Part shown: in pieces, positions 1 through 51,753 of the stretch
Numbering within the stretch: position 1 is the first letter of the stretch
Layout: every line of letters starts with the position of its first letter
DNA from: Armatimonadota bacterium
GTDB lineage: Bacteria > Armatimonadota > Fimbriimonadia > Fimbriimonadales > Fimbriimonadaceae
DNA length: 51,753 nt
NCBI GenBank assembly: GCA_016223145.1
Contig: JACRPN010000004.1
Span: 184,755 to 236,507, forward strand
Direction: 5' to 3'
The notes under the pieces: model-generated
Seen by the model: the letters and a program-made list of their open reading frames with translations, nothing else
The model's database searches: none
Told to the model about the DNA's origin: nothing
Translations under genes and position numbers: made by a program

Positions 1-654
1 CGGGGGCATCATTCCTCCTTGGGGACCCTGGCCTCTCCGACCCGGAGGACCAAAGCCCGGTCCGCCGGGACCTCCCTGGGTTCCGCGTCTTCCCTGGGGT
101 CCCAAGCCCGGTCCACCTTGATGGCCAAAACCGGGACCGCCCTGCATCGGAGGCATAGGCACACCGGGCTGGCCGGGAACGCGCGCTCCCTGGGCGCCAG
201 GACCTCTTTGTCCGGGAATCGGAATCACGGGGAAACCCTCGCCAACGGGTCCCTGGGGCGCGGCTGCGGGCGGCATCTTTGAGAACTTCTCGCGCTGCTC
301 CTCGGTGAAGACCTGCAGGAGCTTTTCGCGCTCCGCCTCATGCAGGGTGTCCAGCTTCTGCCGGCGCTCCTCGGGCTTCAGGTCTTGCTGCGCCCTAACC
401 GCCTGGCCGGACTTTCGCGTCTCCTCCAGGATCGCCCGCACCTTCGCCGCCTGCTCATCGGTCAACTGCAGGCCCTCGCGTAGGACCCTGAGTCGGATTT
501 CCAGTCGTGGACCGGGCGCGCTTTGGGCCTGTACAGGCGGTGTTGGCTGGCCAATCTGGATTGGGGCGATCTCGTCGCCTTGCCCAAACGCCGTCGCCAC
601 CGCCATGGCCGCAAGTGCCATCGTCAGGGTTCGCGCTGTCATCTTGGTTTTCAT
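1..654 (-). CDS. LTXXQ (CpxP/Spy-like) periplasmic protein, 3' end beyond the window
   Basis: The reading frame starts at the ATG at 654-652 and stays open to base 1, so at least 218 residues are present and the C-terminus lies outside the window. The first ~25 residues look like a signal peptide (basic start, Ala/Met-rich core, AFGQ end), so the product is probably periplasmic. Residues ~45-110 are helical and charged and contain LTDEQAAKVRAIL and FTEEQREKF, the paired LTXXQ-type motifs of the Spy/CpxP chaperone family. The rest is a long Gly/Pro/Gln-rich tail with repeats of the GGPGFGPQGRRG type, which is unusual for this family and probably disordered. It is divergent from a response regulator/kinase pair, as cpxP is from cpxRA in enterobacteria, so a role in envelope stress sensing is a reasonable inference. 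Family assignment is moderately sure; metal or protein-chaperone function is unproven. Confidence 0.7.
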   Translation of the reverse strand, partial: MKTKMTARTLTMALAAMAVATAFGQGDEIAPIQIGQPTPPVQAQSAPGPRLEIRLRVLREGLQLTDEQAAKVRAILEETRKSGQAVRAQQDLKPEERRQKLDTLHEAEREKLLQVFTEEQREKFSKMPPAAAPQGPVGEGFPVIPIPGQRGPGAQGARVPGQPGVPMPPMQGGPGFGHQGGPGLGPQGRRGTQGGPGGPGFGPPGRRGQGPQGGMMPP

Positions 655-719
655 CGTCTCACCTCTATCGGAAAAGGCCGGTGCTCTGGCCTCTTGCACC
701 CCATTCAACGACATCAAAA

Positions 720-759
720 TGAAAGAACTCTGAAAAGCCCCACTTTCACGCCATTTTCA
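720..759. promoter_or_regulatory. Symmetric TGAAA boxes, likely response-regulator operator
   Basis: In the 143-bp gap between the divergent LTXXQ and response-regulator genes, TGAAA occurs at 720-724 and 731-735 on the plus strand, exactly 11 bp apart. Its complement TTTCA occurs at 744-748 and 755-759, again 11 bp apart, giving a dyad centred at 739.5. Tandem half-sites spaced by one helical turn are typical of OmpR/PhoB-family binding. The position between the regulator and its probable target suggests an autoregulatory operator. The pattern is seen directly; binding is inferred. Confidence 0.5.
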
Positions 760-797
760 TCCAGTGCGAGGCATCCTAAGGTTGGAGGGTCTGGCGT

Positions 798-1496
798 ATG
801 CTGGACAAACCCATGAAGATCCTGGTGGTCGAGGACGAAGCGGCGATCTCGTCGGTGATCGAGCGCGGGCTGCGCGAGGCCGGCTACGAGGTCGCTGTCT
901 GCGACAACGGCCTGGATGGATTGGAAGCCGCTGAGGGCCGCACGGCAGGACTGATGATCCTCGACCTCATGCTCCCCAAAATGGACGGCTGGCAGGTCTG
1001 CGAACGAATCCGCGCGGACCGCAACCCCATGCCGATCCTCATGCTCACCGCGCTCGACGCTCTCGATGAGCGGGTCAAGGGGCTCGACTGCGGTGCGGAC
1101 GACTACCTCACCAAACCCTTCGCCTTCCCGGAGCTTCTGGCTCGAGTGCGTGCGCTCCTGCGCCGCGACAAACTCCACAAGAGCCGCGTGATTTGCGCCG
1201 CCGATCTGGAGATCGACACCGGCGCGCGAACCGTGACGCGGTCCGGAAAGGACATCCGGCTGACGCCAAGGGAATTCGACCTTCTGGAGGCGCTCGCGGC
1301 CAACGAGGGGCGCGTGCTGACCCGCGAGGTGATTCAGGACCGGGTCTGGATGGCCGACGACCGCTATTCGAACACTGTGGACGCCTTCATTCGGCTGCTT
1401 CGCAAGAAGGTGGACGCCGAGTTTGACCTGAAGCTGATTCACACCATTCACGGCGTCGGCTATTCGCTTCGCGCAGATGGAGGGGCGGACATTTGA
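798..1496 (+). CDS. OmpR-family DNA-binding response regulator
   Basis: 232 residues. The receiver domain (about 6-120) has the acidic pocket VEDE at 11-14, the phospho-acceptor Asp56 in LMILDLMLP, Thr84 in LMLTAL and Lys106 in YLTKPF. A Trans_reg_C winged helix follows (about 135-228), with LTPREFDLLEAL and the C-terminal hairpin IHGVGYSLR. The ATG at 798 is preferred because GGAGG lies at 784-788; an internal ATG at 813 would remove only five residues. The stop overlaps the TTG start of the sensor kinase by 3 bases, so the two are translationally coupled and form a cognate pair. Tandem TGAAA boxes upstream suggest it regulates itself and the divergent LTXXQ gene. The subfamily (CpxR-, QseB- or CopR-like) cannot be fixed by eye. 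Confidence 0.93.
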   Translation: MLDKPMKILVVEDEAAISSVIERGLREAGYEVAVCDNGLDGLEAAEGRTAGLMILDLMLPKMDGWQVCERIRADRNPMPILMLTALDALDERVKGLDCGADDYLTKPFAFPELLARVRALLRRDKLHKSRVICAADLEIDTGARTVTRSGKDIRLTPREFDLLEALAANEGRVLTREVIQDRVWMADDRYSNTVDAFIRLLRKKVDAEFDLKLIHTIHGVGYSLRADGGADI

Positions 1497-3187
1497 GCGG
1501 CCTGTCGGTCTCGACGCGCCTGACGCTCTGGAACGTCGCCACCGCCGGCGTGCTCGTGGCCCTGCTGGGCCTGGGCGTTTCATGGAAGGCCAGGACCGAC
1601 CTGCTCGAGGGCGCGGATCGTGAGCTCAGGCAGCGTGCCGACCGGTTCCAGCGGTCCGGCTTCGGCCGCATGATGCCGCCGATGCTGGGGCCCGCCTCCG
1701 GGATGGCCCCAGGCATGGGCCCAGGCCGATCACAACCTGGACAGCCCCCAGGTAACCCCGCGGGCCTTGGACGGGGCGAAAACCCGCCGCCATATCCGGG
1801 CAGCGTGCCTAGTCCTCAGCCCGGGGAACCGCCTCACCAGGCTCAAGAGGGCGGGCAGATCTCAACTCAAAGCAGACCAGGACAGGGACTTAGGCGCGGG
1901 CAGAGAAGGGTTGCGCCCCCACAAGCAGACGGAACGACCCCGGGCCAAATGCCTCCAGCGAATGGGCCGTTGGCCGGCCCAATGGGACAACGTGGACCGG
2001 GAATGCAGCGCCAGGGCGGCCAGCCTCAGCCGACCGACACCTTAAGGCCCCGGCTTCTGAACGACCTGGAAACCGCCAAGGTTAGGGGCTCGGACCCCGC
2101 CTGGGACTTTGCGGCTTTTCAGGACGCCCTCCAGGGAAAAGAATCCACAACCACCGTGGACCTTCAGGGCGAGTCGTACCGCATCTACACGCGCCCGCTC
2201 CCGCAAGAAAGCCCAGACCGCGTGGTCCAACTCGCGCACCCACTTTCCGCGACGTACCGCGCGATCAACGGGATCAATCGCACCCTCTTGGCGTTCACGC
2301 CGCTCTCGCTGCTGCTCGTGGCTCTGGCCGGCTTCTTTGTCACAAGGAAGGCGCTGCGGCCCGTCGGCGAGATGGCCGCTGCGGCAGAAACCATCACGGC
2401 CCAGAGCCTGGCGGGGCGCCTCCAGACCAGGGGCGCGGACGAGTTCGCAGCCCTGGGCCAGACCATCAACGGCATGCTCGGACGGCTCGAACGGGCGTTC
2501 CGTGAATTGGAGGACGCCATCGAGCTGCAGCGCAGGTTCACCGCGGACGCCTCGCACGAGCTTCGAACGCCGCTCGCTGCTATTAAAGCCAACACAAGCC
2601 TGGCGCTCACCGGGGGCGAACGGCAAGCGGCGGACTACCGTCAAGCAATCGAGAGCATTGACGCGGCGGCGGAGCGCATGAGCGTGCTCGTTCAGGACCT
2701 CTTGACGCTCGCTCGCGCCGATGGCGGGCGCATTGCGCTGGACCGGGAGTCCCTCGACCTTCGCGACGCGATCGAGACCTCGGTTGCGGCCTATCAGGGC
2801 AAGGGCGCCCCGATCGAAGTCACGATGCCAATGGAGGCCGTTTCGGTGCTGGGCTCCGAACTGGCTTTGGTCAGGCTGTTCGAAAACCTCCTGAGCAATG
2901 CCGCCCGGCACGCGCCCAAAGACGGCAGGATCGAGGTCGCCGTCGCCGAAGCCGAAGGCTACGTGGAGGTCACCGTGTCGGACTCGGGCGAGGGTGTGGA
3001 CGACGAGCAGATGCAGCACCTTGGCGAGCGCTTCTTCCGGGCCGAAAAGTCGCGGGCACGATCGGAGGGCGGCTTCGGCCTCGGGCTCGCCATTTGCAGG
3101 AGTATCGCCGAGGCGCACCAAGGTTCGCTCACCTTTTCACGGTCCCCGCTGGGCGGCCTGTCCGCCACAGTTCGGCTTCCCCGGTAA
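1493..3187 (+). CDS. Membrane sensor histidine kinase with Pro/Gly/Met-rich periplasmic loop
   Basis: 564 residues from a TTG overlapping the regulator stop, with GGAGGGG just upstream. Layout: TM1 at ~12-30; a periplasmic region to ~255; TM2 at ~262-284; HAMP to ~340; HisKA with the H-box SHELRTPL (phospho-His355); and a HATPase with N-box NLLSNAARHAP, G1 DSGEGVDD and G2 GFGLGLAI. This is the normal arrangement of an OmpR-partner kinase. The odd part is residues ~60-185 of the sensor loop, which are almost entirely Pro, Gly, Gln, Arg and Met (for example RMMPPMLGPASGMAPGMGPG). That composition resembles the tail of the divergent LTXXQ protein. The Met content could mean Cu(I) binding, but this is speculation. 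The ligand is unknown. Confidence 0.93.
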   Translation: MSGLSVSTRLTLWNVATAGVLVALLGLGVSWKARTDLLEGADRELRQRADRFQRSGFGRMMPPMLGPASGMAPGMGPGRSQPGQPPGNPAGLGRGENPPPYPGSVPSPQPGEPPHQAQEGGQISTQSRPGQGLRRGQRRVAPPQADGTTPGQMPPANGPLAGPMGQRGPGMQRQGGQPQPTDTLRPRLLNDLETAKVRGSDPAWDFAAFQDALQGKESTTTVDLQGESYRIYTRPLPQESPDRVVQLAHPLSATYRAINGINRTLLAFTPLSLLLVALAGFFVTRKALRPVGEMAAAAETITAQSLAGRLQTRGADEFAALGQTINGMLGRLERAFRELEDAIELQRRFTADASHELRTPLAAIKANTSLALTGGERQAADYRQAIESIDAAAERMSVLVQDLLTLARADGGRIALDRESLDLRDAIETSVAAYQGKGAPIEVTMPMEAVSVLGSELALVRLFENLLSNAARHAPKDGRIEVAVAEAEGYVEVTVSDSGEGVDDEQMQHLGERFFRAEKSRARSEGGFGLGLAICRSIAEAHQGSLTFSRSPLGGLSATVRLPR

Positions 3188-3199
3188 TATCTGCCCACA

Positions 3200-4810
3200 A
3201 TGGAAACCCTCGGCAGCCGGCTACACCTCGAAGACGAGCAGCTTCGGCAAAACCACGACGCGATGGAGTCGCTCGTCGCAGACTTTCGCGAAAGGCTGCG
3301 CGTCGCAAAGCTGGGCGGGGGCGAGGAGGCGGTCGCCAAGCACAAGTCTCGCGGCAAGCTGCTCGCGCGAGAGAGAATCGAGGCGCTCATCGATCCCGGC
3401 GCCCCGTTTCTGGAGTTCAGCGCACTGGCCGCGCACGGCATGTATGATGGCGGAGCGCCCTGCGCGGGCATCATCACCGGCATCGGGCCGATCCACGGCC
3501 GACCCTGCGTCATCGTCGCCAACGACGCGACGGTCAAGGGCGGCACCTACTTCCCTGTCACGGTCAAGAAGCACCTTAGGGCTCAGGAAATCGCGCTGGA
3601 GAACCACCTTCCCTGCATCTATCTGGTGGACTCCGGCGGCGCGTTCCTGCCCCTGCAGAGCGAAGTCTTCCCCGATCGCGACCACTTCGGGCGGATCTTC
3701 TATCACCAGGCCCTGATGTCGGCTCGCGGCATCCCGCAGATCGCCGCTGTGATGGGTTCCTGCACGGCAGGCGGCGCTTATGTGCCTGCCATGAGCGACG
3801 AGACCGTTATCGTGCGCGGCCAGGGCACGATCTTCCTGGGCGGGCCACCCTTGGTCAAGGCAGCGACGGGCGAAGAGGTCACCGCTGAGGACCTCGGCGG
3901 CGCGGACGTGCACACGCGCCTGAGCGGCGTGGCCGACCACATCGCCGAAGACGACGCTCACGCGCTCGAAATCGTGCGCAACATCGTCGCCTGCCTCGGC
4001 TCACGGCCCCGCCTGTGGGGACTCGACTCCTCCGACCCCCAGGACCCTGCGTTTGATCCCAAAGACCTTTATTCTCTTGTTCCCGTCGACCCGCGCCAGC
4101 CGATGCCGATGCGTGAGGTGCTCGCCAGGTTCATCGATGGCAGCCGCTTCCAAGAGTTCAAGGCCAACTACGGGACGACCCTGCTTTGCGGCTTCGCTCG
4201 GTTCCACGGGCACCTTGCCGGGGTGCTCGCCAACGACGGAATCCTCTTCAGCGAGTCTGCCCTCAAAGGCGCGCACTTCATCGAGCTGTGTTGCCGGCGC
4301 GGCGTACCCATCGTGTTCTTTCAGAACATCACGGGGTTCATGGTGGGACGCAAATACGAGAACGAGGGCATCGCCAAGAACGGCGCGAAGCTGGTCACGG
4401 CGGTCAGCACGGCCAACGTTCCCAAGTTCACGGTAGTCGTCGGTGGAAGCTACGGGGCCGGCAATTACGGGATGTGCGGGCGCGCCTATCAGCCGCGACA
4501 GATGTGGATGTGGCCGAATGCGCGCATCTCCGTGATGGGCGGGGAGCAGGCCGCCGGGGTGCTCGCGACGGTGAAGCAGGACCAGCTCACAGCCAAGGGT
4601 CAGCCGATGTCGGACCAGGAATTGTCTGACTTCAAGGCCCCCATCCTTGCCAAATACTCGGAGGAGTCCTCGGCCCTGTACGCGACCGCGCGACTCTGGG
4701 ATGATGGGGTGATCGACCCTGTGGACACGCGCCGAGTGGTGGCTCTGGGGATCGAGGCCGCGCAATACGCTCCGATTCCGCCTGCGGGCTTCAGCATGTT
4801 CAGGATGTAG
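3200..4810 (+). CDS. mccB: Acyl-CoA carboxylase carboxyltransferase (beta) subunit, methylcrotonyl-CoA type
   Basis: 536 residues, the usual length of the carboxyltransferase subunit that moves a carboxyl group from biotin to an acyl-CoA. The N-terminal half has [17 protein letters not shown], the oxyanion-hole stretch [11 protein letters not shown], and [17 protein letters not shown]. The C-terminal half has [38 protein letters not shown] and [14 protein letters not shown]. The YENEGIAK and [10 protein letters not shown] signatures point to 3-methylcrotonyl-CoA carboxylase (leucine breakdown) or the related geranyl-CoA enzyme rather than propionyl-CoA carboxylase. No biotin carboxylase/carrier alpha subunit is present in the window, which is unusual for this family. 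It follows the kinase gene by 12 bp, and its 3' end overlaps the convergent gene by 11 bp. Substrate assignment is probable, not certain. Confidence 0.88.
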
Positions 4811-5657
4811 GTTTGCCCGAGACCAGGTGGTTCACGAGCCGCTCGAGGTTCTCCTGAACGCGGACCTCGCGCATACCGAACCAGGTCGCGCCCATGTTAA
4901 ATCGCACCGGGCTCACGCCGGCCCGTCGCGCATACTTGAAGATCTTTCCGGCGAGAATCCAGTCGGCATAGGAGTCAGCATCCTCCTCGTCGATCACGTA
5001 GGGCGCGAGCAGGCGTATCCACTTGTCTATCGGCTGAATGTAAATGCGGTCCGCAGTCTCGACCGAGTTTTCGAGCCCCGAGAGGTGCACGATGTCTCGC
5101 AGCAGCAGGGAGGTGAGCTTCGGGCCCACGCCGCGCACGTCCACAATGCGAAAGAACTGGGGCTCCAGACGGCCCGTCTTGCGAATGCCGTCGATGATCC
5201 ACGCCGCGATGCTCCCGCGCTGGTCGATCTCGAAGATCTCCTGGGCTAGCTCCGCCATGCCGGCAACGACGCCCCGGTTGAGCTGCTCCATGGGTTTGTG
5301 GCCCATCTCCTTTGCCACGACGACGAAGTTGTCCCAAAGCACTGAAGCGTCGGACCGCGAAAGAAACAGTCCGAACTCGTCCTCGCTTGTCGTGCGCTTC
5401 AGCGCCTCAAGCGCGATTTCGGAAAGGTGGTTTCTATCCTTGCCACGCCGAGCGAACGCGTAGTGGGCGAAAACGGCGCAAAGGCACTTGTAGCCGCTCT
5501 GCAGCTCTTCCAGAACCTCTTCGATGCTCGGGTCCTTGATGCCGACGGCCTTGCCAAGGGCTGGCAGCAGGCTGGACTCGACGAAGCGGTCTGCCCGGTC
5601 ACCACTAAGGGCCTTGATCAAACGCACGCATTCGGGTCTCAGGTCGAGCTGATTCAA
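4800..5657 (-). CDS. Unknown protein with helix-hairpin-helix-like segment
   Basis: 285 residues, soluble, no signal peptide or membrane segment, mostly helical by composition. I do not recognise the family with confidence. Residues ~172-190 ([19 protein letters not shown]) look like a helix-hairpin-helix of the kind found in DNA glycosylases and other DNA-binding proteins: hydrophobic, then GVGPK, then an amphipathic helix. A following segment (about 205-225) contains [10 protein letters not shown], reminiscent of the region after the hairpin in HhH-GPD enzymes, but no glycosylase catalytic Asp/Lys arrangement can be assigned. The gene is convergent with the carboxyltransferase gene, overlapping it by 11 bp, and separated from the upstream envelope operon by 81 bp. 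A DNA-related role is only a suggestion. Confidence 0.75.
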
Positions 5658-5738
5658 TTGTCCGGCACTCCAGCATGGAGAGCTTAACCCTCGGGGATTG
5701 GCCCGATCAGTCCGAAACGCCCAACCCCTGACAAGAGG

Positions 5739-7082
5739 CTAGAAGCGGGCGTCGGCTGCCAAGTTCGTTAGCACGGGCAACGTGGGTGTCTGCCTACTGG
5801 CGCCCGGCACATCTCCAGTATCTCCCTTCCGGATCTTATAAAACACTTGCCAACCGAACTCGTGAATCGGAATACGGTTGGACCTGAAATCACCAATCAC
5901 GGCGCTGAGCGCGTTGGCGAAAACGCCAACGGTCCTGCCATTGAAAACCTGGGAATGAACCTGCTCGCCGGGGATGGTGCCTTGCGTCTGCGAGATGCTG
6001 CCGAACATGGGCACTTCCATCCCGAAGTAGCGGCCCGCCACGACGGGGCGGTTGGCCTCGAAGAACGCGAACACGCGGGCGCCTTTGGCGATGAACGGGG
6101 CGTAGAGGTCGGACTTGGCCACCATCGAGCGGGTATCGGTCGCGAGCTCTGTGTCCACGCCGGCAAGGTAGTCCTTGCCGTTGATGTTCACGCCCGGCCC
6201 GGCCACAAAGATGAACACGGTCGCCCCGTCGGGAATGCGTTCGGCCAGCGCCTTGGCGGCGGCCATCATCTGGCCCGCCGTCGCGTTCTGGACCATGTCC
6301 ACGTTCGATTCGGCGTAACCGGCGCTCGTCACGAGAGACTCACGGACCAGCATCGAGTCCTCAGATGCAAACGGGATTTTCGCGCCTTCCAGCCGGCTCT
6401 CAGTGTTGCCGATGAGGAGCGCAAACTTGTTCAGCACCGTCGGGACCCGGGTCATCGGACCCGAAGGAATCGTCACGCCCGGCTGCACCGGGGGCGTTCC
6501 CGCGCCGGGGTTGGTCGTTCGCACGTCCGTGCCGCCAGGGGCCGCTTTGCCCGACATCTGGGCAACCACCGCGAGGTCTTCGGGCGCCACGGGCTCGGTG
6601 TCCACCTTCCACGAGAGCGTGCCGGCGGACTGCAATCGCTGATCCAGCTCGGTTCGCTTCTGCATGTTGCCGAGCTGAGTGTAGATCTGCGAGAGGAAGT
6701 AAACCGCCTCGTAGCTGACCTGGTTCTTCGCGAGCAGGGTGTTCAGTTCATCTGCAGAGGTGTTGAGGCTCTTGATCTTGGCGTCTTGCGCCACGCTTGC
6801 CTGGCCGATCCGATAGGAGCAGTAGGCCGCCAGGAAGTTGGGCGAATAGGGCGCTCCGTTGCGCCATCGCTGGCGCTCCGTCGCGGGTCCCGGCAACACG
6901 GTGGGGCCCGAAACGTCCTCGGCGCGATAGGCTGCCGCCTGTTTGAACGATTCCCGTGCTTTCTCCCAAGAGCCAGAACGCGCGTCCGCGAGCCCGGCCT
7001 CATAGGCCGTGCGCCAGGATTGCCCCAAGCCGAGAGCCGGCACAAGGGCGATGAAGAGCGGTAATACCCACAAACGTCGCAT
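5739..7082 (-). CDS. Secreted caspase-fold (peptidase C14-like) protein lacking the catalytic dyad
   Basis: 447 residues. A signal peptide (residues 1-20, ending ALGLGQ) implies export. An alpha-helical, repeat-like region follows (about 25-165), resembling tetratricopeptide helices, then a Gly/Pro linker (about 175-215). Residues ~217-400 fit the bacterial caspase-like fold: NKFALLIGNTES, then an acidic SEDSMLVRESL stretch, ATVFIFVAGPGVNINGKDYLAG and ARVFAFFEANRP. In active members the third segment reads SGHG and the fourth DACR. Here Pro296 replaces the catalytic His and Asn344 replaces the Cys, so it is very likely proteolytically dead. It is the last gene of a three-gene operon with an outer-membrane protein (12 bp gap) and an Ig-like protein. 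The role is unknown; scaffold or binding is possible. Confidence 0.8.
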   Translation of the reverse strand: MRRLWVLPLFIALVPALGLGQSWRTAYEAGLADARSGSWEKARESFKQAAAYRAEDVSGPTVLPGPATERQRWRNGAPYSPNFLAAYCSYRIGQASVAQDAKIKSLNTSADELNTLLAKNQVSYEAVYFLSQIYTQLGNMQKRTELDQRLQSAGTLSWKVDTEPVAPEDLAVVAQMSGKAAPGGTDVRTTNPGAGTPPVQPGVTIPSGPMTRVPTVLNKFALLIGNTESRLEGAKIPFASEDSMLVRESLVTSAGYAESNVDMVQNATAGQMMAAAKALAERIPDGATVFIFVAGPGVNINGKDYLAGVDTELATDTRSMVAKSDLYAPFIAKGARVFAFFEANRPVVAGRYFGMEVPMFGSISQTQGTIPGEQVHSQVFNGRTVGVFANALSAVIGDFRSNRIPIHEFGWQVFYKIRKGDTGDVPGASRQTPTLPVLTNLAADARF

Positions 7083-7094
7083 TGATTCGATTTC

Positions 7095-8243
7095 CTATCC
7101 CCCGAAGCGGTATCCGAACAGCAAGCTGGTGTCGATGCCGCCGCCGTTTGGCCGGGCAAAGTTGAGATCGAGGGTCCAGTTCCCCTCGTTGGGGCGATAG
7201 CCGATGCCGTAAGTCAGCCCGCTACGCCTTGTGAAATGGTCGCCCCCGGCCGGAGTCAAATGGTAGCCCAACCGTATCGGGAAAACGCCGACGCCGCGCG
7301 CGTAAATGTATTCCACGCCCGTCCCGAACGACGTGTAGTTGCTCTTGCGGTCGATGCGGTCGCTGTCGTTGCCATCGAAGAACATGTCCACTTGAGCACC
7401 AAAGATGAGGGAGTCCTTGCCGCCGCGAAGACCGTCGTTCGCCATCGAAGCCCCTAAAGTGAACCTGCCAGGGATCTTGTGATAGAGGCCCAGAGCCGCG
7501 GCATTGCTCCTCACATTGATCGGCATTTGAACGCTTGCGCCAAACGACAAGTTGGGCTGGCTCGGCGGGGTGAAGAGCAAGCCCGCAACCGCTCCGAGGC
7601 CACCGCCCGTCTGGTCCGAGTTGTTTGTCTGCGGCGGGATGTTGTTGTCAGTGAAAGTGATGTTCTGGAAGTTGCGGACGTTCTGGATCGCGTAAATGCC
7701 GCCAATGCCGAACGACAGGCCGGAGTCGCCAACGGCGCGGCCATAGGAGAACGACAACAGGCTGGTCTTCGCCCTGGTGAAATCGAGGTAGTTCGCGATG
7801 CCGCCGGTAAGGTTGCTGCCGCGCGAGACGTCGTTGAACCAGCCGGTCACCGTGTAGGCGATGCTGAATGTGCCACGGTCGCTCCCGCCCTGGGACTGAA
7901 GGGGAAACACGGCGCCGATGTGGGAAAGGGCGCGATCGCCGGCCTCATTGGATGTGTCGTAACGAAGATCGGTCAGCGACCCGGTCACTGTGGATTTCGA
8001 TTTAGGAAAGTTTCGGGCCGCGATCTGAAACGTTTTGCTGCGAGCATAGGCTAAGCCAGCAGGGTTTGTCACGGCGCTGATCGAGTCGGCGCCGGTCGCA
8101 TAGAAAGAACTGCCAGCGCCCATCGCGCGGCCACCCGCGTCGAAGGCGGTCACCATATCGGGTATCTGGGCTGCGGCCACAGACGGCAAGGCCAACAGGG
8201 GCCATCGGACTACCTTCAGCATCCTTGCGGGTGTCATCTTCAC
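7095..8243 (-). CDS. Outer-membrane beta-barrel protein, FadL/PorV-like
   Basis: 382 residues. The N-terminus is basic followed by a hydrophobic stretch ending PSVAAAQ, a signal peptide. The mature start, GGRAMGAGSSFYATGADSIS followed by AVTNPAGLA, is the hallmark opening of OmpP1/FadL- and PorV-type barrels. The remainder is a series of short amphipathic strands with alternating aromatic and Gly/Ser residues (for example SFSYGRAV, FTLGASMAN, IRLGYHLTP), ending in a strand LLFGYRFGG near the C-terminus as expected for barrel insertion. It sits between an Ig-like secreted protein gene (13 bp upstream) and the pseudo-caspase gene (12 bp downstream), so the three are probably cotranscribed. It could be a transporter or a shuttle for surface proteins; the ligand is unknown. 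Confidence 0.75.
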   Translation of the reverse strand: MKMTPARMLKVVRWPLLALPSVAAAQIPDMVTAFDAGGRAMGAGSSFYATGADSISAVTNPAGLAYARSKTFQIAARNFPKSKSTVTGSLTDLRYDTSNEAGDRALSHIGAVFPLQSQGGSDRGTFSIAYTVTGWFNDVSRGSNLTGGIANYLDFTRAKTSLLSFSYGRAVGDSGLSFGIGGIYAIQNVRNFQNITFTDNNIPPQTNNSDQTGGGLGAVAGLLFTPPSQPNLSFGASVQMPINVRSNAAALGLYHKIPGRFTLGASMANDGLRGGKDSLIFGAQVDMFFDGNDSDRIDRKSNYTSFGTGVEYIYARGVGVFPIRLGYHLTPAGGDHFTRRSGLTYGIGYRPNEGNWTLDLNFARPNGGGIDTSLLFGYRFGG

Positions 8244-8256
8244 TCCTTAATCGAAC

Positions 8257-9246
8257 CTACTTGTATCGGACCGTCAACTCCTGTTGGGCTCCGACGTTTC
8301 CGGCTCTGTCTCGAACGTTTACCACAATCTTGAACTCTTTGGGAAGCGACTTGGTCCATCGCAGCCTTCCCGACCATCGCATCGTGTTGCCGCCGGCGTT
8401 CTTGAACGAGGACCGAGACACCCGGCCCAAGTACGCGCCATCCAGCGTGCGGGCCACCACGTCCACCCCCGTAAAGTCCATGTTTGAGCCGCTGCCATCC
8501 TGCACATCCACGGCGACAGAGACGTTGGACTTGGGCCTGAGGGCAACTCCGGCCAATGGCTGAACGATGGTGGCGGATGGCGGTATGCGGTCGATGGTTA
8601 CGGTCACCGACTGGGTGGCTTCATTCTGGGCTTCGTCTCGAAGGCGAATCGAAATCGTCTGGTTGCCGTCGTTGATGATGCCGCTTGTGTCCCAACTGAC
8701 GGTGAAGGTGCCGTTGGTTAACGTCGTGCCCGTGTTGTTCGGGATGTCCTGGTTGTTGATCTGGACGCGATAGTCCTTGAAGTTGCCCTCAAGTACCTTG
8801 ACGATGATCGGCACGATCCCGCGAACGAAGGCGTTGTTGGTGGGGTTGAACTGGAGGAACTTGGGCTTTTGCACGTCCACGGTCACGTTGATAACCGCTG
8901 TGCCAAACACTACGTTGGTGTCCTTTCGGGTTCCGGTGACGGTGATCTTGTAGGCGCCCTCAGGGGCCGATTCGCTAAAGTTCAGGGCAAGATTATTGTC
9001 CACTTTGCCGTCGGCGTTCGGCGTGAAGTTCCCTTCGATGTTGGTGATGCCGCCACCTGGACCCTCGACCTTTGCCTTGATTAGAACCTCGACGTTTACA
9101 CCCGTGGCGGTGAACTTGATCTGGTTCGATTGGCCGAGGAACGCGCCTTCCGTCGGGGAGGTTACGGTTAGCGTCTGGCAAATTCCGCTGCACGCGATTG
9201 CCATCCCGATCAGCGCTATGGCTGCCCTAAGCTGTCCAATACTCAT
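8257..9246 (-). CDS. Secreted multi-domain Ig-like protein
   Basis: 329 residues. A signal peptide spans residues ~1-24 (hydrophobic IALIGMAIACSGICQ). The mature part is built of beta-rich Ig-like repeats. Domain 1 (about 25-130) begins LTVTSPTEGAFLGQSNQIKF; domain 2 (about 131-225) ends ATQSVTVTIDRIPPSATIVQP; domain 3 (about 226-329) carries VRDRAGNVGAQQELTV. The DRAGN/DEAQN turn followed by VTV strands is typical of bacterial Ig-like and Big-type folds in surface and adhesion proteins. No enzymatic motif is visible. It is the first gene of the minus-strand operon leading to the outer-membrane and caspase-like genes, so it may form part of a surface complex with them. The fold is fairly sure; the function is unknown. 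Confidence 0.75.
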   Translation of the reverse strand: MSIGQLRAAIALIGMAIACSGICQTLTVTSPTEGAFLGQSNQIKFTATGVNVEVLIKAKVEGPGGGITNIEGNFTPNADGKVDNNLALNFSESAPEGAYKITVTGTRKDTNVVFGTAVINVTVDVQKPKFLQFNPTNNAFVRGIVPIIVKVLEGNFKDYRVQINNQDIPNNTGTTLTNGTFTVSWDTSGIINDGNQTISIRLRDEAQNEATQSVTVTIDRIPPSATIVQPLAGVALRPKSNVSVAVDVQDGSGSNMDFTGVDVVARTLDGAYLGRVSRSSFKNAGGNTMRWSGRLRWTKSLPKEFKIVVNVRDRAGNVGAQQELTVRYK

Positions 9247-9641
9247 CCTTCTCCGGTCCTTTTCATTCCAGCACGCTTGGCTTGAGACTCCTATTGTCCC
9301 TTATTCTGGGGCGCCGGGTCAAACTTCCACAGCGCACAAGCACAAAGAGAGCACGGCCTATGCAGCCTGGCCGCGAAATCCGCGCACTCTGTAGATAGAC
9401 GGTTCGGGAGAGCATTCCGATCCGTTGTCTTCGCCCATGAGCCCAGGCAACCTTGTGAGATCGGAGTCCAGGACTTCCCTGGGCTGCCGAGGCCACACCG
9501 GCGCCAAATGTCTCGGCGCAGTCCCTTTCGGCGAGATATTGGCCCTTCAGTCTCTCAGGATGGGCAGTCGCCCTGCCAAAGATAGAGAAGGAGCCTCGCA
9601 CGCTTGACGAGGGGGCAATAGCGCCCGGAGGTCAACTCTGC
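9247..9641. other. 395-bp divergent intergenic region
   Basis: This gap separates the start of the minus-strand envelope operon from the plus-strand HDOD gene, so it must hold promoters for both. I found no convincing -35/-10 pair or terminator. Short open frames here have no recognisable protein character. A stretch at about 9334-9390 resembles parts of a c-di-GMP-I riboswitch, but too loosely to call. Confidence 0.4.
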
Positions 9642-10616
9642 ATGCAAGAAAACCCGTCCAACATTGTCGAATTAAGAAGCCGGCTGGCCGACAGGCAAGC
9701 TCCGAGCGACGCGCCACCACAGGCAACGGACGTGAACGAGGAGCAGAGCCTTCAGGAATGGAGGTCCCACTCGGTTCGGTTCCTGGTCAGGCGATCCATC
9801 CAGGACCTGCCTGCCCCTCCGGCCGTGCTCATGCGCATCCTCCACTGCTCAGAACAAGAGAACACCAGCGCCGCCGAACTCGAAAAGATGATTGCGACCG
9901 ATCAGGCGCTTTCAGCCAAGGTCTTGCGCGTGGTCAATTCGGCGTACTACGGGCTTTCGGGTAGGGTGTCCAGCCTTAGCCAAGCTATTGTCATCGTGGG
10001 GATGCAGCAAGTTCGCAATCTGGCGCTCTCGATCGCATCGCTCAGCATGATCAAGGCGACGACCTCACGTCAGCGGGCCTTGCACCAGAGGTTCTGGCGA
10101 CAGAGTCTTGGCGCGGCCATCGGCGCCCAGGAGCTGGCTCGCAAGAAGCAGATGCCCGCGAAAGCCATCGAGGAAGCGTACGTTGGAGGGCTCCTTCACG
10201 ACGTTGGGAGGCTCTTCCTATTTACGAACTTCACCGACACCCACCTCGATGTCGCCAGCCGGGCGGAACGCGATGGCCGCCCCCTGCCAGACGTCGAGCT
10301 TGAGACCTTTGGGGTCACCCACATGGAGGTTGGCGAGGAACTCGCCATCAACTGGAACTTCCCTCCGCACCTGACGGCTTGCATCCGCGACCACCACGGC
10401 CCGTTCGACGCCTCAACCGCCCCAGGACTCCTCGTCATTCACCTGGCGGACCTAGCCGCAGAGCTGGCCTTCGAAGAGCAAGCCCCGTCCATCCCGATGG
10501 ATCCTGCCGCAGCTCAGTGGGCAGACTTCAGCGACGAGAGTCTAGCCGCCTTTGCGCAGGTGGTCAAAGAAAAGGTCGAGGCCTGTGAGGGCGTGGTGAT
10601 GAGCGAAGCGGCTTAG
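9642..10616 (+). CDS. HDOD domain signalling protein
   Basis: 324 residues, soluble. After a variable N-terminus of ~45 residues comes an HDOD domain (about 55-255): IQDLPAPPAVLMRILHCSEQENTSAAELEKMI, then TDQALSAKVLRVVNSAYYG, SLSQAIVIVGMQQVRNLALS and YVGGLLHDVGRLFLFTNF, with ITWNFP-like ELAINWNFPPHLTACIRDHH. HDOD proteins are HD-superfamily relatives that usually lack full phosphohydrolase activity and act as adaptors in motility, c-di-GMP and stress signalling. The ATG at 9642 follows GGAGG at 9627-9631. It lies 26 bp before fliD, so cotranscription with the flagellar cap gene is likely and links it to motility. Partner unknown. Confidence 0.88.
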   Translation: MQENPSNIVELRSRLADRQAPSDAPPQATDVNEEQSLQEWRSHSVRFLVRRSIQDLPAPPAVLMRILHCSEQENTSAAELEKMIATDQALSAKVLRVVNSAYYGLSGRVSSLSQAIVIVGMQQVRNLALSIASLSMIKATTSRQRALHQRFWRQSLGAAIGAQELARKKQMPAKAIEEAYVGGLLHDVGRLFLFTNFTDTHLDVASRAERDGRPLPDVELETFGVTHMEVGEELAINWNFPPHLTACIRDHHGPFDASTAPGLLVIHLADLAAELAFEEQAPSIPMDPAAAQWADFSDESLAAFAQVVKEKVEACEGVVMSEAA

Positions 10617-10642
10617 CCCTCGGCAGGCAGAGAGAAAACAGC

Positions 10643-12886
10643 ATGAGCATTTCCGGCGTGACCTTTAGCGGCCTGAGCAGTGGAATCGACAGCGATTCCA
10701 TCATCCAGCGATTGCTGACCATCGAAGCGCAGCCGATCGGCCGCCTCCAGAACCAGCAGCAGCAGATTCGCAGCCGGCAAACGCTTCTCCAGCAGCTTAA
10801 GGGTCTGATGGGGACGATGAGCGGAGCGGCCATGAGTTTGAACTCGGCTCAGGCCTTTTCGCCCGTTTCTGCCAAGTCCTCCGACGAAGAGGTCGCGACG
10901 CTCTCCGCAGGCACCAATGCGACCGCCGGTACCTACAATCTTACGGTATCCAAATTAGCCACATCGCACAAGATCTCGACAACCGCTCAGACGGACGTCT
11001 CCAGCGCCCTCAGCCTGTCCGGGCTCCTCGTGATCAACGGCAAAGGGGTCACCGTCGAAGCCTCCGATTCCTTGACCGCTCTTGCGCAAAAGATAAACTC
11101 CGCGCAGGCAAACGTGGTTGCAAGCGTCATCAACGGAGGCACCGGCGCCGCGTACCTGACATTGACATCCGGCGATCCGGGCGCCGACAACAAGGTCCAG
11201 ATCTCGGACGCGAGCGGAACCGTCGCCTCGACGCTTGGCCTGGCGAGCGGAAGCGCCTCCATACGCGAAGCCATCACCAACGGCGCGACATCCGCGGGCT
11301 TTGAGAGCTCGACCACCGCCATCGGAGAGCTTTGGGGGACGACGGGGCTCTCCAGCGCAGGATTCACGATCAATGGGGTCTCGGTCTCGGTAAACCTGCA
11401 AACCCAGAGCCTCGCTGACCTGGTGAACACGATCAACGCCGCAGGAACCGGGGCAACGGCAAGCGTCCGCTCGGAAGAAACCGATGGTGTCACCTCCTAC
11501 TATTTGGACATCACCGGCGCCTCGACTCCAACCTTTGTCGACACGGACGGGGCCCTGGCCGCTCTCGGCATCCTGCAGAAAGGCTATGGCAACCAGTTGA
11601 TCGCGGCCCAGGACGCGGAGTTTACGCTGGATGGTGTGAGCCTCACGAGCAGCACGAACTCGGTCACCGAAGTCATTCCGGACGTGACGCTGAACCTGCT
11701 CAAAGCCAACGTCACCACCCCAGAAGCCTCGGTCCTGACCTTGACCCAAGACAACACGGCTGTCAAGGACAAGGTAAAGGAGTATGTCAACGCCTACAAC
11801 GGGATCATCGATTTCATCAAGTCGAACACGAGCTTTGACAAGGAGACCTATGCAGCCGGGCAGCTCTTCGGCGATTCGCTCGTGCAGCAGGTGGAGGATA
11901 CGCTTTCAAACCTCATCTTTTCGGATGTTGACGGACTCACTACGGCTTATGACAACGTGGCGCAGCTTGGGTTCTCGTTTGGCGATGGCGGCAAGCTGAA
12001 GCTTGATGAAGCTGCATTGGACAAGGCACTTGCCACAAATCCGTCGGCCGTGGCCGCGGTGTTCATCGCCAAGGGGCAAACCACGGTATCCAGCCTGCAA
12101 TACGTGTCGAGCACCTCAAAGTCCGTGGCTTCTGGAGTGGGACAGTACGACATCTCCATATCGCAAGTCGCGACGAAAGGGTCCTACACGGCCGAGGCGG
12201 CTCAGACATCAGTCACCGCAACCAGCGAAAACCTAACGTTTAGTGGGAGCCTCTTTGGCAGCACAAACTACGTGATGACGGTGCCTAGCGGATCGAGCCA
12301 AACCGCGATTGTCAACCTGATCAACGCGGACGAGAAGTTGAAGGACTTGCTGCTTGCGAGCATCGAGAGCGGCTCGCTGAAACTCACGAGCAAGAAGTAC
12401 GGCGCCAACGGCAACTTCGCGGTTGTGAGCAATGTCGCCGCGGCGGCCAACTCGAGCGGCATTGGCACGTCCAGTGCGGGCGCGGCTGTCACCGGCGTCG
12501 ATGTAGCCGGAACGATTAACGGCGAGACGGCGACGGGGAACGGCCAGTACCTGACCGGAGATTCGGGCAACGACACGACCGACGGTTTGCAGATCCTCTA
12601 CACGGGTACTGCCACGGGCAACGTGGGAAGTCTGACGTTTACAAAGGGAACGGCGGCGCTGATCGAGGAGACCGTCTCAACGTTCACCGACAGCATCACG
12701 GGCTTCTTCACAACGAACGATAAGTCGCTGCAGGACCAAATTGACACGATCGACCAAACCATCAGCGACCTCGAAGAGCGGTTGACGCTCAAACAGCAGC
12801 AACTCAAGCAGAAGTTTGCGGCAATGGAAGCGGCGATGTCCCAGCTCCAGCAGCAGATGAACAGCCTCTCGGCGATCAACAGATAA
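10643..12886 (+). CDS. fliD: Flagellar hook-associated protein 2 (filament cap)
   Basis: 747 residues. The N-terminus has the family opening GVTFSGLSSGIDSDSIIQRLL, then a coiled coil IEAQPIGRLQNQQQQIRSRQ. An FliD_N domain follows (about 40-135, AGTYNLTVSKLATSH). The FliD_C part includes QDAEFTLDGVSLTSSTNSV, VNAYNGIIDFIKSNT and FSFGDGGKLKLDEAALDKAL. The C-terminal coiled coil (about 690-747) reads DQTISDLEERLTLKQQQLKQ and ends the protein, as expected. The cap protein helps flagellin fold at the filament tip. The protein is much longer than typical FliD (about 450-500). An extra block at ~480-660 includes GVGQYDISISQVATKGSYTA, which resembles the FliD_N segment, so an internal domain duplication is likely. 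No other flagellar gene is in the window; downstream lies a repeat island, not fliS. Confidence 0.92.
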   Translation: MSISGVTFSGLSSGIDSDSIIQRLLTIEAQPIGRLQNQQQQIRSRQTLLQQLKGLMGTMSGAAMSLNSAQAFSPVSAKSSDEEVATLSAGTNATAGTYNLTVSKLATSHKISTTAQTDVSSALSLSGLLVINGKGVTVEASDSLTALAQKINSAQANVVASVINGGTGAAYLTLTSGDPGADNKVQISDASGTVASTLGLASGSASIREAITNGATSAGFESSTTAIGELWGTTGLSSAGFTINGVSVSVNLQTQSLADLVNTINAAGTGATASVRSEETDGVTSYYLDITGASTPTFVDTDGALAALGILQKGYGNQLIAAQDAEFTLDGVSLTSSTNSVTEVIPDVTLNLLKANVTTPEASVLTLTQDNTAVKDKVKEYVNAYNGIIDFIKSNTSFDKETYAAGQLFGDSLVQQVEDTLSNLIFSDVDGLTTAYDNVAQLGFSFGDGGKLKLDEAALDKALATNPSAVAAVFIAKGQTTVSSLQYVSSTSKSVASGVGQYDISISQVATKGSYTAEAAQTSVTATSENLTFSGSLFGSTNYVMTVPSGSSQTAIVNLINADEKLKDLLLASIESGSLKLTSKKYGANGNFAVVSNVAAAANSSGIGTSSAGAAVTGVDVAGTINGETATGNGQYLTGDSGNDTTDGLQILYTGTATGNVGSLTFTKGTAALIEETVSTFTDSITGFFTTNDKSLQDQIDTIDQTISDLEERLTLKQQQLKQKFAAMEAAMSQLQQQMNSLSAINR

Positions 12887-13110
12887 TGCCTGGGACATTA
12901 GGCATTACGCATTGAGGCATTAGGGCTTTAGGGCATTAGGCATTGGGCATTAGGGCCAGGGTGAATGGCGACCGTATCCTGGAGCCCCCTCCTTGGTTTT
13001 GCGTAGCGAAACTGAGGAGGGGGTTGGGGGAGGAGACTCCGGCCCAACTCATGGCGCACAACCCCTAACGCCCAATGCCTCAATGCCTAATGCCTAATCC
13101 CTAACCCCTA
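12887..13110. repeat. Inverted arrays of GCATTAG-type heptamers flanking a REP-like palindrome
   Basis: The gap between fliD and the convergent permease gene is almost wholly repetitive. The left arm (12891-12955) is a run of GGCATTAG/GGCATTGG-like units. The right arm (13061-13110) is the reverse complement (CCCAATGCCTCAATGCCTAA) and reaches the stop codon of the permease gene. Between them, 12981-13040 holds a GC-rich hairpin pairing CCCCCTCC with GGAGGGGG, followed by TTGGGGGAGG. The whole could fold into one long hairpin and may end transcription from both sides. Confidence 0.75.
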
Positions 13111-14301
13111 TATCCGCCACAGCACCCGTTCCTTCCCAAACATCATGACTACCAGCCTTAGCGCGATTGCGGCGAGAACCAAATTCACTCCAAGAGTCAC
13201 CAAGAACGGAACCAGTTCGAAGTTCCCGAGCATCGCCGAGCGGAGTACGCTCGCGCTATTCAGGATCGGAACGAAGCTCACCCAAAGCGCCTTTGCGAAG
13301 TCCGTATAGCCGATCACCTGGCTAAAGATCGCCGGCATCAGCACGATGAAGCTCACGAGCGTGAGGTGGCTTTGCGCCTCCCTGGTGTTCCTCGCATAGG
13401 CGCTCACCGCGAGCAATATCCCGGCGAACATCATCGATAAAGGGATGATGACCGTGAGGATAGAGAACACACCGAGCGCCGTCAATTGGACGCCGTTCTC
13501 GAAGAGCTTCTTGGTCATCGCCATCGGCAAACTGGCGGTTACGATCACCGCAACGAGCGACGACACACTGCTGACAAAACAGAGCGTGGTCAGGCTGTAG
13601 AACTTCCCGAGGGCGATCTTAAGCCGCGAGACCGGAGAGATGAACAGAGTCTCCAGCGTCGATCGTTCCTTTTCGCCCGCGACCAAGTCCGAGGCTTGGC
13701 TGAACCCGCCGTAGAAGGCCCAGATGACGATCAGGTAGGGCATCATCCCGGCAAGAAAGCCCCCCATGCCGCCACCCTTCCGCTCGACCGGCTGAGGGTC
13801 GATGAGGATAGGGTTTGCCAGAGCGACGGGCAGATTGTGCTTGGCGAGCGCCGATGCCGTAATGATCTTGCCTTGGGCGAGCGCCCGTTCCTGCACCTTC
13901 GCGAGGGCTATCTGAGACGACGGCTGCTCCTTATCAAAGATCGCCTTGAACCGTGCGAGCTCGCCACGTGCAATCGCGGCGTCGAAATCCGCCGGAAAAA
14001 CCAGCACAACCTTCGCGTCACCCTTGCGGACCATCTCCTCGCCCGCCTTGGCGGAGGCCACTTCGATCAGGTTCGCCTTGCTCTGTTCGCGCAGGTCCTT
14101 GAGGAGCGACGGCTCCGGGCTCACCTTGACGAAGTGGATCTTCTGGCCCTCCTTCTTGCCCACCGTGGACTGGAGAAAGCCGAAGAGCATCACGAACATG
14201 ATGACCAGGAAAACGGGCCCAAAGAGCGCCGACTGGACGACGCGCTTGTCGCGAAGCATCTCGCGCCCTTCTTTGAGAAACACGTGGAACGAGGGGTTCA
14301 C
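13108..14301 (-). CDS. ABC-2 type exporter permease, NatB-like
   Basis: 397 residues. Cytoplasmic N-terminus MNPSFHVFLKEGREMLRDKR, then TM1 at ~22-44 (LFGPVFLVIMFVMLFGFL), a large extracytoplasmic domain (~45-180) and five further membrane segments in the C-terminal half (about 185-210, 235-262, 275-300, 310-335, 355-385). The cytoplasmic stretch ASDLVAGEKERSTLETLFISP is characteristic of the ABC2_membrane_3/NatB family. Its start codon overlaps the stop of the ATP-binding gene (ATGA at 14298-14301), so the two are coupled and form one transporter. NatAB systems export Na+ or drugs; other relatives export unknown compounds, so the substrate is open. The gene ends against a repeat island shared with fliD. 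Confidence 0.88.
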   Translation of the reverse strand: MNPSFHVFLKEGREMLRDKRVVQSALFGPVFLVIMFVMLFGFLQSTVGKKEGQKIHFVKVSPEPSLLKDLREQSKANLIEVASAKAGEEMVRKGDAKVVLVFPADFDAAIARGELARFKAIFDKEQPSSQIALAKVQERALAQGKIITASALAKHNLPVALANPILIDPQPVERKGGGMGGFLAGMMPYLIVIWAFYGGFSQASDLVAGEKERSTLETLFISPVSRLKIALGKFYSLTTLCFVSSVSSLVAVIVTASLPMAMTKKLFENGVQLTALGVFSILTVIIPLSMMFAGILLAVSAYARNTREAQSHLTLVSFIVLMPAIFSQVIGYTDFAKALWVSFVPILNSASVLRSAMLGNFELVPFLVTLGVNLVLAAIALRLVVMMFGKERVLWRI

Positions 14302-15044
14302 GCCGCCACCTGCCCATGCTCCACCAGCTTCAGAAAGGCCTTTTCGAGCGACTGGGCGCCGGTCTCTTCAAGCAACTGCGGTACCGAGCCTTTGCCTCGA
14401 ATCTCCCCTTCGTGGATCACGCCCACGTCGTCGCAGAGCCTTTCGGCCTCGCTCATGATGTGGGTACTGAAGACGATGGTCTTGCCTTGGCCGCGTGCCT
14501 CCTCGATGAACTCGAGCACGGTCTGGCTGGTCACAACATCCAGCCCCACGGTGGGCTCGTCGAAGAACAACACAGGAGGGTCGTGCAGGATCGTCCGCGC
14601 GATGGAAACTCGCTGCTTTTGCCCCGTCGAGAGCTTGTCGCAGAGGCGATCGGCGAACTCGTGGATGCACAGACGGTCCATGACTGCTTCAACCCGCTCC
14701 AGTAGCCGGGTGCCCTCCAGCCCGTATAGCCCGCCAAAAAACCTGAGGAACTCTTTGGGGTTCAGCCTCCCATAGATCGCGGTGGAAGTGGACATGAAGC
14801 CGATCGAAGCTCGGACCTTCTCGGGGTGGGAGGCGACGTCGAATCCTGCCACAGACGCTGTGCCGGCGGTGGGCGTCAGAACCGTCGAGAGCATGCGCAG
14901 AACGGTGGTCTTCCCTGCCCCGTTCACGCCGAGCAACCCATACACCTGCCCGGGATGAGCGGTGAAGCTTACGTCCTTAACCGCCTGGACGACCTTGCCT
15001 TTGTTGTCGACGAAGTCCTTTCGAAGGCCCTTTGTGTGAACCAT
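14298..15044 (-). CDS. ABC transporter ATP-binding protein, NatA-like
   Basis: 248 residues. Walker A GVNGAGKTT at ~39-47; Q-loop region GFMSTSTAIYGRLNPKEFLRFF; ABC signature LSTGQKQRVSIAR near 140; Walker B VLFFDEPTVGLDV near 160; H-loop IVFSTHIMSEAERL near 190. The protein is the cytoplasmic ATPase of the two-gene exporter formed with the overlapping permease. LSTGQ in place of LSGGQ is common in this drug/Na+ exporter subfamily. The gene is divergent from the pilus operon, with a 133-bp intergenic region between them. The family is certain; the transported compound is not. Confidence 0.93.
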   Translation of the reverse strand: MVHTKGLRKDFVDNKGKVVQAVKDVSFTAHPGQVYGLLGVNGAGKTTVLRMLSTVLTPTAGTASVAGFDVASHPEKVRASIGFMSTSTAIYGRLNPKEFLRFFGGLYGLEGTRLLERVEAVMDRLCIHEFADRLCDKLSTGQKQRVSIARTILHDPPVLFFDEPTVGLDVVTSQTVLEFIEEARGQGKTIVFSTHIMSEAERLCDDVGVIHEGEIRGKGSVPQLLEETGAQSLEKAFLKLVEHGQVAA

Positions 15045-15177
15045 GAGCCTTAAGTATGCCGCTTCGATGCGTCGGTGGATGGGCCGAACGATCTACGCTC
15101 TGGCACACCGGAGGCCCCGAACCCGCTTTCAAAAGGGCGGACTGCCGAATCCTGACATAAATGCCGATACATAGGCT

Positions 15178-15651
15178 ATGCGATTGCGCCATCGCCTACA
15201 TGCCGGCACAACGTTGGCCGAACTGATCGTCGCCATCGTGATCACAGCGTCCACAGCGGGCGGAATTCTGGCAGCGACCACGACCTCGGTCCAGCGGATT
15301 AGGAACACCAACTTGCGGGCCATCGCTTTCAATGCGGCGGTCGACCAGGTCGAATGCGCCCGGGTATCGGCACGTCAAGGCGTGCTCGTCGAGGGCACAC
15401 GGACCATCACCATGACGCCAGGGAGCTCGCCCGTGGCTTCCGGCCAAGCTTTGCCCGGCGATCACCTTCCGTCGGTTACCGCCGGAAACTTCGGCGCCAC
15501 GCTGAAAATCACCCGGACGGTCACCCTGGAGGCCGGCGCAACGGACGTCTACAGAGTCTCGGCCAGTGCCGACTGGACGCCCGCTTCCCAAACCGCGACA
15601 GGCTCCACATCATTGGCGGTCGAGACCACGATGAGGTGCCCCTGTGATTAG
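15178..15651 (+). CDS. Type IV minor pilin / pseudopilin
   Basis: 157 residues. A short basic leader (MRLRHRLHAG) is followed by the class III signal TTLAELIVAIVITASTAGG: cleavage after Gly10, a Glu at +5 and a hydrophobic helix, as recognised by prepilin peptidase. The rest is a small beta-rich globular part ending with MRCPCD. It is the first gene of the type IV pilus operon and overlaps the next pilin by 8 bp. Minor pilins of this kind prime pilus assembly or modify adhesion. It is not readily matched to a specific family member (PilE/FimT/PilV-like). Upstream 133 bp must hold the operon promoter, but no convincing box was identified. Confidence 0.8.
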   Translation: MRLRHRLHAGTTLAELIVAIVITASTAGGILAATTTSVQRIRNTNLRAIAFNAAVDQVECARVSARQGVLVEGTRTITMTPGSSPVASGQALPGDHLPSVTAGNFGATLKITRTVTLEAGATDVYRVSASADWTPASQTATGSTSLAVETTMRCPCD

Positions 15652-16318
15652 GCGCCGGGGCTACACCCTCGTTGAGGCTGTTCTTGCGGTCGTGCTGGCC
15701 GGCATGGTCATCGGTACGCTGCTAAGCCTCTATTCGCTCGTGGCTTCCAGGACCGCAAGGTCCTACACCGAGGCCGCCGCCGTCTACCAGGCTTCCACGG
15801 TTGTCGAGTCATTGACCACTACCATCGCGAACGCCACCGACGTCTCGCTGCAGTCTCTGGGCGGCGGGACGGCCATCAAGTGCATCATGCCGGCGACCGG
15901 GCGCTACGCCAATGGCGACGGGATCTACGAGTGGTACGAACCGGAGAAGGTCATCGGGCTGAGTCAGGAGAAGTTCAACACCTATTCGCGGATCTGGTTC
16001 TACTTTGGCAATGAAGCGGGCGCGCCGTCCGCTACAGGCCAGCAGATCCACATGGCGGTGCGTTCGGACGACACAACCCCATCGGCAGCCGATGTGTTGT
16101 GGAGCTGGGAGCACTATCCCGGCACCACCAAGAGCCGATTCGACCTTATCTCAACCTGGACCCTTTCGATCGACGACACACAGAAAGCCCTGACGCTCAC
16201 GGTTACGGCCTCGACCCTAGCGGGCAGCGATCATCAGGCGAGCACGGCTGTGAGCTCGGCCGACAAGTATGAGGTTTCCATCAGCCGAATGGTCATGGCA
16301 AGGAACGCAAGACTATGA
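15644..16318 (+). CDS. Type IV minor pilin / pseudopilin (PilW/PulJ-like)
   Basis: 224 residues from GTG at 15644, inside the last codons of the preceding pilin gene. The N-terminus MIRRRGYTLVEAVLAVVLAG is a textbook prepilin leader: six-residue basic leader, cleavage after Gly6, Glu at +5, hydrophobic helix. The larger, beta-rich C-terminal region and its place as second pseudopilin resemble PilW/PulJ. It overlaps the following gene by 4 bp (ATGA), so translation is coupled. Probably part of the tip-initiation complex of the pilus. Exact orthology cannot be told from sequence alone. Confidence 0.8.
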   Translation: MIRRRGYTLVEAVLAVVLAGMVIGTLLSLYSLVASRTARSYTEAAAVYQASTVVESLTTTIANATDVSLQSLGGGTAIKCIMPATGRYANGDGIYEWYEPEKVIGLSQEKFNTYSRIWFYFGNEAGAPSATGQQIHMAVRSDDTTPSAADVLWSWEHYPGTTKSRFDLISTWTLSIDDTQKALTLTVTASTLAGSDHQASTAVSSADKYEVSISRMVMARNARL

Positions 16319-17361
16319 GACACCAACGCGGCAGCGCCCTCATCCTCACTCTGCTCCTCGCGATCGCGGCGACAACCGCCGTCCTGACGATGGCCAACCT
16401 AACCTCGCAAAACTCCAAACAGGAGTCCAATCGAGAGTATCAGGTGAAGGCCAGGTATGGGATCGAAGGAGCTTTGGCTAGGGTCGAGCAGTCATTCAAC
16501 GATGGCACGTTGAGCCTGGGATCGAACACGCCTTACACGATCGGCGGCGTCACGTGGACGGCCAACACCATCGACAACTCCGCCACGCTGGCAAAAAGCT
16601 ACAAGGTCACCGTGAGCGGCAGAGTCGGAGGCAAGGACTATGCGCGCACCTTCGTCATCGGCAACCCTTACGAGAGAGGGCCCTTTCACTTTGCCCTCTA
16701 CAGTGCCAAGAAGATAGACGCACAGAAGGAGCTCACCGTTGGCTCAAGTCCTGCTGGAAGCGTCGCATCGGGTGGAGACATCGACACCCACAACTTGGTC
16801 TGCGGGGTTGGAGGCAACGTTGAGCTAGAAGGAAGCCTCAAGAACTCCGGCTCCCTAACTGTCAGTGGAACAACGAAGGTTGTCGCGGCAATCCCTGCCG
16901 AGGGCACGGTGACCACGACGAACTACACAGCCGCCGCAAACCGAATCCTCGTCACCGGCACACTCGCCGGAATCACTTTTGCAGCCTCACCTGAACTCTA
17001 CTCCCGAACGGGCGCGCTGACGATTTCAGGTGTCGTCCGCAACAAGGGAACGATCTTCGTCAACGGTGACGTCACGATCGGCGCCGACGTGACCTACTTC
17101 GACTCCAACGCCGCGCTCTCGGTGATTGCGACCGGGAAGATCTCGGTGCTGGGAACAGTCCTCAACGTGTCGGGCCTTTACTGGGCTGGAAACGATATAA
17201 CGATCTCCTCGGGAGCAACCACGCTGAACGCTCCTAAGACCGTGCTGGCCACCACAGGAAACATGACCTTTCACAGGCCCCTGAACATCACCTACGATGA
17301 CCGCGTCCTCAAGAGCCAGCAGCTTGGCTACGACCTGAAGCTCCCGAGGTACTGGCCATGA
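16315..17361 (+). CDS. PilX-like pilus assembly protein with beta-helical C-terminal region
   Basis: 348 residues. The N-terminus RQHRGSALILTLLLAI-type (MRHQRGSALILTLLLAIAAT) is a PilX_N-like prepilin start: basic leader, Gly6, hydrophobic helix, but without the usual Glu at +5. PilX-type proteins often lack it too. Residues ~120-330 are short beta strands with many Thr, Val, Gly and Asn (GDVTIGADVTYF, GKISVLGTVLNVSG, NDITISSGATTLN), reminiscent of a right-handed beta-helix or bactofilin-like fold. Such proteins are seen next to minor pilins in many operons. It overlaps both neighbours by 4 bp. Function is inferred to be in pilus biogenesis or as a large minor pilin. Confidence 0.72.
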   Translation: MRHQRGSALILTLLLAIAATTAVLTMANLTSQNSKQESNREYQVKARYGIEGALARVEQSFNDGTLSLGSNTPYTIGGVTWTANTIDNSATLAKSYKVTVSGRVGGKDYARTFVIGNPYERGPFHFALYSAKKIDAQKELTVGSSPAGSVASGGDIDTHNLVCGVGGNVELEGSLKNSGSLTVSGTTKVVAAIPAEGTVTTTNYTAAANRILVTGTLAGITFAASPELYSRTGALTISGVVRNKGTIFVNGDVTIGADVTYFDSNAALSVIATGKISVLGTVLNVSGLYWAGNDITISSGATTLNAPKTVLATTGNMTFHRPLNITYDDRVLKSQQLGYDLKLPRYWP

Positions 17362-19010
17362 GCTGGAAGCCTACGACCCAAGCCAGTTGGCTGACCCCAA
17401 ACCTGCACATCCGATGGGCGCTGCTCGCGGGTGTGCTGATTCTGACGTACGACAAGCTGGGCAACCCCTTTATCGGCGCCTTGACCGGCATGCTGTTTGC
17501 CTCCAACATCGGGTTTGCCATCTATCTTCGATCCAGCAAGGGAGACCTTGATGGAGCAAGGCTCTTTGCAGCCTGCCTTCGCATCGCCGACGGTGTCGGT
17601 GTAACCATCTTTAGCCTCGCGCCGACCTTGGCCGGTGAAAGGCTTTGGCTCTTGGGAATCCCCATCATTTTGGCTGAGGCTCTCTCAAGCAGGAATCGGT
17701 CGAGCGCCGCCATGCTGGTGGGCTTGATGACGGCGGTTCAGGTGGTCGCTTTTCTCACGGGCGCTCTGCCGCTCAAAGACCTCGCCATCTCGGTGGCACT
17801 CTTCGGCATTCTCGGAGGCATCGGCCTGCTGTTGGCGGGCTACAAATCCCAAGAAGACCGTCTGCATTCACGAGACCGAAGACTATCCGCCGTCCTCGAT
17901 TGCGGCACGGCTTTCGCTGCGACGCGATCGCTGAAAGCCACAGTCGTCCACACCCTGAAGACCGCGGTCAACGAAGTAGGCGCTTCCTGTGGCTATGTCT
18001 TGCTGCTCGACGACGAGGGCAAGGGGCCTCTGGTCGCCGAGGCAGCCTATGGGGTGGATGGCGAGTTCGAGTTTCCTGAGACTCTCGATGTCGGGTTTGG
18101 TCTCTCGGGATTTGTTGCGCGCACGGGCCAACCGGTGTCCGTCTCGGACGATTCAATAGAGCATCAGAGTTACGACGGCGTCATGACGGGCATTCACGCT
18201 GCCATCTCGGTCCCACTGGTCACCCGTGCTACGAGCACCGCTTCCCGCGGTTCTGATGAACAAGTTCTTGGAGTCATCACCATGCTCAGCAGAACTCGGG
18301 GCCATCAGTTCTCGGGCGACGACATGGACCTCCTGAGGACCTTGAGTGCCCTCATCGCCGTGGCCGTAGCCAACGCGAGGATGGAGGAGCGGCGCCACGA
18401 AACGTTCGTGCGCACTCTTGAGAGTCTGGCGACCGCACTTGAAGCCCGCGACGAATACACGCAGGGGCACTCCCAACGCGTGTGTGACGTCTCCATGCTT
18501 CTTGGCGAGCGGATGGGACTCTCGCCTGAGGCCATGGAGGAGCTTCGCATCGGTACGGTGCTCCACGACATCGGGAAGATCGGCGTGCCCGATGCGATCC
18601 TGAACAAACGAGCTCGACTGACGGACGAAGAGTTCGCCCTGATGAAGCTCCACCCGGTCATCGGGTACGAGATCTGCAAGCCCCTCATGCTCTCTGAGGG
18701 CATTCTCATGATCATCCGCAACCACCACGAAAAGCTGGATGGGAGCGGGTACCCAGACGGCCTAAAAGGAGGCGAGCTGCCCCTGTCCCTCCGCATCGTC
18801 TGCATTGCCGACGCGTTTGATGCGATGAGCTCGACACGCCCCTATCGAGGCGAAATGGCGCTGTCCGATGTGTTGGCGGAGCTAAGCCGAGGCGCGGGGA
18901 CGCAGTTTGACCCCGTGGTGGTGGAGGCGCTCAAACACGTTCTGCCTTCTGACCGGTTCCAAAGCATTTACCTGAAAGAAGCTCCTGTCCAGGAGCGAAG
19001 GGCCGCCTAA
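17358..19010 (+). CDS. Membrane GAF/HD-GYP protein, predicted c-di-GMP phosphodiesterase
   Basis: 550 residues. The N-terminal ~160 residues hold about five membrane segments (for example IRWALLAGVLILTY and ISVALFGILGGIGLLLAG). A GAF domain follows (about 180-340: GASCGYVLLLDDEGKGPLVAEA, DVGFGLSGFVARTGQPV). The HD-GYP domain (about 350-540) shows EARDEYTQGHSQRV, the catalytic VLHDIGKIGVPD with His403-Asp404, NHHEKLDGSGYPDGLKGG and IADAFDAMSSTRPYR. All metal and GYP residues look intact, so c-di-GMP hydrolysis is likely. It overlaps the preceding pilin gene by 4 bp and precedes pilM by 8 bp, placing it inside the pilus operon. It may tune pilus activity by local c-di-GMP breakdown. Confidence 0.9.
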   Translation: MSWKPTTQASWLTPNLHIRWALLAGVLILTYDKLGNPFIGALTGMLFASNIGFAIYLRSSKGDLDGARLFAACLRIADGVGVTIFSLAPTLAGERLWLLGIPIILAEALSSRNRSSAAMLVGLMTAVQVVAFLTGALPLKDLAISVALFGILGGIGLLLAGYKSQEDRLHSRDRRLSAVLDCGTAFAATRSLKATVVHTLKTAVNEVGASCGYVLLLDDEGKGPLVAEAAYGVDGEFEFPETLDVGFGLSGFVARTGQPVSVSDDSIEHQSYDGVMTGIHAAISVPLVTRATSTASRGSDEQVLGVITMLSRTRGHQFSGDDMDLLRTLSALIAVAVANARMEERRHETFVRTLESLATALEARDEYTQGHSQRVCDVSMLLGERMGLSPEAMEELRIGTVLHDIGKIGVPDAILNKRARLTDEEFALMKLHPVIGYEICKPLMLSEGILMIIRNHHEKLDGSGYPDGLKGGELPLSLRIVCIADAFDAMSSTRPYRGEMALSDVLAELSRGAGTQFDPVVVEALKHVLPSDRFQSIYLKEAPVQERRAA

Positions 19011-19018
19011 CCGACACC

Positions 19019-20182
19019 ATGATTCAGCACGGCAGCTACGACCATCGCGGCCTTGGCATCGACCTTGGGAGTCGAAAGATCAAGGCGTTGCTTGTGCGCC
19101 AAGTCGCCGACCGCGTCAACGTGGAGGCAGCAGCCACGTTTCCATTCGACGGGCTCTGGTCGCTTGACGGGGTGATCCAGGACCCCAAGGCGGTCGGCAC
19201 TGCGCTCCGTGAAAAGTTGCGCGAAAGTGGTATCGGCCACCCGTTTGCGGTCGTCGCCGTGCCCAGCCATCTGGCGACCCTCAGGTGGGTCAACCTTCCG
19301 CCGCTCACGGGGGATGACCTTCGCGATGCAGCGCGCTTCAAAGTGAAACGCCACTTGCCATTTCCAGTCGATGACGCTTACATCGAGGCCACCGAACCCG
19401 CCGTGGAACCCGGAGGGCAAGTGGGCCCGTCTCTGGCCATCGTGGTCAAGAAGGACGTCGTGGACTCCCGGGCCGAGGTGCTCGAACACGCCGGAATCGT
19501 TCCTGTCTCGGCCGAACTGGAAGCCCAGGCGATCCTACGGGTGATCGGGCACAAGCTGAACGAGAAGAGCCCGCTGTATCGCGACGCGTCGGTCACGATC
19601 ATCGATCTTGGGAGCGCGAACACACACATGTACGTGGTTCAGAACCGCCAGCTCCAGTTCATGAGGGGCATCCGGTTTGGCACCGGCAGGATCGCGAGCG
19701 GCATCGCTTCTGCCACCGGAATAGCCATAGAAGACGTCGAGGAGGCGCTGGGCCGTGAGGGCGCCGAACTCGCACCGGACGGCATGCTGACGCTTCAGCT
19801 CGAAGGCCAGCCGGTCCGCGCAAACATCCACACCGACCTCGACAAGCTCACGCTCGAATTCCTCAGGCTGCTGCGCTATTTTCGGTCGCTACATCCGGAG
19901 CGCAGCTATGCAGGAATCCTCGACCATGTGATTGTCTGCGGAGGCCTCTCGGGCCTTCGCGGATTTGCCGAGTATTTGCACCAGGCTCTCGGGCTCCACG
20001 TGGAGCAGGCGCGGCCGTTCGCCGGAATGGTGGGCCGCTTCAAACGCGAGGCCTTCGAGAGCGTCGTCAACCGGCAAGAGGCTTATACCGTGGTGCTTGG
20101 CCTTGCCTTGTCCAGCCTGGACATCGACGTGTCCAAACGGAGTTCGAACCATGCTTCAAGAGAATTTGTTTGGACGCGCTGA
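19019..20182 (+). CDS. pilM: Type IV pilus assembly protein PilM
   Basis: 387 residues, an actin-like ATP-binding protein of the inner-membrane alignment complex. The N-terminal phosphate-1 motif GIDLGSRKIKALLV is followed by the PilM-typical LPPLTGDDLRDAARFKVKRHLPFPVDDA. Phosphate-2 is IIDLGSANTHMYVV, and the adenosine motif VCGGLSGLRGFAEYL lies near 305. PilM binds the cytoplasmic N-terminus of PilN, whose gene starts inside its 3' end (32-bp overlap). Length and order match the conserved pilMNOPQ cluster. Start: ATG at 19019, 8 bp after the HD-GYP stop. Confidence 0.93.
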   Translation: MIQHGSYDHRGLGIDLGSRKIKALLVRQVADRVNVEAAATFPFDGLWSLDGVIQDPKAVGTALREKLRESGIGHPFAVVAVPSHLATLRWVNLPPLTGDDLRDAARFKVKRHLPFPVDDAYIEATEPAVEPGGQVGPSLAIVVKKDVVDSRAEVLEHAGIVPVSAELEAQAILRVIGHKLNEKSPLYRDASVTIIDLGSANTHMYVVQNRQLQFMRGIRFGTGRIASGIASATGIAIEDVEEALGREGAELAPDGMLTLQLEGQPVRANIHTDLDKLTLEFLRLLRYFRSLHPERSYAGILDHVIVCGGLSGLRGFAEYLHQALGLHVEQARPFAGMVGRFKREAFESVVNRQEAYTVVLGLALSSLDIDVSKRSSNHASREFVWTR

Positions 20183-20753
20183 TCAGAAGCGCACCTTCAA
20201 CGTCGAGGCGAACCTGCTCACGCAGCGCAACGGCGAGATCGTGCGCATCGTGCGAGCGAACCGGAAGCGCGCCATGCTGATCGCCGCGTCGCTGGTGGCC
20301 TCATCCTTCGTGCTGCCGCCGCTCTATGCATGGCAGGCGAGCCAAACGGCCCTCAAGAGCAAGGCCGTTCAACGGGCTCAGGGCCTGACGAAGGAGCTGG
20401 AGTCTCTTGGCGCGATGCGCGATGCCAGCGTGCCGAGGGTGGCCGACTCGGAGCTTGTGGGCACGATGAGGGGTCAAAACCTTAGGTTCCTGGGTTTGGC
20501 CGTTGGGCTGCTCAACTCCACGCCCTCAGGGGCCAGCGTCCTGAGCTTCAAGGCTGAAGCCTCCGGCGGCGAAGCGACCTCGCACGTTTCGGTCGAAGCG
20601 GAGTCGTTTTCAGCGCTGAAGTCCATGCTGGAGTCCGTCGGCAAGCTCCCGAAGACCCTGTCGACGGTCTTGTCGTCTTCCCGGCACAGCGAGGCCATGG
20701 GACCTTCGGGAGTGGCCTTTGAGTTCGTTCATAAAGGGGGTGTCGGGCCATGA
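20151..20753 (+). CDS. pilN: Type IV pilus assembly protein PilN
   Basis: 200 residues from ATG at 20151; the open frame extends upstream to 19932 but that part only shadows pilM. The cytoplasmic N-terminus contains VEANLLTQRN, matching the NLL motif by which PilN binds PilM. A single membrane helix follows at ~42-62 (AMLIAASLVASSFVLPPLYA), then a coiled coil and a ferredoxin-like periplasmic domain. The gene overlaps pilM by 32 bp and pilO by 4 bp. Its role is to link PilM in the cytoplasm to PilO and PilP in the periplasm. Sequence conservation is weak, so identity rests partly on gene order. Confidence 0.85.
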   Translation: MLQENLFGRADQKRTFNVEANLLTQRNGEIVRIVRANRKRAMLIAASLVASSFVLPPLYAWQASQTALKSKAVQRAQGLTKELESLGAMRDASVPRVADSELVGTMRGQNLRFLGLAVGLLNSTPSGASVLSFKAEASGGEATSHVSVEAESFSALKSMLESVGKLPKTLSTVLSSSRHSEAMGPSGVAFEFVHKGGVGP

Positions 20754-21331
20754 TCCTGCACTCGCTTCTGAGCCGGCCCAAGACGTGGAAGCTTCTGGGA
20801 GGGAGCCTCGCGGGAATATGGGTGCTTGTGGGGTGCATCGTGGGCTGGTGGACCTTTGCGGCACTCTCCAGCCGAAGCGCGGCGAGCGATGCTATCCTCG
20901 CGGCAAAGAACCTTCAGGCACAGATTGATACTGCCAGAGAGTCGATCTCAAAGGCCGAAAACTCCGCAACGCCCTCGATTCCAAGGGGCTTCGACATCAT
21001 CCGTGCGTTCCAGAACGCCATCACGTCGTCCTCGGACCGATGGGGCTGCACGCTTTCCGAATTCCAAGCGGCGGCTCAGCTCAATGCTTACCTGAGCCGC
21101 TTTGCCAAGGACACTCCGGCGAACGATTGGAAGCAGATCGACGTGACCCTCACCGTTCGAGGGCCTGCGCCAAACGTCGTCGCCCTGCTCAAAGAGGTCT
21201 CCTCGGGAGAGGTGCCCTTCGAGTTCAACACCATCGAATTTCGGCCGATGAGCTCCGATCGAGGCACCCGCAAGGTGTCCTGCGCCGTTAGCCTGAGACT
21301 CATCACCAAAGAACCGGGAGGCAAGGCATGA
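20750..21331 (+). CDS. pilO: Type IV pilus assembly protein PilO-like
   Basis: 193 residues. A short cytoplasmic start (MILHSLLSRPKTWK), one membrane helix at ~17-38 (LAGIWVLVGCIVGWWTF), a coiled-coil stretch (about 45-75), and a periplasmic region (about 80-190) ending VSCAVSLRLITKEP. This is the bitopic topology of PilO, which pairs with PilN to form the periplasmic alignment frame. ATG at 20750 overlaps the pilN stop (ATGA), and its own stop overlaps the next start in the same way. Identification depends on topology and position between PilN and PilP; primary sequence similarity is low, as is usual for PilO. Confidence 0.82.
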   Translation: MILHSLLSRPKTWKLLGGSLAGIWVLVGCIVGWWTFAALSSRSAASDAILAAKNLQAQIDTARESISKAENSATPSIPRGFDIIRAFQNAITSSSDRWGCTLSEFQAAAQLNAYLSRFAKDTPANDWKQIDVTLTVRGPAPNVVALLKEVSSGEVPFEFNTIEFRPMSSDRGTRKVSCAVSLRLITKEPGGKA

Positions 21332-21936
21332 CGAAAGGTGGCGCGAACAAGAAGAACCTGCTGTTCATGGTGGCCCTTGGCGCGGTTGGGTTTGCCGTCA
21401 TCGAGTTCCTTCCTGCCGGCAATCGCGCGGGACAGCAGCCCAGCGCGGCCCAGGCGGAATCGTCGGCGAACTCGGCCCCAAACGCGCTTCCCGTGTCTTT
21501 ATCCACCGATCCGTTCACGGGCGTTTCGAATGAAGCCGACGCCGCCAAGCAACCCGAGAGCGCGCCACCGGAGGCGAGCCCTCCTGGAGGCAATTCCGGT
21601 CCGCCACCGGCGATGGGCGGGACGCTGCCCTCGGCTGGACCCTGGATACCGCCCCTCGGCATGCCGGGCGAAGCTCATACCGATCCTGTAAAGAATGCCG
21701 GGGAAAACCAACAATCTGAAAAGAAGCCCGAATCCACGGTGGAGCTCCAGGCGATCTTGGCGGTGACAGACCGTACCGCCTTCCTTTCGGTGGACGGCTC
21801 TGACGCCGCGCCCCACAAGAAAGGCTCGAAGGTGGCAGACGGTTGGACCGTGCTGAAGATCGCGGAGAACGAGGTGGTTTTCGCACGCGGCAAGGACCGG
21901 GCGCGGGTGACGGTCGGAGGAAAGACGAACCTATGA
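21328..21936 (+). CDS. pilP: Type IV pilus assembly protein PilP-like
   Basis: 202 residues. The N-terminus has a membrane segment (about 10-27, LLFMVALGAVGFAVIEFL). It is a transmembrane anchor rather than the lipoprotein signal of proteobacterial PilP, since no lipobox Cys is present. A Pro/Gly/Ala-rich linker spans ~30-130. The C-terminal part (about 138-200) contains VELQAILAVTDRTAFLSVDG, KVADGWTVLKIAENEVVFA and ends RARVTVGGKTNL. This small beta-rich segment resembles the PilP/GspC homology region that docks on the secretin. It overlaps pilO and pilQ by 4 bp each. Identity is supported by position and domain shape. Confidence 0.78.
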   Translation: MTKGGANKKNLLFMVALGAVGFAVIEFLPAGNRAGQQPSAAQAESSANSAPNALPVSLSTDPFTGVSNEADAAKQPESAPPEASPPGGNSGPPPAMGGTLPSAGPWIPPLGMPGEAHTDPVKNAGENQQSEKKPESTVELQAILAVTDRTAFLSVDGSDAAPHKKGSKVADGWTVLKIAENEVVFARGKDRARVTVGGKTNL

Positions 21937-23579
21937 AACAAATATGCGCGCTGGCGAGCCTGGTGCTCGCGATTGCAACTGCAAGCCCGTTCACCGTCCT
22001 CCAGGGACAGGCCCCGACGGCGAAAGTAACGGTCGTGGCGCGGCCAGCTGCCAAGAGCAAGCCAGCCCAGAAGACGGCCTCAAAGCCTCCTGTAAAGGCC
22101 TCTTCCAAGCAAGCGGCGGTCAAGGCCAAGCCCGAGATCGCCCCCAAAAAGCCGGTTCAGCAGGTAGCCCCGAATAAGGCGGCGCAAGCGGGCATCGTCG
22201 ACGCGATCGAAGGCCGCAACAGAACTGCAAAGGGGGCCGCGAAGCCCACTCCCAAACTCGAGGACCCTGGCAACGTCAAGGCGCCCAAACCCTCCAACCC
22301 CGAAGATATCCCGTGTACGGTCAACGTCGCGAACTTTGATCTGGGCCAGGTGCTTCGGCTGATCAGCGACGAAACGAAGGCCAACCTCCTTCTGCTTGCG
22401 CCTCCAGACCAAAAGCTCACCTTGCGACTTTCGCAGGTGCCGATGATCGAGATGCTCAAGCACGTCTGCGCGCTGACCGGTTTGCGGTACCTCAAGGTCG
22501 GCGACACCTACGCCGTCGCAGCCGAGGCCAAGCTGAAATCGGCCTACCCTGCAGAGTGGGCGCTGGCGAACCCGGACCCCCCGAAGGTCGCGGAACCCGT
22601 TAAGCCCGAGCCGCCCAAGCCGGTCACCAAGCTCGTCACGATGAGCAACATCACGGCAGACAAAGCCGCGGATGTGCTGGGAAAGGCGTTCGCCAAGGAG
22701 AGGCTCACCGTCATCCCAGGACCTCAATACACTAGCCCGTCCCTCTCGGCGCGTGAGTCCGCCGCCGCGACGGGTGTCTCGGGAACGGCTGTTGAGCGGA
22801 CCGATGAGGCCGGCAAGAGCAAGTCGCTGGTGCTGATCGGGGCTCCCGAAGACGTGGCCCTTGCCGAGGACGTCCTGAAGCGCATCGACCTTGCGAGGCG
22901 ACAGGTCGTGATCCAAGTTTCGATCCACGACATCACTAACGACGCGCTCCGGGATGTTGGGCTCGGACCCTGGAGCTTCTCGGATATCAACCTTAGCGAA
23001 TCGACCCCAAACGGAGTGAACTTCGGCTCGATCTCCAGGGCGAGCCAATCCGTTACCGCACAGATCAGGGCCCTGGAAAAGAGCTCTGCCGCTAAGCTCC
23101 TAGCCTCACCTTCTTTGTCGGTTTTGGACGGCGAGTCTGCCTTCATCTTGATCGGAGACAAGATCAACTACCCGGTGCTCGTGGGCTATTCACAGAGCAA
23201 CGCGCCGATCTTCTCCAAGGAAACCGAGAAGGTCGGCATCTACCTTCAGTTGAGCTGCCAAGTCTCGGAAGACGGCACCATCACGCTCGCGCTGTATCCC
23301 CAGGTCTCGACCATCACCGGGTATCTGGAGGTGAACGGCGCCAGCTATCCTCAGATCGCCACGCGGGAGGCCCAGACCACATTGCGGTTCAAGTCTGGCG
23401 AAACCGTCGTTATGGGCGGGCTGCTGAAGGACGAGGACGTCACCTCGGTCGAGAGGACCCCGCTGCTCTCCAAAATCCCCCTTCTTGGCGAGATTTTCAC
23501 GCATCGCAAGAAGACCAAAACCTCGTCGCAGGTGATCATCTCGATCACGCCGACCATCCTTCCCGGCCAAGGCAAATGA
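21933..23579 (+). CDS. pilQ: Type IV pilus secretin PilQ
   Basis: 548 residues from ATG at 21933 (ATGA overlap with the preceding stop); an in-frame upstream start at 21843 is rejected. A signal peptide spans ~1-25, followed by a Lys/Ala/Pro-rich linker to ~125. An STN-like domain lies at ~128-190 (VNVANFDLGQVLRLISDE), then a short N1-type domain, and the secretin core from ~320. Core signatures: LARRQVVIQVSIHDI, SSAAKLLASPSLSVLDGESA, SGETVVMGGLLKDEDV and RTPLLSKIPLLGEIF, ending VIISITPTIL. It forms the outer-membrane pore for the pilus. It overlaps the ATPase gene by 4 bp. Compact compared with proteobacterial PilQ (about 700-770 residues), lacking AMIN domains. Confidence 0.93.
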   Translation: MKQICALASLVLAIATASPFTVLQGQAPTAKVTVVARPAAKSKPAQKTASKPPVKASSKQAAVKAKPEIAPKKPVQQVAPNKAAQAGIVDAIEGRNRTAKGAAKPTPKLEDPGNVKAPKPSNPEDIPCTVNVANFDLGQVLRLISDETKANLLLLAPPDQKLTLRLSQVPMIEMLKHVCALTGLRYLKVGDTYAVAAEAKLKSAYPAEWALANPDPPKVAEPVKPEPPKPVTKLVTMSNITADKAADVLGKAFAKERLTVIPGPQYTSPSLSARESAAATGVSGTAVERTDEAGKSKSLVLIGAPEDVALAEDVLKRIDLARRQVVIQVSIHDITNDALRDVGLGPWSFSDINLSESTPNGVNFGSISRASQSVTAQIRALEKSSAAKLLASPSLSVLDGESAFILIGDKINYPVLVGYSQSNAPIFSKETEKVGIYLQLSCQVSEDGTITLALYPQVSTITGYLEVNGASYPQIATREAQTTLRFKSGETVVMGGLLKDEDVTSVERTPLLSKIPLLGEIFTHRKKTKTSSQVIISITPTILPGQGK

Positions 23580-25294
23580 ATCTCGATCGCTCAATAGGCG
23601 ACATTTTTGTCGAAGAGGGCTATGTCTCGCGGGACGAGCTGGAGGATATCCTCCGCTCACGCACCGACACCACCGAGCCTTTGGGCTCGCTCCTCGTGCG
23701 TCTGGGCAAGGTCACCGAGAAGCAGAAGCTGAAGTGTCTCGGCCTGCAGATGGGCATTCCGTTCCTGGACCTGGCCCGAATGGACCTTGACAGCCACGTC
23801 GCGCGGCGCATTCCACACGCCGTTGCGCTGCGCCTCTTGTCCATCCCGATCGAACTCACCGAAGTGGCGGCCACGATCGCCATGGTGAACCCGCTCGACC
23901 TCTCAGCGATCGACGAGCTCACGGCGGCACTACAAGTGGACGTCGACCCGGTGCTTTGCACCGAGGAGGACGTCCGCGATGCGATCTATCGCAGCTACGG
24001 CGCCTACGATGACCTCGGCGAGATTATCGGTGAAGCGATTCGCGGGGTCGAATCGGAAGGAGTCAAGATCTCGGGAGCCGGCGCAGAGGACGAGGACGAG
24101 GACGACAAGGTCAACGTCATCGAGCTCAAGGAGGTCGTAGAAGGCGCCCCCGTCGTCAAGCTGGCGAACGCTCTGATGACGCGCGCCATCACGATGCGGG
24201 CCAGCGACATCCATATCGAGCCGTTTCAGCGCCGCGTGCGCGTACGCTTTCGCGTGGACGGCCTGCTTCAAGAGGTCATGTCCGTCCCAAAGGACCTCCA
24301 ATACGCCTTGGCCTCCCGCATCAAGATCATCGCGGGACTCGATATCGCCGAGCGCCGGATGCCACAAGACGGGCGATTCACTCTCATTGCCAGCGGCGCT
24401 TCCTTCGATTTTCGCGTGTCCACCTACCCTTGCAGTTACGGCGAGAACGTGGTCATTCGAATCCTGGACAAGAGCGCTGCGCTGCTCGATATAAACAAGT
24501 TGGGGATCGCCGACACGGCGCTCAAGACGTTCGTTCGGCGAATTGAAGAGCCCCAGGGCTGCGTACTGGTGAGTGGGCCCACGGGCTCCGGAAAGACCAC
24601 CACGCTCTACGCCGGCGTGAACCACCTGAACGCCATCCATCGTAACATCATCACGATTGAGGACCCGGTCGAATATCAGATCGATGGCACTGTTCAGGGC
24701 AACGTCAACCCCAAAGCGGGGGTCACGTTCGCAACCGGACTGCGCTCAATTCTCAGGCAAGACCCGGACGTCATCCTGGTCGGTGAAATCCGCGACGCCG
24801 AAACGGCTTCCATCGCTGTGGAAGCCTCCCTTACCGGCCACCTAGTGCTCTCCAGCATCCACGCCAACGATTCGGCCGCCTCACTGACGCGCCTGGCGGA
24901 CATGGGCGTCGAGCCGTTTCTGATGGCTTCGAGCGTGACGTGCAGCGTTGCCCAGCGACTGGTGAGGATGGTGTGCCCGAAGTGCAGGGAGAAGTACAAA
25001 CCCAGCCCGGAAGCCATCGCTCGGCTTGGCCTGCCGATGGACGCCACCTACGCTCGGGGCCGAGGGTGCGAGGCGTGCTCCAAGACGGGATTCAGAGGGC
25101 GGCTTGGAATTTACGAAGTGATGGACATGACGCCTCCCATTCGCAAGCTGCTTCTCTCGGGAGCGCACGCCACAGAGGTTCGAGAACTCGCCACGAAAGA
25201 GGGCATGCAGACCCTGCGCGAAGATGCGGCCAACAAGATTCTGGAAGGGCTGACCACGATTGAAGAGGTCATTCGTGGAACCGCAGAGGCCTAA
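23576..25294 (+). CDS. pilB: Type IV pilus extension ATPase PilB (GspE family)
   Basis: 572 residues. The N-terminal MshEN-type domain (about 1-150: SIGDIFVEEGYVSRDELEDIL, LGSLLVRLGKVTEKQ) is of the kind that can bind c-di-GMP. The T2SSE core shows the family stretch RASDIHIEPFQRRVRVRFRV, Walker A GPTGSGKT at 334-341 (Lys340), Asp box ITIEDPVEYQI, Walker B RQDPDVILVGEIRD and His box TGHLVLSSIHANDS. Zinc Cys pairs are at 467/470 (CPKC) and 498/501 (CEAC). It powers pilus extension. It overlaps pilQ by 4 bp and lies 9 bp before pilC. No pilT is present in the window. A c-di-GMP-sensing N-domain would fit the HD-GYP gene in the same operon. Confidence 0.95.
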   Translation: MNLDRSIGDIFVEEGYVSRDELEDILRSRTDTTEPLGSLLVRLGKVTEKQKLKCLGLQMGIPFLDLARMDLDSHVARRIPHAVALRLLSIPIELTEVAATIAMVNPLDLSAIDELTAALQVDVDPVLCTEEDVRDAIYRSYGAYDDLGEIIGEAIRGVESEGVKISGAGAEDEDEDDKVNVIELKEVVEGAPVVKLANALMTRAITMRASDIHIEPFQRRVRVRFRVDGLLQEVMSVPKDLQYALASRIKIIAGLDIAERRMPQDGRFTLIASGASFDFRVSTYPCSYGENVVIRILDKSAALLDINKLGIADTALKTFVRRIEEPQGCVLVSGPTGSGKTTTLYAGVNHLNAIHRNIITIEDPVEYQIDGTVQGNVNPKAGVTFATGLRSILRQDPDVILVGEIRDAETASIAVEASLTGHLVLSSIHANDSAASLTRLADMGVEPFLMASSVTCSVAQRLVRMVCPKCREKYKPSPEAIARLGLPMDATYARGRGCEACSKTGFRGRLGIYEVMDMTPPIRKLLLSGAHATEVRELATKEGMQTLREDAANKILEGLTTIEEVIRGTAEA

Positions 25295-25303
25295 GAGATA
25301 ATT

Positions 25304-26530
25304 ATGCAAGCCTATCGCTATAAAGGAGTCGATTTGTCCGGAGCCAAGGTCTCCGGCGAGATCCAGGCGGCCTCGATGGAGGAAGCCGAGAGGAAGCTGG
25401 CAGCCAAGGACGTGACGATCATCGCGGTCTTCCCGCTGACGCTACGGTCAAAAGGCACCTCGGAAGCCCCAAAGCCAGGCGAGAAGCCAGCAAAGAAGGC
25501 CAAAGAAGCTGAGGTTGCCGCCGCGCTGCGAGACTTGGCCGTGATGTCGGAAACCGGCGTGCCGTTCGTCGAGGCGCTGGAGGCAGTGGCTGCGTCCTCA
25601 TCCTCGCCGATCATCAGAGAGGGCTTCCACAAGCTGCGCCTGGACATCGTGCAAGGCGCGGGGCTCGCCGACGCGATGCGGAACGTCCAGGGCCTCTTTC
25701 CCGACATCGTCTGCGAACTGGTTCAGGTCGCCGAAGAAGGCGGCCGCCTCGATCGTGCGCTGCATAGCGCTTCATCCTACGTGGAACGCTCTGCGGAGCT
25801 TCGCCGGAAAGTCATGAACGCGATGCTCTACCCAGTAGTGCTCACGGGCATCTCGTTCCTCGCGATGGTCGTGCTCTTCTGCTTCGTTCTTCCGAAGTTC
25901 GGGGGCATCTTCAAATCGATGAAGGCGGATGTGCCTGCGACCACGACGTTTCTGCTGGGCGTCGGCGAGTATCTTCGCTCCCATCCGCTCTTCGTACTCG
26001 GAGGTTTGGTTGCTGTCTTCTTCGCTGTTCGGACCGTAATGAAGACCCCTGCGGGCAAGGCCACGCTCTCGCGAATGATCCTAAAGGCCCCCCTGATCGG
26101 CGACCTCTCACGAAAGCTGGCTCTTTCCCGGTCGTTCCAATCCATCGGCACGCTGCTTTCCTGCAACGTTTCGCTCATGTCGGCACTGGAACACGGCGCC
26201 CGCGTCTCCGGCAACGCAATGATCTCGAACGCGCTGACCTCCGTCCGCGATAGCGTCGAACACGGCGCGACCCTGGCGGACAGCATGTCGTCCTCCACCG
26301 CCTTCACCCCGATGCTCGTCCAGGTTGTGAGCGTGGGCGAAAGAACGGGCCGGCTGGCTCCGCTGATCGCCGCGCACGCCGCACATTTGGAAGAAGAAGT
26401 CGACGCGCGAATCAAGGCCCTGGTCGGTGTCGTGGAGCCCGTGATGATCGCCCTGATGGGCGGCGTGGTCGGGTTCATTACCGTGTCGATCATCTCACCG
26501 ATCTACTCCGTTGTACAAAACATAAAGTAA
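25304..26530 (+). CDS. pilC: Type IV pilus inner-membrane platform protein PilC (GspF family)
   Basis: 408 residues. It starts MQAYRYKGVDLSGAKVSGEI, the conserved N-terminus of the family. Two T2SSF helical domains (about 65-190 and 270-395) contain LRDLAVMSETGVPFVEALEA, LADAMRNVQGLFPDIVCELV and ALSRSFQSIGTLLSCNVSLM, each followed by membrane segments (about 170-195, 225-245, 380-405). PilC is the platform that couples PilB to pilin polymerisation. A Lys/Ala/Pro-rich insertion at ~45-65 separates the N-terminal strand region from the first helical domain. It lies 9 bp after pilB and 73 bp before the pilin gene. Confidence 0.94.
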   Translation: MQAYRYKGVDLSGAKVSGEIQAASMEEAERKLAAKDVTIIAVFPLTLRSKGTSEAPKPGEKPAKKAKEAEVAAALRDLAVMSETGVPFVEALEAVAASSSSPIIREGFHKLRLDIVQGAGLADAMRNVQGLFPDIVCELVQVAEEGGRLDRALHSASSYVERSAELRRKVMNAMLYPVVLTGISFLAMVVLFCFVLPKFGGIFKSMKADVPATTTFLLGVGEYLRSHPLFVLGGLVAVFFAVRTVMKTPAGKATLSRMILKAPLIGDLSRKLALSRSFQSIGTLLSCNVSLMSALEHGARVSGNAMISNALTSVRDSVEHGATLADSMSSSTAFTPMLVQVVSVGERTGRLAPLIAAHAAHLEEEVDARIKALVGVVEPVMIALMGGVVGFITVSIISPIYSVVQNIK

Positions 26531-26603
26531 TCGCTCAGGTCTGCCGACAATAGCATTAAGGATCCTGGTCCGTTGGGATCGCTGCGAGGTTAGGTACAGA
26601 AAC

Positions 26604-27038
26604 ATGGCTATACAGTCCAAGTTCAAGGCGTTCACGCTCGTCGAGCTGCTGATCGTCATCATCATCATTGCGGTGCTTGCCGCAATCGCCATTCCCAAGT
26701 TCGCAAACTCCGGCGCGAGGAGCAAGGAGTCCGCTCTCAAGTCAAACCTGAAGATGTATCGATCGGCGATCGACCTCTTCAAGACCGACACGGGCTGCTA
26801 TCCCGCCGCGCTTTCGGACCTTACGGGGACCTCGGCGCCGGCCAAGGGTAAGGACTCGTCAGGGAATGACTACGCGATTACGGCAGCCGACTACAAGGGC
26901 CCCTATGTCGAGAGGATTGAGAATGACCCCGTCTCGGGTGCAGCTTTCAACTACTCCACGACCGCGGGAACGGTGGGCAAAGTGACTTCGTCGGCGTCGG
27001 GGAACGCCGCAGACGGCACGGCGTACTCCGGCTGGTAA
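26604..27038 (+). CDS. pilA: Major type IV pilin, GspG-like
   Basis: 144 residues. A nine-residue basic leader MAIQSKFKA precedes the mature start FTLVELLIVIIIIAVLAAI, with Phe at +1, Glu at +5, and the long hydrophobic helix. The globular part resembles GspG-type pilins: SALKSNLKMYRSAIDLFKTD, a TGCYPA segment with one Cys, then a short beta region ending AYSGW. The residue before the cleavage site is Ala instead of the near-invariant Gly, which prepilin peptidases tolerate less well. A strong palindromic terminator follows at 27067. As the last gene, after a 73-bp gap, it may have its own promoter and higher expression than the rest. Major pilin by position and N-terminus. Confidence 0.9.
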   Translation: MAIQSKFKAFTLVELLIVIIIIAVLAAIAIPKFANSGARSKESALKSNLKMYRSAIDLFKTDTGCYPAALSDLTGTSAPAKGKDSSGNDYAITAADYKGPYVERIENDPVSGAAFNYSTTAGTVGKVTSSASGNAADGTAYSGW

Positions 27039-27066
27039 TCACCGATTTCGCAAGCCCGACGGAGCT

Positions 27067-27105
27067 GGACCGTCCACGGAATTCCGTGGACGGTCCTTTT
27101 ATTTT
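27067..27105 (+). terminator. Rho-independent terminator of the pilus operon
   Basis: Bases 27067-27096 are a perfect 30-bp palindrome with GGACCGTCCACGG as the left half-arm and its complement on the right, centred on GAATTC. The run TTTTATTTT follows directly (27097-27105). There is no T-run on the other side, so it serves the plus-strand pilin, not the convergent amidase gene, whose stop lies at 27099-27101. Confidence 0.88.
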
Positions 27106-27749
27106 GGGATCGGCGCTGCCGCTTCTACGCCCAGCGCGAGTGCGGCCACGAGTCTGGCCCTCCCCTCACGCGAGGCCACCCAGGCTTCGTCCTTCGGGTT
27201 GGTCAACACGCAGAGCTCCACCAGGATCACGGGGACTTTGGAGAAGATTGAACCTGTCAGAGCGCCCTGCCGCCTGCCGATGGCCGTTTGACGGTCGGTC
27301 ATCAGTCCCCGATCGGCGTGGAGTCCTCTCAGTTTCTCCGTAAGGGCGGTGTGCAGCTTCTTGGCCAACACGCCGCTTTCCTTTCGCACCTGCTCGGACG
27401 GCCCCTTCTGGCCGCCTGCCTTTCCGGCTTCAGCCGGGTAATAGACTCCAATTCCAGACCCTGAGGCCGCATCGCAATGCAGCCTCAGCATCAGGTCCGC
27501 CTTGGCGGCATTCGCAAACTCGGCGCGCCGACGGTTCGTGACACTCTCCTGTTCCTTCGATTTGGTCAGGCGCACACGGTAGCCGCGTCCCAGAAGCTCT
27601 ACACGCAGCTCGTTCGCGACCATCCACGCCACGTGGATTTCGGTGAGCTTTTGGCCGCGCGTGCCGACCCCGTTTTCAGAAGGGTGCCCGGGATCGATGA
27701 CGATGAGGGGAGATGCGATCATGGCCACAAGGGCCGTGACAGACCACAT
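27099..27749 (-). CDS. N-acetylmuramoyl-L-alanine amidase (Amidase_3)
   Basis: 216 residues. Short hydrophobic N-terminus (residues ~1-16), possibly an abbreviated export signal. The Amidase_3 zinc fold shows VIDPGHP (His22), a Glu37 in LTEIHVA, RLHCDA (His91) and the late catalytic Glu179 in ILVELCVL. All four expected metal/catalytic residues are in place, so the enzyme should cleave the bond between MurNAc and the stem peptide, acting in wall turnover or cell separation. LVELCVLTNPKDE is a slightly divergent form of the usual ETGFLSN-like segment. Its ATG shares one base with the coaX stop, and it is last in a minus-strand run grpE-glmM-coaX-amidase. The 3' end overlaps the pilus terminator's T-run. 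Confidence 0.87.
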   Translation of the reverse strand: MWSVTALVAMIASPLIVIDPGHPSENGVGTRGQKLTEIHVAWMVANELRVELLGRGYRVRLTKSKEQESVTNRRRAEFANAAKADLMLRLHCDAASGSGIGVYYPAEAGKAGGQKGPSEQVRKESGVLAKKLHTALTEKLRGLHADRGLMTDRQTAIGRRQGALTGSIFSKVPVILVELCVLTNPKDEAWVASREGRARLVAALALGVEAAAPIPK

Positions 27750-28507
27750 CAGCGAGCGTCCTCGATGGTCCGGTTGAGGAACCGAAGAATGCCCATCGGC
27801 ACCAGGTTGGGTTCGACTTTTTCAACCGTTCTGCAATGGGGTGCGAAGGTCGCGGCGAGCCCGCCGGTAGCCAGGACCCGAGGCGCGGCGCTCAGCTCGC
27901 CAGACATCGCGATCACTAGGCCGTCCACGGCGTGGGCATGTCCCAGAACCGTCCCGACCTGAAGGCATTCGGCGGTGCTGCGCCCGATCGCGCCGGGCGG
28001 GAGTTCCAGGTCGAAGTCTGGAAGCATCGCCGTGTCTCGAAGGAGCGCCTCGGCGGCGGTTCTTGCTCCGGGGAGAATGGCGCCGCCCAGGAATGCCCCG
28101 TCGAAAACGTTGATGGTGGTCGCGGTGCCAAAGTCAACGACGATCCAGGGACCCGGTCCCAATTCCAGCGCGCCAAGAACACCGGCAATGCGGTCGGCGC
28201 CGAGGGTTTCAGGGGTCTTGTAGCGGATTTGGATGCCACAAGGCGCGGTTCCAGACAACTGCCTAAAGGGGCCATTGGTGATGGAACTCAGGCCTTCCGG
28301 CAATGCCAGGTCGGCATCTGGCACGACGGAAGCAAGACCCACCGCCTCAACCTGGCGGCCCTCCAGTGCCAGGTCGAGAATCGCGAGGAGCCTTCCGCTC
28401 AACGTGGTTAGGGGGTGAGTCGCCACCGAGCCCGTCCCTAGCCACAAGCCTTTCTGCCAGAGGCCGAACGCCGTGTTGGTGTTGCCGACGTTAATCGCCA
28501 AGCGCAT
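27749..28507 (-). CDS. coaX: Type III pantothenate kinase
   Basis: 252 residues from ATG at 28507. A longer in-frame start at 28543 exists but would add 12 residues before the conserved opening MRLAINVGNTNTAFGL, which is the family N-terminus, so the shorter form is chosen. Other motifs: YKTPETLGADRIAG, VVDFGTATTINVF (catalytic Asp region) and GGAILPGARTAAEAL. It phosphorylates pantothenate, the first step of coenzyme A synthesis; type III enzymes need a monovalent cation. It overlaps glmM by 17 bp and the amidase start by one base. Identity is strong. Confidence 0.93.
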   Translation of the reverse strand: MRLAINVGNTNTAFGLWQKGLWLGTGSVATHPLTTLSGRLLAILDLALEGRQVEAVGLASVVPDADLALPEGLSSITNGPFRQLSGTAPCGIQIRYKTPETLGADRIAGVLGALELGPGPWIVVDFGTATTINVFDGAFLGGAILPGARTAAEALLRDTAMLPDFDLELPPGAIGRSTAECLQVGTVLGHAHAVDGLVIAMSGELSAAPRVLATGGLAATFAPHCRTVEKVEPNLVPMGILRFLNRTIEDAR

Positions 28508-29873
28508 AGGTGAGGTCCACCTCGCTGTACACTTCTCCGCCAAGCTCTTCCTTCATCGCGGAGAGAATCGACTGGGCCACGGCGTCTCGAAGCGAGACGT
28601 CTTCGGCCTCCACCATCAGACGGATCATCGGCTGGGTCCCGCTTGGGCGCACCACGAGCCTGCCATTCCCTTCGAGCGCCGCCGCGCCGTCCGAAAGCGC
28701 CATCGAGACCCGCGGTCCCTGGTCCCAGCCCTCTCTGGATCGGATGGACACGTTGATAAGCACCTGGGGCCAAGGGTCGTATTCCGCACAGAAGCTCGAT
28801 GCCGAACGTCCTTCTCTTCGCAAGACGCGCAGCAGCTCGATCGCCGAGATCAGCCCGTCGCCCGTAGGGCCGAATTCGGGGAAGATCAGGTGCCCGCTTT
28901 GCTCGCCGCCAACCCGCGCCCCCGTCGCGCGCAGGCGTTCGGCCACATATTTGTCGCCCACGGGTGTCCGCTCCAGCTTGATGCCCAGCCCAGACAAGAA
29001 GTGCTCGAACCCGCCGTTGCTCATGACGGTGCCCACGGCGATGGCTGGGCTGAGCTCTCCGTTACGCTTCCAGTGTTCGCACCAGATCGCCATGGTTCGG
29101 TCGCCGTTAATCAGGGTGCCCTTCTCGTCGCTGAAGATGGCTCGGTCGGCGTCGCCGTCGAACGCGATCCCGATGTCCGCGCGGCTCGCCACGGTGAAAT
29201 CGCAGATCGTGTTGGGCTTGGTCGCGCCGCCCCCTGCGTTGATGTTCAAACCGTTCGGCTCAGCTCCGGTCAGCAGCACCTCGGCCCCGAGCGACCGGAA
29301 CACGTGAGGCGCGATCGCACATGCAGCCCCGTGCGCCGCGTCGATGGCGATCTTCATGCCATCGAGGCGCTCGGGCAGCAACCCGATGAGATAGGCCTCA
29401 TAGGAAGCAAGGGGGGAGGCGTCCTGGCTCAGTTCGCCGATCCCCGCGCCCGATGGCCTTGCGTCCGCTGGACCTTCCATCAGGCCTTCGATGGCGAGTT
29501 CTTGGGCGTCGGTCAGCTTTCGCCCATCATGGCCCAGGAGCTTGATCCCGTTGTCAGGCGCCGGGTTGTGGCTGGCGGAGATCACAGCGCCGAGCCCGAA
29601 ATCGAACGTTCGAGCCACGTAGGACACCGCCGGCGTCGGCGCCACCCCGATGTCGTCCACGTCGACCCCCACGCTGCAGAATCCCGCGGCAAGCGATGCG
29701 GAGAGCATCGGCCCGCTTCTGCGCGTGTCCCGGCCGAGGACGACCTTCGGAGTCATTCCCGACCCAACCAAGAACCGCCCCGACGCCTGTCCGAGCTTGA
29801 ACGCGAGTTCGGGAGTGAGGCTGACGTTGGCGACCCCGCGAATGCCGTCGGTGCCAAAGTGCTTGCGGCTCAT
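28491..29873 (-). CDS. glmM: Phosphoglucosamine mutase
   Basis: 460 residues, the normal length. It converts glucosamine-6-phosphate to glucosamine-1-phosphate for peptidoglycan and lipopolysaccharide precursors. Motifs: FGTDGIRGVAN at the start, VVLGRDTRRSG, active-site ISASHNP with the phospho-Ser at 101, metal loop AFDGDADRAIF, and C-terminal phosphate loop RPSGTQPMIRLMVEA. In most relatives that loop reads SGTEP, so Glu to Gln is a small departure that probably keeps activity. It overlaps grpE by 4 bp at its start and coaX by 17 bp at its end. Identification of GlmM over other hexose mutases rests on the ISASHNP serine loop and length. Confidence 0.92.
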   Translation of the reverse strand: MSRKHFGTDGIRGVANVSLTPELAFKLGQASGRFLVGSGMTPKVVLGRDTRRSGPMLSASLAAGFCSVGVDVDDIGVAPTPAVSYVARTFDFGLGAVISASHNPAPDNGIKLLGHDGRKLTDAQELAIEGLMEGPADARPSGAGIGELSQDASPLASYEAYLIGLLPERLDGMKIAIDAAHGAACAIAPHVFRSLGAEVLLTGAEPNGLNINAGGGATKPNTICDFTVASRADIGIAFDGDADRAIFSDEKGTLINGDRTMAIWCEHWKRNGELSPAIAVGTVMSNGGFEHFLSGLGIKLERTPVGDKYVAERLRATGARVGGEQSGHLIFPEFGPTGDGLISAIELLRVLRREGRSASSFCAEYDPWPQVLINVSIRSREGWDQGPRVSMALSDGAAALEGNGRLVVRPSGTQPMIRLMVEAEDVSLRDAVAQSILSAMKEELGGEVYSEVDLTYALGD

Positions 29874-30463
29874 GGGCCTTTGGCGACCTTGACCTTTGAG
29901 GGCCGAATCACCGTTTCGGCGAGCTGATAGCCCGGTGAGAGCTCCAGCAAGATCGTGCCCTCAGGGTGCTCCTCGGTCTCCTCGGCCACCACCGCCTCGT
30001 GAAGATTGGGATCGAAGAGCACGCCTTCAGTGGCGATGCGCTTGAAGTCGCGGGTCTCCAGCACGGTGCGCAGCTGCCTGTCCACTAAAGACACCCCCTC
30101 GATCAGGGCCTCAAGGCTGGCGCCCGTCTTTGCTGCAGCCAACGTTCGCTCGAAGTTGTCGAGCACCGGCAGGAGGTCCCGAATCAGGTCTTCGTTGGCG
30201 ACCTTGGCAAACGCTTCCTTCTCCGCCATCAGGCGCCGCCGCTGGGTCTGCATTTCCGCCATCGCGCGCAGGAGCTGGTCCTTCGCCAGGTCCCGCTCCT
30301 CGGTCAGCTTGGCCATCACCTGGTACATCGTGTCGAGGGCGGCCTGGTTGGGGTCCTGGGGTTCGCCGTTTTCAAATTCCTGGGGCGCATCGACGGGCCC
30401 GACGGGCTCCGTTGCGCTCTTTTCGTGGTGGTGTGAGCGTCCTTCTGCTCGACCTCTTGACAA
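29870..30463 (-). CDS. grpE: Nucleotide exchange factor GrpE
   Basis: 197 residues from a TTG at 30463, supported by an AAAGGAG site 9 bp upstream. A polar, disordered N-terminus (~1-40) is followed by a long coiled coil (about 42-100: LTEERDLAKDQLLRAMAEMQ) and the beta-wing domain (about 135-197) with GVLFDPNLHEAVVAEE, GTILLELSPGYQLAETVIRP and VKVAKG. It releases ADP from DnaK. No dnaK, dnaJ or hrcA is adjacent and no CIRCE element was seen, so it is separated from the classical heat-shock operon. A TACAAT at 30507-30502 may be its -10 box. It overlaps glmM by 4 bp. Confidence 0.93.
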   Translation of the reverse strand: MSRGRAEGRSHHHEKSATEPVGPVDAPQEFENGEPQDPNQAALDTMYQVMAKLTEERDLAKDQLLRAMAEMQTQRRRLMAEKEAFAKVANEDLIRDLLPVLDNFERTLAAAKTGASLEALIEGVSLVDRQLRTVLETRDFKRIATEGVLFDPNLHEAVVAEETEEHPEGTILLELSPGYQLAETVIRPSKVKVAKGP

Positions 30464-30501
30464 GCCAAAATCTCCTTTGGATAGGGTTTGAAAACGCGGA
30501 G

Positions 30502-30507
30502 ATTGTA
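30502..30507 (-). promoter_or_regulatory. Possible -10 box for the grpE-glmM-coaX-amidase operon
   Basis: TACAAT on the minus strand at 30507-30502 would put the transcript start near 30495, giving a ~30-nt leader with the AAAGGAG site before the TTG start of grpE. No good -35 box lies 17 bp upstream, so the call is tentative. The rest of the gap to 30706 shows no gene. Confidence 0.3.
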
Positions 30508-30705
30508 CCCGCGCAGGGAGCGGCTTAAGGGGCCAGAAAGGGCTTTAGGGCGCTCCTCCGGGGAGGGCCGAGACCGGTGTAGCCCAGGCCTCCCTCATGG
30601 GTATCGAGGCTTGCCAACTGGAGTCCCAGAGCGCCAAGACGGCTTGCTTACCGTTTTTGCTGGAGTCAAACGAGAACAAGGGGTTGCCGAGGTGTGCGCG
30701 TCGGC

Positions 30706-32004
30706 TCAAGTCAAAATCGAGGCGAAAAACGCTATGGCGGCTTGCCCCGCCTCGGCCACGGCCATCTCGCCCTCGCACCCGGGCAACTCCCGAACCGAGG
30801 AACCCGCTCCGAGCTTGAGCGCCCGAATCGTCGGGTCCAAGCCCGAGTCCTCCATTCCGACGGCCACGAAAATCCCCGGGACCGAAGGAATCGAGACGCT
30901 GCGGGGCAACCTAGGTGATATCAGCGCGAGCCCCGACGCCCTTCGCGAGGATTGCGAATCCCCTACGAAGCTCCTCAAAGCAGACGCTGCCCCCGCCCCG
31001 TGGCCGATCGAGTAGATCTCCGAAAGGTCCAGTCCTCGCACCTTGCTGAGCCAGTCTGTGGCGGCCTGGAACGCCTTTGCGCCACTCCGAATCGCCACAA
31101 ACACCCATCCGCGATCGAGGCATTCCTTGACGATGCCGCCCTGCCCATAGGCGTTGAACCACCGGTCCTCGAAGCCGTCCTTTCCCGCCCAAGCGAGCAC
31201 CACGCGCGCCGGCTGCCGCGCCTGCACCCTTGAGACCAGCTCTTTCGGGAACGCCACGCGGAAGGTACATCCCATGTGGTCAACAAAACCGATCTGCTCA
31301 AGTTCGGAGAGCCTGGCTCTGCCTTCCTCCAGGCGCTCCGCCGTGAAGAGCCAATCGATATACGGCGGTTCGGTCCACTCCCTCTGCGCCGAAGCCATTC
31401 CCTGCTCCATGCGCCTGCCAAGAGCTCGCGAGAGAGGGTTCTTCATCTTGGCAAGGGCTGTGACTCTTTCCTTGAACCGCTTGACGATGGAAACGTAGGC
31501 GCTCTCCGGGCTCTCTCCAAGGCGCACCGGAAGCAGGTACCCCGACTCCGGGTGCAACTTGAGCTCGGGGTTCGTGGATTGAAGGTCCACGAGAAGGTTC
31601 AGGGACCGGCCAGGCACGAGACTTACGCGGCGGTTCGCCACCCGAAGTTCGACCGGTTGGACCTGGGCGGGCGTATAGGCCCAGCCCGCGCTCAGATTGG
31701 CCTTCGCGCCTGGGCTTGACCACGCCGGCGCGAACCGCACGGTCACGGCATCGCTGGGCCGAATCTCGCGCCCTTCGAGCATCGCCACCGAAAGGTCCAG
31801 CGCCTGGCAGCCTTCCGCGAACTTACCCGTGTCGGCATATCCCATCGCACGCCGGATCTCAGGGACCGCCCTCAACCGCCGTTCGGGATCGACGCAAAGG
31901 GTCCAGGCGACGTCGAGCTCCTGATAGCGCTCGCCAAAGTCGAAGCGAGACGCTTGGGGTCCGGTCTGCCAGGAGATGACCAGCGTCGCGAGGGCCACAA
32001 GCAT
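30706..32004 (-). CDS. Secreted alpha/beta-hydrolase-like protein lacking the nucleophile Ser
   Basis: 432 residues with a short hydrophobic start (LVALATLVISW) that may be a signal. The N-terminal ~215 residues are not recognised. The C-terminal part (about 265-430) looks like an alpha/beta-hydrolase: strand ARVVLAWAGKDGFEDRW, RGWVFVAIRSG, the elbow EIYSIGHGAGAASALRSF, and late strands LALISPRLP and GIFVAVGMEDSG. At the elbow the pattern GxSxG reads G-H-G-A-G (334-338), with Gly336 in the Ser position, so hydrolase activity by the usual route is unlikely. It may be a binding protein or a degenerate esterase. It is a single gene between repeat islands. Fold is a fair inference; function unknown. 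Confidence 0.7.
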   Translation of the reverse strand: MLVALATLVISWQTGPQASRFDFGERYQELDVAWTLCVDPERRLRAVPEIRRAMGYADTGKFAEGCQALDLSVAMLEGREIRPSDAVTVRFAPAWSSPGAKANLSAGWAYTPAQVQPVELRVANRRVSLVPGRSLNLLVDLQSTNPELKLHPESGYLLPVRLGESPESAYVSIVKRFKERVTALAKMKNPLSRALGRRMEQGMASAQREWTEPPYIDWLFTAERLEEGRARLSELEQIGFVDHMGCTFRVAFPKELVSRVQARQPARVVLAWAGKDGFEDRWFNAYGQGGIVKECLDRGWVFVAIRSGAKAFQAATDWLSKVRGLDLSEIYSIGHGAGAASALRSFVGDSQSSRRASGLALISPRLPRSVSIPSVPGIFVAVGMEDSGLDPTIRALKLGAGSSVRELPGCEGEMAVAEAGQAAIAFFASILT

Positions 32005-32069
32005 GGGGTGAGATTACCCAGTGGCAAGTTGTGGAGCGAAGCGCAGATGTGCGGCGATGCAGGGATGAA

Positions 32070-32185
32070 GGAACCGAGGGACAAAGGGGCCGAGGGACAC
32101 AGGGACATAGGGACAAAAGGGACATAGGGACAAGGGGCCCCCCTCACCTTCTCACCTTCTCACCTTCTCACCCTCTCACCCGCTC
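32070..32185. repeat. Octamer arrays: GGGACAAA-type and CTCACCTT-type
   Basis: Two adjoining arrays fill the gap between the start of the hydrolase-like gene and the end of the acyl-CoA synthetase gene. Bases 32075-32136 are degenerate AGGGACAA/AGGGACAT units; bases 32140-32180 are CTCACCTT units repeated five times. The second array runs into the synthetase gene and supplies its stop codon (TGA at 32178-32176 on the minus strand). Unit length 8 bp matches the other arrays in this window. The rest of 32005-32069 shows nothing recognisable. Confidence 0.8.
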
Positions 32186-34884
32186 AGCACCACCACGGCC
32201 CTCAGGTCCTTGACAGCGAGCACGACGTCGTCCTCGACGCGCGGCTCCAGGTCGAACCCGTACTTGCGGAACGTCGCCTGCATCGCGACGTTGTCGGGGG
32301 TGGTCTCGGCGACCAGCCGCTTCACACCCCACGCACGCGCGATCTCCTCAATATAGGTTGTGAACTGGCCGCCCAGCCCCTTGCCCTGCCACTCGTCCAC
32401 CACAAACGCCGCGTACTCTGCCGACACCATGTCGGGGTCCGCGACCATCCGCCCGACACCGATCATCTCTCGGCTCTCGTCACCCTCCACTTCGGCAATG
32501 ATCGCCATCTCGCGGTCGTAGTCGATGTAGCAATAGCGCGCGGCCATCTCGTGGGTGGTTCCCTTGAAAAGGTGCCTGAACCGGAACCGTAGCGATTCCT
32601 GGCTCGCCTTGGCCAGCATGTCGTGCCACATTGGTTCATCTTCGGGCTTGATCGGCCGCAAGAGCACCGGCGTGCCGTCTTTCAGCTTGATGCGGCGGAT
32701 CCATTCGTCAGGATAGGGCGAAATTGCCAGGTGGCTATGCCTGCCAACGGCCTTCCCCACCAGTTCGCGGTCGATGACGACCCGGGCGTCGAGAGCGATC
32801 ACGCCCTCAGGCGTTGCGACCAGCGGGTTGATGTCAATCTCCTTGATCTCAGGGTAGTCGGCGATCAAGTAAGAGAACCGCATCAGCGTCTCGATCAAGC
32901 GGTCCATGTTCACGCCGGGCCTTCCCCGATAGCCGCAAAGCAGCGGGTAGGACTTCAGGCTCTCGAGCATCCGCCGCGCCAGGCTCTCGTTGAGCGGTGG
33001 GAGCCCCAGCGCCTTGTCCTTGAACACTTCGGCGGCAACCCCGCCGGTACCCACCATAATCACAGCACCGAAAGTCGGGTCCTTCTTAGCGCCCAGGATC
33101 AGCTCGTAGCCATCTTTCGACTTCACCATCGCCTGAACGGTCACGCCCTGGACGTCGGCTTCGGGGCGAGCGGCCTTAGCTCGTTGGACGATCTGATCGA
33201 ACGCTTCGCGCACTTCCGCCTCCGATTTCAAGTTCAGGACCACGCCGCCTACGTCGGTTTTGTGGGTGATCTGCGGGCTCAGCACCTTGAGCACCACCGG
33301 AAACCCGACTCGGCGGGCCGCGTCGGAGGCTTCATCGGCGCTTCGCGCCGCCACGGGCCTCGTGACAGGGATCTCATAGGCCTCGAGAAGCGCCTTCGAG
33401 ACGGTCTCCGTCAGGATTTCCTCGCCGTCCATGAGGATGATGTCGAAGAGGTCCCGCAGGCGGCGCCTGTCGAGAGCGAAGTCCATCGGGATGTCTCGCG
33501 GTGTTTCGTGCAGGATCTCCTGGTTGCGCCCATACGAATAAAGATTCATGAACGCCCGCACACCCGCTTCAGGGGTGGAATAGGTTGGCACGCCCGCCTG
33601 GTTCAGAAGCTGAATGCCCCCGGCCATCATGTTGCCGCCCATCCACGCCGCGAGCACGGGCTTCTTGGCATCGGCTGTGAGAGTCGCGAGTGCCTGGGCT
33701 GTCTTGGTTGGGTCGGTCACCGCTTGCGGCGCTAAAATCGCCAGAACCGCGTCGACTCCGGAATCGTGCAGAGCCAACTTCGCGGCCTCGGCGAAGCGCT
33801 CCGGTCCCGAATCTCCCAAGACGTCGACCGGATTGCCATGCGACCACGCCGAAGGGAGCACTGCATCCAGCGCTTCGATGGTGCTTGGATGGAGCTCCGC
33901 AAGCTGCCCGTTCAGCGAGAGAAGCATGTCGGTGGCCATCACGCCGGGTCCGCCCGCGTTGGTGACGATGGCAAGATTGGGCCCACGCACCTGCTTTCTT
34001 CGGCCCAGAAGCTCGGCGCAATCGAAGATGTCGGCGATATCGAAAACTCGCACGATGCCGGCTCGCTGGAATGCCGCGTCGAACACGCTGTCCTCACCCG
34101 CCATCGCGCCGGTATGCGAGGCTGCGGCCTTGGCGCTCTCTGCAAAGCGACCTGCCTTATAGGCGACGATCGGGCGGTTTCGCGCATAGCCTCGGGCGGC
34201 GCTCATGAAACTGCGTGCGTCGCCTAAGGACTCGATGTACATGATCGCCGAATGGTTGTGCCTATCATCGGCGAAATAGTCGATCAGGTCGCCGAAACCC
34301 ACGTCCAGCGCGTTGCCGAGACTCACGAAGTGCGAAAACCCGATCCCTTCGGCGATGGCCCAGTCGAGTACGGACGTGCAGAGCGCGCCGGACTGTGAGA
34401 CGAAACCGATGTGCCCCTCGCGCGGGTTTCCGGCGGCAAAGCTTGCGTTTAATTTGGAGTGCGGGACGATGATGCCGAGGCAGTTCGGTCCGATGATCCG
34501 CATTCCGGGAAACTCCTCCCATGCCGCACGGAGCTCGGCCTCCAGGTCCCGGCCATGCGCCCCGACCTCCCGGAATCCGGCGGAAATGATGATCACGCCG
34601 AGGATGCCGGCATTGCCGCACTCGCGGACCAGTTCGGGTACGCCGGCAGCGGGTGTGGCGATGATCGCGAGATCGGGCACCCGAGGCAGCGAACCCACGG
34701 AAGGATAGGCCTGGCTGCCCTGAACCGACTCGCGCTTCGGGTTCACTGGGTACACGACCCCCTGGAAGCCGGCGCTGATGAGGTTCCTGAGTAGGGCGTA
34801 GCCGACAGTGTTGGGCTTATCGGTCGCACCAATGACGGCGATTCGCTGGGGTTTGAAGATTCGGTCGAGGTTTAAGATGCTCAC
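32176..34884 (-). CDS. ADP-forming acyl-CoA synthetase fused to a GNAT acetyltransferase (Pat-like)
   Basis: 902 residues from GTG at 34884, which follows AGGA by 8 bp and begins VSILNLDRIFKPQRIAVIGA; an in-frame extension to 35058 has poor protein character. Domains: CoA-binding Rossmann fold (about 8-130), succinyl-CoA-ligase-like domain (about 150-450) with SHTGAMAGE (His257), an ATP-grasp domain (about 490-710: LLEAYEIPVTRPVAARSADE, GFPVVLKVLSPQITHKTDVGG, EIDINPLVAT), and a C-terminal GNAT domain (about 735-895: VLLRPIKPEDEPMW, VDEWQGKGLGGQF). The same order occurs in Salmonella Pat/YfiQ protein acetyltransferase. The catalytic His is present here, so acyl-CoA synthesis may be active as well. 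GNAT part likely acetylates acetyl-CoA synthetase. Confidence 0.88.
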   Translation of the reverse strand: MSILNLDRIFKPQRIAVIGATDKPNTVGYALLRNLISAGFQGVVYPVNPKRESVQGSQAYPSVGSLPRVPDLAIIATPAAGVPELVRECGNAGILGVIIISAGFREVGAHGRDLEAELRAAWEEFPGMRIIGPNCLGIIVPHSKLNASFAAGNPREGHIGFVSQSGALCTSVLDWAIAEGIGFSHFVSLGNALDVGFGDLIDYFADDRHNHSAIMYIESLGDARSFMSAARGYARNRPIVAYKAGRFAESAKAAASHTGAMAGEDSVFDAAFQRAGIVRVFDIADIFDCAELLGRRKQVRGPNLAIVTNAGGPGVMATDMLLSLNGQLAELHPSTIEALDAVLPSAWSHGNPVDVLGDSGPERFAEAAKLALHDSGVDAVLAILAPQAVTDPTKTAQALATLTADAKKPVLAAWMGGNMMAGGIQLLNQAGVPTYSTPEAGVRAFMNLYSYGRNQEILHETPRDIPMDFALDRRRLRDLFDIILMDGEEILTETVSKALLEAYEIPVTRPVAARSADEASDAARRVGFPVVLKVLSPQITHKTDVGGVVLNLKSEAEVREAFDQIVQRAKAARPEADVQGVTVQAMVKSKDGYELILGAKKDPTFGAVIMVGTGGVAAEVFKDKALGLPPLNESLARRMLESLKSYPLLCGYRGRPGVNMDRLIETLMRFSYLIADYPEIKEIDINPLVATPEGVIALDARVVIDRELVGKAVGRHSHLAISPYPDEWIRRIKLKDGTPVLLRPIKPEDEPMWHDMLAKASQESLRFRFRHLFKGTTHEMAARYCYIDYDREMAIIAEVEGDESREMIGVGRMVADPDMVSAEYAAFVVDEWQGKGLGGQFTTYIEEIARAWGVKRLVAETTPDNVAMQATFRKYGFDLEPRVEDDVVLAVKDLRAVVVLSG

Positions 34885-35258
34885 GGGCGGTCCTACTTGC
34901 CTCGCCCGATTTGCCTCGGATCGAGGCCCCTTTGGTTCATTTTTGGGCCGTCTGGCTTGGGTAGCCAGGGCCCCATGGTCCGCCTGCGGGGTGCGTTGGG
35001 TTGAGGCGGATGCGCCTTGCGCCACTTCGGTGTGTGGTGGGCCGAGCGCCTTGCCCACTGGAGTCTATGATACCTGGTCTGGGGGTTCCACAACTCGGCG
35101 AATCAACGTCCGCTCGACTTCCATTGCCGGCTCTTTGCGCTTCCAGTGGTCCCCTTTGCGTCCTATGTGTGAAATCCGGCTTTCATGCCCTCTCGCTGAG
35201 TCCACAAAGCAGACGCAAAGACGAAGAAGGGAACGGAGACTGTTCATGCATGGCCCGA
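34885..35258. repeat. Intergenic region with CTTTGCG-rich inverted repeat
   Basis: This 374-bp gap lies between the YkuD gene end and the synthetase start. On the plus strand CTTTGCG occurs at about 35134 and 35154. The reverse complement CGCAAAG occurs near 35215 (within AGACGCAAAGACGAAGAAG). The sequence resembles the dispersed CTTTGCGTCTTTG-type intergenic elements seen in some environmental bacteria. Short open frames over it have no recognisable protein features. The synthetase promoter should be here, but no clear box was found. Confidence 0.4.
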
Positions 35259-35966
35259 TCACCGCTTCAGCCGGGGCATCTCGCGAAGCTGCTTTTCGAG
35301 CTCGGCATACATCTCACCCACCCAAGCCGCCTCCTTCGGGATCCGAAAGCCAGGCTGCTTTCGAAAGTCCACGGGGCATACCAGGATGTCGCGCTTTCCC
35401 TGTGGCACCTCTTTCGCCATCGCGAAGACCTGCTCGATCGGCTTATCTCCAATGGCGATGCACCCGATCGAGACGTTGCTCCCGTGCAGGTAGATATCGC
35501 TCCCTATGTCCTTTCTTGGCACCTTTGAGTTGGCGATATCGGTGGCGTTGGGATAGTCCAGCTTGATCGAGAGGTGGTAGGCGCTCTGGGGGTTCAGCGT
35601 GGTCAGCGCGTAGAGCCCTTCCGGGACCTGCTTGTCTCCCTCCCTGCGTTTGGGGCCCAGTTTCCCGCTCGCCGCAAGAATCGGGTACGTGGTGAGATGG
35701 GTCCACGTACCATTCTCTCCGCCGACCCAGACCTCGAGTTCTCGCTCCTGCTTGAACGCAACCAGTCGAAACCGCTTGGGGGGCCAAGCGATGCCTGCAG
35801 CGGCCGCCAGCGGCTTGAGTTCTGTTGCTTGCGCCGTAGCTGCTGGACCGGAGGCTTCGGCTGCCCGATGCCGAGCCCACTTCAGGCCCTGGGGCACACC
35901 CCATGCCAGCCCGCAAACCACAGCTCCCAAGGCCGCCAACCGAACTGCAGAACGACCGCCCTTCAT
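35259..35966 (-). CDS. L,D-transpeptidase family protein (YkuD/ErfK, YafK-like)
   Basis: 235 residues. A membrane anchor or signal lies at ~8-30 (VRLAALGAVVCGLAWGV), and a low-complexity Ala stretch at ~35-60. The YkuD domain (about 66-200) carries the catalytic motif LHGSNVSIGCIAIGD: His161, Ser166, Gly168 and nucleophile Cys169. SIGC rather than SHGC places it near the YafK subgroup, members of which can cleave or form Lpp-peptidoglycan links. The start ATG at 35966 overlaps the preceding gene's stop by 4 bp. The protein probably acts at the periplasmic face on cross-links or anchors. Catalytic residues look intact; precise substrate unknown. Confidence 0.88.
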   Translation of the reverse strand: MKGGRSAVRLAALGAVVCGLAWGVPQGLKWARHRAAEASGPAATAQATELKPLAAAAGIAWPPKRFRLVAFKQERELEVWVGGENGTWTHLTTYPILAASGKLGPKRREGDKQVPEGLYALTTLNPQSAYHLSIKLDYPNATDIANSKVPRKDIGSDIYLHGSNVSIGCIAIGDKPIEQVFAMAKEVPQGKRDILVCPVDFRKQPGFRIPKEAAWVGEMYAELEKQLREMPRLKR

Positions 35967-36553
35967 ACTCCATCCTTGACGAGCTTGTAGCCCTTCGGCG
36001 GCACGAACCGGAACATGGATTCCGGGATCTTGGGATTAGTCTTGAGGTCGGAGAATAGCCGCACCTGGGTGATCGATCCCAGGTTTGCCGAAACACCGAG
36101 CGGATCGTGCGTCAACAGGTCGAAGAAGACGTACATCTTGGTCTCTTTGGTCAAGCGCTTGCCGTCCAGCTCAACTCGGAGCGCCTGCTTGCCGTGCCAG
36201 GAAACCTTCGCCGGCTCTCCGATAGGGGGGAGTCCCATGCTGGAAAAGTCGAGCCCGACTTCGCGAGACAGCGACCAATCCTTCTGTACTCCCTCGAAGA
36301 TCTTGTAACCCTTCTCGCTGGGTTTGATGCTCCAGCTCTTCGTTGGGCAGCCGATGAAGATGCCCTGGGCCGACTCGTATCGGTAGTAGCCTCCGCGCTT
36401 CCACCACCACTTGGTGGTTTGTGGCTTGGGGAACTCCTCAGTGGTGACGGTGACCGTCACCGACATCGATGTGGCGGCCTCGATCCGGCGGTGGACCTCG
36501 TCCAGCAAGGGTTGGGACTGGAAAGCTTGCCACATCCATATCGCCGCGATCAT
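35963..36553 (-). CDS. LolA-like outer-membrane lipoprotein-sorting fold protein
   Basis: 196 residues. The N-terminus MIAAIWMWQAFQSQPLLDEV is a short hydrophobic stretch and may be a signal or a wrongly early start. The body is beta-strand rich: SMSVTVTVTTEEF, YYRYESAQGIFIG, KMYVFFDLLTHDPLGV, QVRLFSDLKTNPKI and the terminal ESMFRFVPPKGYKLV. The last is typical of LolA/LppX-like barrels that bind lipid tails (F.F.PPKG...V). The gene overlaps the L,D-transpeptidase by 4 bp, so the pair is coupled. A role in envelope lipid or lipoprotein handling is a guess. Divergent from thuA with an inverted-repeat element between them. Confidence 0.72.
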   Translation of the reverse strand: MIAAIWMWQAFQSQPLLDEVHRRIEAATSMSVTVTVTTEEFPKPQTTKWWWKRGGYYRYESAQGIFIGCPTKSWSIKPSEKGYKIFEGVQKDWSLSREVGLDFSSMGLPPIGEPAKVSWHGKQALRVELDGKRLTKETKMYVFFDLLTHDPLGVSANLGSITQVRLFSDLKTNPKIPESMFRFVPPKGYKLVKDGV

Positions 36554-36589
36554 GAGTGCATGTTAGCACTGGAAATGGACGAGGGCCGT

Positions 36590-36698
36590 ATGTGGCATGA
36601 CCGTCCCGGTCATGTCCGATCCCTCTTGAATCAGGTCGCGACTCCCTACCCGGACCGGGACGGTCCGGGGATACATGACCGAGACGGTCATGCCACAT
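36590..36698. repeat. 109-bp inverted-repeat element with nested hairpin
   Basis: The outer arms 36590-36615 and 36673-36698 are reverse complements with one mismatch over 26 bp (ATGTGGCATGACCGT... on the left). A second hairpin is nested at 36649-36669, CCCGGACC pairing with GGTCCGGG around a 5-base loop. It lies between divergent promoters. The size and arrangement resemble a small non-autonomous element (MITE/REP-like), but no flanking duplication was confirmed. Confidence 0.6.
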
Positions 36699-36753
36699 CG
36701 ATGGCCTTCTCGGTACTCTTTCACCTGCGGAGCCAGACCCATAGCAACTCACC

Positions 36754-36790
36754 AGAAAACCTGAGAACCTGAACACCCAAAACCCTTACC
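36754..36790. repeat. CCTGAGAA-type short array
   Basis: Bases 36754-36790 contain AAAACCTGAGAACCTGAACA followed by CCCAAAACCCTTACC. The reverse complement matches the TCAGGTTCTCAGG array at 51518-51580, so the same repeat family occurs in both orientations. It lies just upstream of thuA. Confidence 0.55.
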
Positions 36791-36813
36791 ACCTGGCTCC
36801 CAAGGAGCTTTCA

Positions 36814-37566
36814 ATGTCCGACAAAATCCGCGTGACCGTGTGGGGCGAGAACGTCCACGAGCACGAGATGCCGAAGGTCGCCGCCATCTATCCCAAGGGC
36901 ATGCACGGCTGCATCGCCGACGGCCTGAAGGAGGACCCGGCGTTCGACGTCAAGATCGCCACCCTCGACATGCCCGAGCACGGCCTGACCGAAGAGGTCC
37001 TGCTGAACACCGACGTGCTCACCTGGTGGGGCCACGCCGCGCACCACAAAGTCGACGACGCCATCGCCCAGCGCGTGAAGACCCGCGTGCTGGAGGGCAT
37101 GGGGCTGATCGTGCTGCACTCGGGCCACTATTCCAAGATCTTCAAGTGGCTGATGGGCAGTTCGTGCTCGCTCTGCTGGCGCGAGGCCGACGAGCTGGAG
37201 CGCATCTGGATCTGCAATCCCGTGCACCCGATCGTGCAGGGCATCGAGGGGCCCTACTTCGAGATCCCGCAGGAGGAGATGTACGGCGAGCCGTTCGGCA
37301 TCCCCGAGCCCAACGAGACCATCATGATCGGGCACTTCGAGGGCGGCAACGTGTTCCGCTCGGGCGTGGTGTTCCATCGCGGCGCGGGCACGATCTTCTA
37401 TTTCCAGCCCGGCCACGAGACCTACCCGATCTACCACCAGAAGGAGATCAAGCTGATCCTGAAGAACGCGGCGAAGTACGTCGTGCCGAAGGGTCCGCGG
37501 TGGATCGACCAGGCGCCGCACATCCCGAAGGAGCAGGCGCCGGATCCCATTGCGGTGAAGGGATAG
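36814..37566 (+). CDS. ThuA domain protein
   Basis: 250 residues, cytoplasmic. The start IRVTVWGENVHEHEMPKVAA is close to the trehalose-utilisation protein ThuA (VVWNEFRHE-type start), followed by YPKGMHGCIADGL, TDVLTWWGHAAHHKV, GLIVLHSGHYSKIF, a central YFEIPQEEMYGEPF and GAGTIFYFQPGHETYP. ThuA has a class I glutamine-amidotransferase-like fold and is used in sugar catabolism. The His-rich conserved positions are present. The gene stands alone: an ATP-grasp gene follows after a 248-bp repeat island. An array begins immediately after the stop. The sugar substrate is unknown. Confidence 0.87.
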   Translation: MSDKIRVTVWGENVHEHEMPKVAAIYPKGMHGCIADGLKEDPAFDVKIATLDMPEHGLTEEVLLNTDVLTWWGHAAHHKVDDAIAQRVKTRVLEGMGLIVLHSGHYSKIFKWLMGSSCSLCWREADELERIWICNPVHPIVQGIEGPYFEIPQEEMYGEPFGIPEPNETIMIGHFEGGNVFRSGVVFHRGAGTIFYFQPGHETYPIYHQKEIKLILKNAAKYVVPKGPRWIDQAPHIPKEQAPDPIAVKG

Positions 37567-37680
37567 GGACCGAGGAACCAAGGGACAAAGGGACAAAGGG
37601 ACGGAGGGACGAAGGGACGAAGGGACAAAGGGACGGAGGGACAAAGGGACGGAAGGACCGTCCGAGGTCCGAGTTGTGGC
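37567..37680. repeat. AGGGACAA octamer array downstream of thuA
   Basis: About nine to ten octamers of the form GGGACAAA/GGGACGGA/GGGACGAA run from 37566 to 37655, then switch to AGGTCCG heptamers (37656-37675). Unit length is near constant while the last two or three bases vary. The array starts two bases after the thuA stop codon. Confidence 0.85.
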
Positions 37681-37686
37681 CCGATA

Positions 37687-37762
37687 GCCCCTCTCTCCTG
37701 CTCCGGAGGAGAGAGGGGTTGGGGAGAGAGGTCTGTGAGCGAAGCGAACTGCTCCGGCGAGT
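37687..37762. repeat. REP-like palindrome with GTGAGCGAAGCGAAC tail
   Basis: The core pairs CCCCTCTCTCCT with its complement around CTCCGG (37688-37718), followed by TTGGGGAGAGAGGTCTGTGAGCGAAGCGAAC (split here as the two parts TTGGGGAGAGAGG and GTGAGCGAAGCGAAC). Similar pieces occur at 12981-13040 and at the right edge of the window (51711-51745, GAGAGGTCGGTGAGCGCAGC). Probably a dispersed REP-type element. Confidence 0.6.
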
Positions 37763-37814
37763 TTGACGGTCCATTCTCGAGGTCGGCCGGTTCCCGAAAC
37801 CCACGGGGACTGCC

Positions 37815-38621
37815 ATGATCCATCGCATCGCCATCCTCGTTCATCGCCACGAGGCGTTCGATCAGACCGCCTATTTCGTAAGCGAGTTCGCAAGGGTCTG
37901 GCTTGATCGCGGCATCGAAGTCGTCGTCGTGCGCGGACCGCAGGAACGCGTGGAGGCCGACGTTGCGATCCTCCACGTGGACCTGACGGTGATCCCACCT
38001 GAGTATCTCGCGCTCGCGAGGCGCTACCCCTCTTGCGTCAACGGCCACGTCGCAGACATCTCGAAACGAGTTGTGAGCACGCACTTGGTCCGGCCAGGGG
38101 ACGGCTATTGCGGGCCAGTGATCGTCAAGTCGGATCGCAACTACGGTGGCCGGAAGGAACGTGATCTCGCCCTGCGTGGACACCTACCCCCGAGTTTCCT
38201 GCGCGTTCCAGCAAGCTACGATGTGTTCGAGTCGCCGGCCAGCGTTGCCGAGGATGTTTGGGCAGACCGTGACCTCGTTGTCGAACGCTTTTGTCCCGAG
38301 AAGGACGGCGACCTGTACAAGATGCGCACTTGGATGTTCTTCGGCGGCAAGGAGACCGGCTCGATTGCCTACTCACCCAAGCCCGTCGTTAAGTCCGAGA
38401 GCGTCGTGCACAGGAAGCCTCTGCATGAAGTGCCGGAGGAGCTGAGGATGATCCGGGAAGAGCTCGCTTTTGAATACGGCACGTTCAACTACGTGATGCA
38501 CGAGGGCGAGGCGGTGCTGTTCGACGCCAACCGCGCCCCAGCGCTCGGCGCGTTCTCAAACGGCGACCCCTCGCCGGAGATTCGGTTCTTTGCGGACGGC
38601 ATTTGGGACTTCGTCAGCTAG
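37815..38621 (+). CDS. ATP-grasp superfamily protein
   Basis: 268 residues, cytoplasmic. N-terminal Rossmann-like region RIAILVHRHEAFDQTAYFVS (about 4-70). The ATP-grasp part shows GPVIVKSDRNYGGRKERDL (nucleotide-binding Lys in a VIVK strand, Gly-rich loop), DLVVERFCPEKDGD (the strand binding adenine) and a C-terminal FNYVMHEGEAVLFDANRAPA with the acidic/Asn metal ligands DANR. The layout is that of a small carboxylate-amine ligase, RimK- or D-Ala-ligase-like, but it lacks enough features to name a substrate. Its 3' end overlaps the convergent membrane-protein gene by 4 bp. It may modify a peptide or amino acid. Confidence 0.72.
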   Translation: MIHRIAILVHRHEAFDQTAYFVSEFARVWLDRGIEVVVVRGPQERVEADVAILHVDLTVIPPEYLALARRYPSCVNGHVADISKRVVSTHLVRPGDGYCGPVIVKSDRNYGGRKERDLALRGHLPPSFLRVPASYDVFESPASVAEDVWADRDLVVERFCPEKDGDLYKMRTWMFFGGKETGSIAYSPKPVVKSESVVHRKPLHEVPEELRMIREELAFEYGTFNYVMHEGEAVLFDANRAPALGAFSNGDPSPEIRFFADGIWDFVS

Positions 38622-38941
38622 CGCTGTTGCGCCTTCGGAGGCCTCACGACCCGCCAACCGTCGTTTCGGTCCAACCACCGGACAGCAGCGAAATAGGGCA
38701 CGCCACCCAAGGCGCATAGGATTGCGAAGAATGCCAGGTAAAGCGAGAACCGGGAGGCCGTCGCAAACATCAGAGCCAAGATCGAGCAGAGCAGTGCCGT
38801 GCCCGCACAAAACCAACCGAAACCGACAACCCACGAGCGGTTCGGCGAGCCCCAGATAGTGATCTTCACCCACAGGGGCACGTGAAGCTTCATCCCCGGT
38901 CTGGGGTAATCCACGAAGCTCCCCTTTGGCTCTGGCTCCAT
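38618..38941 (-). CDS. Small two-helix membrane protein
   Basis: 107 residues from ATG at 38941 (a GTG at 38974 would add 11 residues). After a polar N-terminal half with PRPGMKLHVPLWVKITIWG, two membrane helices follow at ~38-62 (VVGFGWFCAGTALLCSILAL) and ~68-88 (LYLAFFAILCALGGVPYF), and a basic tail. No family recognised. It is convergent with the ATP-grasp gene, overlapping by 4 bp. The steady hydrophobic pattern argues it is a real gene. Confidence 0.55.
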   Translation of the reverse strand: MEPEPKGSFVDYPRPGMKLHVPLWVKITIWGSPNRSWVVGFGWFCAGTALLCSILALMFATASRFSLYLAFFAILCALGGVPYFAAVRWLDRNDGWRVVRPPKAQQR

Positions 38942-39000
38942 CGCAGCCCAATTTACCCGGCGAGCATCTCCCACCTTCCCTTGCTTGCGGCCGCCGGGCG

Positions 39001-39068
39001 CTCATCAGATCACGGGCTCCCGACCCAGGGCTGGCGCCCTGGGCTATCACATCAAGGCCCGTAGGGCC
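39001..39068. repeat. Cluster of GC-rich hairpins
   Basis: CCCAGGG at 39024-39030 pairs with CCCTGGG at 39037-39043 around a six-base loop. AAGGCCC/GGGCCT lies at 39054-39068. A third hairpin, ATGGGC/GCCCAT around GTTGA, is at 39215-39231. They resemble dispersed intergenic palindromes. Confidence 0.5.
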
Positions 39069-39176
39069 TCAGCGCCCAGCCTTGCGAAAGATCGTCGCGA
39101 TGGCCAACCCCACAACCACCAGGCCTAACCCCCACAGGGCCAAGTTCACCCAATCGATCCTCCATCCTACAAGCAT
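39069..39176 (-). CDS. Candidate 35-residue single-helix membrane protein
   Basis: An ATG at 39176-39174 opens a 35-codon frame ending in TGA at 39069. The product is MLVGWRIDWVNLALWGLG followed by LVVVGLAIATIFRKAGR: a short polar start, one hydrophobic helix of ~20 residues and a basic end, the usual shape of a small membrane protein. GGTGA sits 5-9 bases upstream. No family known. Support is limited to hydrophobic pattern and ribosome site. Confidence 0.35.
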   Translation of the reverse strand: MLVGWRIDWVNLALWGLGLVVVGLAIATIFRKAGR

Positions 39177-39268
39177 GTCATCACCAATGGCGCCATACGG
39201 CAAGCCGGGGAGAAATGGGCGTTGAGCCCATGTGCGAACCGCCCTTAGTCCGATGTGCCCGCACTTTG

Positions 39269-39298
39269 CTGCCTCAACACCTAAAGGTGCTGAGGCAG
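39269..39298. terminator. Hairpin downstream of the Tricorn-like gene
   Basis: CTGCCTCA (39269-39276) pairs with TGAGGCAG (39291-39298); after one mismatch CACCT pairs with AGGTG. No T-run on either side, so it may be a Rho-assisted stop or mRNA-stabilising structure for the minus-strand protease gene ending at 39332. A short array of GACATTC heptamers lies at 39303-39321. Confidence 0.4.
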
Positions 39299-39331
39299 TT
39301 CATTCGACATTCGACATTCGTCAATCGCCCC

Positions 39332-42300
39332 CTACCTCACCTTCCCCAAGAGCACCTCGATCGCCTTGTCGAGCTGCGGGTCCTTGCCAGCAAAGTACTC
39401 TTCCGGCATCCAGTCCACCTTGAAGTCGGGCTGCTCACCCAGATCCTCGAGAGGCGAGCCGTCCAGGCGGTACACGCCGGTTCCCGGCATTCGCGCGCTG
39501 GTGCCATCGATCAGCGGGAACCCGCCGGTGTAGATCACGTAGCCTGGTGTCGGCATGCCGACCAGCGTCGCGAGCTTTCGCGCTTTCATGGCATAGGGGA
39601 ACATCTCCGCGTTGCTGAAGCTCGTCTCGCCCATCATCACGACGGTCGGCAGACCCCAGGTCTGGCCTGGGCCAAGCTGCGGCGCCTCGTCGCGCGGCAC
39701 GTAGATGGCGTTCGGCTGGCGCTCGATGACGTCGATCAGGCGGTCGCTGATGTTGCCGCCGCCGTTGTTGCGTACGTCGATAATCACGCCCTTCTTGCCT
39801 TGCGTCGCCTGCCAGAAGTCGCGCTGGAACTCGTCGAAGTTGCCGCCACCCATGCCGGCGATGTGCACATAAGTGAGCTTCCCACCCGTTTTCTCTTCGA
39901 CGAACTTGCGTCGCCATTCCAGCAGGTTGCGGCGCACGATCCCGGAGTATTCGCCCGATGATATCGCTCGATATTTCACGGTCCGGGCGCCCTCCTTGCT
40001 GGCTGTAGCATTCACCAGCAGCGTGATCTCGCGGCCGGTTTGGTCGTTCAGCACGTCGCGGTAGAGCGCCTCATCCATCGACCCGTCCTTTCCGTTCACC
40101 TGCAGCACGATCTCGCCGGCTTTCAGCATCGTCTTGGTGAAGCTGCCGGGCACGCCTTTGGGTACTTCCTTGATCTTGATGCCGGGGCCATCGTAGCGGT
40201 AGTCCGCCGTGAAACCCAGATGCGCCGAGGTCGAGCCGCCCGGGTTGCCCGCGCCGGGGCCCGCTTCCGAGTGGCTGCTCTCCAGCTCGCCGACCATCAT
40301 GTTCAGCAGCGTCGCCATTTCGTTCCGGTGGCCGACCGAATCCAGCAGTGGCTCGTAGCGCTTCTTGATCGCCGCCCAATCCCTTCCGTGGAAGTTGCCA
40401 TCGTAGAAACTCCGGTTGTACTCGCGCCAGAACTGGTTGAACGCCGCCCCGCGCTCTTTGCGCACGTCGCGGGTCCAGTCCGCCCTGTAGGGCACAGTCG
40501 TCGTGGGGGTGTTCGGCTTGCCAAAATCCAAGATGTTCAGCGTGCCAGCCTTCAGGTAGAAGATCTGCTTGCCGTCCTGGCTGAAGTCAAACCCGGCCAC
40601 GCCTCCGCCCGAAGTCATCCGCTTCAGGTCGTTTCCGTCATAGGCGGCCTTCCATAGATCGCCCTCGCTCAAGAAGTAAAGGTCGCCCTTCTCGGGGTCC
40701 ATCAGCACCTTGCTCTGCGGAGCCTGCCCAATGAACCTCCTGGCGCGGTTCTCGATGCCGTCGAAGTCGATCGTGACCTTCGGGGTTGTCCCCGGCTTTT
40801 CGTACTTGAGCTGAAGTTCTTCGCTGCGAACATCCTCCTTCGTCAGCGGAAGAATGTAGAGCGCCGCGCCGCTCGCCGCGCCAAACCGCCCTCCGCCGCC
40901 ACCTGCTGAGCGGTCGGAACGATAATAGAGGTACTTGCCGTCGGCGGACCATGATGGGTTGCCGTTCGGCATGTTCTCCTGGGTGACGTTGTACTCCTTC
41001 TTCTCTTGGGTGTCGTAGACCCAGATGTTGGTCCCCGACTCCCAATAGTAGTAACCGCTTCGGTCGAGCGCCTTGGCATAGGCGACCCAACGCCCATCGG
41101 GGCTCCAAGCGTAGGCGCCAGGGCCATTGCCGGGCTTGGAGAGCACCAGTTCCGGTGCGCCGCTGCCGTCGGCGCTGATCGTGTACACGCCGCCGGTCTT
41201 TCCTGCCAGCCAGAAGCTCAGCTTCTTCTTGTCGGGGGTGAATTGCAGTGCGAACACGTCGTTGTCGCTGGGCGTTAGCCGCTTCGCCGCTTTGGTCTCC
41301 AGGTTCAGGAGGTAGAGGGAGCGGGCGTTCTCGCGGTCGCTTACAAAGAACAGCGACTTGCCGTCGGGGGCATAGAATGGCTGCTCGTCCAGGCCCGCCC
41401 AATCGGTGAGCTGGGTTGCGTCCGAGGCGTTTGGGCCCTTTTCCTGCTTTACAGGGACGGACCACAGCTCGCCACGCACCTGAAAGACGAACGCGTCGTT
41501 CTTTGGGGAAAGGCTCAGGTCCTCGGCGCCCGCCGTCAGCACCAAACGCTCTTCATTGGTGGTCTTGTCGTCGATTATCGCGGTAATCGAGAGCTTCTCC
41601 GGTTTGCCTCCGGGAGCCAAGCTGTAGACCGAGCCATCCGACTCGAAGGCCATGATAGGTGCCTTGGTCGCCGCCGTCAGAAACCGCGCGGGAGCCCCGA
41701 CCAGTTCGGTTTGGCGCTTCACGCGGCCGTTGGCGTCGAGTGCATAAACGTTGGGCGTTTTGGCGGCAGTGTCCACGTTCCTCGGGATCGGTTTGCCGAC
41801 ATAGCTGCTGCTGGGGGTCTTGTCGGTCACGGTGACGCAGTAGGCTTCGACACCGGGGGCTGGGCTGACCCACAGATGCTGGAACCCGTTCGCGCGAACC
41901 TTGGACCGGTTGCCGGAGGCGATATCAAACTTCCACACTTGGGCTGCGCCAGAGCCTTCGTAACGCGGGCGGTTCCATGGAATCTGCATGAGCCGGGTGT
42001 AGAGCACCGACTTTCCGTCCAGCGAATACCTCGGGTAGTTCACGGGCATCATGTCGAGGAATAGCGGCTTGAACTTGAGGGTCTTCACGGCAAGCTCGTA
42101 AATTCCGTTTTCCGATGCATCGCGAGTGCCGCGAAAGGCAATCCGTTTGCCATCTGGCGACCAATCGCTCGGGACCTCGCTGCCGGAGAACCAGGTGAGG
42201 CGCTGGACCGCACCGCCCTCGGCGGGGACCGCGAAGATGTCGTTGTTTCCGTACCGGTTGCTCGCAAAGGCGATCCACTTACCGTCCGGCGACCAGACCG

Positions 42301-42535
42301 CGTTGTCCTCCATTTCGATATGGTTGGTCAGCGGCACGGCCTTCCCGCCCTTGCTGGAAACGACCCAAATGTCGCCTCGATAGGTGAAGGCTAGCTTCGA
42401 TCCGTCGGGGCTGAGTGCCAGGTTCCGAGCGCCGACCAGGTTGCGTGCGGGAGCCTCGGTGAGCTGGGCCTGCGAAACAGATGTTGCGATGAGTCCACAG
42501 GCAAGGACAACGATGCGGAAGGGGTGTCGTCGCAT
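39332..42535 (-). CDS. Tricorn-type protease (beta-propeller + PDZ + S41 peptidase)
   Basis: 1067 residues with a signal peptide (RIVVLACGLIATSVSQAQ). The N-terminal ~640 residues are WD40-like PD40 repeats: LALSPDGSKLAFTYRGDIWV, WSPDGKWIAFASNRYGNNDI, WSPDGRWVAYAKAL and more, consistent with tandem beta-propellers. A helical core domain (about 690-760), a PDZ (about 770-850: PGSFTKTMLKAGEIVLQVNG) and an S41 peptidase domain (about 860-1050) follow. The S41 part has GVIIDVRNNGGGNISDRLID and VVMMGETSFSNAEMFPYAM with the likely catalytic Ser in SFSNAE. Exported, so it probably trims peptides in the periplasm or at the surface. It stands alone, between repeats and PEP-CTERM genes. Confidence 0.92.
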   Translation of the reverse strand: MRRHPFRIVVLACGLIATSVSQAQLTEAPARNLVGARNLALSPDGSKLAFTYRGDIWVVSSKGGKAVPLTNHIEMEDNAVWSPDGKWIAFASNRYGNNDIFAVPAEGGAVQRLTWFSGSEVPSDWSPDGKRIAFRGTRDASENGIYELAVKTLKFKPLFLDMMPVNYPRYSLDGKSVLYTRLMQIPWNRPRYEGSGAAQVWKFDIASGNRSKVRANGFQHLWVSPAPGVEAYCVTVTDKTPSSSYVGKPIPRNVDTAAKTPNVYALDANGRVKRQTELVGAPARFLTAATKAPIMAFESDGSVYSLAPGGKPEKLSITAIIDDKTTNEERLVLTAGAEDLSLSPKNDAFVFQVRGELWSVPVKQEKGPNASDATQLTDWAGLDEQPFYAPDGKSLFFVSDRENARSLYLLNLETKAAKRLTPSDNDVFALQFTPDKKKLSFWLAGKTGGVYTISADGSGAPELVLSKPGNGPGAYAWSPDGRWVAYAKALDRSGYYYWESGTNIWVYDTQEKKEYNVTQENMPNGNPSWSADGKYLYYRSDRSAGGGGGRFGAASGAALYILPLTKEDVRSEELQLKYEKPGTTPKVTIDFDGIENRARRFIGQAPQSKVLMDPEKGDLYFLSEGDLWKAAYDGNDLKRMTSGGGVAGFDFSQDGKQIFYLKAGTLNILDFGKPNTPTTTVPYRADWTRDVRKERGAAFNQFWREYNRSFYDGNFHGRDWAAIKKRYEPLLDSVGHRNEMATLLNMMVGELESSHSEAGPGAGNPGGSTSAHLGFTADYRYDGPGIKIKEVPKGVPGSFTKTMLKAGEIVLQVNGKDGSMDEALYRDVLNDQTGREITLLVNATASKEGARTVKYRAISSGEYSGIVRRNLLEWRRKFVEEKTGGKLTYVHIAGMGGGNFDEFQRDFWQATQGKKGVIIDVRNNGGGNISDRLIDVIERQPNAIYVPRDEAPQLGPGQTWGLPTVVMMGETSFSNAEMFPYAMKARKLATLVGMPTPGYVIYTGGFPLIDGTSARMPGTGVYRLDGSPLEDLGEQPDFKVDWMPEEYFAGKDPQLDKAIEVLLGKVR

Positions 42536-42736
42536 GAAGGCATGTTTACCTCCATATCAGCAAACCGGACTCATGTCAGGCGCATTCGCATCAAATCATT
42601 ACTTTCTTGAGAACTATATTCACTACATTTTTGTATTCTAACTTTCACACATCTATCGTCACAATTGGCAGCTATTACTTCAATACTTATCGGAAGCCGT
42701 CGGGCCACACTCGGCGCGCTTCCGAGGAGAAACAGC
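42536..42736 (+). promoter_or_regulatory. AT-rich leader and hairpin upstream of PEP-CTERM gene
   Basis: This 201-bp divergent gap is markedly more AT-rich than its surroundings. A TTGAGA at 42607-42612 followed by TTTGTATTCTA at 42629-42639 might form a promoter. CGGAAGC (42691-42697) pairs with GCTTCCG (42718-42724), directly before the GAGGAGA ribosome site, so a leader hairpin could influence translation. All calls here are tentative. Confidence 0.3.
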
Positions 42737-43387
42737 ATGAATCCGACGAGACTCGGAGTAGCCGGCGCATTTCTGTCAGGGTCTGCGATCGCATCCTGTG
42801 CGATCTACAACTACGCAACCTGGACCGACACTCCTGACGCAACTCACGTCAACGGGACCGTGATGGGCATTGGCTTGCACTTTGCCGGGGTGTACATGGA
42901 TGCCCAACTCAACAACACGGGAACCTACTATTGGACCCAGGGGTCGCCGCCGCCGTACACCAGCGCCCAGGTCTCCAATGGGCCTGCCACCCGAGACGTC
43001 ATCCGGTTGCGAGCCGTGTCGTCACTCAATCGAATCGAGTTCGATTCGCCGGTCGGGAATCCGATCATGGACGTTCTCAGCCTGGGCCGCAATGGCGGTC
43101 CGGTCCGCTACACCTTCAACCAGCCGTTCACGATCCTTAGCGAGGGCCAGGGGTATTTCGGAAACGGGACGCTCACGAACCCAAGCGGGAACATCCTTGA
43201 GGGGCGGGAAGGGCACGGGACGATCATGTTCTCCGGCAATGTGTCGTCCATCGAATGGACGGTAGACGTCGCCGAGTTCTGGCATGGATTCACGATTGGC
43301 GCCGTGCCTCCCGTTCCAGAGCCGAGCTCACTCCTCGGCTTGTGCCTCGGGGTTGCGGTAGCTGGGAGGCTGCGCCTAACGCGATAG
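42737..43387 (+). CDS. PEP-CTERM sorting-domain protein (paralogue A)
   Basis: 216 residues from ATG at 42737, behind GAGGAGA; the frame extends back to 42665 but without a ribosome site. Signal peptide ~1-22 (RLGVAGAFLSGSAIASCA). The mature part (about 25-185) is beta rich and contains NNTGTYYWTQGSPPPYTSAQ, and EGREGHGTIMFSGNVSSIEW. The C-terminus PVPEPSSLLGLCLGVAVAGR plus basic end is a PEP-CTERM tripartite sorting signal, processed by exosortase. No exosortase gene lies in the window. The second copy at 43925 shares most of the same motifs, so the two arose by duplication. Function unknown; probably cell-surface or biofilm matrix. Confidence 0.82.
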   Translation: MNPTRLGVAGAFLSGSAIASCAIYNYATWTDTPDATHVNGTVMGIGLHFAGVYMDAQLNNTGTYYWTQGSPPPYTSAQVSNGPATRDVIRLRAVSSLNRIEFDSPVGNPIMDVLSLGRNGGPVRYTFNQPFTILSEGQGYFGNGTLTNPSGNILEGREGHGTIMFSGNVSSIEWTVDVAEFWHGFTIGAVPPVPEPSSLLGLCLGVAVAGRLRLTR

Positions 43388-43547
43388 GGCTACGAGCCGT
43401 TGCCTCCAATCCTGGTGCCTGCGGGTGTGTCTTCGCGGCAAGCCGCAATCGAACCTGGCGATTGTCTATAGCTGTGGGACCTTACTCCCATGGAATCAGC
43501 TGATCTGGCGCTGGACGGCGTCCAACAGAATTAGGAGGCACCAGATC

Positions 43548-43730
43548 ATGAACAAGAAGACCTATTTGATGGCAGGATCGGCCTTGGCTGCGGCCGCGGG
43601 CGCGCTCTTCCTGGCGAAGAAGAAGGGCTGGAAACCTTTTCACAAATCGAGCTCAGGGAGCTTTTCCGAAGAGCCGATGCCCAAGACGAGCAGGATGCGC
43701 AAGGCGAAGTCGGCCGATGCGATGAACTGA
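43548..43730 (+). CDS. Small membrane protein, 60 residues
   Basis: Starts at ATG 43548 with TAGGAGG at 43532-43538 (spacing 9), a strong ribosome site that decides the start. MNKKTYLMAGSALAAAAGAL is a signal-like helix with basic start, followed by FLAKKKGWKPFHK, a Ser-rich stretch and a Lys/Arg-rich end. It lies between two PEP-CTERM paralogues on the same strand and is followed by a hairpin at 43766. No family recognised. Could be a membrane-anchored basic protein; function unknown. Confidence 0.6.
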   Translation: MNKKTYLMAGSALAAAAGALFLAKKKGWKPFHKSSSGSFSEEPMPKTSRMRKAKSADAMN

Positions 43731-43765
43731 GGCAGCCAGCTACCATTTGCCTTGGGCCATTTGAG

Positions 43766-43795
43766 GGGGCACACGTCCTTCCCGACGTGTGCCCC
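43766..43795 (+). terminator. GC-rich hairpin after the small membrane protein
   Basis: GGGGCACACGTC (43766-43777) pairs perfectly with GACGTGTGCCCC (43784-43795) around a six-base loop. It is not followed by a T-run, so it is at best a weak or factor-dependent terminator. Confidence 0.5.
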
Positions 43796-43924
43796 TGCTG
43801 CATTGGCGCTCCAAGGACCCGCAAATCTACTAGATCTCCTCTGAGCCGTCACAGACCCCAGCGTCCGGGACAACTCTATTCAGGGTCCTCTGTCAATTGG
43901 GCTGAGGCCTCAAGGGAGCTTGAA

Positions 43925-44563
43925 ATGAGAGTGAATCGCCTTTCCACGCTGGCAGCGGTCTTGTGCGCGCTTTCGGTGCAGGCTGCGGCAGCCGTCTACA
44001 CCTACGCCAACTGGAGCAGCCAACCTGACGGCGGCCATGTTGACGGGACGATCGCAGGCATCGGCGTCCACTACACCGGCGAGGTCTACTTCGCCAACCT
44101 TAACAACACGGGTGTCTACTACTGGACCCAGTACTCCCCGCCGCCATACACGAGCGCGACGGTGTCGAACGGGCCGGGAACGACAGACATCATCGGACAG
44201 AGCGTCTCGGGCGTTAACCGGATCGACTTCGATTCTCCCGTGATGAACCCCATCATGGCCATCTGCAGCATGGGCCAGCCCGGACTGCCAGTCACGTATT
44301 CGTTTAACCAGTCCTTCACTATTCTCAGCTATGGCTCCGGATATTGGGGATCGGGAACGCTTACGGACTTGGGTGGCAACGTGCTTGAGGGAAGGGAGGG
44401 CCACGGAACCATCCAGTTCTCCGGAGCGGTCTCCTCGATTATCTGGGAGGTTTCGCCTGATGAAGGCTGGCACGGTATCACCGTCGGTATCGTCCCGGAG
44501 CCCACATCGCTGGTGACCCTGAGCCTCGGCGGCCTGGCGCTGTTGCGTCGTCGTCGCAGCTGA
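43925..44563 (+). CDS. PEP-CTERM sorting-domain protein (paralogue B)
   Basis: 212 residues from ATG at 43925 (AGGGAG seven bases upstream); the open frame runs back to 43787 but lacks a start signal. Signal peptide ~1-23 (LSTLAAVLCALSVQAAAA). The core again has NNTGVYYWTQYSPPPYTSAT, a GPGTTDII stretch, and EGREGHGTIQFSGAVSSIIW. C-terminal VPEPTSLVTLSLGGLALLRRRRS is a classical PEP-CTERM signal with hydrophobic helix and Arg cluster. The copy differs mainly in the region after residue 90. A 15-bp stem terminator follows. Exported surface protein of unknown role. Confidence 0.85.
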   Translation: MRVNRLSTLAAVLCALSVQAAAAVYTYANWSSQPDGGHVDGTIAGIGVHYTGEVYFANLNNTGVYYWTQYSPPPYTSATVSNGPGTTDIIGQSVSGVNRIDFDSPVMNPIMAICSMGQPGLPVTYSFNQSFTILSYGSGYWGSGTLTDLGGNVLEGREGHGTIQFSGAVSSIIWEVSPDEGWHGITVGIVPEPTSLVTLSLGGLALLRRRRS

Positions 44564-44600
44564 ACTCTGACTGGCTGCACTGGAGATGGGACACATCAAG

Positions 44601-44635
44601 AGCCGTAGCGAAGGAGCGGATCCTTCGCTACGGCT
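44601..44635. terminator. 15-bp perfect stem between convergent genes
   Basis: AGCCGTAGCGAAGGA (44601-44615) pairs exactly with 44621-44635 around loop GCGGA. It separates the PEP-CTERM gene from the convergent dprA and includes the last codons and stop of dprA. No T-run on either strand; a bidirectional terminator or stabilising hairpin. Confidence 0.6.
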
Positions 44636-45548
44636 GTTCCTGACCACTGCCAAATAGGGATTGTTGGTGCACACCGTGCCCCTTCAAAGACTCCAGGAGT
44701 TCACCCGCCGACCAAATGGGAGATGCTCCCTTTCCGATCAGAGCTCGGTTTCCTGGCGGCATCTCCTCTCCACTTCTGACCATGAGTCCACCGAGCCCCA
44801 TCCGCAGCGCCTCGACCGCCCCTGTCCATGTCCCCCCAGTTCCCAGATCAGAGGAAACCACCACGGTCGCTTGAGCATGCGCATAGATGAGTTTGTTGCG
44901 CCCCATGGCGTTGCCTGCGGAGAAGCCCGCGCTCGGCGCATAGGGGGTGCAGAGACAAAGCCGTCCTTCCTCCAGACGATCGGCCACGTCGCGGTCTTTC
45001 ATGGTCCGCGAGAGAGAGTCAGCTAGGATTCCTAGCACTGTGCCTCCACTCGTAAGAGCGGAGTGCATCGCCGTGGAGTCGACCCCCTTTGCGCCCCCCG
45101 AAACAAGGGTCCAGCCTGCCTCTGCTATCCCGCGAGCCACATCCGAAGCGAAGTCTCGGCCAACTTCATCCACATTCCTGGAACCCACCACACCGACGCT
45201 CGCCTTGTTGAGAATCGCTAGGTTCCCCGATGCAAAGATCATCGCAGGCCCACGAGTGCCAAGGCGCTCAGACCATTTGGCGGGGAACGACGGGTCGAAC
45301 GAGCACACGGGAACCACCCCGCATTCGCCAAGGCTCTGAATCTCATGCTCATAGAGAGTTAGGGAGTCTAGTCTCTTGGCCAGGGTTGTTTTAGCTTCTG
45401 CACCATAGCCCCGAACGGCCCCGCGCAGGTCTACTTCGTCGCCGCCCGAGGCAACAACACCCACCAGTTCCCGGAGCACCTTTGGTGGGAGCGTCGGCAG
45501 GCCCTCGATCAAGTGGCTGGACAGCGCGGCTACCAGGAGGCACTTCAC
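44628..45548 (-). CDS. dprA: DNA-processing protein DprA
   Basis: 306 residues from GTG at 45548, whose bases overlap the stop of the RecQ gene (GTGA). A longer frame to 45884 only shadows RecQ. The Rossmann fold shows VGVVGSRNVDEVGRDFASDV, WTLVSGGAKGVDSTAMHSAL and NAMGRNKLIYAHAQATVVVS, the core signature of DprA/Smf. DprA protects incoming single-stranded DNA and loads RecA during transformation. The C-terminal winged helix of classical DprA is absent. Overlap with a RecQ-phosphoribosyltransferase fusion argues for a joint function. It could equally be a DprA relative used in DNA defence or repair. It ends in a 15-bp stem with no T-run. Confidence 0.88.
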   Translation of the reverse strand: MKCLLVAALSSHLIEGLPTLPPKVLRELVGVVASGGDEVDLRGAVRGYGAEAKTTLAKRLDSLTLYEHEIQSLGECGVVPVCSFDPSFPAKWSERLGTRGPAMIFASGNLAILNKASVGVVGSRNVDEVGRDFASDVARGIAEAGWTLVSGGAKGVDSTAMHSALTSGGTVLGILADSLSRTMKDRDVADRLEEGRLCLCTPYAPSAGFSAGNAMGRNKLIYAHAQATVVVSSDLGTGGTWTGAVEALRMGLGGLMVRSGEEMPPGNRALIGKGASPIWSAGELLESLKGHGVHQQSLFGSGQEQP

Positions 45549-47635
45549 GAGACGAACCTCCGGGGCCTCGCCGTAGCCAGCGCAAACGGCATGATCGGGC
45601 CGCTGCCCTTGGCCCGCAGCTCGACTCCGATTGCCGCCAGCGTCCAGCCTGAATCCACCACGTCGTCGACCAACAGCCCGATGCCGTGGCGCACCTCCAC
45701 AGCTGCAAACGCTCCCCAAGCGTTCATGCATTGCGCCTGTTTCGTGTCCATCGCCTTCTGCGGCGGCCTGGGCGTCTTTCGGCGGACGCCCTCCACTGCC
45801 TCGATCCCCAAAGCCGCCGCCAGACGTCGCGCGAAGCGCTCCAACGCGCTCCCGTGTTGGGAGCTGGGGACCCAGGTCAGCCACCCAAAGCCCAGACCGG
45901 TGGCCCGAATCGCCTGGGCAGACGCCCCAACAAGCTCATCGGAGAAGTCCAAGAACTCATACTTGCCCTCTTTGACCAACTGCCCCCAGCCAGGCTCGTT
46001 GTAGGAGCTCAGCGCAATACCGTCCAAGAGCTGCTCATAGGGTCCGAGGTTCTTGGGCCTCCCTAGATCGACACCGGAGGGCAGCTTCGTGATTGCCTGG
46101 ATCCGGTAGGTCGTGCCGTGAAGGAAGCGGCGGGCACGATCGATCAGTTCCTGCGACAAGTGGACTTCCGCGTGCGGGTGGCACCGATCGCAGTGGCCGC
46201 AAGGCTGTGGGTCTTCTTCATCAAGCATTCCGAGCAGGAGCTGCATCCGGCAGCCTTCATACCGGGCATAGAGCTTCATCTGTTCGAGCTCGTGAAACCT
46301 CTCCGCGCGAATGGCCTCGACGCGTTCCCAATCGAGGTTCCCCGCGCCCGGTACCTTGGACCAGCCTTCAGAAGTCCGCTCGATCAGCGCTTCGGCATCC
46401 AGGATCTCCAGCGCCTGACGGATTGCCGTGATGGGCGTCTTTGGGAAAAGCGCCGTGAGTTCGGAGAGGGCTTTGGGCGACTCCCCAGCGGCCTGCAAGA
46501 TTCCCTCAAACAGCCACCGTGCCGGCAGCGCCGTCTCCGCAAAATGGACCGAAGTGGACGCGTCGTCCTCCATCCAGATCAGAGCGGCATAGGCCACGGG
46601 CAACGACCTGCCGGCCCGCCCAATCTGCTGGTAATAGGCGATGGGCGAGCCCGGAAGACCCGCGTGGACCACAAATCCAACGTCGGTCTTGTCGTAGCCC
46701 ATGCCGAGAGCGGAGGTGGCCACGAGCGCCTTCAAGCCGTTCGCCATGAACTCGCTTTCGAGCTCCACCCGCCGTTCGTTGTCCAGGTCGCTGTGGTAGG
46801 CGTGGGCCTCGATTCCAGACTCCCTAAGCCAAAGGGCCGTTTTCTCGGCTTCGTTGATCGTCAACACGTACACCACTCCCGTCCCCGGGAACTTGGGCAG
46901 ATAGCGCGCGAGCCAGGCCAGCCGCTCGGCGGGCTCGGACGTGCGAAACACGCTCAGCCGGAGGCTCTCCCGCGCGAGCCCGCCTCGGTGGACCGTGAGG
47001 CCCGGGCCCAATTGCTCCTCGATGTCGGCAATCACCCGGTTGTTGGCCGTGGCCGTGGTCGCCAGCACCGACGACCCACGGTTCAGGTCCCGCAGGACCC
47101 TCACGATGCGCCGGTAATTGGGCCGGAAATCGTGTCCCCAGTCGCTGATGCAATGCGCCTCGTCCACGACCACCAAGCTGGCACGATCGAGAAACAAGGG
47201 CAAGAGGTCACGACGAAACGTCGGGTCGGCGAGCCTCTCCGGTGACACCAGGAGCAGATCCACCTTGCCCCCGATCAGCGCCGATTCGATGCTCTCTCGA
47301 TCTTGGTTGTTGGTGCTGTTGATGGACTCCGCCCGCAAGCCCAGGCTTTGTGCCATGGCGATCTGGTTGCGCATGAGCGCAAGCAAGGGGCTGATGAGAA
47401 GCGTTGGCCCGGCGCCGCGCTCGCGCAGGAGCTTCGTGGCAATGAAGTACACCAGGCTCTTGCCCCAACCGGTCCGCTGGACCACCAACAAGCGCTTTCC
47501 GCCCGAAAGCAGCGCCTCGATAGCCTCCCATTGGCCCGGCCGAAACGAGGCGTCTGGCCCCAGCGATGCGCGCAGCAGTTGCTGAGACGCGGCCTTCAAC
47601 AGGCCAAATTCATCACCACCCCTTGTAGTAGACAA
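45545..47635 (-). CDS. RecQ-family helicase fused to a ComF-like phosphoribosyltransferase domain
   Basis: 696 residues from TTG at 47635 (no in-frame ATG nearby). The helicase core has Walker A QRTGWGKS (Lys59), DEAHCISDWGHDFRPNY at 158-174 (the RecQ DEAH and following motif), ATSALGMG, QQIGRAGR, and the zinc Cys at 462, 479, 482 and 485 (PCGHCDRC). After a winged-helix-like linker, residues ~560-696 form a second domain with GFGWLTWVPS and LLVDDVVDSGWTLAA at ~654-668. The latter is the PRPP-binding loop of type I phosphoribosyltransferases, as in ComF. The next gene, dprA, overlaps by 4 bp. Fusion plus dprA suggests DNA uptake, repair or phage defence. Helicase family is certain; PRTase domain is a good inference. 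Confidence 0.9.
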   Translation of the reverse strand: MSTTRGGDEFGLLKAASQQLLRASLGPDASFRPGQWEAIEALLSGGKRLLVVQRTGWGKSLVYFIATKLLRERGAGPTLLISPLLALMRNQIAMAQSLGLRAESINSTNNQDRESIESALIGGKVDLLLVSPERLADPTFRRDLLPLFLDRASLVVVDEAHCISDWGHDFRPNYRRIVRVLRDLNRGSSVLATTATANNRVIADIEEQLGPGLTVHRGGLARESLRLSVFRTSEPAERLAWLARYLPKFPGTGVVYVLTINEAEKTALWLRESGIEAHAYHSDLDNERRVELESEFMANGLKALVATSALGMGYDKTDVGFVVHAGLPGSPIAYYQQIGRAGRSLPVAYAALIWMEDDASTSVHFAETALPARWLFEGILQAAGESPKALSELTALFPKTPITAIRQALEILDAEALIERTSEGWSKVPGAGNLDWERVEAIRAERFHELEQMKLYARYEGCRMQLLLGMLDEEDPQPCGHCDRCHPHAEVHLSQELIDRARRFLHGTTYRIQAITKLPSGVDLGRPKNLGPYEQLLDGIALSSYNEPGWGQLVKEGKYEFLDFSDELVGASAQAIRATGLGFGWLTWVPSSQHGSALERFARRLAAALGIEAVEGVRRKTPRPPQKAMDTKQAQCMNAWGAFAAVEVRHGIGLLVDDVVDSGWTLAAIGVELRAKGSGPIMPFALATARPRRFVS

Positions 47636-47649
47636 TTGTCCGCATTATA
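47631..47649 (-). promoter_or_regulatory. TATAAT box and GACAATTGTC palindrome at the recQ start
   Basis: On the minus strand TATAAT lies at 47649-47644, predicting a transcript start close to 47637, only a base or two before the TTG start codon. The 10-bp palindrome GACAATTGTC (47631-47640) covers that point. Either translation is leaderless, or a later start is used, or the palindrome is an operator. No -35 box is evident 17 bp upstream. Confidence 0.35.
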
Positions 47650-47855
47650 CAACATTGGGGGTCGCTCTCCAGGCCCATAGAAAGCTCATCAAGTGATCTA
47701 TCTCTCCAAGGTTGCAACGGTGCAGCAGCTCGTTGATGTGGCGATCGCACCGTACTTCTGTGATTTGGTACAGTATTTTAGAACCAAGCTAGGTAAAGAA
47801 CACCCATAGCTCTGTCGATAATCAATCTTGCTGTGCGGCCGCAAATGGGGCATCG
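47650..47855. other. Divergent intergenic region, recQ / HD-GYP gene
   Basis: A region of about 206 bp between divergent genes. It is more AT-rich than the flanks, with several TATTTT-like stretches near 47774, but no convincing promoter pair for the plus-strand gene. A short inverted pair GTAC/GTAC frames CTTCTGTGATTTG near 47752-47771. Nothing else recognised. Confidence 0.3.
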
Positions 47856-49790
47856 ATGAAAGCCTTGGGCAATCTGGAATTCAGTCGAAAAACACTTAGC
47901 TCTATCTTGCGCTTCTTCACGGACTGGATCGGAGCGTTGATCACGATCGGCGTGTGCATCTGTACGGTAGCGTCCAAGCATACGGTCTACGATCATCAGA
48001 TCGACCACTTGCTCATCGTCTCGATCGCTTTCGCCGCCTTTCATCGGGGAACTCTTGCCGGCCTCATCTCGGCTGCCATTGCCGCCCTCACCCTTGGATT
48101 GGGGGCCATAGCCGATCCGGAATGGCAATTTTCATCGGAAGGCTTTGCCGACGGTGTGGTTATTTTTCTCTCGCTCCCGATGGTGTTCTCCGCCGGATCG
48201 CTAAGGCGAACCGTCCTTCGATCGATCGACGAGAAACTGGCGCTTGAGCGCAGGCACTCAGAAGAACTTGGCGAAGCCCTCGACCGCGCAAGACAAGCGG
48301 AAGCCAGCCTGGCTGAGCTCAACCGGAACCTGGAAGAAGCCGTCGCGAGTCGAACAAAGGAGATTCAGCAAGCCATCACGGCTCTCATGGATACAGAAGA
48401 AGAGCTCCGGGCCGCCAACCTGGAGTCAGGGTTCCTTCTGAGGGCTCTGGATTACCATGCCGCAACAATCGTCATGGACCCACAGTTCAAAATCCGCCAC
48501 GCAAACCAGAAGTTTCTGGACATGCGGGGACTTTCGCTTGAAGACGTGATCGGAAAGACTCCCCTAGACCTTCAATGCAGCCCCGGCCAGGCAACGGCAT
48601 TTTCTGCGATCAGCACTGAGATTCTCGCCGGACGTGCCTTTCATCAGGAAGTTCCGATCAAGGATGACGATGGCCGAGCTTGCTGGCTCGACTGGACCGT
48701 CGTTCCCGAGTTCGACGCATCGGGCAATCTCCTCCGGTCGGTTGGGATGATCATCGATATTTCGGAACGGAAGCGTGGCGAGGAAGAGCTGGTCCAGTTT
48801 TCGCGAGCCGTATGGCAAAGCCCGGCTTCTGTCGTGATCACCGACCGGGACGGCGCGATCCAATACGTGAACCCAACGTTTGAAGAGGTTACAGGCTACA
48901 CCCTAAAGGAGGTTCTCGGAAAGAACCCACGGGTCCTAAAATCGGGGAAGACCGAAGATGAGATCTACGAAGGGATGTGGCGTGCCATAGCGTCAGGGGG
49001 AGAGTGGAAAGGCGAACTGTGCAATCGGAAGAAGAGCGGCGAGCTCTTCTGGGAGCATGCGTCGATCTCCGGCATCCAGGATGATCACGGCGAAATCATA
49101 AGCTTTGTGGCCGTCAAAATCGATATTACGGCCCAAAAACAAGCCCAGGAGGAGATCGAGGCAAGCCACCTTGAAGTGGTCAAACGCCTCGCTCTCGCCA
49201 CAGAGTTTCGCGATGACGACACCGGAGCCCATGTGCAGCGGATTGGCTATTTCGCTGCTGCACTGGGCGAGGCATGCGGGTTAAGCGAAATGGAGTGCGA
49301 GACCCTTAGCTGGGCCTCGGCGCTCCACGATATCGGCAAGCTTGCGATTCCGGACTCCATCCTTCTGAAGCGAGGCAAGCTCACGGAAGAAGAATACGCC
49401 GTCATGCAGACCCATGCGGCGCTGGGAGCCAAGATGCTCGAAGGCGGGCGTGGCCCGATTCTCGAACAGGCAGAGGTCATCGCACGCACCCACCACGAGA
49501 AGTGGGATGGCAGCGGATACCCCGCCGGCCTGAAGGGTAAGGACATCCCCCTCGTGGGCCGAATCGTCGCTATCTGCGATGTGTTCGACGCGCTCACCTC
49601 GGAGAGGCCCTACAAGCGCGCTTGGCCGTTTGGCGAGGCCATGGCCGAAATCGAACGCTGTGCGGGCACGCACTTCGACCCCCATCTGGCCAAGCTCTTT
49701 GTGGCCAACCGGTCGAGAATCCAGCTTATCCTCCAGATGCTCGCCGATAGAAAAGATCGTAACGACGAGAGCGATCTGTTGGCCGCCTGA
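47856..49790 (+). CDS. Membrane PAS/PAS/HD-GYP protein, predicted c-di-GMP phosphodiesterase
   Basis: 644 residues. Several membrane segments occupy ~15-115 (WIGALITIGVCICTV, LLIVSIAFAAF, AGLISAAIAALTLGL). A coiled coil with repeated Glu/Leu (about 125-195) follows. PAS domain 1 (about 205-315) and PAS domain 2 (about 320-440, SPASVVITDRDGAIQYVNPT, GYTLKEVLGKNPRVL) precede the HD-GYP domain (about 450-625). The latter has DDDTGAHVQRIGY, ALHDIGKLAIPD with His491-Asp492, HHEKWDGSGYPAGLKGK and ICDVFDALTSERPYKRAW. All catalytic motifs seem present. PAS domains suggest sensing of light, redox or ligands, but no cofactor residue can be picked out. It is followed by lpdA after 190 bp. Confidence 0.93.
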   Translation: MKALGNLEFSRKTLSSILRFFTDWIGALITIGVCICTVASKHTVYDHQIDHLLIVSIAFAAFHRGTLAGLISAAIAALTLGLGAIADPEWQFSSEGFADGVVIFLSLPMVFSAGSLRRTVLRSIDEKLALERRHSEELGEALDRARQAEASLAELNRNLEEAVASRTKEIQQAITALMDTEEELRAANLESGFLLRALDYHAATIVMDPQFKIRHANQKFLDMRGLSLEDVIGKTPLDLQCSPGQATAFSAISTEILAGRAFHQEVPIKDDDGRACWLDWTVVPEFDASGNLLRSVGMIIDISERKRGEEELVQFSRAVWQSPASVVITDRDGAIQYVNPTFEEVTGYTLKEVLGKNPRVLKSGKTEDEIYEGMWRAIASGGEWKGELCNRKKSGELFWEHASISGIQDDHGEIISFVAVKIDITAQKQAQEEIEASHLEVVKRLALATEFRDDDTGAHVQRIGYFAAALGEACGLSEMECETLSWASALHDIGKLAIPDSILLKRGKLTEEEYAVMQTHAALGAKMLEGGRGPILEQAEVIARTHHEKWDGSGYPAGLKGKDIPLVGRIVAICDVFDALTSERPYKRAWPFGEAMAEIERCAGTHFDPHLAKLFVANRSRIQLILQMLADRKDRNDESDLLAA

Positions 49791-49791
49791 G

Positions 49792-49831
49792 CCCCTCTGG
49801 AGCAGGGGGTCCCGGAACGCAAAGGTAAAAT
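49792..49831 (+). promoter_or_regulatory. Short hairpin and TAAAAT box before lpdA
   Basis: CCCCT (49792-49796) pairs with AGGGG (49804-49808), possibly ending the HD-GYP transcript or a stub of the REP-like family. TAAAAT at 49826-49831 could be a -10 box for lpdA; no good -35 is seen. Tentative. Confidence 0.3.
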
Positions 49832-49980
49832 GGCCTCGGCGCCGCCGCGGCGCAACTTTGCGAATGAGCCGACCCAAGCCGCAGAACATCCTGACCTCCA
49901 CCGCAGGGTCCGCATCGGCGATGGCCACCCTCGTGTCGGAAATCGAGCGCATTCCCACGCCTGAGGAGCAGCTTCAACCC

Positions 49981-51486
49981 ATGCCCAACGACAGTTTCGA
50001 TTGCGACGTCTGCGTCATCGGCGCCGGACCCGGCGGCTATGTCGCCGCGATCCGCGCCGCCCAACTTGGAGCCAAAGTCGTCGTCGTCGAGAAGGAATAT
50101 CTGGGGGGCACATGCCTGAACTGGGGCTGCATCCCCAGTAAGGCGATGATCGCCAGCGTCGAGCGCTTGCAGCACATCCAGCACGCCGACAAGCTCGCGG
50201 TCGAAGTGCCCGACGGCGCCAAAGTGAACTTCGAGAAGTTCTCGGCGCGGCGAGACAAGATCGTTCAGACTCAGCGCGGCGGCATCGGCATCCTCTTCAA
50301 GAAGAACAACATCCGGCACATCGAGGGCTTCGCCAAGTTCGTCGATGCTCATACGATCGAGATCGGCCCGTGGGAAGGTCCGAGGTCTGAGGTCCGAGGA
50401 CCGGAGGGACAAGGGGACAAAGGACCCTCCGAACCTAACACCCAGAACCCAACACCTAACACCACGCAGCAGCGCCTCTCCGCCAAGAACTTCGTCCTCG
50501 CCATGGGCTCGTCGTGCATTCGCCTGAACATCCCCGGCCTCGAAGGCGGCCGCGAGGAAGGCGTCTGGACCTCCGACGACGCCGTGACCGCTCCATTCGT
50601 GCCCACCTCCATGCTCATCCTCGGCGGCGGCGCGGTCGGCGTGGAGTTCGGCTACGTGTTCAACGGCCTGGGCAGCAAGGTCACCGTGGTCGAAATGATG
50701 CCGAACCTGATTCCCACCATGGACACGGACCTTGGCGTCGAACTGGGCAAGCTCCTGGGACGACAGGGCATCAAGGTCCACACCGGGGCCACCCTCGAGA
50801 GGGCCGAGAAGACCAAGGACGGCTGGAAGTGCACCGTCAAGAAGGGCACGGAGGTCGAAGAGATCGAGGTGCAGGTGGTGCTGCTGGGTGTCGGGCGGAA
50901 GGCCAACACCGAGGGCATGGACCTGGAGAAAATCGGCGTCAAGCTGCACCGGCGCGGGGTCGAAGTGGTGGACGACAGCCTAAAAACCCACTGCCCAAAC
51001 GTTTACGCCATCGGCGACGTGACCGGGCGCATCCAGCTTGCCCACGTGGCGAGCGCCGAGGGCATCCACGCTGTGACCAACATCCTCACGGGGGCAGACA
51101 AGCAGTTCGATTACCGGGCCGTTCCAAGCTGCGTCTACACCGTGCCCGAGGTCGCCAGCGTGGGGCTCACCCAAAGCGAGGCGGAGGCGCAGGGCCGCGA
51201 CGTGACGGTCGGCAAGTTTCTGTTCCGCCCCCTGGGCAAGGCCATGGCGATCGCCGAGCAGGATGGCTTTGTCAAGGTGGTAGCAGACAAACAGTACGGC
51301 GAGGTGCTGGGCGTGCACATGATTGGGGCTCACGTGACCGATATGATCGCCGCCGGGGTTGCCGCCATCAAGATGGAAGCCACGTTGGAGGTGATGGCGG
51401 AGACGATCCACGCGCATCCCACGATGGCCGAGGCGATGCTGGAGGCCTACGAAGACGCCATGGGGCATGCCATCCATAAAGCGTAG
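49981..51486 (+). CDS. lpdA: Dihydrolipoamide dehydrogenase with an in-frame repeat-derived insertion
   Basis: 501 residues from ATG at 49981; ATGs at 49864 and 49921 are in frame and cannot be excluded. 49981 places the FAD-binding CVIGAGPGGYVAAIRAAQLG near the N-terminus, as usual. Redox-active disulfide C45-x4-C50 in GGTCLNWGCIPSKAM; NAD domain LILGGGAVGVEFGYVFNGLG; FAD contact VYAIGDVTG; C-terminal interface HAHPTMAEAMLEAYEDA with the catalytic His-Glu. E3 reoxidises lipoamide in 2-oxoacid dehydrogenase or glycine-cleavage complexes. Residues ~134-165 (PRSEVRGPEGQGDKGPSEPN and following) are an extra hydrophilic loop encoded by a repeat array like those in intergenic gaps. No E1/E2 genes in the window. 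Confidence 0.93.
   Translation: MPNDSFDCDVCVIGAGPGGYVAAIRAAQLGAKVVVVEKEYLGGTCLNWGCIPSKAMIASVERLQHIQHADKLAVEVPDGAKVNFEKFSARRDKIVQTQRGGIGILFKKNNIRHIEGFAKFVDAHTIEIGPWEGPRSEVRGPEGQGDKGPSEPNTQNPTPNTTQQRLSAKNFVLAMGSSCIRLNIPGLEGGREEGVWTSDDAVTAPFVPTSMLILGGGAVGVEFGYVFNGLGSKVTVVEMMPNLIPTMDTDLGVELGKLLGRQGIKVHTGATLERAEKTKDGWKCTVKKGTEVEEIEVQVVLLGVGRKANTEGMDLEKIGVKLHRRGVEVVDDSLKTHCPNVYAIGDVTGRIQLAHVASAEGIHAVTNILTGADKQFDYRAVPSCVYTVPEVASVGLTQSEAEAQGRDVTVGKFLFRPLGKAMAIAEQDGFVKVVADKQYGEVLGVHMIGAHVTDMIAAGVAAIKMEATLEVMAETIHAHPTMAEAMLEAYEDAMGHAIHKA
50377..50472 (+). repeat. Repeat array inside lpdA
   Basis: About 96 bases within lpdA consist of AGGTCCG/AGGTCTG heptamers (50377-50404), GGGACAAG/GGGACAAA octamers (50406-50423) and then CTAACACC/CAACACC units (50434-50466). 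The same unit types form intergenic arrays at 32075, 37567 and 51487. The reading frame stays open, adding ~32 residues. Outside this stretch the protein aligns with normal E3 sequence. Confidence 0.8.
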
Positions 51487-51753
51487 GAGCGAGGTCCGAG
51501 GTCGGAGGGTCTGGGTTTTCAGGTTCTCAGGTTCTCAGGTTCTCAGGTCTTCAGGTTTTCAGGGTTTCAGGGTTTGGGACCGGAATCACCTTGCCCCTTG
51601 AGTCGGTCAGTAGGTCTGTCGGTTGGAGGGCGGACCGGTAGCCGCCGGTTCCGTGCCTGCGCTGGAGTTCGTAGGTTCTCAGGTCTGTAGTTCCGGAACC
51701 ACCTCGCCCCTCGTGGGAGAGGTCGGTGAGCGCAGCGAACCGGGTGAGGGGGC
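51487..51753. repeat. TCAGGTTC octamer array and REP-like sequence at the right edge
   Basis: No gene is seen here. After AGGTCCG heptamers (51491-51506), a run of TCAGGTTC/TCAGGTTT/TCAGGGTT octamers spans 51515-51576. A less regular segment follows, with a GACCGGTAGCCGCCGGTTCC palindrome near 51634-51653 and another TCAGG copy near 51677. The end (51706-51753) has CGCCCCTCGTGGGAGAGG then GTGAGCGCAGCGAAC, matching the REP-like tail at 37728-37748. Confidence 0.75.

Follow-up and report, generated by a model that had tools for sequence, protein, structure and literature searches.

The gene for dihydrolipoyl dehydrogenase (E3) in a 3.9-Mb Armatimonadota genome raises the question of how short tandem repeats, of a kind more often found between genes, came to stand within a core enzyme, and whether they are translated there. 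The gene, lpdA, lies at 49864..51486 on the forward strand of the window, i.e., the whole stretch of 51,753 nucleotides that was analysed. Its assignment is based on the open reading frame, whose start codon is inferred (the ATG further on, at 49981, is an alternative), and on the match of its 540-aa product to TIGR01350, which scored 520.9 bits in a profile search against an equivalog cut-off of 408.8. The Pyr_redox_2 and dimerisation domains were also matched by profile search, and the redox residues C84/C89 (CxxxxC) and the C-terminal HxHPT motif (H516, H518, P519, T520) are all present and invariant in the alignment, which, together with the score above the cut-off, places the product within E3. 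No second full E3 gene was found in the genome, where lpdA is the only recognisable lipoamide dehydrogenase gene. Given that it is the sole E3 found, the enzyme bearing the insert is probably still functional. The reading frame is unbroken across the whole insert, and the sequence is conserved on either flank.

The alignments place the insert at 50365..50472 (forward strand), where residues 168-203 stand in place of the 7-residue turn that is usual in the relatives. Between I167 and R204 there are 36 residues, against 7 in most relatives, which is a net gain of 29 rather than the 32 proposed in an earlier note on this DNA, although the hydrophilic character that it ascribed to the added loop stands. 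The site is the turn of a beta-hairpin of the FAD domain, which in the relatives mostly reads KDGKK (EKDGKKE or similar), and their matches to the lpdA product are interrupted at 167-168 and 202-203. The loop was found in none of the ~40 aligned homologues, which came from whole genomes and additional genome contigs, and nearly all of them have a clean gap, which the earlier note had named as support for a recent insertion; the same loop, looked for in distant E3 proteins as well, is carried by none of them. The closest named relatives in this comparison are Armatimonadota MAGs labelled Chthonomonas, Chthonomonadaceae and Fimbriimonadaceae, and the pattern supports an insertion that would postdate the split from all of the sampled relatives. 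Shorter and unrelated expansions of the same turn occur in the E3 of one sampled genome (G013) and in a Phycisphaerales homologue, in keeping with the earlier proposal that this surface loop tolerates insertion. The AlphaFold model of the product (18-sequence alignment, mean pLDDT 82.9) assigns a pLDDT below 50 to residues 173-200, between confident strands at 164-168 and 203-212. In this model, a check suggested in the earlier note, the loop is predicted to be disordered, a low pLDDT being consistent with disorder and not proof of it.

At the DNA level, three kinds of unit form a mosaic at positions 50374-50466 of the window, namely AGGTCYG heptamers, GGGACAAR octamers and a C-rich unit. The heptamer part (50376..50399, forward strand) reads AGGTCCG AGGTCTG AGGTCCG AGG, i.e., two exact copies of AGGTCCG, at 50376 and 50390, with a single AGGTCTG in between, and it recurs at many sites of the genome. 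The octamer part (50405..50421, forward strand) reads GGGACAAG GGGACAAA, in which the second unit is an exact copy (50414) and the first a variant of it, and its octamers are also found in the arrays at 32068-32137 and 37565-37658. An in-frame array of heptamers and octamers had been described before, a description that holds for these two parts and left unnamed the third (50432..50466, forward strand), which is of the AACACCC/CCTAACACC type, reads AACCTAACACCCAGAACCCAACACCTAACACC, makes up about one third of the insert and has only weak matches at other sites of the genome (best E 0.005). Within the window, GGGACAAA is enriched (8 copies observed, 1.46 expected), and the isolated 7-mer AGGTCCG is not (10 observed, 9.45 expected). 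Partial matches to the 111-bp insert region occur at 69 other sites of the genome (best E 2e-7); nearly all are to the heptamer part, and some extend into the octamers. No full-length second copy was found there, so that the donor of the insert cannot be named.

A frame-blind DNA search for the heptamers returned 51 matches in this genome, which were grouped by hand into 37 loci, and no heptamer arrays in 24 other genomes, two congeners included. The heptamers are degenerate, organized in tandem and dispersed over the genome, more often between genes than within them, given that 14 of the 37 loci lie in frame within genes and the remainder were classed as intergenic or undecided. Most arrays have 2-4 units in one direction, and some are inverted head-to-head, in the same sense in six of six pairs, which hints at strand switching. 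Within the window, an intergenic array lies directly 3' of lpdA (51488..51575, forward strand), with AGGTCCG followed by GGTTYTCA octamers (51514-51575, period 8, score 82). A further intergenic array, of GGGAC octamers with AGGTCCG at its end, occupies 37565..37671 (tandem repeat score 132), and tandem repeat detection also found GGGACAAA octamers followed by CTCACCTT octamers at 32068..32186, both on the forward strand. Another heptamer family is present at 12896-13104, where a CATTAGG array and, ~110 bp on, a CCTAATG array form an inverted pair. REP-like sequences (GGTTCCGTGCC; CACCTCGCCCC...GGTCGGTGAGCG) stand at the contig end (51640-51753), and a sequence resembling this stretch appears to be translated within Era and DnaE of the same genome. 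A literature search on repeats in Armatimonadetes gave nothing relevant.

The earlier note had described a single event, in lpdA, which is real, and some twenty or more events of this kind are found in the genome as sampled. A codon-usage test and inspection of the translations identified 22-23 genes whose coding frame continues from one flank of an array to the other without meeting a stop, in a sample made up of the stretches around array hits (565 kb including the window) rather than a rebuilt whole genome. As some of these stretches came from a translated query, this number is biased as a rate, for which 14 of 37 is the better estimate. The genes include Era, MiaB, PheT, urocanase, UbiD, PFOR, aspartase, dGTPase and PepF (twice). 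By comparison with 5-8 relatives each, the insert has ~92 aa in MiaB, between the UPF0004 and radical-SAM domains, ~42 aa in Era, ahead of the KH domain, 25 aa in UbiD (heptamer array), 20 aa in PheT and 17 aa in aspartase/fumarase, and PepF has inserts at two sites. By comparison with solved structures, the inserts have 25 aa in urocanase, falling between residues 157 and 158 of chain 1x87_A, ~40 aa in dGTPase and ~6 aa in PFOR. The alignment of GcvPA at its array is less clean. In most of the remaining genes, curated families match across the array or on both of its flanks, and in a few (e.g., L114, L123 and L124) the array lies beyond or at the margin of the conserved domain. The inserts differ between genes in length and composition, and unit families are mixed within one insert in Era, MiaB and PheT, as in lpdA. 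Given these comparisons, functional enzymes appear to have gained floppy loops from the repeats. When other repeat families were counted in frame with simple patterns, little was found. A DnaE-type DNA polymerase III alpha gene (L152:2863-7818), an open frame of 1652 codons, apparently has several repeat-derived stretches of different families, and UbiD (L150:2545-4317) has two more low-complexity insertions relative to its relatives, apparently of other repeat families.

The reading preferred here, and a fairly probable one, is that array DNA specific to this lineage was copied into genes and kept only where frame and fold survived. The part that concerns insertion and translation is very likely, while the copying mechanism falls a little short of an even chance. 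The arrays had been suggested earlier to be mobile or to expand by copying, and new sites have indeed been occupied in this lineage, although no discrete element, terminal repeat or target duplication was found at lpdA, where the nearest relatives, at no more than 77% identity, are too diverged for target duplications or microhomology to be read at the junctions. Transposition, template-switch copying or local expansion would each be a possible route to new array sites.

In the first of these routes, a discrete small mobile element of the MITE, REP or Rickettsia palindromic element (RPE) type would have been mobilised in trans by a transposase, e.g., one of the Y1 transposases present in the genome. 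This is rather unlikely, although the genome has 12 Y1_Tnp matches against 4 in each congener, the inverted array pairs share one sense, and a REP-like unit stands in frame in the UbiD of the congener G001. Full-length copies of the lpdA insert are lacking elsewhere, its imperfect inverted repeat (50397..50436; 12-nt arms, 83% complementary, 16 nt spacing) is weak, and the whole insert as DNA shows no significant folding (z -1.34), given that 22 of 200 shuffles fold equally well. Most arrays, moreover, are short one-direction runs, and Y1 transposases are also found in relatives without heptamer arrays. The interpretation of the insert as a palindromic element was rejected given that its z of -1.34 does not indicate a stable hairpin. 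The Y1 transposases stand at 12 places in this genome (e.g., L182; one near MiaB, L126), and their link to the arrays is not a specific one.

The insert in the UbiD of G001 (L236) is palindromic, differs from that of the genome studied here and lies in another loop. In the UbiD of G002 (L237), ~3.5 tandem copies of a 111-bp (37-codon) unit stand at the same place as the G001 insert; the downstream part is in another frame, and one copy is 1 base shorter in a G run, so that either this gene has been disrupted or the base was miscounted in sequencing. In-frame repeat insertion may extend across the genus, with different sequences.

On the other hand, the insert may have grown locally, from a short chance seed in the lpdA turn that replication slippage lengthened at the site itself, no copy from another locus being involved. 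Tandem units of varying copy number are typical of slippage, and the 111-bp unit of the G002 UbiD was multiplied in place, but this explanation is unlikely, given that the lpdA insert combines unit families that form arrays elsewhere, which in-place growth would have to reinvent, and that several other inserts are also mixed. The seed words are absent from the orthologous sites in 43 of the 45 sequences of relatives and present in 2. Given the 43 sequences without seeds and the mixed unit families, copying from dispersed arrays, followed by slippage, is preferred over growth from a local seed.

Under this preferred reading of copying followed by selection, the lineage harbours dispersed and degenerate tandem arrays of AGGTCYG heptamers, GGGACNNN octamers and others, from which a stretch would occasionally be copied to a new location. 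The spread would be ectopic, through template switching or break repair with the dispersed arrays as donors, and slippage would follow. An array that entered a gene would survive only if its length kept the frame, no stop was read and the site was a surface turn or an interdomain linker, and the lpdA insert would be one such survivor, in which three successive array types are translated as a hairpin loop of the FAD domain. As 7 and 8 are not multiples of three, an array of such units yields one and the same short peptide cycle in each of the three frames (GPRSEVR for AGGTCCG, GPRTSDL for its reverse), and both of these cycles are hydrophilic and free of stops, so that the resulting peptide is loop-like in any frame. 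The frame of entry is therefore irrelevant, and the total length alone counts. The more ambitious proposal, that the arrays are an active copying system specific to this lineage, and a frame-neutral generator of loops in the core proteome rather than passive junk, is doubtful.

In the sampled stretches, no single gene was found to have its frame broken by an array; eight candidates seemed to be gaps between two different genes or gave a weak coding signal. Under a random frame, 22 of 22 arrays in frame would have a probability of ~3e-11, a value that is partly built in, since the detection rule demands an open frame and the search for frame breaks is the only safeguard. AGGTCTG, which can yield TGA, accounts for 3 of the 26 coding-strand units in the array genes, where it is never in frame, and for 67 of 155 units outside them (p 0.002). 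Units in the reverse orientation, which is stop-free, outnumber the others in these genes by 66 to 26; p-values for such unit counts are optimistic, given that the units of one array are not independent. The lack of frame-breaking arrays and the depletion of TGA-bearing units on coding strands favour translation over misassembly, splicing or decay. Taken together, these results are consistent with translation and purifying selection and agree poorly with misassembly, splicing or ribosomal bypass.

An assembly or binning artefact, in which repeats were wrongly joined into lpdA, is highly improbable. The assembly consists of 23 contigs, the window stops at a contig end ~270 bp 3' of lpdA, and two contigs start at or near arrays, but conserved sequence resumes immediately after each of the 22-23 stop-free inserts, in different genes, whereas random errors would break the frame two-thirds of the time, and the arrays avoid stop codons. 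The earlier note had raised an error at this site as a possibility, against which these similar in-frame cases weigh. That the insert is missing from the final protein, through intron or intein removal or ribosome skipping, is scarcely credible even though a core enzyme is split at a clean point, given that RNA removal or bypass needs neither a length that is a multiple of three nor freedom from stops, both of which hold in the sampled genes, and that these ~90 bp of simple repeats have no intein or intron features.

If copying followed by selection is the true explanation, an Armatimonadota lineage far from Rickettsia has gained repeat-coded loops in about twenty or more conserved enzymes and GTPases, which would provide a natural map of insertion tolerance in E3, Era, MiaB, PheT and others, and a genome suited to asking how repeats of 7-8 bp spread. 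Annotation and structure prediction are also affected, given that such loops resemble artefacts and yet appear to be kept in frame by selection.

Short dispersed repeats are also typical of REP/REPIN sequences and MITEs, and the palindromic unit in the UbiD of G001 is REP-like, but the heptamer arrays have no demonstrated defined terminal inverted repeats, target duplication or linked transposase. The RPEs, discrete elements ~150 bp long whose families have a palindrome and a conserved peptide, stand in frame in many unrelated conserved genes and are apparently translated, with the enzymes still working (PMC10969869). The arrays described here share with them the presence of short dispersed repeats in frame in unrelated genes, but as mosaics of tandem 7-8-bp units they vary, sharing neither length nor ends. 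For the lpdA insert only partial matches, rather than a discrete full-length unit with a conserved peptide, were found in its own genome, and this insert is not a significant palindrome. Heptameric G-rich repeats are known in Xanthomonas (GGGAATC) and Nostoc (GGGGAYT), and about a third of those of Nostoc overlap genes (PMC4692102). Like these, the present heptamers are degenerate, dispersed and in tandem, mostly of few units and mostly intergenic, with 14 of 37 in genes. They differ in that the unit, AGGTCYG, lacks stretches of at least three G, several unit families are joined in one insert, insertion into conserved enzymes is shown by comparison with relatives, and the arrays are confined to one species among the 25 sampled. 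The RPEs are the closest parallel in effect, and the Nostoc and Xanthomonas heptamers are the closest sequence type. Repeats within genes are known in outline from the RPEs and from the intragenic heptamers of Nostoc, and it is the sequence class, the lineage and the range of core enzymes that look new here.
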